IMG/VR virus record: IMGVR_UViG_3300035698_007168 | Span: 1 to 36,696 of that record | Length of the DNA: 36,696 nt | Strand: one strand, 5' to 3' | DNA from: a virus | Shown: piece after piece, positions 1 to 36,696 of the stretch | Numbering within the stretch: position 1 is the stretch's first letter | Layout: every line of letters starts with the position of its first letter | The notes under the pieces: generated by a model | Told to the model about the DNA's origin: nothing | Database searches by the model: none | The model's input: only the letters and a program-made list of their open reading frames with translations | Position numbers and translations under genes: made by a program

Positions 1-1246
1 AACCCGTGTAACCCCGCGAACCACTGAAGAAGAATTTTCTCCAGAAAGGAGGGGCACCCCCATCAGATATTAACATCAACGAACCACCAGCTTCTAATGA
101 AGTAGGACCATCTGTTCCAGTAGAACCCGTATACGAGAGTGTAATAGTACCAGTAGTTACGTTTGATATCGAAATTATACTTCCATCTGCAGCGGAAGTT
201 GGCAGGGTCAGTGTAATACCAGCAGTCGTAGCTAATATATGGGATCCAGTGTCGCCAGAAGTTAAAGAACCGGTCGCCGACTTTACTATTTGACCAGCAG
301 ATACTAATTTATCAGGTCCACGCGAACCGGTATAACCTTGGACCCCTTGAAATCCTTGCGCACCTGAAACCCCAGAAGTACCTTGGACCCCTTGGGAGCC
401 TTGCACACCAACAGACCCTGTGAAACCTGTTGCGCCTTGTATACCTTGAAATCCTTGAGCGCCTGACGCACCTGAAGCGCCTTGCGCTCCTAATATACCT
501 TGCGCACCAACAGACCCTGTAAATCCAGTAGCGCCTTGAGCTCCCAATACACCCTGGAAACCTTGCGCGCCTTGTGCACCAGCGCCGCCGGTAGTACCTT
601 GAGCGCCTATTGACCCCGTGAACCCGGTTGTACCTTGAAATCCCTGGGCGCCTGAGGTTCCCGTTGCACCTTGTGCTCCCAATACACCTTGCGCACCAAC
701 AGACCCTGTAAATCCAGTATCGCCTTGAGCTCCCAATACACCCTGGAAACCTTGAGCGCCTTGTACACCAGCGGCACCGGACGAACCTTGCGCACCAACT
801 GAGCCCGTAAACCCTGTTGCGCCTTGCGCTCCTAATACACCCTGGAAACCTTGCGCGCCTTGTGCGCCAGAGGAGCCGGATACACCACCTGATCCTGTAA
901 AGCCTGTTGCGCCTTGCGCCCCTTGGCGTCCTTGCGCGCCTTGTGCACCAACGGAACCGGTAAAGCCTGTACCCCCAACTGGCCCAACATATGTTGACCA
1001 GAGAACACCACCAGCACCATCTGATGCTAGAACCTGTCCGTTTAACCCTTGATTACCATCTGCAGCAACCGCTCCGGTAACATTAATCTCACCCGTAACA
1101 GTAATATTATTAGCAGAAAAATCCCCTGGGAGTGACATCGTCCCTTGAACGTTTACATTCCCTTGTAGAGTAACATCAGACGCGAATACTGAATTAGAGC
1201 CTGTTACTAAGAGACCTTTTTCTACTTTAAATCTTGTATCAGCCAT
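1..1246 (-). CDS. Collagen-like phage tail fibre protein (3' end outside window)
   Basis: Reading from an ATG at 1246 leftward gives 415 codons without a stop, so the gene continues past position 1. The N-terminus (MADTRFKVEKGLLVTGSNSV) and the next ~85 residues resemble the beta-structured N-terminal regions of T4-type marine phage fibre proteins. About residues 88-310 are Gly-X-Y repeats built from units such as GFTGSVGAQG and GAQGFQGVLGAQG. A small non-collagen domain of about 90 residues follows, and the last visible residues (GSRGYTG) look like a second collagen stretch. By analogy with T4, where gp9-gp12 follow gp8, this is probably an adsorption fibre at the end of the baseplate operon. 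It starts 9 nt after the stop of the 580-aa gene. Minus-strand ORFs in another frame inside the repeats are by-products of the repeat composition. The receptor-binding end is not visible. Confidence 0.8.
   Translation of the reverse strand, partial: MADTRFKVEKGLLVTGSNSVFASDVTLQGNVNVQGTMSLPGDFSANNITVTGEINVTGAVAADGNQGLNGQVLASDGAGGVLWSTYVGPVGGTGFTGSVGAQGAQGRQGAQGATGFTGSGGVSGSSGAQGAQGFQGVLGAQGATGFTGSVGAQGSSGAAGVQGAQGFQGVLGAQGDTGFTGSVGAQGVLGAQGATGTSGAQGFQGTTGFTGSIGAQGTTGGAGAQGAQGFQGVLGAQGATGFTGSVGAQGILGAQGASGASGAQGFQGIQGATGFTGSVGVQGSQGVQGTSGVSGAQGFQGVQGYTGSRGPDKLVSAGQIVKSATGSLTSGDTGSHILATTAGITLTLPTSAADGSIISISNVTTGTITLSYTGSTGTDGPTSLEAGGSLMLISDGGAPPFWRKFFFSGSRGYTG
316..985 (-). repeat. Collagen-like Gly-X-Y coding repeats
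   Basis: Near-identical blocks recur at the DNA level, for example around 531-575, 721-765 and 830-866, each encoding variants of GAQGFQGVLGAQGATGFTG. Units are about 30 residues long and Gly occurs every third residue. Gln, Thr and Ser are frequent and Pro is nearly absent. The collagen-like triple helix would therefore rely on polar Y positions instead of hydroxyproline, as is usual in phage fibres. Confidence 0.85.
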
Positions 1247-1255
1247 ATCTCTTCT

Positions 1256-2998
1256 TTACTTAATTAGGTGGGCAACAACTTTAACAGCGGTGGCTGCTGT
1301 TGTTTGGTCCATTAGAATCTCTACGTTTGCATTATTTATCGATGCTGTGAATGTACCTAGGGGAGCAGCAGTATTTGCAGCGTCATACGGAGCAGATATT
1401 ACACCATAAACTGATACATATGCGTTTGTACCGTCGTGAGCAATAACCATTTCAGCCATTTGGTTTGTACCAGCATTATTAGCAAATACCATTACTTTAC
1501 CAGTACGATATGTTGCTTTAGGGAATCTATAAATTCTTCTAGGGGCCCCGGTAGCGCCTATATTTGTATTTGCTTCTACCGATACTACATAGTCGGTATT
1601 AAAAGTTGTATTACCTGTAACATCTAGGGACCCACCTACTGTAGTGTTACCACTCAGAGTAGAAACTGTATTAACAACGAGGTTAGCAAATGTCCCGCGG
1701 CCAGTAGCATCTACAAACCCCGTAATAGTAGTATTTCCCGACGCGAGCGTGTTGTTTAACGTAGTTGAACCGGCAACAGTTGCTGTCGTGGATACATTAA
1801 TGAAACCAGTTGTAGTCGTATTTCCAACTGCAAGTGTATTAGCAACAATAGTCGCACCATTTACCGTTAGCGTACCTGAGACGTTTGCAGTACTCGAGAC
1901 AGTTAAGAAGCCTGACGTTGTTGTATTACCTGTCTGAAGGGTATTTGCAACAATAGTGGAACCATTGACCGTTAGAGTACCGCTAACGTTAGCGGTTGTA
2001 GAAACAGTTAAGAATCCAGACGTGGTAGTATTTCCAACTGCAAGTGTATTCGCAACAATAGTTGCCCCATTAACGGTAAGTGTCCCAGAAACGTTTGCTG
2101 TTGATGAAACTGTAATAAATCCAGTTACTGTAGAGTTACCTGTCTGTAGTGAATTCGATAGCGTGGTAGCACCGTTAACAGTCAATGTGTTTCTTAGAGT
2201 CGTAGCACCCCCGACATTCGCAGTTGATGAAACATTCATGAATCCAGTTGTAGTAGTATCACCAGCAGCAAGAGTATTCGTAATAGTAGTTGCCCCTACT
2301 ACAGTAAGAGTATTTCCAACTCTAGATGCGCCACTAACATTAGCTGTCCCTGTAACTGCAAGGGTAGCGTCGGGATTGATTGTCCCAACTCCTACTCTAT
2401 CGTTAACAGAATCTACTTTAAGCGTTGTAATATCAAATGTTACATTACCAGTTACAGTATGATTAACACCTGTCCAAATATTATTAGAAGAGACATACAA
2501 CGTATTCCCGCCAATTTGGGTATTCGTAGATGTTGAATTACCAGAAACCTTAATTGCAGTAATAGATGAGTTAGACGCAAGACTAATATTCGCCGATCTA
2601 ACACTAACGTTAGAAGACACGTTCATAGTGGTACCAAGCACATTTAAAAGTGCACCGTTAGCTTGAACATTAGCGGTAAAGAATTGTGTATTTGTATATA
2701 GAGAGTTTGAACTCGAGGTTAAGGTTGCCCCGGTGATAATTGCGTTAGATGTAATATTTAAGTTTGCGGATGTAGAAGTATTACCTCCGCGGATTGAACC
2801 TGTGGCAATTAATGTGTTTGACCCGAAAGACCCTATCAGCTGGGCAATGCGTGGAGAGCCTGTATTACCTGTATTAGCGTAAGTAGTGTTCGCAGTAATA
2901 ATCTCATTAGAAAGCGCATCGAGAACAGTGTTTGTTCTAATTACCCATGTTGCAAATGTCTCGGTAGTGATATCTAAATTAGCTACTGGTCTTGACAT
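1256..2998 (-). CDS. Repetitive beta-rich virion protein, probable fibre or baseplate appendage
   Basis: 580 aa, rich in Asn, Thr, Ser, Val and Gly. Residues ~195-430 are a ladder of ~35-residue repeats of the type TANVSGTLTVNGATIVANTL, separated by GNTTTSGFLTVS-like turns, which suggests a beta-helix or beta-prism shaft. The last ~110 residues (from about TDYVVSVEANTNIG onward) are non-repetitive and end ATAVKVVAHLIK. They look like a compact C-terminal domain of the kind seen in cyanophage structural proteins. Its first 20 nt overlap the end of the 72-aa gene, which suggests translational coupling. It holds the position of T4 gp10-gp12, but no specific T4 homologue is recognised. Low-complexity composition limits any functional claim. 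Confidence 0.7.
   Translation of the reverse strand: MSRPVANLDITTETFATWVIRTNTVLDALSNEIITANTTYANTGNTGSPRIAQLIGSFGSNTLIATGSIRGGNTSTSANLNITSNAIITGATLTSSSNSLYTNTQFFTANVQANGALLNVLGTTMNVSSNVSVRSANISLASNSSITAIKVSGNSTSTNTQIGGNTLYVSSNNIWTGVNHTVTGNVTFDITTLKVDSVNDRVGVGTINPDATLAVTGTANVSGASRVGNTLTVVGATTITNTLAAGDTTTTGFMNVSSTANVGGATTLRNTLTVNGATTLSNSLQTGNSTVTGFITVSSTANVSGTLTVNGATIVANTLAVGNTTTSGFLTVSTTANVSGTLTVNGSTIVANTLQTGNTTTSGFLTVSSTANVSGTLTVNGATIVANTLAVGNTTTTGFINVSTTATVAGSTTLNNTLASGNTTITGFVDATGRGTFANLVVNTVSTLSGNTTVGGSLDVTGNTTFNTDYVVSVEANTNIGATGAPRRIYRFPKATYRTGKVMVFANNAGTNQMAEMVIAHDGTNAYVSVYGVISAPYDAANTAAPLGTFTASINNANVEILMDQTTAATAVKVVAHLIK
1770..2210 (-). repeat. Tandem ~105-bp coding repeats in the 580-aa virion protein
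   Basis: The protein repeats a 35-residue unit (ANTL-[AQ]-x-GNTTTSGF-[LI]-x-VS-[ST]-TANVSGTLTVNG-[AS]-TIV) about three times almost unchanged, with more diverged copies on both sides. Nucleotide copies are near-identical, for example around 1840-1880, 1940-1980 and 2035-2075. This indicates recent duplication or recombination. Boundaries are approximate. Confidence 0.7.
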
Positions 2999-3197
2999 TA
3001 TTATTCCCTGCTAAAATTTGTTCTAATTTTTGTTTCATTTCTTTGACGTCGCCAATGATTTTATCCATTTCTTTTAGCTTCTGTTTTACCATGCTAGCTT
3101 CTTTTTCTGCAGTACGAGCGTGAATTATTGCTTGATAATGACTATCATTAGTATTTATAACCATTCCAGAGTGTTGATCACGAATAAAGGAAGACAT
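2979..3197 (-). CDS. Small coiled-coil virion-operon protein, unknown function
   Basis: 72 aa. Residues ~30-63 (EKEASMVKQKLKEMDKIIGD and onward to EQIL) form a charged heptad-like helix predicted to be a coiled coil. The N-terminus is polar. The start codon shares one base with the stop of the 707-aa gene (TAATG on the minus strand), and its 3' end overlaps the start of the 580-aa gene by 20 nt. Its expression is therefore probably coupled to both. Small helical proteins in this position could be fibre chaperones or trimerisation aids, but that is inference; no family is recognised. Confidence 0.7.
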   Translation of the reverse strand: MSSFIRDQHSGMVINTNDSHYQAIIHARTAEKEASMVKQKLKEMDKIIGDVKEMKQKLEQILAGNNNVKTSS

Positions 3198-5320
3198 TAT
3201 GCAGATACCCCTATAACTTGAATTTGATCTACTTCAGGTACACTAAACGTACTATCTGATAGGAATACAATTTTGATCTGCATTGAATCAAAAGAATCAA
3301 ACTCAACAAGTGAACTATTATAATACCGCGAGACGTTATCATTAGTGACGTTATTAAATGCTGTATGATAATATTTTAAGAGATCAACTTTAAACCCAAA
3401 CCCTACTACGTTATTATTTGAGACTGCGTCACCTAGGGTAATTGCAGTGGAGTTAGCAGCAGTTACAACCCCAACAATATAATCTTCAGGGATCAGCGGG
3501 TTATAAAGTTTGACTACATCGTTAACTGCAATGTATGTAGTTGGGGTAACACCTTGGCCTAGAATAACCGCGTTAGCAGATTGAGTAGTAAATGTTCCGG
3601 GGAGCACATTCGCCGAAGCAGAATATTGAGAAAACCCTAGTTCAAATTCAATGAGGTCGTTTTTATCTTCCCGCGAAGAGAATTTATTACCGTTTTCTAC
3701 ATACTCAAGAGGGGTCCACGCTTTATCATCAAACGCTTCCGGGTCTTGGGAATTATGTATGCGTGTATAAATTTTGAGATCGGTGTTAGCAGGTCTGTAC
3801 GCAGTCATAAACACACGTACATCTTCTGCAAATCTGTTATTAGCAAAAGAAACTTTCTTAGCAATATGCTTACTTACCGCAGCACCATTATCCCCGACTT
3901 CACTATCAATTGATACGGTATTTGCGTTTGTAACGAGGTATGTGTTAGAAATCTTGTTCTGCATTACAAACATATCAATATCCCCACCTTCAATAGTCGG
4001 AGATTGGAACAACCCGGTATTAGATGCTGACACTGTTAGGGTAGCATCAATTTTAAATGATTTACGATCTATTAGAAGGTCAGTATTTGAGTAAAGATTA
4101 GCGTTATCTACTTCTAGAGACCTGGAAAGAATATAAGCATCCCAGTTGTTCAAATTTTTCTTTATAGGGTTATTAATCTCGAACTTTATACTATTACTGG
4201 CATCATATGTATATATTGATCCGTTATAAACTGCAGTAGTAAGTGTGGTAACAATCTTACCTGCTGCTGAGGTCCGCGTATCTCCTTTTATTTGTACACG
4301 ATCGACAGAGAATACCCCTACGGTAGTAATATTAGCAGTAGCTCCAGAATCAACCCCTGAAATAAAATCTCCGTTTACAAATTTTAGAGTTGTATTAGCC
4401 GTAGATTCGATTAAGTATAGTTTATTAATTAAATTATCTTTATAATAAACTTTACCCACAGGGGCGACTTTATACGTAGTAGCTGTATTTGAAAACGCAA
4501 TCTTAGAAGCGGTAGTCATATATGTGTTATTTACAACATTAAGTGTAGTATATACTTGTTTTTGGGTTGTATTACCATAAACGACTATCTTCCCACCGTC
4601 TGGGTAAGAAGAAAATGTAGTCCCGGTCCCGATAATAACATTATTACCTGCGGTTACACTAATAGTACCCGCTGCGTTTGCTACTTCTTTATACACCCAT
4701 TCTCCGCCCTGGAATGACCCTGCTCGACTTTCTATGTCTAAAAACTCGTAATTGTCATTAACATAAATTTCTGACGTTGTATTACTGATGTACTTGGCAA
4801 CTTTAACAGAAAATTTAAGATCAGTATCGGAAATAGCTTTATGAATATTCGTATTTGTTTTATTAAATAGTTTGCCGTCTTTAACAATGTTAGAGCCTGG
4901 AGACGGGGTATTAGTCCCGCTAATTCTATCACCTTGCTTATTTACCCACAGCTCAAAGCTCGGATCATCAAATATGATTACAACACCGTAGAAGCGACCT
5001 GATTTGAGTTTCAACGGGGTATTAAACCCGAATGTTGTCGGTGTAGAGGAGTCTGAAAATGAATAAATATCTTCATAACTTTTTCGTACTAGTGCTCCAT
5101 AATAGCATTTATCTAATTGAGGAGAGTCATTTTGAACTTCACATATTGTAATAGAGACGCCAGGAGATGGTTTCCCGGACGCGTTTTTACTTGGATCGGG
5201 CTTACTCTTAAAAAAGAGGTCAATAGAAGTAATACTGGTCTCAGATGAATTACTCACAATTTCAGGGTCAGCGTAGAACGTCTGAATCATTGTATAGTTG
5301 GTAATCGTTTCATATGCCAT
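3197..5320 (-). CDS. Large structural protein of the baseplate operon, family unnamed
   Basis: 707 aa, start ATG at 5320 behind an AAGGA-like ribosome binding site. The first ~190 residues have a jelly-roll-like character (FYGVVIIFDDPSFELWVNKQ). The middle holds a GTGTTFSSYPDGGKIVVYG module that recurs in gp8 and the DUF4815 protein. The C-terminal third contains FAEDVRVFMTAYRPANTDLK and a D-x-E-x-F-D-D-K-x-W segment, which I associate with structural proteins of T4-type marine phages. It follows the 1697-aa protein by 34 nt. By position it may correspond to T4 gp10 or gp11, but no direct similarity to them is visible. It is probably a peripheral baseplate wedge or fibre-attachment protein. 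Confidence 0.7.
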   Translation of the reverse strand: MAYETITNYTMIQTFYADPEIVSNSSETSITSIDLFFKSKPDPSKNASGKPSPGVSITICEVQNDSPQLDKCYYGALVRKSYEDIYSFSDSSTPTTFGFNTPLKLKSGRFYGVVIIFDDPSFELWVNKQGDRISGTNTPSPGSNIVKDGKLFNKTNTNIHKAISDTDLKFSVKVAKYISNTTSEIYVNDNYEFLDIESRAGSFQGGEWVYKEVANAAGTISVTAGNNVIIGTGTTFSSYPDGGKIVVYGNTTQKQVYTTLNVVNNTYMTTASKIAFSNTATTYKVAPVGKVYYKDNLINKLYLIESTANTTLKFVNGDFISGVDSGATANITTVGVFSVDRVQIKGDTRTSAAGKIVTTLTTAVYNGSIYTYDASNSIKFEINNPIKKNLNNWDAYILSRSLEVDNANLYSNTDLLIDRKSFKIDATLTVSASNTGLFQSPTIEGGDIDMFVMQNKISNTYLVTNANTVSIDSEVGDNGAAVSKHIAKKVSFANNRFAEDVRVFMTAYRPANTDLKIYTRIHNSQDPEAFDDKAWTPLEYVENGNKFSSREDKNDLIEFELGFSQYSASANVLPGTFTTQSANAVILGQGVTPTTYIAVNDVVKLYNPLIPEDYIVGVVTAANSTAITLGDAVSNNNVVGFGFKVDLLKYYHTAFNNVTNDNVSRYYNSSLVEFDSFDSMQIKIVFLSDSTFSVPEVDQIQVIGVSA

Positions 5321-5324
5321 TTTT

Positions 5325-5354
5325 AATATATTTCCTTAAATTTATTTATCTTAA
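5325..5354 (-). promoter_or_regulatory. Near-consensus late promoter / RBS leader of the 707-aa gene
   Basis: The gap between the DUF4815 gene and the 707-aa gene reads, on the minus strand, GATAAATA followed about 10 nt later by AAGGAAA and then the ATG. GATAAATA differs from the T4-type late -10 box TATAAATA only at the first base. It may be a weak internal late promoter; the ribosome binding site is clearer than the promoter. Confidence 0.3.
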
Positions 5355-8300
5355 TTAAACAAGATCAAGACCAAACCTGTCTTCTAAAGTAATTCTACTA
5401 CTACCACCGCCTTTAGCAGATACAGTTGTAATTGCTGCAGGGGCAATGTTAATAGGTTGGGGCGGCGTACTAGCTTCGACCTTAGCATATTCCGGGATTT
5501 GTATAGTATTTATAGCACTTGATAGGCCATCGGTACTTTCAATTTTAATTGATTTAACTCCACCTTGTTGAAGAACATCTGCTGCCGCTCTTTCAATATC
5601 TGTAGTTGGTGTAATAGAAGAGCCGTAATAAAGTTTAAAGTGCACTTCACCTGAAGCATCAGTTTTAATCCCGTCACCTAATAGTCTCCCGTCTTGTTTA
5701 ATACGGGATGTAATGTCTACGCCATCAAGAGATATTGTATGAATAGTGCTAGCTTTTAAACCAGATGCTTTTAATTCTAGTTGTTGCTCTGCGGCAACAT
5801 AAGAAGTAGAGGAAGGCGTCGCCGTACTATAATCTGGAATACCTTGTGTGAAATATGCATTATATAATAGATTTAAGGAAGCAATATTATTTATTCCTAA
5901 TATACCATCATAGCCGAAAGAATATCTAGTAGTATTAGTGAATCCTGTTACAGGGGTAGTGCTATTAATCGTGGAGTCCGCTGGGTAGTACATTTTATAT
6001 TCAAACGTTCCACTCTTTCCGGAAGCCCCATGATTTTTCCCTTTATAAACACGTATACGGTAGTATATCCCATTGCTTGGATCGTGTGTAAATAGCATTT
6101 TGAACTGATCCTCAATAAAGAGTCCAACAGGACCATATCCTTTACGGTTTAGAGTGCCATAATGCTCAATTCTACGCGGACCATTTAGGCTTAGCGCTTT
6201 AGTTGTATTATCTGCTAAAGTAATCGCTGCTGCAGTTGAGGAATCAAATACTGAAACCCAGGCGCCGCTCGCAATAGTAGACTGGAAGATTTCCATCGCC
6301 ATATTATTATCGCGCGAGTTAAGATAAATTTCAACTGGGCCTGTAGTTGTGCTCATAGTATAGAATGAATCTTCGTAAACATAAGGGGCTGAATCACTTC
6401 TGCTTGTGTTCTTTTGGGCGGTACGAATCACCGCAGTAATCTGCGTAGGGGTTACATTAGAAGTAATAATAGTATTACCACTCGGCGGGAGCACAATAAT
6501 AGTCCCGGTGATTGTGTTGGCACCACTACCAGTATTTACAGCTGGGGCGTATGCTATAATAATAGGGCCAATGGCACCACTACCAGTATTTGCAGCTGGG
6601 GCGTCTGCTATAATAATAGGGCCATCTGTACTCTTTGTTTGCGCTACTAATGTTGATTCAATATATGGAAGAGCTGTATCATCTGCTTCAGTAATAGCTT
6701 TAAGATTGATTTCTTCTGCTCGTGGTGATAAACGACCATCGACAACCGAAGCGTTATAATTAGGATTACTAATATCTGAATATGTGTAATCATTAAACCC
6801 GTCTACGAAGAAGCCAAACTTAAAGCGGTCCACAGCATTATTTGCGGAACTAGGTATTACTCTCTTTTGCGTAAGAGCTTCAACTAATGTAAAGGATGTG
6901 TAGTATTCGAGATCTGAGATGCGACGCTCTAGCTTTCCAATTTCAATCATTGTATATCCGCGTGGTTGTAAAATCTTACGGGAAGTAGCATCAATATGAG
7001 TGGATACTCTATAGTTCTTTAGTCTCTGGGTTGTATACTTTTCATTAGCAATCTGCGTATCTATAAAGCGAATAGAATTTTCAGTCAGTTGATACGGTAC
7101 TGATGGGTATGGAGGTATTTTTAACAGATTAACCGTTAGCGCATTTTCAGGAGCTGTCGGTGGGGAATCTATCCCGGGAGTACCTGTCATTATATGAAAC
7201 TGACTATTTTCATCAATAACAACGCGATCAACACGTCCGTTGTAATATTCAATTGTACCTGTAAGGTCAGAATCCGGCGATGGGAACTTCTTATCTACAG
7301 CGCTAAACCGAGCACTATTGGTAGGTTCAATTGGGTTAATTGGCGCGTTCAACGCACTCGTATTTGCAGCCGCTGTATTTGAAGACTGCGGGCGGAAGTC
7401 GAATTGATCACGTAGATCATAGTATGACCCCTTAAGACCGTACATCTCTGGAATTTCCAGAGTATTAATTGTAGTGGCTGATGCGGCTAAGTTTGCTGAA
7501 TCATCGATATTATATGTGCCACTTCCGCCTGGACCTTTAAGGCCTTCAGATGAATCCGTAAAGTGATCAAGTTGCACGAGTAGAACATCGGTCGCGGTGA
7601 TTGCAAGACTAGAATTAGGTTTCGGGTACAGATAGGAGATACCATAGTAATCCTCTGTCTGATTGTGATCAATATAGAAGTGCTGTGTTATATCAAAAAC
7701 GCTAGCCGTATCTGTCTCAATAAATGTAGTATTAGGGCCGCTGAATACTTTCTTAAGACGAAACACATCTGGGATGCCTAAAGCCCACGGGCCAGTATTT
7801 GATGAAGCATTATTCGCTAGATTTAATCTAATAAACTTATCTCTATTAACAGTTTTTGCAACTGGGCCGGTATTTGATGAGCGTACATTATAAGAAACTG
7901 CAACAGTAGTAGCGATGTTTATTGTAGCTTCCATTTGAACAAGGAGATTATTTGCGTTCACGTCAACATTCGCTGTACGTGTTGCTCTATCGATTGAGAT
8001 CGGTACGTTCTGAGGAAAGTATACTACCGCATTAGATGTAGTAAATGCTGTAGTTGGGAGTGTCTTAAGGAATAACACTGTATTATTAGCAACAGTATTT
8101 ACTTGCACTACTACGTTGGCGGTAGTATTAGCAATTTTAATAAAGTCTCCTGCTTGAATAGTTGATGTAAACGCAGTAGCGGTACCGTTAACTTGTAATG
8201 AAGTAATATTTGCCGCTAACGCTCCTGCAACATTAGCAGTAAATTGTGCGTTTGATAGTGGCACAATAATAAGATCTCTTTCTTGAGTAGTAGAAAGAGT

Positions 8301-10448
8301 TGCGCCAGATGTGTACGGAAACACTTCCCCACCAGTAGTAGATATAATTAATGAGCCATTCGTAGCAAGAGATGCAGTATTACTTACTGTTCTATACACA
8401 TATGAGAGGTTATTTGCATTTTTAACTGCGTTCTTACCTGCATAATATACTAAAGAAGATAGGTTATTATCTTTGAGAGTAGCAATCCCGCCTTCTAATA
8501 TTGCGTCCCCTACCCCTTTATTTACACCGTTATAGAAAATAGAGCGAATAAGAGAAAAGTTTTTTGCAGTTGCAAGTCTAATATCAAATAAGTATAATCT
8601 ATAAACAGCTTCAGGGGTACCCGGGGTACCAGATTCATGAACCATAGAGCGAATACGTGCGGTACCAAGTAACGTACCTAGTCCTGCCGTTGACGGGGTA
8701 ATTCCCGCGGAGGTAGTTAGATATGTTTTTGCAGTAGGATAAAGATCAACAGTGTCACCTGTCTTAAAGATAAATGTTCCCCCTACTTGATTAATACGAA
8801 TATAATTACCATAATTAAGAGATACTGTAGCGTTTGTAGCTATGGTTGTATCAGTTCCTTTATTTACTCTTCCTTCATAGTTACGTACTGTTTCAATACG
8901 CTTACCATTTACATAAGCAACACCCGGGTCAACTTGAATTTTAAATTGTGTTTGGTCTTCATTAAGAGTAGCCATTGATTTTGTATTAAGAATAAACTGA
9001 TCAAGCACATAGTTACCTGACTCTTCGAAGGTACGACGAGCCATTTCGTTCCCAAGTACATTATATACTGTCTGACGATTTTGCTTGTACGGTTCACCAT
9101 TAGAGAATTCTGCAATTGAGAAGAATTCGCTGTTCGCATCTGCTGCAGCTTTTGAAAGTGTTATTAATGTAGGAGTTAGTTTTAAGCGATTTGCGCCGGG
9201 AGCTGTTTCGTTCGGCGCACCTGTCGCGTTATCAAGGAGAGCTGTATCTTGATTTGAGTTGATAACTTCTTCTGTAGTGTCGAACCCTACAGCTTTAAGA
9301 TCGGGGAGACTATTATATTTCTCTACAACGACCAAATGTTCATTTACTCGTGAGAAATATCCCTTTTGGTAAATTACCCCGTCTCCAACTGTCATTGCAT
9401 ATCCTGCACCGATTGGAGTTACAGAACCATTTGCGACTGCAATAGTAGTAAGGAAATTTTGAGATATTAGATTAGCAGCGGTAATTTGTCCTGTTGTCGC
9501 TCCTGTTGATGCTATAGTTACAGTAGGTAGAGCATAATATCCTGTACCTTTTTGAGTAACTGCAATTTGATCGACTTCACCTAGAGCTCCTGTTACAAGA
9601 GAACCAGCTGCTCCTGAACCAATAATACTAATAATACTAGCTACATCTGATGGGCTGGTGTTAGTAGTCTGAATATTAGTGTTACTCTCAAATCCCCAGA
9701 GTGCGGCGTTGGCTACTTTGAGATCTACAGCACGTGGTTTAACTCGTAAGATAACCACTTCTGTGTTAGTAGTAGTATCGACCTCAATAATTTCAGCGTT
9801 AGCTACTGAATCAGTTACAAAATCCCCTACATAGAAATTATTGGCAAACGCAGTTCCTCCTGCTGAGTTCTGAATTGCGATAGCGGATGTAAATACTACA
9901 CTATCCGTATTAGAAAAGCCAGAGGAATCGTTATACGAAGTAACCTTTTCAATAATATTACGTGGATCGTAAACAGTGAGCTGCTGGTTAGCTGAGAATG
10001 TTATCTCTTCTGTAAGAACAGACGCTACGTTACTAAAGCCAGAGTTAATATACCTTACAAAGAGGGTATTGAGATCGGGGTTGCGGCTTTCGAACCCGTC
10101 CATTACAGTAGTAACAGCAGCTACAAGAGGTGTTACATTGGCTTGGTTGCGTACATTGTACCCGATATATTGAGATACATTTACCGGCGCACCATTTGTT
10201 TCCGCGTCTTTAATCTTTACATATGGAAATTTATTGTGAAAGGTAATGTCACACCCATCAATAATTGTACCTCTTTTAAAGATATTATCTCCGAAGCGCT
10301 CAACTTGCTTTTGCAGAATTGTCTGCATTTGATTAAGCTCGCGCGTCTGGACAGCCACCCCGGGGCGGAAGAGAATTTTGTAGTAGTCGTTTACATCGTT
10401 ATAATCGTCGAAGTAAGGAGATACGTTAAAATCAGTTTGTAGTGGCAT
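5355..10448 (-). CDS. Giant DUF4815 baseplate/virion structural protein
   Basis: 1697 aa, the largest gene here. The N-terminal domain (residues ~10-60) carries the DUF4815 signature: DYYKILFRPGVAVQTRELNQ, then QTILQKQVERFGDNIFKRG. The family is found in T4-type marine phages next to the baseplate wedge genes. Residues ~300-1000 are a mosaic of small beta modules, including a G-T-G-Y loop and a GTATAFTSTIQAGDFIKIAN module shared with gp8 and the 707-aa protein. A 54-bp tandem duplication lies around residue 1290. The C-terminus ends RITLEDRFGLDLV. It sits directly after gp8 (start 42 nt downstream of the gp8 stop), where T4 encodes gp9/gp10, so it is likely an outer wedge or fibre-attachment protein. 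The enzymatic role, if any, is unknown. Confidence 0.8.
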   Translation of the reverse strand: MPLQTDFNVSPYFDDYNDVNDYYKILFRPGVAVQTRELNQMQTILQKQVERFGDNIFKRGTIIDGCDITFHNKFPYVKIKDAETNGAPVNVSQYIGYNVRNQANVTPLVAAVTTVMDGFESRNPDLNTLFVRYINSGFSNVASVLTEEITFSANQQLTVYDPRNIIEKVTSYNDSSGFSNTDSVVFTSAIAIQNSAGGTAFANNFYVGDFVTDSVANAEIIEVDTTTNTEVVILRVKPRAVDLKVANAALWGFESNTNIQTTNTSPSDVASIISIIGSGAAGSLVTGALGEVDQIAVTQKGTGYYALPTVTIASTGATTGQITAANLISQNFLTTIAVANGSVTPIGAGYAMTVGDGVIYQKGYFSRVNEHLVVVEKYNSLPDLKAVGFDTTEEVINSNQDTALLDNATGAPNETAPGANRLKLTPTLITLSKAAADANSEFFSIAEFSNGEPYKQNRQTVYNVLGNEMARRTFEESGNYVLDQFILNTKSMATLNEDQTQFKIQVDPGVAYVNGKRIETVRNYEGRVNKGTDTTIATNATVSLNYGNYIRINQVGGTFIFKTGDTVDLYPTAKTYLTTSAGITPSTAGLGTLLGTARIRSMVHESGTPGTPEAVYRLYLFDIRLATAKNFSLIRSIFYNGVNKGVGDAILEGGIATLKDNNLSSLVYYAGKNAVKNANNLSYVYRTVSNTASLATNGSLIISTTGGEVFPYTSGATLSTTQERDLIIVPLSNAQFTANVAGALAANITSLQVNGTATAFTSTIQAGDFIKIANTTANVVVQVNTVANNTVLFLKTLPTTAFTTSNAVVYFPQNVPISIDRATRTANVDVNANNLLVQMEATINIATTVAVSYNVRSSNTGPVAKTVNRDKFIRLNLANNASSNTGPWALGIPDVFRLKKVFSGPNTTFIETDTASVFDITQHFYIDHNQTEDYYGISYLYPKPNSSLAITATDVLLVQLDHFTDSSEGLKGPGGSGTYNIDDSANLAASATTINTLEIPEMYGLKGSYYDLRDQFDFRPQSSNTAAANTSALNAPINPIEPTNSARFSAVDKKFPSPDSDLTGTIEYYNGRVDRVVIDENSQFHIMTGTPGIDSPPTAPENALTVNLLKIPPYPSVPYQLTENSIRFIDTQIANEKYTTQRLKNYRVSTHIDATSRKILQPRGYTMIEIGKLERRISDLEYYTSFTLVEALTQKRVIPSSANNAVDRFKFGFFVDGFNDYTYSDISNPNYNASVVDGRLSPRAEEINLKAITEADDTALPYIESTLVAQTKSTDGPIIIADAPAANTGSGAIGPIIIAYAPAVNTGSGANTITGTIIVLPPSGNTIITSNVTPTQITAVIRTAQKNTSRSDSAPYVYEDSFYTMSTTTGPVEIYLNSRDNNMAMEIFQSTIASGAWVSVFDSSTAAAITLADNTTKALSLNGPRRIEHYGTLNRKGYGPVGLFIEDQFKMLFTHDPSNGIYYRIRVYKGKNHGASGKSGTFEYKMYYPADSTINSTTPVTGFTNTTRYSFGYDGILGINNIASLNLLYNAYFTQGIPDYSTATPSSTSYVAAEQQLELKASGLKASTIHTISLDGVDITSRIKQDGRLLGDGIKTDASGEVHFKLYYGSSITPTTDIERAAADVLQQGGVKSIKIESTDGLSSAINTIQIPEYAKVEASTPPQPINIAPAAITTVSAKGGGSSRITLEDRFGLDLV
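6519..6624 (-). repeat. 54-bp tandem coding duplication in the DUF4815 gene
   Basis: Two 52-bp copies (6519-6570 and 6573-6624) differ at two positions and repeat with a 54-bp period, so the frame is kept. They encode GPIIIADAPAANTGSGA and its near-copy with AYAPAV. The copies are almost identical, so the duplication is recent. Confidence 0.9.
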
Positions 10449-10490
10449 TAGTTAAATTCTCTCTTTTATATTCTTCTAAATAGAGGGTTC

Positions 10491-12557
10491 TCAAAATTTT
10501 AGTATCAGTTTAATTGTTTCAGTCTGTGTATTCGCGCGCGAAATAGGGCTTAGATTTTCAAGATAAGCGATCTCGCCACTATCCGGAACTAAGTCTCCTG
10601 TATATTTAGCCGTAACTACAAACTGCGCAGCAGAATTAGATCCAGTAATTACCCCATCGCTATCTACCGCCGCCTGTGTTTGGAATACATTTTCTACATT
10701 CGTTACGTAAAATTCATCAGAAGTGCCGTTCTCAACAAAAGAATGGAACCTTGCAGCTGGTTGGGCGTAAATAATAGCAGAGTCTTGAGTTACTGTTTCG
10801 TCTTCAAAGAATGTGCCAGTGGTAAGATTCCCGACAAAACGTGTAAGCTGTGTGAAATATTTATAAGAATCTGCATTACGGCCGTTAACTGTGATACGCT
10901 CAGCAGCGGTGACTGCTTGATCAATTTCACTAGTAGTAGAAGATTCACTCCCGGCCATATAGATACTATCCGTTAATCTTTGGGGGTTCAGAGCAGTGAC
11001 AAAGATTTCACCTGCGGTATTTGCTATCATTGTTCCAATAGATTCCGCTTGCCGAGCAAAAGTAATACGGCACCCTGTATCACTGAATGAGCTATTAGTA
11101 TTTAACTGTAATGCTGTATTAGACGCAATGGATAGTACGTTTGCATATATGTTAGTGGTTCCATTTGTTACTATAACAGGGTCCCCAATATTTAATGAAG
11201 TGCTGAAAAATGTATTTGTACCTGTAACCGTACTGTTTGAAAAAACTTCTACAGTGCCAGTAAGCTGCAATGGGGAATACTGAAAAATTTCTTCTCCGAC
11301 AGCAAATGCACCAATTGTTTTGGCAGGATCTATTTTGATATTAACATTAGCATATAGTGGATTTTTAATCAAACCAACTGTACGGTAATCATTTTCTGTT
11401 GAAAGCGGCCCGTCATTCTCAATGAACTTAACACTAACAGAAGCAAAATTTGCCCCTAGTTCATTATTTGCGTTTGATCCGTGTCCGCCTGGAGATGACA
11501 TAATAGCGCGTAGTTCAGAATTACTAACTACTCCAACAACAGGATCTGGAATAATAATTGCGTTTGCTTTACGGTACCCGGATCCAGCTTCAAGTATTTC
11601 TACCTTTTGAACTGAATTACCAGTAGCGTTTGAGATAATAGCACGGGCTATACAATTTGTTTGCTTTTTTCCGCCTGTATCAAATACATACACGTAAGGA
11701 TATATCTCGTAAGTATCTGTAGCAGTAATTGCTGCTTCAAACGGATCATTGATTACAATAATCTTTTGCCCGCCTGTGATATAGTAATCCGTGATAATTT
11801 TATATTCATCTTTAGCCGCGCCGCTAGTAATTTTTATAATACAATTATTATAAAAGTCATTTGTAGATGCCCCTGCGGATCCAACCCCGTACAAGTAGAC
11901 ACTGCCGCCTACTTTTATGTCACTAGGAGATTCAAACTCACTTACTACATAATTGTTATACCCGACCCCGGCGGCGTCAATAGAAATAACTTCGATAGAA
12001 CCTGGAGTCGCGCCATCTACTACAAATGTATTTGCCATAACTGGGAGATATTCATTAGTAGCAAACTTCCGCATGATTGTGTCGTTTGCCGTGTACATAT
12101 ATTTCCATAGATAACCGTCTTCCGGGGTCTCAAATGAATTCAAATCAGTCCCGCTTGGCTCTACGGTAGAGTTAGCACCTTTGTTGTTATATAAACATTT
12201 ATACACATGAGATTGTGAACCAACGTTTACGGTAGTATAAAAGTCTTTTGTAAAGAGCAATGTATCTTGGTCATCATACATCGAATACGCTGTGCCAGAA
12301 GCCCAATTATGTCGAGGTGCCATTTGCATTACATCGACAGCTTCTACTTTTTTCCCAAATAACATATCATCATAAATGTTAATAACAGCTTCTTTAACAC
12401 TATCAACTGGATTTAAAATAACCTGATCAGAGTTTTCTGCATAAGGGGTGTGCTTAGCAGCAAAAACATAATATGCACTATCAGTCCTTACAGAATCTAT
12501 AAAAGATTCAGCAGTTTCAACATTAAATGTTTTGGTTACAATTTGTTTCGTGCTCAT
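10491..12557 (-). CDS. 8: Baseplate wedge subunit gp8
   Basis: 688 aa, about twice the 334 aa of T4 gp8. The N-terminal part keeps gp8 landmarks: VMQMAPRHNWASGTAY (T4 has a related PRRDW segment) and TPEDGYLWKYMYTANDTI before a conserved TNEYLPV. The last residues, SGEIAYLENLSPISR...TETIKLILKF, align with the T4 gp8 end (SGEMIYMENRPPI...EEINILFTF). The extra ~350 residues lie between these ends and consist of beta modules with GVGY and GSGY loops. gp8 dimers join gp6, gp7 and gp53 in the wedge. The gene ends in TGA exactly where T4 gp8 ends, which supports standard decoding. It begins 6 nt after the gp7 stop. Confidence 0.9.
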   Translation of the reverse strand: MSTKQIVTKTFNVETAESFIDSVRTDSAYYVFAAKHTPYAENSDQVILNPVDSVKEAVINIYDDMLFGKKVEAVDVMQMAPRHNWASGTAYSMYDDQDTLLFTKDFYTTVNVGSQSHVYKCLYNNKGANSTVEPSGTDLNSFETPEDGYLWKYMYTANDTIMRKFATNEYLPVMANTFVVDGATPGSIEVISIDAAGVGYNNYVVSEFESPSDIKVGGSVYLYGVGSAGASTNDFYNNCIIKITSGAAKDEYKIITDYYITGGQKIIVINDPFEAAITATDTYEIYPYVYVFDTGGKKQTNCIARAIISNATGNSVQKVEILEAGSGYRKANAIIIPDPVVGVVSNSELRAIMSSPGGHGSNANNELGANFASVSVKFIENDGPLSTENDYRTVGLIKNPLYANVNIKIDPAKTIGAFAVGEEIFQYSPLQLTGTVEVFSNSTVTGTNTFFSTSLNIGDPVIVTNGTTNIYANVLSIASNTALQLNTNSSFSDTGCRITFARQAESIGTMIANTAGEIFVTALNPQRLTDSIYMAGSESSTTSEIDQAVTAAERITVNGRNADSYKYFTQLTRFVGNLTTGTFFEDETVTQDSAIIYAQPAARFHSFVENGTSDEFYVTNVENVFQTQAAVDSDGVITGSNSAAQFVVTAKYTGDLVPDSGEIAYLENLSPISRANTQTETIKLILKF

Positions 12558-12563
12558 ATTAGT

Positions 12564-15500
12564 TTAAATCTCGTTAACGATTGCAATGAAGTGACCATTT
12601 GTAACAGCTCCGGTAAAGGTAGTGTTCGCTGTTATATTTATAGTAGTTATAGACAATGAATGTCCATTTTCTGAGATACTACTTGCTGTAAGAGTGTTAG
12701 CTCCACCTCCGCGGGTAGTAGATAAACTCACCCCGGTTGTATTTGATCCTACGATATAATACACTGCTGAGTTAGAAAGCCCAACAATTACTGTATTCCC
12801 TATTGCTGTATTGTACTGAACTACATCATTATCAGCAAATGAATGTCGAGGAAGAGTAATAAAATTTGCGATAATAGAAGTATTAGGATTAAAAGTCTTA
12901 CTTAATATTCTCGGGTTAGTTAATAGCTTTACATCTGTAGCTGTAGCATTAGCAATATAGTAGTTGCTATTGTTAGCTAGTTGTGCTATAGTAGTATTAC
13001 TGGTCTGTGTGTAATAAGTTACCTTGTCCCCATTATTTAATATACTAGTACTATTATCAAATACAATAGCGTTTGATATAACATCAGTATTAGAGTTGAA
13101 TCGAAATGTAGTAGCATTGGAGAATAGTGCTTCTGAATCAACAGGGAGAACATCTACGAGTTGTTCGCTTTCCAGTAATACTCCACTAAAGAATCGCGTA
13201 CCCGCTGTATGCATAACCTTTCTAAACATATCAGCATAACGATCAAGAGGAATACGGGACAGCACCTCATAAGAGTATTCTTGGTAGTAATCTCCATCAT
13301 GTACTTTAGATAGCGAGCTTAAGAATCCCTTTGATGTCTTATAATACCCGGATCCCGTCCCCATTCCGTACACAAGTCCCTTCGCTTCACCTGAACGTAT
13401 ACCATCTTCAGAGGTAAAGAGCATAACTTCACCATTTGCATACCCGGCACCACTATCAACGATTTCAAGGGAAGTTACGGACCCATTGGCAGTAGCAACG
13501 TTAGCTTCGATTAAAGCATTTGTTCCGATTGCCAGAGTATTTTGATCTTCTTCGATGTTTACAATAGTTGCAGAGGAACCTGAGCGAGCGCCGGTAATAG
13601 TTGACCCAGCGGTAAATAAATTATCAAATTGAATACGTTTCGTATATAACACCGAAGTGTTCCCAGATTTTAGAATAGTTTTAGCTGTTGCTGTAGTTTC
13701 TTCTAGAGTTGATGAGATAGTATTAGTAATTAACCCGGCATCTAGATAACTTTTTAAGTTTGTTGCTGACGCAAATGTTCCAGTCACACTCTTTACTGTT
13801 ATTGTATTAGCGGAAGGTGTAATACTATCTACTTCGCCAGTTGCTGTTTCCAGTCCAATAGTACCCTGGAATACAACTTCCCCGACTTGAAACCCGGTTT
13901 CGTCTGCGACAACAAGAGCATATTTCTGCAACGTCGTCGGGGCCTGTAAAATACGTTCATCTAATTGAAAGGAGCCTGTTGCACCAGTAATATTAATAAT
14001 ATAATCCTTACGATTAAACCCGGCGAGAAAAGGTTGATACGCTAATACATATGGATCAATATTATAATCCGAGCCTTGGTTGATTGAAGTTAGGCTAGCG
14101 ATAGTTCCAATTTCAAATGAGTCAAAATTCAAACAGGAGAATATAATAGACGCGCTATTCCCAGTAGGGTTCTTTGGAAAATCATACTGCGACGCACTAA
14201 TATTGAGGCCAAGGTACGGTGTATTAGCAACATTATTTGCGCTCAACAGATCTGTATTTAGGTAAATAATTTCGGTTTCACTAATAGTCCCGACTTTAAA
14301 ACTAGCACCAGCCCCGGATGATACCGCCACGACGTTTGCAAGTGTCCCTGTAGATGTAGAAAAGAACTGTGGAGAATAGTTATTACTAAAGTTGTTTGCA
14401 ACTTCATAAACCCCTACATTTAGGCTTTGATTTACTAGATTAGCAGTTGTTGTTTCGGTTCTAATATTAATCGGTAATCCTTGAATAAACACCCCTCTTA
14501 AACTATCTACCGAAATAATACCAGCAGTAGTAGAGCCAGTTGATTCAACAATAGTAGCATTACCTACTTCAACACCACCAACTATTTGATATACTTCATC
14601 ATCCCGATCAAATGTACCATCAATGATACCAGCAATAGAGAAAGAAGCAGTATTTGGTGTACCCATAAATGTAGCTGTTGCAGAAGTATTTGAGATTGAA
14701 GCTATATTCGCAGTTACTGCAACATTAGATGTTAGATATATTGTATTACCAGTTCCAAACGACCCGTTATTAGATACAGAAATAACAATAGTGCCATTTG
14801 CATCTAATAGAGCCCCGTTTGCGTTAGATATAACTTTACCGAACGCCGTATTAACAGTTGAGTTCCCAATATGAATTTGAGAACCTTCTACTAATAATTG
14901 ATTGTTTGTTGCATTATCATAAACAGCGGTAGCGAATAATTGGGAAGCAGGTTCGAAGTATTCAAAATACCCAGTTTGTGCGGTTGCATCCGCCAATAGA
15001 ACCGCGCTCGATCCTAAGGACGCCCCACCGGTAGAGTTGGAAATTGATACGGTTGGAGTCTGAGTAAAGAAGCCGGATCCTCCCTCTGTAACTGTAACTT
15101 TTGTAATCGCCCCTGCACCGCTTGTCTCAATAATACCAGTAGCATTACTATATTCAGAGCTTACGGTAATGATGTCTGTATTATTATAACCGGCGCCGGG
15201 TGTTGTAATAGTTACCGCTGTTACTGTATTAGAGGTTACGACGTTAGAAAGAGTAAGCACCTTCTCTGATACAATAGATTGTGTTCTCTTTTCTAGTTCT
15301 AATGCTGAGAAGGCTGGGTCCCCTGATGTAGTATAACCATACCCTCCGTCAATAAAGATAAAATCTACTACCCCCGTTCTATTAGATACAGTTGCAACAC
15401 GAGCAATACCATAATCGCCACGGGAGCTATTAAAGTTAACAATATCACCTACGTTAAATAAGGTAGAACTATTAATAATATCTACCGCATTCAAGGAGCC

Positions 15501-16361
15501 GATTACTGTAGGTGAATCTTGGAAGATAAGATCGCTCTTTAAAATCTCACGGTTAATAAAATCTCCCGAGACGCTAGATACATGGAGAATATGTACGAAC
15601 CCGTTTTTAATTTTACGCTTGATGTACTTTTCAGCAAACGCGGTTGCTCCTGATGTAACACCAGTAATTTGCTTCCCTACTAGTGTAATAGCTCGATCTA
15701 CGCTCGAAGAAGATATTTCAATATACTTCGGCTTTACCCATTGCGCATCAGACACCCGGAATATATCATCGCCGGGATAATATACTTCTGTAGTTACCCC
15801 ATAAATTAGACGAAAGAATAAATCGATTGAACGCTCAGTACCTTTTGAGCGGTAAAGATCAAGTGAGTTCTTAACTAAGAGCTCTTTATTTGTTGCAATA
15901 TCAAATTCAATATTTTTAAGATATTTTTCTTTGAATCGTAGGATAAAAACATCCACTGTTTTATCAATATCACGAATATCAATAAGCTTACGTGCAAGAA
16001 AAATTGTACCGAGTCGCTTAGTAGCCCCCCCTCGTTCGATAAGAGAGCTACCTCCGGAAGAACTAGTAACAGGAATCAATTCAGAACATATGTTAAAACA
16101 TTTAAAGGTTTCTAAGCCATTAATATGAACTAGCATATCATTAGCAATGAACGATATTATGGTGCAAGTAACATTATCTTGGGTGATCGAATCCCCGATA
16201 TTGAAGTTTGTGTTATCTTCAAGAGTAATAAGCTGGTGGTTCTGTTCAAGCCATTCATAGTATGCTTGCACAAACAGTATAAAACTCTCTCCATCTTCTT
16301 GATAGAAGGATGGAAACATATTTGCAATTAGTGGTGATAATTTTGCTTCAATTTCACGCAT
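12564..16361 (-). CDS. 7: Baseplate wedge subunit gp7
   Basis: 1265 aa (T4 gp7 is 1032). The first ~210 residues correspond to the C-terminal half of T4 gp7: a FYQEDGESFILFVQAYYEWLE segment, then FILRFKEKYLKNI and LDLYRSKGTERSIDLFFRLI, followed by TTEVYYPGDDIF. The N-terminal T4 portion has no visible counterpart. Instead, from residue ~225 onward there is a long series of beta modules with loops such as GGYGY, GAGYNN, GGSGFF and GAGYAN. Near residues 1010-1050 is YSYEVLSRIPLDRYADMFRK followed by HTAGTRFFSG, a block typical of gp7-like proteins of marine T4-type phages. The start ATG lies 2 nt after the gp6 stop, and gp8 follows 6 nt downstream. gp7 and gp6 form the core of each baseplate wedge. 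Confidence 0.85.
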   Translation of the reverse strand: MREIEAKLSPLIANMFPSFYQEDGESFILFVQAYYEWLEQNHQLITLEDNTNFNIGDSITQDNVTCTIISFIANDMLVHINGLETFKCFNICSELIPVTSSSGGSSLIERGGATKRLGTIFLARKLIDIRDIDKTVDVFILRFKEKYLKNIEFDIATNKELLVKNSLDLYRSKGTERSIDLFFRLIYGVTTEVYYPGDDIFRVSDAQWVKPKYIEISSSSVDRAITLVGKQITGVTSGATAFAEKYIKRKIKNGFVHILHVSSVSGDFINREILKSDLIFQDSPTVIGSLNAVDIINSSTLFNVGDIVNFNSSRGDYGIARVATVSNRTGVVDFIFIDGGYGYTTSGDPAFSALELEKRTQSIVSEKVLTLSNVVTSNTVTAVTITTPGAGYNNTDIITVSSEYSNATGIIETSGAGAITKVTVTEGGSGFFTQTPTVSISNSTGGASLGSSAVLLADATAQTGYFEYFEPASQLFATAVYDNATNNQLLVEGSQIHIGNSTVNTAFGKVISNANGALLDANGTIVISVSNNGSFGTGNTIYLTSNVAVTANIASISNTSATATFMGTPNTASFSIAGIIDGTFDRDDEVYQIVGGVEVGNATIVESTGSTTAGIISVDSLRGVFIQGLPINIRTETTTANLVNQSLNVGVYEVANNFSNNYSPQFFSTSTGTLANVVAVSSGAGASFKVGTISETEIIYLNTDLLSANNVANTPYLGLNISASQYDFPKNPTGNSASIIFSCLNFDSFEIGTIASLTSINQGSDYNIDPYVLAYQPFLAGFNRKDYIINITGATGSFQLDERILQAPTTLQKYALVVADETGFQVGEVVFQGTIGLETATGEVDSITPSANTITVKSVTGTFASATNLKSYLDAGLITNTISSTLEETTATAKTILKSGNTSVLYTKRIQFDNLFTAGSTITGARSGSSATIVNIEEDQNTLAIGTNALIEANVATANGSVTSLEIVDSGAGYANGEVMLFTSEDGIRSGEAKGLVYGMGTGSGYYKTSKGFLSSLSKVHDGDYYQEYSYEVLSRIPLDRYADMFRKVMHTAGTRFFSGVLLESEQLVDVLPVDSEALFSNATTFRFNSNTDVISNAIVFDNSTSILNNGDKVTYYTQTSNTTIAQLANNSNYYIANATATDVKLLTNPRILSKTFNPNTSIIANFITLPRHSFADNDVVQYNTAIGNTVIVGLSNSAVYYIVGSNTTGVSLSTTRGGGANTLTASSISENGHSLSITTINITANTTFTGAVTNGHFIAIVNEI
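12635..12642 (-). promoter_or_regulatory. Possible internal late promoter TATAAATA upstream of gp8
   Basis: An exact minus-strand TATAAATA lies inside the 3' end of gp7, 78 nt upstream of the gp8 start. T4-type late promoters need only this -10 box. In AT-rich DNA a few exact matches occur by chance, and others lie within genes at 3152-3159, 5507-5514, 10858-10865 and 18813-18820. Only its position before gp8 favours function. Confidence 0.3.
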
Positions 16362-16363
16362 TA

Positions 16364-18145
16364 TTAGACCCCTACAGGCTGAATAGTTAAATCGATATCT
16401 TCTTCAATAATATTGAGGATTACGTTGTTGATTGTTGTGAAATCTTTGTTTTTTGGCACGGAATATATTTTAATACCGTTTTTTTCGTAGCTATCTACAT
16501 TTAAATTAGAGATCTGGAGCAAACCTGTCTCATAATCTATTGTACCAATTGGTTCAATTAACTGACTAGTTGATAGGGAGACGATTTGAAGACCCCCGAT
16601 ACCATCATCAGTTAGTTGCGCTTTTTGTGATTTATATACAAACGAACTAGATTGAATTGTATAACCACCAGCAGCATTAGACCGAGTTGTGTCAAGTGGA
16701 ATATTAAAAGGAACATCGAATGTTGTTCTTATTCCTGGAGTAGGAAGAGCTATTTTAACAACTCTAATACTTGTTTCGTTTGATACAATAGAAACTTGTG
16801 ACGCATCAATTGTATTAACTACCTTTGAATAACGGAACACTCTATTAAAGTTATTAAGATTCGCTTGAGCGTAGTCAATAATAGCGGAGGAAACGATTGT
16901 CTTAATATCATCAACAGTTAGGCGCGTGGTGTTAACGTTATAACGGACCAGTGATTGAAGCTCGATATATGTGTATTCAGGATTAACGAATACAGGATCA
17001 ATAGAGACAGGGGAACGTGGTTTCAGGAAGTTATAATATTGATCTTTCTTAATATCTGGGAGACCATCAACTTCGTTCAAATCAACTGCTACAAACACCT
17101 TCCCAAATTGTGGAGGATTCAAATCTTCGCCGCCATACGCAGATACGGTATTGATCTCAGGAAAGTTTAGCTTTAAAAGGTTTTCATAATCTTCAGTAGT
17201 AATAGCTCTTTCTTGGGTTGTAAAATGGCGAGGAGCATTATACTTGATCGAATCCATAGACTCTGCAACAGCACCACTTGTAGCTGAATTATTTACATTA
17301 ACTACGATATTAGATTCGCCATCGATAGTAGAGTCCGGTGTAAATTGATTGCATCCATTTGGTAGTTCACCATTAGAAATGCGATACTCAATGCTAATAG
17401 TTGAATTATCTTTAGGAAGTCGCCCGGTTATTCCATCTCCAAAAACTATTTCATATGAATCATTCTCAGCGCCTTGTATGAAGAATACCTTAGAGGCGCT
17501 ATCTAGATCAAACAACGAAGTAGCTCTTGAATATAGCTGAACAGTTGCTCCCATATCTTCAAATACAGTTATAGCAAGGCTAGAGATGTCAACGTTCTTG
17601 TTAGAGAGAACCATTCTCTGAGGGTTGTTGTAATTATAGGTAAATGTATCTACTAAATAATACCCCTCATAGAGATTGATATTACTCCCGGCGAACATAA
17701 TAGTATTAGCGCCGATTGTAAAGTCTGTGATTACAATGTTCTCACCAGTAGAGAAGGTATAATTTTTTGTAGCAAACTTCGAAGTGAAAGTAGTACCTTT
17801 AGGAATAACAATAGAACGCTTTGCAGTATCGTTTGATGTAATTGAAATACTAACATTTGCTTCAGCAGACTTAAATGAGCGAGGTGTATAGTTTAATTCT
17901 TTAGCATGAGATACTACAGAATCCCGCATCTGAGCAGTATCGAGAAACATTTCTTTCCCAATCATATTCAGATAGAATGCATTGTGATATGTGTTGTACG
18001 AAAGCACGTCTAGCAACACGCTCATATTCGAACCGTCGAAATCGTAATCGTTGAATCTATCCTGTGACTTCAGATACGATTTTAGCGTATTTTTATGTGT
18101 GTCGAAATCCAAATTCGATAAGATTATAGAACTGTTACTTGGCAA
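16364..18145 (-). CDS. 6: Baseplate wedge subunit gp6
   Basis: 593 aa (T4 gp6 is about 660). The N-terminus (SIILSNLDFDTHKNTLKSYL, then GSNMSVLLDVLSYNTYHNAF and MFLDTAQMRDSVVSHAKELN) is the classic gp6 / phage baseplate J-like start. The domain with DSYEIVFGDGITGRLPKDNS and the RHFTTQERAITTEDYE segment are also typical. gp6 forms the dodecameric ring that holds the wedges together and controls baseplate opening. The start is a TTG, preceded at 8 nt by AAGGA; no in-frame ATG lies nearby upstream. No minus-strand late promoter is seen directly upstream, so transcription probably arrives from gp25 across the antisense endonuclease gene. Confidence 0.92.
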   Translation of the reverse strand: MPSNSSIILSNLDFDTHKNTLKSYLKSQDRFNDYDFDGSNMSVLLDVLSYNTYHNAFYLNMIGKEMFLDTAQMRDSVVSHAKELNYTPRSFKSAEANVSISITSNDTAKRSIVIPKGTTFTSKFATKNYTFSTGENIVITDFTIGANTIMFAGSNINLYEGYYLVDTFTYNYNNPQRMVLSNKNVDISSLAITVFEDMGATVQLYSRATSLFDLDSASKVFFIQGAENDSYEIVFGDGITGRLPKDNSTISIEYRISNGELPNGCNQFTPDSTIDGESNIVVNVNNSATSGAVAESMDSIKYNAPRHFTTQERAITTEDYENLLKLNFPEINTVSAYGGEDLNPPQFGKVFVAVDLNEVDGLPDIKKDQYYNFLKPRSPVSIDPVFVNPEYTYIELQSLVRYNVNTTRLTVDDIKTIVSSAIIDYAQANLNNFNRVFRYSKVVNTIDASQVSIVSNETSIRVVKIALPTPGIRTTFDVPFNIPLDTTRSNAAGGYTIQSSSFVYKSQKAQLTDDGIGGLQIVSLSTSQLIEPIGTIDYETGLLQISNLNVDSYEKNGIKIYSVPKNKDFTTINNVILNIIEEDIDLTIQPVGV

Positions 18146-18157
18146 AAGATTATTCCT

Positions 18158-18165
18158 TATAAATA
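18158..18165 (+). promoter_or_regulatory. Late promoter TATAAATA for the homing endonuclease
   Basis: An exact plus-strand TATAAATA (followed by GG) lies 57 nt upstream of the endonuclease ATG, in the gap between gp6 and that gene. It faces away from gp6, so it can only serve the endonuclease. The leader between them includes a hairpin-capable stretch (18171-18202, GGGT/ACCC core) and a GAGGAG ribosome binding site 6 nt before the ATG. Confidence 0.7.
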
Positions 18166-18222
18166 GGTGCGATTCGCGGGTGTGGCTACCCCAATCACGC
18201 TAATACTTATGAGGAGTACCAG

Positions 18223-18783
18223 ATGATCTATTTATACATCAAAAAACATCAAAAAACAAACTTACTTTATTTCGGCAAGACAATTCGTGATCCGTATAAG
18301 TATGCGGGTTCAGGAAAGTACTGGCTCAGTCATATTGCTAAACACGGTCGTAAACACGTTGAAACTATCGCGGTTTATGAATTTCAAGATATAGAAGAGT
18401 GTTCAAATTTCGCAATTAAATTCTCAAGAGATAATAATATTGTAAAATCACAAGTTTGGGCTAATCTCACAGAAGAGAATGGAAGAGACGGTGGTATTAC
18501 CGGACCTGCACCATGAAATAAAGGTCTAAAACTTAGTAAAGAACATAGAGAAAAATTATCAGAGTCTCATAAAGGTAATACTTCCGGTAACAAAGGTAAA
18601 GTACATTCAGCCGAAACTCGTGCTAAGATGTCAGCCGCTCGAAAAAAACAAATAAGGCCGCCTTGCAGTGATGAAACACGTTTAAAAATTTCTAAAGCAA
18701 ATAAAGGAAGAGTATTTACAGAAGAACATCGTGCAAAACTATCTGCTGCAGCTAAGAAAGGAAAATTATCGTACTCTTGTTAA
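18223..18783 (+). pseudogene. GIY-YIG homing endonuclease (Seg/I-TevI type), interrupted by an in-frame TGA
   Basis: The first 97 codons encode a complete GIY-YIG nuclease domain: the GIY equivalent YLY at residues 3-5, YFG at 16-18, then YAGSGKYWLSHIAKHG and a VWANLTEENGRDGG motif typical of phage Seg-like enzymes. Codon 98 (18514-18516) is TGA, after which the same frame continues for 88 sense codons to TAA at 18781. That part encodes NKGLKLSKEHREKLSESHKG and further NUMOD3 DNA-binding repeats. Related enzymes have P-W-N-K-G at this junction, so the TGA replaces a TGG tryptophan codon by one base. The truncated product would have the nuclease domain without most of its DNA-binding region. 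The gene is inserted antisense between gp25 and gp6, and its 3' end overlaps the last codons of gp25 by 18 nt. It may be decaying, or a little full-length protein may be made by readthrough. Confidence 0.88.
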
Positions 18784-19185
18784 CGTGACATTAAAGCTTG
18801 TAGGGTCTTGTTTATTTATAACGAGGATAGTCACGCTAACAATATACAAATTTTCTTCATATCTAGGAATAACTGAAATTTCCAACACTTTAGCTCGTGG
18901 TTCATGGGCTTCAATTGTTTCCCGGGTTAGAGTTGATATTTCATTAGCAACTGCTTCGCCCATCGGCTCAAATAGCATTTTGTTGATGCTAGATCCAATT
19001 CTGGGTTGATATAATCTTTCTTTCCGATTCGTATTTAATAGATTCTTAATGGCACGAATAACCGCCTGCTCGTTTACAAAACGAACGACATCACCCGACA
19101 CTGGATGTTTATTTAAATCGGTAAGAAAGTCAGAATATACTTGATTTTTCTTACTTGTTGATGTAAAGCGATCTGCTCTAGCCAT
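18766..19185 (-). CDS. 25: Baseplate wedge subunit gp25 (lysozyme-like fold)
   Basis: 139 aa (T4 gp25 is 132). The W/gp25 family signature EPR is at residues 95-97 (IEAHEPRAKV), preceded by the usual RIGSSINKMLFEPMGE region. gp25 is part of the gp6-gp7-gp25 core bundle of the wedge and, in contractile systems, sits where the sheath starts. The C-terminus (VTLTRVR) looks complete for the family although its codons overlap the antisense endonuclease gene. The start lies 11 nt downstream of the 203-aa gene. Confidence 0.92.
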   Translation of the reverse strand: MARADRFTSTSKKNQVYSDFLTDLNKHPVSGDVVRFVNEQAVIRAIKNLLNTNRKERLYQPRIGSSINKMLFEPMGEAVANEISTLTRETIEAHEPRAKVLEISVIPRYEENLYIVSVTILVINKQDPTSFNVTLTRVR

Positions 19186-19196
19186 TAATTATATCC

Positions 19197-19808
19197 TTAT
19201 GCGGGAAGCGGAGCTTCACTATGTGTTACTACTTGAATTTCAATCGCGGCGAGTGAAGCATCTACTGTTTGAGTAAACGATTCGGCTGATGTGGTATCAA
19301 TAGGTGGGATACTATTTCCAGGGTCTATAAGTGTTAGTATGCTTGTTTGCCCGGCCCCTATCTTATTAAGACTTTCAGCAATCTCGGCGGTAATTGCTCT
19401 TTCTAATTTTTCTAGTACTAATCCCTCTAAACCGATTGCGCAACTACGAATCGAATCTTGTGCCTGTTTAATTGCGCTAACTACATTCGCAATAGCGGCC
19501 GCAAGCCCTATTAGTTTTTTTGTATACTTAATCTGAGCTTTAAGTTGCGGGGTTGCTGTCGCGGTAATAAGTTTACTTATCCAGGCAACAATAGAGGTTG
19601 GTGTAGGACTTGGCGGTGATGCAATAGGTAGGAAAGATGAGAGGGCAAGCTGTTCTTCTATAGTATCACTTAATAAGTCCCGGAGTGCATCAAGATGCTC
19701 ATCAATAATTAAACTTAGAACTTCACAGTCTGTATTGTAGCGAATTTGATCTGCTAGTTCATTAATGTGCCTTGTATTTACATCTAACTGTTTTGCTGAA
19801 ATTCCCAT
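19197..19808 (-). CDS. Unrecognised helical protein between spike and gp25
   Basis: 203 aa. It appears largely helical, with an acidic first half (HINELADQIRYN, HLDALRDLLSDTIEEQLALS), a Pro/Ser/Thr linker near residues 62-73 (IASPPSPTPTS) and an Ala/Ile-rich middle helix (KLIGLAAAIANVVSAIKQAQ). There is no signal peptide and no clear membrane segment. It lies in the late baseplate operon, 12 nt after the needle-tip gene, so a structural or assembly role in the central baseplate is likely. No T4 counterpart is visible and no family is recognised. Confidence 0.65.
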   Translation of the reverse strand: MGISAKQLDVNTRHINELADQIRYNTDCEVLSLIIDEHLDALRDLLSDTIEEQLALSSFLPIASPPSPTPTSIVAWISKLITATATPQLKAQIKYTKKLIGLAAAIANVVSAIKQAQDSIRSCAIGLEGLVLEKLERAITAEIAESLNKIGAGQTSILTLIDPGNSIPPIDTTSAESFTQTVDASLAAIEIQVVTHSEAPLPA

Positions 19809-19820
19809 AATAATTATCCT

Positions 19821-20096
19821 TTATGATATATTAACGACAATGCCGTTTAATACTTCTACTACTTTACCTGTCGGTGAAGTAAATGTGCCCGATACACCTA
19901 CACTAGATGAAATAGCACCTTTAACTGTTAAGCTGCCATGAGTAATAGTAACACCTCCTGGCGCTGCCATTTTTATCCCTTTTTTTGCTGCAATCGATAC
20001 GTTACCGTCAGACATTACATCAATATCTCCTTTTGCATATACCGTTTTAATCCCTCCTACAATATCAAAACTATACTTAATAGTTCTAATTGTCAT
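19821..20096 (-). CDS. Separate spike needle/tip protein (gp5 C-terminal beta-helix equivalent)
   Basis: 91 aa. Short regular beta repeats run from residue ~20 (KGDIDVMSDGNVSIAAKKGI, KMAAPGGVTITHGSLTVKG), the pattern of gp5/VgrG-type triple-stranded beta-helix needles. The C-terminus (SPTGKVVEVLNGIVVNIS) would form the tip. In T4 the needle is the C-terminal domain of gp5. Here it is a separate gene starting 6 nt after the gp5-like OB protein stops. A trimer continuing the spike is the natural model. A PAAR-like metal-binding His is not clearly identifiable. Confidence 0.65.
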   Translation of the reverse strand: MTIRTIKYSFDIVGGIKTVYAKGDIDVMSDGNVSIAAKKGIKMAAPGGVTITHGSLTVKGAISSSVGVSGTFTSPTGKVVEVLNGIVVNIS

Positions 20097-20102
20097 ATTA
20101 CC

Positions 20103-20627
20103 TTAATTATTTATTTCCACGTAGGCTCCAGATTTATGATAAATGTGAATACGTTCATTCTCAGGAGAATCATCTAATTCTATTACGTGTCCGGATTTAG
20201 TCTGAATAACCCTATTAAATGGATACTCGGCAGCGAAAGGAGAGGCTGGCTCTGGCCCGATTCTTTCTTTTGTTAGCGTTTGCTTTCCGCGAGCGAGATA
20301 CGATATTGAGTGCTTATCATCACTCATCTCTGGGATAGTAGGAAAAGAACCTAGTACCATCATAATCTGTTTCTCTTGTGAATCTAAAAAGAAACCTACA
20401 ATATTAGAACCGACGGCTAGGCCAGGGGTATCGCCTATTCCCTGAAAGCTTTCACTCGTATTAGGCATGAGCATATGGGCCCATTCAATATCTTTTGTGT
20501 CGATCCCTTCATCATACTCATCCAGTACGCGAACCTTAACACGGCCGAGCATTAATGGATCCTTAATATCTTCAACGATACCTAGGAACCAACGGAAACC
20601 TTCTTCACCTAAACTTGCAGTTGTCAT
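20103..20627 (-). CDS. 5: Baseplate central spike gp5, OB-fold part without lysozyme domain
   Basis: 174 aa against 575 in T4. Residues ~10-100 match the gp5 N-terminal OB fold (RWFLGIVEDIKDPLMLGRVK; T4 has NWFVGVVEDRMDPLKLGRVR). Residues 134-172 (EYPFNRVIQTKSGHVIELDD through KSGAYVE) match the short T4 segment just before its beta-helix. T4's lysozyme domain, which lies between these two parts, is absent, and the protein stops where the needle would begin. The next gene supplies a needle-like protein. The OB part would seat the spike on the gp27-like hub, which is encoded immediately upstream. Confidence 0.85.
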   Translation of the reverse strand: MTTASLGEEGFRWFLGIVEDIKDPLMLGRVKVRVLDEYDEGIDTKDIEWAHMLMPNTSESFQGIGDTPGLAVGSNIVGFFLDSQEKQIMMVLGSFPTIPEMSDDKHSISYLARGKQTLTKERIGPEPASPFAAEYPFNRVIQTKSGHVIELDDSPENERIHIYHKSGAYVEINN

Positions 20628-20628
20628 A

Positions 20629-21975
20629 TTATGTCTCCGTCAGCCCGCCCTTGATTAGCTCAAGAGATATGGAATGTTGAGGTCTGTCAGTATTTAAAAT
20701 CATATGTCTCACTTTAGTTACGAGATAATTACCAGAATCGAGCCTAGCCTCTCCGGTAGAGTTTTCAAAAGAAGTCGCTGCTGGGAAATGACATTTAATT
20801 ACATCCCCTATTTGGATTGCAGAATCGCCATAGATATGAATCTGCACAATATTCTGAGACATCGCGATAGCGTATGCTTGAAGCTTACTCAGTTTTTCTG
20901 GAAGATTGTTTGAAGGTTTATCTGAACGTATCGCGATAAATTTATCTGATGCAGTAGTCTTTCCGTGCTTTTGGTTAAACCCTGTCGAATTCATCGATGC
21001 TGAGTTATTATCAGCGAACTTAAATTTATCGGCGCCGATATTATTAGTATATGTCGTCTTTGTTAAACTACCCGTTATGAGATCAAAAGCAGATACCACG
21101 TTAGTTAAGCCACCGTTTTGAACTTTAGATATTGTATCGGTAAACGTAATTTGATTATATGCTAGAATATTTCTAATGTTAACACTTTTAAAGCTGTCTT
21201 TACGAATCGTATCAAAGAAAAACTCTTTATCTGACGCCCCTGCTGCGAATTGTTTTTGACCCTCATTCATCAGTTTTTCAAGTGTCGTAAAAACAAAACC
21301 ACTACGGTTCTCAAAGAATACAAACGAACTAGATTCATATTCTGTGGAAATAGCACGGCGACGGAGGAAATCAATTGCTTTAAATGGTTCCATCTTCGTC
21401 ACATTGATTTTTTCAATACCTGACGTCTTATCGATAGAGACAGGTTTTTGTGTTGTAAGATCTTCAGCTACAATCTCCCCTACAATATCACTAATATTAC
21501 GTTCATAAGAATTGTAAATATATAGGTTAGTATTTCTCATAAGCTCAGCGCTTACAAGTTGAAGAGTGTAGGTTACCATTTTATTATTTTCAGTAACTAC
21601 TTTATCTTTTACTTGATTAACACGAAAAAGATACTTTGCTGGCTCTCCCTCTGTCTTCGGGGTTCTAAAGGATATTGATACATACTCTTCTCCAATAATA
21701 GGAAAATCCTGCATCAAGCCAATGCTATCAGCAATACTCATCTCAGCAAAAATAACAGGGGAAGTAACGTCCTCGAAGATATCAATACTTTTACACTGTG
21801 ACATTAAATCGTATTGGCGTTGTTGATCTTCACTAAGAAGCGTAATCCCTAGAATTTCAATATCTCCAGGCATAATATCATCTGTAGGGCCACGCACCAC
21901 ACTACTAATAGCACTGTTAATTGCCCCTAGAAGTTCTTTTTCTATACCAGAAAGGATATCATTGACTATACTCAT
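20629..21975 (-). CDS. 27: Baseplate hub protein, gp27-like
   Basis: 448 aa (T4 gp27 is 391). It has the layout of gp27/gpD-type hub proteins: an N-terminal beta domain (SIDIFEDVTSPVIFAEMSIA, then FPIIGEEYVSISFRTPK), a DFLRRRAISTEYESSSFVFF segment typical of the family, and a C-terminal barrel part (IQIGDVIKCHFP, LDSGNYLVTKVRHMI). The trimer links tail tube and spike. Its gene overlaps the gp53 stop by one base and is followed 1 nt later by gp5, so hub and spike are co-translated. Sequence similarity to T4 gp27 itself is weak; the assignment rests on fold-like motifs and position. Confidence 0.75.
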   Translation of the reverse strand: MSIVNDILSGIEKELLGAINSAISSVVRGPTDDIMPGDIEILGITLLSEDQQRQYDLMSQCKSIDIFEDVTSPVIFAEMSIADSIGLMQDFPIIGEEYVSISFRTPKTEGEPAKYLFRVNQVKDKVVTENNKMVTYTLQLVSAELMRNTNLYIYNSYERNISDIVGEIVAEDLTTQKPVSIDKTSGIEKINVTKMEPFKAIDFLRRRAISTEYESSSFVFFENRSGFVFTTLEKLMNEGQKQFAAGASDKEFFFDTIRKDSFKSVNIRNILAYNQITFTDTISKVQNGGLTNVVSAFDLITGSLTKTTYTNNIGADKFKFADNNSASMNSTGFNQKHGKTTASDKFIAIRSDKPSNNLPEKLSKLQAYAIAMSQNIVQIHIYGDSAIQIGDVIKCHFPAATSFENSTGEARLDSGNYLVTKVRHMILNTDRPQHSISLELIKGGLTET

Positions 21976-22820
21976 TATCTAGTGCTCATTAACCTCTTAA
22001 GTTCACTCTCAGTTTGACCTCTAAGGTTTGCCGTAATCAGTTGGACGTCTTTCTTTTGTTCATTCTTCTCTTGCTCATATTCAAAATATGACACAGGTGT
22101 CCAAAATGCTGCGTCGGTAGATGCAATAGTTTCAACGATTGTTGCAATCTCAACTATCTCTGCCGTATATCCGGATGCTTGCCCGGTAAGAACTTCTGTG
22201 TTTGCGAACGCTCCAATAACATGTTGACATGCTACAACTGTTGAGTTGCTGGATGTAACTGTTGCGTAGTTATAAGCATCAACTCTAATCTCTTCTCCAA
22301 TTGTAAAATTTCCTGTAGAGTTAGTTAGAGTAATGTTTTGAATCTTATTAGTGTTTACAATATCATCTTCACGTTTTCTTTTATATGTATTGACTGTAAA
22401 ATCAGAGAACACAACCGGGTTATAGTAGCGCTTATGTGCAGCTGGAAGAGCATTAAACTCAGCCGGAGTAATACTTTCTTCGCTATTGTACCAATTAGTC
22501 CGGAAGAATTTGATTCTTCGAATAGCGCTTGTTACACTTCCATATCTACTTACAATATGGTTGTTGAAATCATCATCAGATAGTGTAAGATCATAATACG
22601 GATCGACTACTTCATTAGCGTACCAAACAAGCCAAGAGTAGCCAGGGCTATCGTAGTAATCATTTGAAAGAATATCAACACGATCTAAACCGTTCATAGT
22701 GTATGGATAGAATGCTAGTTTATTATTCTTAGTCTTATCAGAAAGCTTAGCGCGGGCCATCAGATTTTTTGCAGTGAAGCCGTTGTATGATATGGTTGGG
22801 ATCTTGTTAAAATAGTTCAT
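21975..22820 (-). CDS. 53: Baseplate wedge subunit gp53
   Basis: 281 aa (T4 gp53 is 196). The N-terminus has the gp53 pattern: MNYFNKIPTISYNG, then LAFYPYTMNGLDRVDILSND, YYDSPGYSWLVWYANEVVDP and FNNHIVSRYGS. An insert of ~80 residues around 165-245 carries small beta motifs (FTIGEEIRVDAYNYATV, VLTGQASGYTAEIVEI) of the kind also found in gp7 of this phage. The C-terminus is a charged helix (EQEKNEQKKDVQLI). gp53 completes each wedge and triggers joining of six wedges around the hub. It overlaps gp48 upstream and the hub gene downstream by one base each. Confidence 0.88.
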   Translation of the reverse strand: MNYFNKIPTISYNGFTAKNLMARAKLSDKTKNNKLAFYPYTMNGLDRVDILSNDYYDSPGYSWLVWYANEVVDPYYDLTLSDDDFNNHIVSRYGSVTSAIRRIKFFRTNWYNSEESITPAEFNALPAAHKRYYNPVVFSDFTVNTYKRKREDDIVNTNKIQNITLTNSTGNFTIGEEIRVDAYNYATVTSSNSTVVACQHVIGAFANTEVLTGQASGYTAEIVEIATIVETIASTDAAFWTPVSYFEYEQEKNEQKKDVQLITANLRGQTESELKRLMSTR

Positions 22821-23797
22821 TACCCCACCTCACCTTTAATTGCTGCTGCTGCTTCTCCTTCTCCTTCTTTACTGGGAAATAATGTAGAACCAAGAGCAAC
22901 TGCTCCGTCAATTCCAAGTTCTGCAGCGGCAGCGGCCACAGGCCCGAAGGTTTGCTCGAAAACACCTTTAAAGACATCCACGGTATTTTTACCTCCTCCA
23001 TTCCGACTTTCATCCCAATCATTAGCTAGCATATATTCAATTTCTTTAAAATTAATATTTAACGTTATTGCAGCTGGGAGGTGAGAACCACTGTGAAAAG
23101 ATGGCATACCACTTGGGGCATAATTTGCTGTGATATTTGTTATTATCATTTTTTTAAATTTAATAATACTATTAGGTCCCCATCCCCAATTAGTTTTTCC
23201 GTCTTTATCCCAAGGAAAAAAGTTAACTTGGCACATATCTGGATACCCGAGGACCCCTACTTCACCGTTTACAACATTACTCGGGAGTGATGCAGCTTTT
23301 AATATTTGAATAATCTCCTGGAGATTATCACTTTCTTGCGACGACACCGGATAAAAAGTCCAACTGGGGGTAAATTCTCTTAGGACTGGACCTTGAAGCA
23401 TTACAGATGGATTTGGGTTTGGGGCTTGCCCTGTAGCTTGCTGGAGCGCAGATGTAATTTGATCAGCTTGTAATAAATTTCCTGTGATTGTCTCTGTGGT
23501 TTGTCCACCAAGTCCTGAAAGTTTTTGGATACCCGCGCTCGTTACATCACCACCGTATCTTAATACGGCGGCTCCAATTCCACTAACTACCTGGCCATTC
23601 ATTATATCCCCGACGGTTTCTAAATTTTGATCATTCCAAGATGTCGAAGTTTGTTCTCTCAATTCTGCTGGCAATGGAAGCAAAATTGTTTTTGTACTTT
23701 CAAACGCAGTACTCCCAGAAAAAGGTTTAGGTCTTTTATACACCCCGAGCCGAATTGACATGTAGTATTTACTAAGTTTACCAGAGCTCGCAGCCAT
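22820..23797 (-). CDS. 48: Baseplate tail-tube junction protein gp48
   Basis: 325 aa (T4 gp48 is about 364). The second half aligns with T4 gp48: TPSWTFYPVSSQESDNLQEI (T4 TWDLTPRSTEDLMAII), GYPDMCQVNFF, then a KFKKMIITNITANYAPSGMP region and AAITLNINFKEIEYMLANDW (T4 ends STFTLEITMREIITLNRA). The first half is variable and Gly/Gln-rich. In T4, gp48 and gp54 cap the hub and start tube polymerisation. Here a gp54/gp19-like gene is on the divergent plus-strand operon. The C-terminal ~60 residues (Ala/Gly-rich) go beyond the T4 end. Confidence 0.85.
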   Translation of the reverse strand: MAASSGKLSKYYMSIRLGVYKRPKPFSGSTAFESTKTILLPLPAELREQTSTSWNDQNLETVGDIMNGQVVSGIGAAVLRYGGDVTSAGIQKLSGLGGQTTETITGNLLQADQITSALQQATGQAPNPNPSVMLQGPVLREFTPSWTFYPVSSQESDNLQEIIQILKAASLPSNVVNGEVGVLGYPDMCQVNFFPWDKDGKTNWGWGPNSIIKFKKMIITNITANYAPSGMPSFHSGSHLPAAITLNINFKEIEYMLANDWDESRNGGGKNTVDVFKGVFEQTFGPVAAAAAELGIDGAVALGSTLFPSKEGEGEAAAAIKGEVG

Positions 23798-23798
23798 A

Positions 23799-24194
23799 TT
23801 AAATCACCGACAGTATTTCATGAGTATCGCGTTTTCTATTTTTCGCAATCTTCGTGGAAGGATTAATTGTTTGGAGATACATATCTACATCACCTAAACT
23901 AGCGGCTCGAAGTTGAGATAAGTTTGCGCCGCCGGTACGATCAATGGCGCGACCGGCAATAGCAAAATACTCATCAGCAGCCCCGGAAATGATATTATCT
24001 GTTCTTGACGAAGCAAACGCAGATACACTATCATAGGATGTTCCGATATTGAATAATGTTTCTGCTGTAGAGGAAGTAATAAGTGTAGTTCCTCCCGGTA
24101 GTCCGGCAACAACATCGCGTACAACGTTATTTACCATTCTCTGTACCGCGGATTTTGCAGTGCTTTTAATGTAATTACCAGCGTTAAATGCCAT
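23799..24194 (-). CDS. Small protein at the head of the minus-strand late operon, unknown
   Basis: 131 aa, ATG preceded by AGGAG. The N-terminal half is a basic amphipathic helix followed by Gly/Thr stretches (NYIKSTAKSAVQRMVNNVVR). The C-terminal half is polar and ends HEILSVI. There is no signal peptide or membrane span. It is the first gene after the divergent late promoters and is followed after 1 nt by gp48, so it probably belongs to the tube-baseplate junction. I do not recognise a family. Confidence 0.65.
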   Translation of the reverse strand: MAFNAGNYIKSTAKSAVQRMVNNVVRDVVAGLPGGTTLITSSTAETLFNIGTSYDSVSAFASSRTDNIISGAADEYFAIAGRAIDRTGGANLSQLRAASLGDVDMYLQTINPSTKIAKNRKRDTHEILSVI

Positions 24195-24212
24195 TAGGCT
24201 CTCCTGAATCTA

Positions 24213-24220
24213 TATAAATA
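24213..24220 (+). promoter_or_regulatory. Late promoter TATAAATA for the plus-strand tail operon
   Basis: Exact T4-type late -10 box 51 nt upstream of the gp4 ATG. It forms the left half of a 16-bp perfect palindrome shared with the minus-strand promoter. Recognition would be by a gp55-type sigma with the gp33 coactivator encoded in this window. Confidence 0.8.
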
Positions 24221-24228
24221 TATTTATA
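24221..24228 (-). promoter_or_regulatory. Late promoter TATAAATA for the minus-strand baseplate operon (proximal)
   Basis: Exact minus-strand TATAAATA directly abutting the plus-strand box, 27 nt upstream of the first minus-strand ATG (24194). Transcription would start near 24214, leaving a short leader that still contains the AGGAG ribosome binding site. Confidence 0.8.
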
Positions 24229-24247
24229 CCACATGCGTCTAGTACAT

Positions 24248-24255
24248 TATTTATA
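24248..24255 (-). promoter_or_regulatory. Second minus-strand late promoter TATAAATA (distal)
   Basis: A further exact minus-strand TATAAATA in the same 77-bp intergenic region, 54 nt upstream of the 24194 start. It may act as a tandem promoter for the long baseplate operon. Confidence 0.6.
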
Positions 24256-24271
24256 AGAAAAATTAAAATTT

Positions 24272-24715
24272 ATGGCATATAAAGGGAAGTTCTCACCACG
24301 TAACCCGGGGAAATATAAAGGCGATTCGTCTAATATAGTGTACCGCTCGCGCTGGGAACTCGTATGTATGCAGAAGTTTGATACACATCCCAGTATCATA
24401 GCCTGGAACAGCGAAGAGGTTGTAATAAAATATCGCTCTCCTCTAGATGGAAAAATTCATAGGTACTTCCCTGATTTTTGGATTAGAAAGAAAGATATTC
24501 AAGGGCAGATTAGTGAAGTGTTGATTGAGGTAAAGCCATATAATCAAACTAAAGCGCCTGCAGCGAAGACCGGAAAACCTAATAAACGTTATCTAAACGA
24601 GGTGGCTCAATGGGGGATCAATTCGTCTAAGTGGGAACAAGCAGTGAAATATTGTCGCGATCGTAACTGGCAGTTTCAAATTATTACCGAGAAGGAACTC
24701 GGTCTTACTTTTTAA
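24272..24715 (+). CDS. 4: Head completion protein gp4 (nuclease-like)
   Basis: 147 aa (T4 gp4 is 150) with similarity along its length: YKGKFSPRNPGKYKGD, YRSRWE, ViAW-like IIAWNSEEVVIKY, RYFPDFWI, LIEVKP and a C-terminal KYCRDRNWQFQIITEKELG. E29, D68, E86 and K88 fit the E-(x)n-D-(x)n-E-x-K pattern of restriction-endonuclease/TnsA-like folds. In T4, gp4 is needed to complete filled heads before tail joining, and a nuclease role has been proposed. It is the first gene of the plus-strand late operon. The ribosome binding site is weak (AAGAAA). Confidence 0.9.
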   Translation: MAYKGKFSPRNPGKYKGDSSNIVYRSRWELVCMQKFDTHPSIIAWNSEEVVIKYRSPLDGKIHRYFPDFWIRKKDIQGQISEVLIEVKPYNQTKAPAAKTGKPNKRYLNEVAQWGINSSKWEQAVKYCRDRNWQFQIITEKELGLTF

Positions 24716-24720
24716 CCCCG

Positions 24721-24728
24721 TATAAATA
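24721..24728 (+). promoter_or_regulatory. Late promoter TATAAATA between gp4 and the 198-aa gene
   Basis: Exact TATAAATA (followed by GATAC) starting 5 nt after the gp4 stop and ending 28 nt before the next ATG. It would give the tail-tube/chaperone/tape-measure genes their own late start point. Confidence 0.78.
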
Positions 24729-24756
24729 GATACTAAGTAACACGAGAAAGATTAAG

Positions 24757-25353
24757 ATGGCAGGTGTATTTGATACCATAATAACGCAAGGCGTCCGTTC
24801 AGGGCAGATACCCGCGCGTGCAACACAAGCACGTCAATGGTATCGTGAAAAAGCTAAAGGTTACGGGCGTATTAGTGAACGTGCTATGCTCCGTGATGAC
24901 CCAGATAGATTGACGTCTACTATTAAACCTGGAGATATGTACATGTTTATGTATGATCCAAAGTATAAAGAGACTCTTCCGTTCTACGATAGATTCCCGC
25001 TTATTTTTCCTTTTAAGGTTGAGTCAGATAGATTCTGGGGAATCAATCTCCATTACTTACCACTCCCTTATCGTGCCATACTGATGGATGGGTTATATGA
25101 TTTAGTTAACAATAAAAAGTATGATGAGTCTACCAGATTAAGCCTCAGTTACAAAGCTTTAAGTCAGGCAGCAAAGTTTAGATATTTTGAACCATGTGTC
25201 AAGCAGTATTTGTTTAGCCATTTACAATCTAAGTTCATTTACGTGTATCCATCCGAATGGGACATCTCATTATTTCTCCCAACTGAAAGATTCTCGAAGC
25301 AAAGTAAAACGCAAGTGTTTGCAAACTCAAAGAAAATGATAGGTGCTCGTTAA
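24757..25353 (+). CDS. Conserved T4-type virion or assembly protein, unassigned
   Basis: 198 aa. An N-terminal basic helical part (ATQARQWYREKAKGYGRISE) is followed by an aromatic-rich globular domain: KPGDMYMFMYDPKYKETLPF, YDRFPLIFPFKV, FWGINLHYLPLPYRAILMDG, and a late YPSEWDISLFLPTERF. I recall this pattern from T4-type phages but cannot assign the gene number. T4 has gp2, the DNA end protector, beside gp4, so gp2-like is one option and another structural protein is the alternative. The stop codon overlaps the next ATG (TAATG), so it is coupled to the tail-tube-like gene. Confidence 0.75.
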   Translation: MAGVFDTIITQGVRSGQIPARATQARQWYREKAKGYGRISERAMLRDDPDRLTSTIKPGDMYMFMYDPKYKETLPFYDRFPLIFPFKVESDRFWGINLHYLPLPYRAILMDGLYDLVNNKKYDESTRLSLSYKALSQAAKFRYFEPCVKQYLFSHLQSKFIYVYPSEWDISLFLPTERFSKQSKTQVFANSKKMIGAR

Positions 25354-25979
25354 TGTTTAGTATCTCCCAATTTAATGCTGAAATAACTTCACGTGGTGTT
25401 ATGAAAAATAACCGTTTTGAGATTGAGTTTAAAGTTCCTAAAAGCATAACTGACTACACATCTACATATAGCACTATGAGAGAGTTATCATTGCGATGTG
25501 AGGCGGCTAAGCTTCCAGGCCATGCTATTCACAGCGATCAATACAATATTTTAGGAGTTGGTCCAATTAAAGAGCAGCCAATAAGAAACGCGTATGATGA
25601 TTTTTCACTTACCTTTACTATGGATGCCAAGGGGTTGATTCATAGATTCTTTTATGACTGGGTTAATTCTATTATATCCGGGCGCTCTAAAGGGTTTCAA
25701 AGTCTAAAAACAGTAACAAATGGAGCACAGCCCTTTGAAGTAAGTTATCATAGCGATTATGCTGTTGATATTAGTGTAACAATGTATACAGAAGATAATC
25801 AAAAAATCTTAAAATCAACTGCTTATGGTGCCTTCCCTAAACACTTTGAAGGGGTTGATTTAAGCATGTCTTCCACCGAACATGTGCGTTTTCAAGTGCC
25901 ATTCTCTTTTGTAGATGCTACTATAAAATATTATAATCCTTCTACTGCCCCTATCTCAAAACCAATTTATATTAAATAA
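25353..25979 (+). CDS. Tail-tube-like protein (gp54/gp19 family)
   Basis: 208 aa. It has the tail-tube fold pattern of T4 gp19 and gp54: an N-terminal NNRFEIEFKVP strand, LSLRCEAAKLPGHAIHSDQY (T4 gp19 has FQCKATALPAG at this point), a DDFSLTFTMDAKGLIHRFFY segment and a C-terminal RFQVPFSFVDATIKYYNP. Location next to the hub chaperone and tape-measure genes argues for the gp54-like baseplate initiator of the tube. The main tube protein gp19 is normally beside the sheath gene gp18, which is not in this window. Which of the two it is remains open. Confidence 0.7.
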   Translation: MFSISQFNAEITSRGVMKNNRFEIEFKVPKSITDYTSTYSTMRELSLRCEAAKLPGHAIHSDQYNILGVGPIKEQPIRNAYDDFSLTFTMDAKGLIHRFFYDWVNSIISGRSKGFQSLKTVTNGAQPFEVSYHSDYAVDISVTMYTEDNQKILKSTAYGAFPKHFEGVDLSMSSTEHVRFQVPFSFVDATIKYYNPSTAPISKPIYIK

Positions 25980-25996
25980 ATGAAAGTGAAATAATT

Positions 25997-26710
25997 ATGA
26001 AACTACCAGTAATAGATAAACCGCTATTTGATCTTGAAGTACCTTCCATGAAGAAGACAGTTCTTTCTCGGCCATTTGTTGTTAGGGAAGAAAAGATTCT
26101 TCTTACTGCCCAACAATCCGGGGTAGATAAAGACATAGTGCGGGCTATTAAACAAGTACTAGCAAATTGTATTCAAGAGGAAGATTTTGACGTAGATAAT
26201 CTAGCTACGTACGACCTTGAGTTTATGTTCTTAAAATTACGCGCAAGATCAGTTAACAATATCATTGAAGTATCTTATCGTGATAATGAAGATGATAAAG
26301 TTTATGATTTTGAAATTGATTTAGATAAAGTAGAAATGCTCCAGGGTGGGAATGCAGCTGCTAATAATATCAAAATTACTGACACTGTTGGTATTATTAT
26401 GAAACAACCTACTGTGACTATTTTAGACAATGCCCCTGAAGAGCCTTCAACTGCTGAATTGGTAGATTATCTAGTACTAGCTTGCGTAGATAGTATTTAC
26501 GACGAAGATTCTGTATACCCGTCTTCAGATGTTACTAAAGAAGAGCTTCTTGAATTCTTAGACTCATTAGATGTTGATACATTTAATAAAATTCGAGAAT
26601 TTTTTGATTCACTACCTCAAATGTATCATAAAATCACATATACGAACTCATTAGGAAATGTACGAGAAATCGAACTAACAACGTTAAGCGATTTTTTTAC
26701 TTGGGGCTAA
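25997..26710 (+). CDS. Baseplate hub / tail assembly chaperone (gp26/gp51-like), zero-frame product
   Basis: 237 aa in frame zero. The N-terminus (MKLPVIDKPLFDLEVPS, then LSRPFVVREEKILLTAQQ at residues ~24-41, and DLEFMFLKLRARSVNNIIEV) matches the T4 baseplate hub assembly family that includes gp26/gp51-type proteins. The gene lies directly before the tape-measure candidate, the place where many tailed phages encode a frameshifted tail-assembly chaperone. The zero-frame stop follows seven Ts by only three codons, and the -1 frame stays open for 59 further codons. The short form would be an acidic protein ending FFTWG; the long form would have 293 aa. Confidence 0.82.
   Translation: MKLPVIDKPLFDLEVPSMKKTVLSRPFVVREEKILLTAQQSGVDKDIVRAIKQVLANCIQEEDFDVDNLATYDLEFMFLKLRARSVNNIIEVSYRDNEDDKVYDFEIDLDKVEMLQGGNAAANNIKITDTVGIIMKQPTVTILDNAPEEPSTAELVDYLVLACVDSIYDEDSVYPSSDVTKEELLEFLDSLDVDTFNKIREFFDSLPQMYHKITYTNSLGNVREIELTTLSDFFTWG
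26692..26698 (+). promoter_or_regulatory. T-TTT-TTT slippery heptamer for -1 frameshift
   Basis: Seven Ts lie in the zero frame as gaT TTT TTT act, the X-XXY-YYZ arrangement. A -1 slip gives TAC TTG GGG and continues open to the TAA at 26875. A weak 5-bp inverted repeat (AGTCA at 26710-26714, TGACT at 26723-26727, 8-nt loop) lies about 11 nt downstream. No strong pseudoknot is obvious by eye. Confidence 0.65.
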
Positions 26711-26877
26711 GTCACAATACACTGACTAATTACTACACCACAGTTTTTGCAATGGCTCAACATCACAAATGGGCAATAACGGAAATAGAAGACCTTATGC
26801 CATATGAACGTGATGTATACGTGGAACTATTAATGGCTTTTCTTGAAAAAGAAAAAGAAGAGCTTCAAAAAGGATAA
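26698..26877 (+). CDS. -1 frame extension of the tail assembly chaperone
   Basis: After the slip the frame encodes YLGLSHNTLTNYYTTVFAMA and then QHHKWAITEIEDLMPYERDV and a helix ending EKEKEELQKG, 59 residues in all. The segment is protein-like, with an aromatic/His-rich H-H-K-W-x-(I/L)-x-E-I-E-x-(M/L)-x-P-(Y/F)-E-R-D pattern that I associate with the C-termini of T4-type hub assembly proteins. The only internal ATG (26752) has no ribosome binding site upstream, so separate translation is unlikely. Its TAA ends 6 nt before the TTG of the tape-measure gene. A missing T in the assembly would mimic the same arrangement. Confidence 0.7.
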   Translation, partial: YLGLSHNTLTNYYTTVFAMAQHHKWAITEIEDLMPYERDVYVELLMAFLEKEKEELQKG

Positions 26878-26883
26878 CACGCG

Positions 26884-28674
26884 TTGGGACTAGGTAAACT
26901 CATTAAGACACAAGTCAAGGCACGCGGTCGTTTAGGCATGCGGCGTGTACGTCAACGTGGACGCGAAATAGCAGCTGATGCTCGTGGGTTTGTTCCTAAT
27001 ACAAAATCTAACGTAAAAGATATGTTTCGCCACCGTGGCTTGAGATCAATTGGTAAAAAATTAGGGATTTACGGACAAAGTTCAAATAGCGGGGAAAAAG
27101 ATTATACTATTCCGCCAATGGATACTCCTCAACGTATACCCTCAAAATCAAACCCACAACTAGCCTCTATTGAAGAACAGTTTGAAGCATTAGGTAAATG
27201 GTCTGAAAAGATTGCTGTTGGATTAAAGGGGCAACAAGAAAATCTAATTAAACAGGTCAGGTCAAAAGAAAGAAATTCAGGAGAAAGCTTAGAATCTCCC
27301 GGCTCTTTTGAAAACATGGCGGCTAACGATAATGCTTTAGCGCCACTTGGGAGTACCTTCGACGATTTAATTAAAAAGATTAATAAACTTATAAAGATTA
27401 TAGACAAATCTGGCGGTGGGGGTATATTAGATACCGTGCTTGATGGCGCAGGTATGTTAGGCCGCGGAGGTATTCGCGCAGCTGGGCGCGGGGTTAAGGC
27501 TGTCGGTAGAGCTTCTGTAACAGGACTAAAAGCTGCTGGGAGAGGTATTTCATCTGTCGGCCGTTTAGCTGGTCGCGGCGCTGCTGCACTCGCGCCTGCC
27601 GCTGTCGCTGCGTTGACTAAACCTGGGTTAGTAACTAAAGGTATTACTGGTATTGCGAGTTTAGTAAGATCAGGATCGGGCAAGCTCGCTGGGATGTTTG
27701 GAAAGAGCGTTACAAAAGCCGGCGCTGCTGCTTCTAAGGTAGTTAGTCCTTCAGTAATTAGAAAAATGGCGGCGCCTATTATTGGAAAAGCGCTTGGAAA
27801 GACTGCTCTTAAATCTATTCCTATCATTGGCGCGGTAGCAGGTTTAGGTTTTGCTGTAGGTAGGTTATTGGAGGGTGATGTTGTTGGAGCGGGGTTAGAC
27901 GCGGCTTCCGGGTTAGCTGGGCCATTTACTGCAATCCCTGCACTGATTGCAACTGTGGCACGGGATGTATACCAGGGCGCTTTCGGTGTTCAGCCAGAAT
28001 CAGACCCACAGGTAGGGGAGCGTATGTCTATGGTAACAGGCGCTGTCAAAGATATGGTATCTAATACATTAAAAGATAGCGCTGAAGCTAAGCCAAAAGT
28101 AACAAAACCATACGAGCCGAATCTACCTGCGGTCAAGACTCCCCCTGCTACTCAAGGATCACAATCAAAAGAACCTAAAGTCCCTCAAGCTCAAAACCTT
28201 CCCCCAGTAACCGATGCAATGCGTCCGGCTAATGATAATGGAGGTGGTGGAAAGGGAGCGTTCGCCTTAGCTGCTGGCGAGACTGCACAAATTCCAAGGC
28301 CAGGTGGCGCTGGAACGGGAGCGTTCGCCTTAGCTGCTGGTGAGACTGCACAAATTCCTAAACCAGATGGAAGCCCTGCTTCAACTTCTTCTCATATCCC
28401 TGCACCTGCACAAAGTGAGAAGGTCTTACAACCTGTTAAAGCTAGTGCTAGTGCTAATACCGGTCAAGACCTTCAAAAAGCTTCGATGGAGAATGATTCT
28501 TTAGCTAATCCTCCGCAACCTTCTGTTATGACACCTACATCTCAAGCTGGATTAACTCCCGCGAGGTCGAATACCACAAGGGATTTTGCAACAGGCATTG
28601 GTAACGTTCCTGACCCTAACTATAGGAATATGGGAACAATAGCAACCCAGCTTTACTTTGGAGCTAGAGTATGA
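26884..28674 (+). CDS. Tape-measure candidate (gp29 position)
   Basis: 596 aa; T4 gp29 is a similar 590 aa, but no clear sequence match is seen. The start is a TTG with AAAGGA 8-9 nt upstream; the next in-frame ATG would remove 18 basic residues. Residues 1-60 are strongly basic. Residues ~90-180 are helical and polar. Residues ~195-365 are Gly/Ala-rich and hydrophobic (KSIPIIGAVAGLGFAVGRLL, GPFTAIPALIATVARDVYQG), as expected for a protein stored in the tube lumen and ejected into the membrane. Residues ~390-570 are Pro/Ala/Gln-rich and contain two copies of GAFALAAGETAQIP. It directly follows the frameshifted chaperone. It ends in TGA, overlapping the next ATG as ATGA. Confidence 0.65.
   Translation: MGLGKLIKTQVKARGRLGMRRVRQRGREIAADARGFVPNTKSNVKDMFRHRGLRSIGKKLGIYGQSSNSGEKDYTIPPMDTPQRIPSKSNPQLASIEEQFEALGKWSEKIAVGLKGQQENLIKQVRSKERNSGESLESPGSFENMAANDNALAPLGSTFDDLIKKINKLIKIIDKSGGGGILDTVLDGAGMLGRGGIRAAGRGVKAVGRASVTGLKAAGRGISSVGRLAGRGAAALAPAAVAALTKPGLVTKGITGIASLVRSGSGKLAGMFGKSVTKAGAAASKVVSPSVIRKMAAPIIGKALGKTALKSIPIIGAVAGLGFAVGRLLEGDVVGAGLDAASGLAGPFTAIPALIATVARDVYQGAFGVQPESDPQVGERMSMVTGAVKDMVSNTLKDSAEAKPKVTKPYEPNLPAVKTPPATQGSQSKEPKVPQAQNLPPVTDAMRPANDNGGGGKGAFALAAGETAQIPRPGGAGTGAFALAAGETAQIPKPDGSPASTSSHIPAPAQSEKVLQPVKASASANTGQDLQKASMENDSLANPPQPSVMTPTSQAGLTPARSNTTRDFATGIGNVPDPNYRNMGTIATQLYFGARV
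28255..28358 (+). repeat. 63-bp-period duplication in the tape-measure candidate
   Basis: Two 41-bp copies (28255-28295 and 28318-28358) differ at a single position and lie 63 bp apart, so the frame is preserved. They encode GAFALAAGETAQIP twice. Duplication inside a tape-measure gene would change tail length by about 21 residues' worth if the segment is helical, but this region is Pro/Gly-rich and may not be measuring. Confidence 0.9.
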
Positions 28675-30737
28675 CTTTAGACTTTTTAGAAGATATGGAT
28701 CAAAACACGCTCTTAAGTGTAATTAAGAGAGCTAGTGTTCAACTATCTAGTATAAGCAATGATAAAATTGAAGTAATTCATAAGCAAAATGTTTTTGATA
28801 TGTCAAAAAGCCTTACTAAGGTTCAAAACAATTTTAGTAAGATGTTCACGTTTAATAGAAATATCTCAAAGATAAATCAAGAAGTGTCAGAAGTTGATCT
28901 CCGTGCTAGTAAGATAGCCGGGAAGAGCCCTACGCCTATTGATTCAGGGGGCGCTATTGATACTAGTCTTCCGGATTTAGGAGGAGCTATTGACGAGTTA
29001 ACAGATTCCTTAAAGAAAGCAGATCTATCTGGCGGCGGAGGCGGGATCGGCGGTGGAAGACGTGGGCGACGTGGAAGTGTGTTGGGTACGGTTGCTAAAG
29101 TCGCTGGTTCAGCAGCACTCGCGTATGGCGCATATAAAGTTACTACTTCTATGCTGGGAGCTGGTAAGTCTGAAACACCGAAGTCACCGATACCTACTGC
29201 TACACCTGCTTCACGTAATGCATCAGCTTCAGCGGCGCTTCCTAAAAAAGCAGTATCAGCTCTTGATACGACAGTAGAACAAAAAGAACCAGTCGTAAAC
29301 GATAAAGGTTTTGGATCTCAATTTGCGACTTATATTGGGGATACGTTTAGAAATATTACATCATGGGTATCTTCAATACCTGAAAAATTAGCTAATTTAG
29401 GTAATGCTGCATGGGACGGCGTTAAAGACATTGCAAATAGCGTAAGTACATTTACCGAAAACCTTGGGTCTAGCGCAGCTCCGGAAGGACAGCGCGGGGA
29501 GTACATGCTTACCGCATATAATGCATTTCGAGCTCAAGGTCTTACTGAAGAAGGGGCTGCTACTATGGTAGCTCAAATTAATAGAGAGAATAATTTTAAA
29601 CCGGAACATTTATTTGGTACACATATCGATGCAGCAAATAATAAAGTAAATGCTGGTATGTTGTCCTGGCAGGGTAGTAGAGGTAAAGATCTATTACAAT
29701 ATATGAAGGGCCGAGATCAGTTAGATGCTGCAGGTAAAATTAAACCAGGTGCTGCTAGTATCACCGCTATGTCTAACTTTGCAGTTAATGAAATGAAGAC
29801 AAAGAAAGAATATAATAAAAGTTATAAGGCAGTAACGAGTGGTGGGTCTTATAAGGAAATAGAATCCATCGTAGGTGATAATTATATTAGATGGAGACGT
29901 ACTGATCCAAAATATAGCGCGGGGGGATATAGAAATCAAAATAAAGGCTACCAAGAAATTACAGCTTTAGTAGCAAACGAACGGTCCCCGAATGCAGCTC
30001 GGAGGGGTCGACAGGTTGGGGAAGCAGTTAGCTCTGTAGGTAATTATATTACTAATGCATTTGGTAAAATGAAAGATCTCGTAGGAAGTACATTTACATT
30101 AGGCGGGGGTATTACCGGTAACCAAAAAAATCTAATGAATTGGCATCCTAAGTTTGAATCCGCCGTCGCAGGAGCCATTTCAGAGTATCATTCACGCACA
30201 GGTAGAAGACCAGTTATGACTTCAGGGTTTAGATATCCTGGTGATCAAGCTAAGATAACTGGAAAGGGGGGAATGAAAGCTAAGGTTGGTAAATCTCGCC
30301 ACGAAAAAGGTCAAGCGGTTGATTTTAATGGCGCAGATGTTGATCGTATGAGGGCTATGGGTATCTTAGATAAATACGGGCTCGAGCAACCATACCCTAG
30401 GGATAATGTCCACATCCAATTAAAGGGAGGACCTCTTGCTGCTGCCAGAATTGATCCGATTTTTGCTGACGGTGAAGATTCACTTAAGTCTGAGCCAAGA
30501 CTAGCGGCAGATTCTAAACCAATCCCTACCCCACGCCAAGCAGCATTTACAGCTACATCGCAAGCTAGTGTTTATACACGCAAACTTAACAAAAACGGCC
30601 GCGCTGGTGTTGGAGGAGGTTCCACAAAATCCCCACCTCAAGTTGTAGTAGCAAATGGCGGTGGAAAGCCTAATAAACCTGCATCTAATGGATCCCCTAC
30701 TAATTGGTTCTTAGCGTATTTCGGTGTTGGGACATAA
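28671..30737 (+). CDS. Tail-associated bifunctional lysin (lysozyme-like plus M15 peptidase)
   Basis: 688 aa. The N-terminal ~110 residues are helical. A Gly-rich stretch and one hydrophobic segment (GTVAKVAGSAALAYGAYKVT) follow. Residues ~275-370 resemble phage tail lysozyme domains: YMLTAYNAFRAQGLTEEGAA, then VAQINRENNF with E306 as the likely catalytic Glu, and GMLSWQGSRGKDLLQYM. Residues ~490-585 form an M15/VanY-type peptidase domain with SGFRYPGDQ, SRHEKGQAVD (H544, D551) and VHIQL (H581) as probable zinc ligands. The C-terminus ends FLAYFGVGT, similar in style to the LYFGARV end of the preceding protein. T4 carries its tail lysozyme in gp5. Here gp5 lacks it, and this gene may supply the cell-wall-cutting activity. 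A transcription terminator follows immediately. Confidence 0.82.
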   Translation: MTLDFLEDMDQNTLLSVIKRASVQLSSISNDKIEVIHKQNVFDMSKSLTKVQNNFSKMFTFNRNISKINQEVSEVDLRASKIAGKSPTPIDSGGAIDTSLPDLGGAIDELTDSLKKADLSGGGGGIGGGRRGRRGSVLGTVAKVAGSAALAYGAYKVTTSMLGAGKSETPKSPIPTATPASRNASASAALPKKAVSALDTTVEQKEPVVNDKGFGSQFATYIGDTFRNITSWVSSIPEKLANLGNAAWDGVKDIANSVSTFTENLGSSAAPEGQRGEYMLTAYNAFRAQGLTEEGAATMVAQINRENNFKPEHLFGTHIDAANNKVNAGMLSWQGSRGKDLLQYMKGRDQLDAAGKIKPGAASITAMSNFAVNEMKTKKEYNKSYKAVTSGGSYKEIESIVGDNYIRWRRTDPKYSAGGYRNQNKGYQEITALVANERSPNAARRGRQVGEAVSSVGNYITNAFGKMKDLVGSTFTLGGGITGNQKNLMNWHPKFESAVAGAISEYHSRTGRRPVMTSGFRYPGDQAKITGKGGMKAKVGKSRHEKGQAVDFNGADVDRMRAMGILDKYGLEQPYPRDNVHIQLKGGPLAAARIDPIFADGEDSLKSEPRLAADSKPIPTPRQAAFTATSQASVYTRKLNKNGRAGVGGGSTKSPPQVVVANGGGKPNKPASNGSPTNWFLAYFGVGT

Positions 30738-30763
30738 AAAAGGCGACCCGAAAGCCGCCTTTT
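30738..30763. terminator. Bidirectional rho-independent terminator between the tail operon and gp32
   Basis: AAAAGGCG and CGCCTTTT pair perfectly around a 10-nt loop. On the plus strand the stem ends in TTTT; on the minus strand the complement does the same. It begins right after the TAA of the lysin gene and lies 20 nt beyond the stop of gp32, so it can end both converging transcripts. Confidence 0.88.
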
Positions 30764-30783
30764 CTTATTCTTTGTAGGATTGA

Positions 30784-31695
30784 TTAATCTTCTTCTACTA
30801 GTCCCTTAAAGAAACTAATATCCTCATCTTCATCATCCATATCAGCACTGGCTGCTTGCGCAACAGGTTGTTTAGCTTCCGTCGCCTTAAACTGTGGTTC
30901 AGGTGTAGAGAAGCTTTCCTTTGCCGGCCCGGAAGGAGCTAGAGTAGTACCTAAAGCACGCTCAAGACGAGCTTTCAGGTCGTCATAAGACTTGAAGTGC
31001 TTTGGATCTACTAACTCTTTCAATGAGTGAGTGCTTTTCCAAATTGCTTCTAATTCTGCATCATCGCCAGAGAGCGGCCCTGCAGCATCGAACCCAGCTT
31101 TATCGTAGTTAGCATAACCGTCTACTCTACGAATCGAAAGCTTGAAGTTAGCACCTTCCCAAAGATCGAATGGGTTGATTGGCTGAACTTCTTCGTATTC
31201 CGAAGCAGTAGGGTTCATCGCGTCATTGAGCTTATCCCAAATCTTCTTACCATAACGGAAAAGCTTTACTGTACCTTCATTCTGAGGGTTAGCAGGATCT
31301 TTTACGATATAAACGTTTGAGTAATAGTTCAATTGGCGCTTTTGCTTGCGCACAATATCCTTATCCGATTCAATCCCAGAATTCCATAGCTTGGTGTTTA
31401 GTTCACCAATAGGATCCTGTTGACCAATCGTAGTAAGTGAATTCTCAATATACCAACCACCGGTTCCTTGAAACCCATGAGTAAACATGCGTACGAAAGG
31501 AATATCTTCCCCACCTGGAGCAGGAAGGAAACGGATAATAGCATAACCATTACCGGCTTTGTCTGTTTGACAAGTCCAGAGGCGGTCATCTTTACTAGCA
31601 TAAGCGGGAGTGTTGAGCTTCGTAAGCTCTTTATTCAACTTGTCCATATGACCCGAGGAATTGCGTTTTAGTTCATTAAATGAGAATTCTGACAT
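30784..31695 (-). CDS. 32: Single-stranded DNA-binding protein gp32
   Basis: 303 aa (T4 gp32 is 301). The OB-fold core matches T4 gp32: NGYAIIRFLPAPGGEDIPFV, HGFQGTGGWYIENSLTTIGQ, NVYIVKDPANPQNEGTVKLF, RYGKKIWDKLNDAM and PFDLWEGANFKLSIRRVDGY. The last ~18 residues are acidic (DMDDEDEDISFFKGLVEED), the tail that recruits replication partners. T4 gp32 has a zinc site of one His and three Cys after WYIE. The corresponding stretch here (SLTTIGQQDPIGELN) has none of them, and the protein's only Cys is at about residue 43, so no zinc is expected. gp59 and gp33 lie upstream in the same direction. Codon choice looks richer in C/G third positions than in the tail genes. Confidence 0.95.
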   Translation of the reverse strand: MSEFSFNELKRNSSGHMDKLNKELTKLNTPAYASKDDRLWTCQTDKAGNGYAIIRFLPAPGGEDIPFVRMFTHGFQGTGGWYIENSLTTIGQQDPIGELNTKLWNSGIESDKDIVRKQKRQLNYYSNVYIVKDPANPQNEGTVKLFRYGKKIWDKLNDAMNPTASEYEEVQPINPFDLWEGANFKLSIRRVDGYANYDKAGFDAAGPLSGDDAELEAIWKSTHSLKELVDPKHFKSYDDLKARLERALGTTLAPSGPAKESFSTPEPQFKATEAKQPVAQAASADMDDEDEDISFFKGLVEED

Positions 31696-31710
31696 ATCTA
31701 TGTCTCCTAT

Positions 31711-31747
31711 ATTTTACTTGTTATGTGTTATGTGTTATGTATTTTAC
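31711..31747 (-). promoter_or_regulatory. Tandem heptamer repeats in the gp32 leader, possible autoregulatory site
   Basis: Three perfect copies of GTTATGT (31720-31740 on the plus strand; ACATAAC in the mRNA sense) are flanked on both sides by ATTTTAC (31711-31717 and 31741-31747). They lie 16-52 nt upstream of the gp32 ATG, just before the AGGAGA ribosome binding site. The mRNA here would be A-rich and unstructured. In T4, gp32 represses its own translation by binding an unstructured A/U-rich leader next to a pseudoknot, so a similar role is plausible. Confidence 0.5.
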
Positions 31748-31768
31748 GTATATGCCTTATCAGGCACT

Positions 31769-32359
31769 TTATTTAGCTGTTGTTTCAGCTATCAATGACC
31801 GAATAAATAACTTTATTCTTGGTTTGTCATAGTGTATAAATGGGCAGTATTTAAGAGCTCTATTACGTATAGAAGGCCAAATAACTGGATCCATTATCTT
31901 TTTATCCCAAATCGGGAAAAAATTCAGTTGTTCATTTAGTATAGTGAACGTTTCAAACGAGATAGTATTTCGTTTGACAAGAGAGAGAAGCTCTGGATGT
32001 TGTCCGTCGCGGCATTTGAAGACTTCGACAAAACGATCTTCAATGATTTTAATGTCTGCTTTAAACCTGTATGTGATAGACTGTTGTCGATGAAGCCATT
32101 CTGTATAAATGTCTTCTGAACCTTCGGAGAACAAGTCACCAGCCCACTTGATATCTGATCCGGAAGAGTAAAGGGATACGAGGTATCCCATAGGATCTTT
32201 GTGTTTCGCGAGTTTTGCGAAATGCCATTTATCACGTCTTTGCTCGAATGTTTGGATTTTTGCATTAGATTTTCCATTATATTTTATATAGTCGTATCCT
32301 GAAGTAGTAAAGTGCATCTTAATACCTAAGAACATTTTATACGCTTCAAATTGATTCAT
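31769..32359 (-). CDS. 59: Replicative helicase loader gp59
   Basis: 196 aa (T4 gp59 is 217). The N-terminus FEAYKMFLGIKMHFTTSGYD followed by YIKYNGKSN is the gp59 pattern, as are KDPMGYLVSLYSS, LNFFPIWDKKI and the basic C-terminal segment KPRIKLFIRSLIA. In T4, gp59 loads the gp41 helicase onto gp32-coated DNA and forks, which explains linkage to gp32. The start overlaps the gp33 stop as ATGA, so the two are translationally coupled. Confidence 0.88.
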   Translation of the reverse strand: MNQFEAYKMFLGIKMHFTTSGYDYIKYNGKSNAKIQTFEQRRDKWHFAKLAKHKDPMGYLVSLYSSGSDIKWAGDLFSEGSEDIYTEWLHRQQSITYRFKADIKIIEDRFVEVFKCRDGQHPELLSLVKRNTISFETFTILNEQLNFFPIWDKKIMDPVIWPSIRNRALKYCPFIHYDKPRIKLFIRSLIAETTAK

Positions 32360-32598
32360 ACCGGTAGCTTTGCAGTCCGAGGTAGTATATTTAAATCTTC
32401 ACCCTCGGACTGCACTACTGATTTAATCCTGAAGTTACTCTTTACTAATGAAGCAGCGACCTCAATCTCAATATCATTTTTCTCACAGTAATAAACAACC
32501 GCGTCGATATAGGACAAATTATTATCTGCTACTATATTCTCTAAATCTCTGTAAAACTTATCAGAGTCTAGCATTTTTGCGAGTTTTATTACACTCAT
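32356..32598 (-). CDS. 33: Late transcription coactivator gp33
   Basis: 80 aa with the start MSVIKLAKMLD (T4 gp33 is 112). The central part, KFYRDLENIVADNNLSYIDA followed by VVYYCEKNDIEIE, resembles the T4 gp33 helix MSYLEATTAFLEENSIPE. The end is SEGEDLNILPR, related to T4 SEAIDENLLRPS. gp33 bridges RNA polymerase and the sliding clamp for transcription from TATAAATA promoters. A longer frame reaches an ATG at 32631, but the shorter start has AAAGG 8 nt upstream and avoids overlap with the hydrolase gene. The stop is TGA. Confidence 0.8.
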   Translation of the reverse strand: MSVIKLAKMLDSDKFYRDLENIVADNNLSYIDAVVYYCEKNDIEIEVAASLVKSNFRIKSVVQSEGEDLNILPRTAKLPV

Positions 32599-32602
32599 GT
32601 TT

Positions 32603-33142
32603 TTAACCTTTATAAAAAATATGCGACCCAATTCTTCGCGTTACTGTAAAAATTCGAGCCCAGCTGGGAAATACGCCTCTTGCATGAAAAAACTTAGCAC
32701 CCCCCGTGTTATCTGGAATATTATTAATATATACATTTTCTGCGATCACTGTAACTTTATTGTAAGTTGCCTTATCAATGATCCTTCTATTAGGACTACA
32801 TACCCAAGAAAATTGACATACTCTTGATGTTCTCTGCTTGACCACGCCGCATGCAGTTCTAGGCCATCTACGGTCTTCCACACGATTCATTACGACGTTT
32901 GTTACAGCTATTTGACCTGCTCTGCTCTCACCGCGGGCTTCAAAGTAAGCATTTTCCGCGAGGCATTTTATTTGTTGTTCATCGTGTGAGTTAATTCTCA
33001 CAGGAACGTGCTGTACTTTGACAACTGGGGTAGGTGTGACTTTAGATTTGGGTACAGCAGATACAGTAGTCATTAAGATTATTGCAATCAAAAAACCTAA
33101 TACTATACCGCCAAACCATTTTGCTTTTAGTGTATGACTCAT
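32603..33142 (-). CDS. SleB-type cell wall hydrolase, membrane-anchored endolysin candidate
   Basis: 179 aa. Residues ~10-29 (FGGIVLGFLIAIILMTTVSA) form a single hydrophobic segment after a short basic N-terminus, either a signal anchor or signal peptide. Residues ~55-175 match the Hydrolase_2/SleB family: CLAENAYFEARGESRAGQIA with E68 as probable catalytic Glu, VTNVVMNRV, and VCQFSWVC. Such enzymes cleave peptidoglycan glycan strands and are common endolysins of phages of alphaproteobacteria. With a signal-anchor it could be a SAR-type endolysin working without a holin pore. It lies upstream of gp33 with a 4-nt gap, an unusual place for a lysis gene in T4-type phages. Confidence 0.85.
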   Translation of the reverse strand: MSHTLKAKWFGGIVLGFLIAIILMTTVSAVPKSKVTPTPVVKVQHVPVRINSHDEQQIKCLAENAYFEARGESRAGQIAVTNVVMNRVEDRRWPRTACGVVKQRTSRVCQFSWVCSPNRRIIDKATYNKVTVIAENVYINNIPDNTGGAKFFHARGVFPSWARIFTVTRRIGSHIFYKG

Positions 33143-33156
33143 TGTTTATTATCTTT

Positions 33157-33185
33157 AATATAACGGCATTATCCATTAAATGCAA
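33157..33185 (-). promoter_or_regulatory. Sigma70-like promoter upstream of the SleB-type hydrolase
   Basis: On the minus strand TTGCAT and TATATT are separated by exactly 17 nt and followed by AAAGATAA. The predicted start near 33150 leaves only ~8 nt before the ATG at 33142, so the mRNA would be almost leaderless; no strong ribosome binding site is seen. A very similar element lies at 36213-36241. Being host-sigma type, it would serve early transcription of gp33, gp59 and gp32. Confidence 0.55.
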
Positions 33186-33320
33186 CTACTTATTTACTAT
33201 TAGTTGTAATTAATCGAATAGATAACAATTGTTTTTGTTTGTTATACTATAGTCTATCTATCGCGCCCCTCTTACAGTAGAGTGCGTAATGCGGCTATTG
33301 TTAATATATCGTAAGAACTA

Positions 33321-33366
33321 AAAAATAGTGCCTGATAAATGACAAAACCATTAGCAGGCGCTATTT
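33321..33366 (-). terminator. Rho-independent terminator after the glycine-zipper gene
   Basis: AAATAGTGCCTG (33323-33334) pairs with CAGGCGCTATTT (33355-33366) over 12 bp with one G-U. An inner AATG/CATT pairing lies in the loop. On the minus strand the stem runs into TTTTTT. It is 22 nt past the stop of the 122-aa gene. The rest of the 245-nt gap 33143-33387 holds the promoter near 33160-33185 and otherwise AT-rich sequence with nothing recognisable. Confidence 0.85.
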
Positions 33367-33387
33367 GTTTTACTTATAATAGTTAAA

Positions 33388-33756
33388 TTAGCGACAGTCG
33401 TAAGTAGAATAGATTCTTCCGTACCTATCGATGTGTCTCATTTCATAACAACGACGCTCTGGTTGTACGTCGTAGTAGTAATAATATTGATCATTATACT
33501 CAGAGCGTGTGTTTCTACTAAGGACTGAGCCGATCACCGCACCAGCAATCGCGCCGAAAATCAGACCATTTTGATTTCTATTATTACGGTAGTTGCGATG
33601 GTGATTACGCCGATCTCTGTTTGCTTCTCTAGCATAATTCCTATCATGCTTATATTGAGATTGTTCTGCATATCCTCGATCGTTGCGATCTCTTGCAAAA
33701 GCGGGGCTAGCAGTTATTAGTCCGGCTAATACGATAGTACTTAAAAGTCTTTTCAT
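33388..33756 (-). CDS. Secreted glycine-zipper protein
   Basis: 122 aa. It has a clear signal peptide (MKRLLSTIVLAGLITASPAFA, cleavage probably after residue 21). A very basic, Tyr/Asn/Arg-rich region follows (residues ~22-63), then a glycine-zipper membrane helix GLIFGAIAGAVIGSVLS (64-80) and a Tyr-rich tail with two cysteines (C103, C121) that could form a disulfide in the periplasm. Bacterial relatives are small outer-envelope proteins of the glycine-zipper 2TM class. In a phage it may alter the envelope during infection, for example in superinfection exclusion or lysis, which is inference. The ribosome binding site AAAGGAAG is strong, and a terminator follows. Confidence 0.75.
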   Translation of the reverse strand: MKRLLSTIVLAGLITASPAFARDRNDRGYAEQSQYKHDRNYAREANRDRRNHHRNYRNNRNQNGLIFGAIAGAVIGSVLSRNTRSEYNDQYYYYYDVQPERRCYEMRHIDRYGRIYSTYDCR

Positions 33757-33783
33757 AATACTTCCTTTCTAATTGTACTTAGC

Positions 33784-34461
33784 TTATACAGTGTCTACGT
33801 TTTTAGCTTCAGCAGTGCGAAGTGTAGTAGTATCTATCGCCGCGCCTGTTTTAGCATACGCAGTAGTTTGTGAAGCATAGTTACGCATATTATTATTGAA
33901 ACGTGACTTATCTCCTACGTTAATGATCTTATGGAGATCGATTCCCATAGAAGTAGCAAGGGTGTCAGCGTTAAATTCTGCGCCAAGGAATACTACTTCC
34001 CAGCCCATATTTTTACAATTTTCGATCTTTGCTTTAATAGCTGGTAGATTATATTCCTGGCTGGCGTTTTCTTTCCCATCGGTCATAATAAGAATAACCT
34101 TGCGATCATTTTTACCTGTAGAAGCCGCATCAATGATGTTAGCAGTCGCATCATAAAGCGGGGTACCACCTCGAGGAGATGCCTCATTAATTTCAATAGG
34201 TGTGTAATCTTTGAATTTTACTTTATCACGGAGAGTCAATAGGTCAAGGACCCGCTGCGATAGCTGTAATGTATTATTCTTAACGAAATTACCACCGCCG
34301 TTATCAAATGCTGTCACAGTAATGTCGCCCTTAGCACCATCTTCAATGAGCCCTGCGACATATGTATTGATTGCTCCAATGGCATTTTCCCAACGCGAAC
34401 CACTCATAGATCCCGAACGGTCTAGAACTACATGCGCTGATACTTTTTTAGATTTAGTCAT
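33784..34461 (-). CDS. VWA-domain protein with intact MIDAS
   Basis: 225 aa, nearly all one von Willebrand A domain. The metal-ion-dependent adhesion site is complete: D14-x-S16-x-S18 (LDRSGSMSGS), T100 in RGGTPLYDA and D128 in IMTDGKE. There is no signal peptide or membrane span, so it is cytoplasmic. The C-terminal ~50 residues are polar. VWA domains usually bind partner proteins through a metal ion. The neighbouring upstream gene also ends in a VWA domain, suggesting the two act together. The ribosome binding site is weak (ATAAAG before AAAAAT-ATG). A hairpin terminator separates the two genes. Confidence 0.85.
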   Translation of the reverse strand: MTKSKKVSAHVVLDRSGSMSGSRWENAIGAINTYVAGLIEDGAKGDITVTAFDNGGGNFVKNNTLQLSQRVLDLLTLRDKVKFKDYTPIEINEASPRGGTPLYDATANIIDAASTGKNDRKVILIMTDGKENASQEYNLPAIKAKIENCKNMGWEVVFLGAEFNADTLATSMGIDLHKIINVGDKSRFNNNMRNYASQTTAYAKTGAAIDTTTLRTAEAKNVDTV

Positions 34462-34483
34462 ATTTTTTACTTTATAAACAAGA

Positions 34484-34510
34484 AGAGGGGGCCCTTAGTG
34501 AGCCCCCTCT
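34484..34510 (-). terminator. Hairpin terminator between the two VWA genes
   Basis: AGAGGGGGC (34484-34492) and GCCCCCTCT (34502-34510) pair perfectly over 9 bp around a 9-nt loop, directly beyond the DUF2828 gene stop. The following tract on the minus strand is TCTTGTTT, a poor U-run, so termination may be partial and could attenuate the downstream VWA gene. Confidence 0.7.
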
Positions 34511-34513
34511 TTA

Positions 34514-35914
34514 TTAGATGCTGTAACGGTCTATCATTACAGTAGAGCGCATGATTCCCTCAGGAGACATGGCTTCGAAATTCGCTTCAAGAACAGACTT
34601 CATAATAGCTGGTGAGAAACCAGATACAAGCGCGGTACCCTTTTCGTCGAAACGAACTGGGGCACCCTCAGATGCACGAAGATTCCAGAACACTACCGCA
34701 GGCTTTTTGTAACCAGCTTCCTGGTACTTGCGGTTGATCATTTCAAAGGCAGTATCGTCATAACCTCTGCAGCAGTTAAACTGCATATCAGAAAGAATTA
34801 GGACTGCCTGCGGCATATCTTCAGCTGCAACTTTGTTAGCAACTGCTACACGAAGAATTTCATCGAAAGCCTTGTGCAAATCAGTTGACATTCCCCAATC
34901 AGATGTTTCCATCTGGCGGATCTTCTGAGAAAGAGTACCCTTCACAGTCACGAACTTAGGAACAGAGGAGAACGTCAGGAACATGTCCTTGAACTCACCT
35001 TTGTTCTTATCTGAGCAGTATAGTCCCAGCGAGATCGCCACATCCATACAGCTCAGATTCTTCGAACCACCAACCTTATTGCCCATTGAGGCAGAAACGT
35101 CCACAAGTGGAAGAATCTTAGCATCCCCGATAAAGTCTGGCAGAGCCTTCCACTGTTCATCAGCAAGACCAGAATCACCATGGCGAACGTTCTTGACGAT
35201 GTCATATGGATATACCGCTCCAGCGTTCACCTTAACGGATGGATCGCCAGACTGTAGAGCTTCCTTGTACTCTGTGAATGCAACTGGGGCATTCTTAAGG
35301 AAAGCCTTTGAGTAACGAGACATAGCCAGAGAGGGAACGTGTGAGAAGTTAATCTCATTCCAATCCTGAGCACACATCTGAGTTTCAACAACCTTAGTCA
35401 GCTCAACAAGACGCTTACGGTAGAACTTAGGGCTCCAGCCGAAAGTATTGCGTAGATCGACAGCAACAGGCCCCTTACGTGGCATCCACTTAGCTGCTAG
35501 TCCGTTTCCAGCATCTAGAGCTTCGCGTATAAGACCAAAAGCCTTCGCCTTTACCTGCGCATCTTCAAAGATAAGCAGATCATCCCAACGACCGATTTCA
35601 GCTGTGTTAGCTAGAATTCGAGTGTTAAGAAGGTCATCACGATAGTTCTTTTCCAAGAACTTAAGGATCTGACGGTAAAGCATACGCTCACCAGCACCAC
35701 CGCGAACGTCGCGTCCCCACTGAGCAATACGCAAAGCTACGTCTCGATCTTCGTGATATGAAGTCTCGAACTCACGGGTAATATCCTTACCACGTGAAGC
35801 ACCTAGCTTGAAGAACAAGTCTGTGCTCTTTGAAAGTGAAGACTCCAATGTACGCATACCGTTTTCAGTACGTGTTTCAACTGGAGTGTTCAGAACTGCG
35901 TTTCTAAATGTCAT
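34514..35914 (-). CDS. DUF2828 protein: helical-repeat domain plus VWA domain, Ro60/TROVE-like architecture
   Basis: 466 aa. Residues ~15-250 carry DUF2828 signatures: NGMRTLESSLSKSTDLFFKL, REFETSYHEDRDVALRIAQW, RDVRGGAGERMLYRQILKFL, EIGRWDDLL, AAKWMPRKG, NEINFSHVPSLAMSRYSKAF and AGAVYPYDIV. Residues ~265-440 are a VWA domain with a full MIDAS (D272-x-S274-x-S276, T344, D376). The alpha-helical repeat plus VWA layout is that of Ro60/TROVE RNA-binding ring proteins, so RNA binding is a reasonable guess but not shown. Codon usage looks more GC-rich at third positions than in the tail genes and is closer to gp32, hinting at strong expression or separate origin. The ribosome binding site is GGAGAAATAC. 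Confidence 0.85.
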   Translation of the reverse strand: MTFRNAVLNTPVETRTENGMRTLESSLSKSTDLFFKLGASRGKDITREFETSYHEDRDVALRIAQWGRDVRGGAGERMLYRQILKFLEKNYRDDLLNTRILANTAEIGRWDDLLIFEDAQVKAKAFGLIREALDAGNGLAAKWMPRKGPVAVDLRNTFGWSPKFYRKRLVELTKVVETQMCAQDWNEINFSHVPSLAMSRYSKAFLKNAPVAFTEYKEALQSGDPSVKVNAGAVYPYDIVKNVRHGDSGLADEQWKALPDFIGDAKILPLVDVSASMGNKVGGSKNLSCMDVAISLGLYCSDKNKGEFKDMFLTFSSVPKFVTVKGTLSQKIRQMETSDWGMSTDLHKAFDEILRVAVANKVAAEDMPQAVLILSDMQFNCCRGYDDTAFEMINRKYQEAGYKKPAVVFWNLRASEGAPVRFDEKGTALVSGFSPAIMKSVLEANFEAMSPEGIMRSTVMIDRYSI

Positions 35915-35949
35915 TGTATTTCTCCATATACGGGTATCATAACCCTAAA

Positions 35950-36123
35950 TTAAATAAAACCATCGCCGATGTTTCCTTCATTGAAGGTTTGTTTTTGATA
36001 TTCACAAGCGGCTTCCCATGAATCATACGCGATTTCGCGAAAGCTGTTTCGCAAAGCACCCATAGATTGTGGAAAGGCACCTTCTGGTAGTCGCTGTTCA
36101 AACCACTCTTCGAAATCTACCAT
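35950..36123 (-). CDS. Small acidic 57-aa protein, unknown
   Basis: MVDFEEWFEQRLPEGAFPQS and onward to FNEGNIGDGFI; 57 codons plus TAA. AAAAGGAATTATATT before the ATG is a good ribosome binding site. It is acidic, with a probable helix REIAYDSWEAACEYQKQ. The gene lies 35 nt upstream of the DUF2828 gene and downstream of a sigma70-like promoter with a structured leader, so it probably is the first gene of that operon. No family is recognised. Confidence 0.65.
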   Translation of the reverse strand: MVDFEEWFEQRLPEGAFPQSMGALRNSFREIAYDSWEAACEYQKQTFNEGNIGDGFI

Positions 36124-36146
36124 AATATAATTCCTTTTAATTCAAC

Positions 36147-36196
36147 AGGTAGTTGCCTTTCGGCGTTTCATAGCAAGAAGTTGCTGTAAACTACCT
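36147..36196 (-). ncRNA. Structured leader: three-way-junction RNA candidate
   Basis: An 8-bp perfect stem (AGGTAGTT with AACTACCT) encloses two hairpins: AGCAA-CTTC-TTGCT (5 bp) and GCC-GAAA-GGC with a GNRA tetraloop. All three are perfect in the minus-strand sense. Junctions are UAC, about seven nt (AUGAAAC), and none. It lies between a sigma70-like promoter (36213-36241) and the 57-aa ORF, ending 23 nt before its ATG. It may be a regulatory leader or a processed small RNA. I do not match it to a known riboswitch class. Confidence 0.5.
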
Positions 36197-36212
36197 AAAT
36201 CTCTTATTCTTT

Positions 36213-36241
36213 AATATAGTATAAACACTTAATTAAATCAA
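36213..36241 (-). promoter_or_regulatory. Sigma70-like early promoter of the DUF2828 operon
   Basis: On the minus strand TTGATT and TATATT are separated by exactly 17 nt, followed by AAAGAATAA. The -10 box and its downstream bases match the element at 33157-33185 (TATATTAAAGA in both). A start near 36206 would put the structured leader at the 5' end of the transcript. Confidence 0.65.
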
Positions 36242-36288
36242 CTGTTTATTTCATATTTTTCTACTATATTCCATATTTGTTCAGCGCT

Positions 36289-36678
36289 CTAACCGCGACT
36301 CCCAATCTTCAAAAGATTGAAAGCTTTAAGAACACCCTTAGCATCTTCTTGCACTGGATATACTGCGATAGAAGTCAGCTGCATTCCAATATCTGGTTCG
36401 TAAAATACTTCATAGTGAAGTTTAAACTGTTTAAGAATAGCACAAACCGCTTCAAGTGCTTCTTCATCTCGAACACCAACACATGTGAAATACGTGTCTT
36501 CGGGATTGAATTCTTTGATTTGATATTCATTTAGAACTTCTCGTTCTTGACCTTTATCCCAAGATACGCGCGAATTAACACCCAGTTTGAGTGCTGCGTG
36601 AGCAGTCTGAACAAGTTGCTGTTCTGGACTAATGTCCTGTCGCGTGAAGAAGTACGCGTAGTATTTTTTATCTTCCAT
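36289..36678 (-). CDS. Peptidyl-tRNA hydrolase PTH2-like protein
   Basis: 129 aa, the usual size of the PTH2 domain. Near the N-terminus YYAYFFTRQDISPEQQLVQT is followed by AHAALKLG, the position of the family's strand and Q-x-x-H-A helix. The second half, DTYFTCVGVRDEEALEAVCA, then HYEVFYEPDIGMQLTSIAVYPV, fits the PTH2 pattern in which a D-x-G-x-T-like loop precedes the last strand. Active PTH2 enzymes release tRNA from stalled peptidyl-tRNA. The typical basic K-x-D-L-x-M segment is not well kept (TRQDIS), so activity is uncertain. An AAGG ribosome binding site precedes the ATG. It is separated from the next gene by a promoter, so it belongs to a transcript entering from beyond the window. 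Confidence 0.65.
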   Translation of the reverse strand: MEDKKYYAYFFTRQDISPEQQLVQTAHAALKLGVNSRVSWDKGQEREVLNEYQIKEFNPEDTYFTCVGVRDEEALEAVCAILKQFKLHYEVFYEPDIGMQLTSIAVYPVQEDAKGVLKAFNLLKIGSRG

Positions 36679-36696
36679 TACGAAATACCTTCATAT

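Follow-up and report, generated by a model that had tools for sequence, protein, structure and literature searches.

The 3' end of gene 26 in the viral contig IMGVR_UViG_3300035698_007168 raises the question of whether this gene and the open -1 reading frame that overlaps its end encode two separate proteins or a single tail assembly chaperone. The contig (36.7 kb; its full 36,696 nucleotides are referred to here as the window) bears a T4-type tail module, and the features relevant to this question are collected in Table 1. Very probably, gene 26 and the -1 ORF are parts of a single gene for a tail assembly chaperone, the long form of which would be made by -1 programmed ribosomal frameshifting. 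This reading, which had been put forward in the first-pass annotation, is backed by the conservation of the site, its phase, the spacing to the stop codon, selection on the -1 coding frame, the match of the fusion to its family, and the fused counterpart in T4.

Table 1. Coordinates of gene 26, the predicted frameshift site and neighbouring features in the window
Feature	Position	Strand	Basis or remark
gp4-like head closure	24272	+	
gp2 DNA end protector	24757	+	
Tail tube protein	25353	+	phrog_45 (1e-23); directly upstream of gene 26
Gene 26, short form (TAC-N), 237 aa	25997-26710	+	PF12322 / phrog_150
Predicted frameshift product of 293 aa (234 aa in the zero frame, then 59 in the -1 frame)	25997-26877	+	
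Slippery heptamer T_TTT_TTT, in phase X_XXY_YYZ	26692-26698	+	Sequence
-1 frame: FF + 59 codons + stop, gp51 module (C-terminal part of the long form)	26692-26877	+	
Zero-frame stop TAA of gene 26	26708-26710	+	Three codons past the heptamer
Candidate stem, arms 26706-26714 / 26753-26761, 9 bp, 7 nt after the heptamer	26706-26765	+	Freshwater-clade consensus
First in-frame ATG of the -1 frame, judged no real start	26752-26754	+	
Following ORF, 596 aa, Gly/Ala-rich, putative tape measure	26884-28674	+	Tape-measure position; weak family hits
Baseplate genes, including gp6, gp25 and gp48 tube cap		-	

When compared with Pfam, gene 26 matched PF12322 (T4_baseplate) with an E-value of 5.2e-51 and 173.9 bits (cut-off 24.5), and it matched phrog_150 at 7.2e-54. 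At least 80% of its length was matched in 546 annotated phage records. Judged by these curated profiles, gene 26 is a member of the T4-type gp26/gp51 chaperone family. The C-terminal module of gp51, the other mark of this family, is recognized by profile in the -1 extension, which matched phrog_634 ("baseplate hub assembly catalyst", gp51) at 2.3e-24. Elsewhere on the contig, on the minus strand at 33784-35914, a VWA-domain protein (phrog_7371) adjoins a DUF7788/DUF2828 "RNA-binding protein" (phrog_850). This VWA/DUF7788 pair lies near homologues of gp32 and gp59 and a cell-wall hydrolase (32603-33142).

The heptamer claimed in the first-pass annotation was found in phase before the zero-frame stop, where gene 26 reads GAT TTT TTT ACT TGG GGC TAA. 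An alignment of homologues, which had been proposed as a check, was made from 188 gp26 loci comprising IMG/VR contigs and 21 annotated phage records, T4 included, and identical ends were removed. Queries with the gp26 of Vibrio, Stenotrophomonas and Caulobacter phages contributed few IMG/VR relatives to this set. An in-frame T_TTT_TTN was kept in 106 of 110 distinct gp26 3' ends, and 37 distinct sequences besides that of the contig, all of them from separate contigs or records, had the T7 tract. The site was of the type TTTTTTC-G in 70 of the 106 ends and TTTTTTT-A in 30, with minor forms making up the remainder. In all relatives having the site, the stop codon followed 1-3 codons after the heptamer. 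Carriers include Kyanoviridae, Pootjesviridae, two Straboviridae lineages, and phages of Caulobacter, Sinorhizobium, Stenotrophomonas and Acidovorax. The four ends without a heptamer in register were those of T4, Bacillus phage SP-15, L057 and L186 (phage IME-SM1). A conserved, in-phase heptamer with a nearby stop, the arrangement that defines a candidate -1 programmed frameshift site, is found at this locus and across its relatives.

The heptamer at the end of gene 26 is, on these counts, not a product of chance. It was present in 19 of 19 clusters (60% protein identity), and the probability of a T followed by TTT as the first Phe codon in all of them was ~1e-11, a crude estimate from locus codon usage that treats the clusters as independent. 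GC-rich phages that rarely use TTT still keep the site, as in Acidovorax phage ACP17 (14% TTT) and Stenotrophomonas phage BUCT608. Within the last 21 codons, an in-frame T_TTT_TTN occurred in 107 of 111 gp26 tails, compared with 3 of 397 tails of other genes at the same loci. The genes of the contig itself contain this motif in frame at 3 of ~11,000 codon positions. They encode 25 Phe-Phe dipeptides, only two of which are coded by an in-frame T_TTT_TTY; the second of these lies 51 codons before the end of another gene.

Past TTT TTT, the -1 frame starts with TAC TTG GGG and remains open for 59 codons after FF, up to a stop at 26875-26877. The first-pass description of this frame held in its particulars, as both the HHKW and PYERD motifs were found and the frame ends 6 nt before the next ORF, which starts with TTG. 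In relatives, the -1 frame continues for about 150-210 nt. The match to phrog_634 begins at residue 2 of the extension, far ahead of the first ATG. For 23 freshwater relatives, pN/pS was computed from the zero-frame stop to the position of the first ATG of the contig. The value for the -1 frame was 0.21 in this segment and 0.19 after the ATG, compared with 1.47 and 1.09 for the other two frames in the segment before it, and the -1 frame was the only one free of stops. These values indicate purifying selection on the -1 frame ahead of any usable start codon, as expected of a programmed frameshift. The conceptual 293-aa fusion raised the score against phrog_150 from 184 to 202 bits. Its residues 1-279 aligned continuously with positions 5-276 of the 282 in this profile, and residues 181-291 aligned with positions 7-113 of phrog_634, spanning the junction. 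Since the fusion matches these profiles through the junction, the family databases already contain the fused form as a single protein.

Many public records annotate gp51 as a separate small protein, and in some phages (Cr30, phiM12, P10VF, Vibrio phages) the zero-frame stop has an ATG overlapping it or immediately behind it. Such a protein would have its own start, here TTG 26701 or ATG 26752, and could be translationally coupled to the stop of gene 26. We consider this very improbable. Candidate start codons in the -1 frame are scattered and their positions are not conserved among relatives; the start may lie at residue 4, past residue 20 or in between, and close relatives have TTG, CTG, GTG, GTT or GTA as their residue-4 codon. 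In the contig, 20 conserved, selected codons stand ahead of the first ATG, and no Shine-Dalgarno sequence was found upstream of this ATG, just as the first-pass annotation had stated. Where a Shine-Dalgarno-like element was found in relatives, its distance to the heptamer was 5-10 nt, compared with ~20 nt or more to any ATG. An upstream start in the -1 frame fares no better: in 25 of the 106 distinct sequences this frame is closed immediately 5' of the heptamer, so no start there can supply the conserved FFYLGLSHN. A separate start also leaves the conservation of T_TTT_TTN unexplained, and the module is fused in T4.

The fusion could instead be encoded by a part of the mRNAs if RNA polymerase slipped on the seven-T run and added a base. 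Such a run does exist and is kept in all 38 sequences of the T7-A type, but 70 of the 106 distinct sites consist of six T followed by C, and six-T tracts are shorter than polymerase slippage usually needs. The phase of the heptamer and the Shine-Dalgarno-like element indicate the ribosome, and slippage of the polymerase is accordingly a very unlikely source of the long form. Still less credible is a sequencing error or a decayed split gene, with eight Ts in truth and one continuous frame. Homopolymers are error-prone, and single indels occur near the site in three loci: upstream of it in L057 and L186, and just downstream of a retained heptamer in L091 (phage S-SCSM1). Errors of sequencing or assembly, arising in or close to homopolymers, probably account for these indels. 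Yet the contig shares its arrangement with more than 100 distinct sequences, which come from isolate genomes as well as from independent contigs, and the presence of the T7 tract in 37 other distinct sequences excludes an eight-T error in practice.

Programmed -1 frameshifting by the ribosome, the reading that we prefer, would proceed as follows. Most ribosomes would pass T_TTT_TTT and terminate three codons on, giving the 237-aa short form (gp26, TAC-N). In a minority, both tRNA-Phe would re-pair one base back on UUU UUU and enter the -1 frame; in relatives with UUU UUC, the same re-pairing would take place on U_UUU_UUN. The slipped ribosomes would produce the 293-aa long form (gp26-gp51, TAC-NC) as a minor product beside the abundant short form. 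We infer both the ribosome as the agent of the slip and the frequency of slipping from the sequence pattern. By analogy with lambda gpG/gpGT, the two forms may cooperate on the tape measure and tail tube, with the short form coating the tape measure and the extension recruiting the tube protein (PMC5009743).

The surroundings of the heptamer differ between clades. Most clusters have a Shine-Dalgarno-like stretch whose 3' end is 5-10 nt ahead of the heptamer (paired Wilcoxon test over clusters, p ~1e-4), a signal that may partly reflect a conserved Leu-Glu-Gly-Leu motif. Shine-Dalgarno elements at this spacing stimulate -1 shifts in bacteria. The freshwater clade of the contig, with its T7-A sites, has no such element (mean of -1.1 versus -6.7 kcal/mol), and no internal Shine-Dalgarno sequence precedes the heptamer in the contig itself. 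The downstream stem in Table 1 was found in nearly all freshwater-clade relatives (consensus from 23). Its covariation is weak, with double changes in 2 pairs and a score that was reached by 23 of 500 shuffles. In the contig, two of the nine pairs are broken by C/A and A/C mismatches, and the fold downstream of the heptamer is no better than that of shuffled sequences (z = -0.6). Given the weak covariation and the broken pairs, this stem is not claimed as a stimulator in the contig. Synechococcus phage S-PM2 (L085, ~3150-3260) has a very strong hairpin after its site (z of about -8, 50 nt), and its relatives likewise have a strong hairpin 3' of the site. The S-PM2 slippery site is preceded by GGAGGGA and is a good experimental model site. 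In -1 frameshifting of the dnaX type, an upstream Shine-Dalgarno sequence is combined with a downstream stem. Most relatives of the contig resemble this type in having a Shine-Dalgarno-like stretch at similar spacing, and some in having a strong hairpin after the site, whereas the clade of the contig differs in the absence of the Shine-Dalgarno-like element.

T4 provides the fused counterpart and serves as a natural control. Its gene 26 lies on the minus strand and its gene 51 on the plus strand, 50 nt apart, and both products are members of PF12322 (8.8e-64 for gp26 and 3.9e-52 for gp51). In T4 gp51, residues 1-201 correspond to PF12322 and are followed by the C-terminal module in one continuous frame; a profile of the -1 module built without T4 aligned with residues 200-244 (E = 9.4e-6). 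The C-terminus of T4 gp26, KEFFELL, is coded by GAG TTC TTT GAG at the relevant position, so that Phe-Phe is kept but no slippery site is present. The T4-like proteins and those of the contig thus share the family (PF12322, phrog_150), the C-terminal module (phrog_634) and a short plus a long form, but T4 obtains the two forms from genes on opposite strands and the contig from one gene with a predicted -1 frameshift. With two genes, T4 makes what other phages appear to make by frameshifting. Fused gp51 proteins were found across phages of E. coli, Klebsiella and Acinetobacter and in Aeromonas phages of the 44RR type, and the frameshift arrangement was found within Straboviridae in Vibrio Schizotequatrovirus and in Aeromonas phage AS-zj. 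Continuous frames without a slippery tract, which the first-pass annotation had named as evidence against its reading, occurred in the T4-proper lineage only, and there together with the two-gene solution.

In Bacillus phage SP-15 (L101, 1426-2365), the gp26 homologue has no T_TTT_TTN, and a sequence resembling the C-terminal module (..MAIFERKEMY..) sits in the +1/-2 frame, which suggests a different type of recoding or an indel. None of the inspected annotated phage records joins the two frames into one gene to show the frameshift. The gp51 extension is unannotated in the public records L088, L092, L095 and L098, and in others it has been given arbitrary internal start codons.

These differences among lineages lead us to a tentative scheme, to which we give slightly less than an even chance. 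One ancient frameshift may be shared by most T4-type phages with interchangeable helper elements. Six-T sites would rely on an internal Shine-Dalgarno sequence, whereas T_TTT_TTT_A sites of the freshwater clade would have lost it and would use full tRNA re-pairing and a downstream stem overlapping the zero-frame stop. The T4-proper lineage would have swapped recoding for a separate short gene and a fused long gene.

In lambda, G/GT stands between the tail tube gene and the tape measure gene; in the contig, the tail tube gene is directly upstream of gene 26 and a candidate tape measure follows it. The first-pass annotation had taken the next ORF for the tape-measure gene. Its position and composition fit this assignment, and the Cr30 and SP-15 records label its counterpart a tape measure, but no convincing tape-measure match was obtained, and no similarity to the Cr30 and phiM12 tape measures emerged from sequence comparison. 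The 596-aa ORF is a plausible candidate for the tape measure. It has almost no relatives among annotated phages and is one of two large ORFs in tape-measure position on the plus strand (26884-30737). In the second of these, a phage tail lysozyme domain and a weak match to peptidase M15 were found. The slippery sequence of lambda is G GGA AAG, in contrast to T_TTT_TTN in the family of the contig, and no sequence homology was detectable. Likewise, gp26 had no sequence match to solved tail chaperones (HK97 gp13). An AlphaFold2 model of gp26 (pLDDT 87.6) matched many predicted gp26 proteins, while its Foldseek match to the solved HK97 gp13 chaperone (2ob9) was not significant (E = 3.5, probability 0.20, target TM 0.39), so that similarity in fold is suggestive at most.

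Conserved -1 frameshifting of the lambda gpG/gpGT type in tail assembly genes is well documented (Xu, Hendrix, Duda 2004; Levin 1993; summarised in PMC5009743). The chaperone genes of T4-like phages (gp26/gp51) were identified by Vladimirov, Gautam and Davidson (2022, Virology 566:9-15), as relayed in PMC10274946, PMC10885494 and PMC12846349. In the first-pass annotation, frameshifting was not known to be established in the gp26/gp51 family; this needs correction, as the phage Adele paper (PMC12846349), citing Vladimirov 2022, treats poly-T sites in T4-like TAC-N genes as known -1 signals. According to the PRFect papers (PMC10274946, PMC10885494), only "some" T4-like phages manage without frameshifting. 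A related case is the frameshift at GTTTTT in the chaperone genes of Vandenendeviridae and Andersonviridae, described for phage Adele. There, too, a poly-T -1 site ends TAC-N in a myovirus and the extension is open in all genomes (PMC12846349), but the phage families and the motif are different from those of the contig. As far as these citing sources convey, the T4-type chaperone frameshift is best filed as known in kind, with the contig adding another case. The contrast between six-T sites with a Shine-Dalgarno-like sequence and seven-T sites without one, drawn from the comparison of sequences, may be new.

What many public annotations call "baseplate hub assembly catalyst gp51" most likely has no gene of its own and is the end of a frameshift product. 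Frameshifting in most lineages, set against two genes in T4, offers an evolutionary comparison. The predicted frameshift supports a single rule for long-tailed phages, a short plus a long tail chaperone, which would extend to the T4-type phages that are most abundant in the sea and in fresh water.
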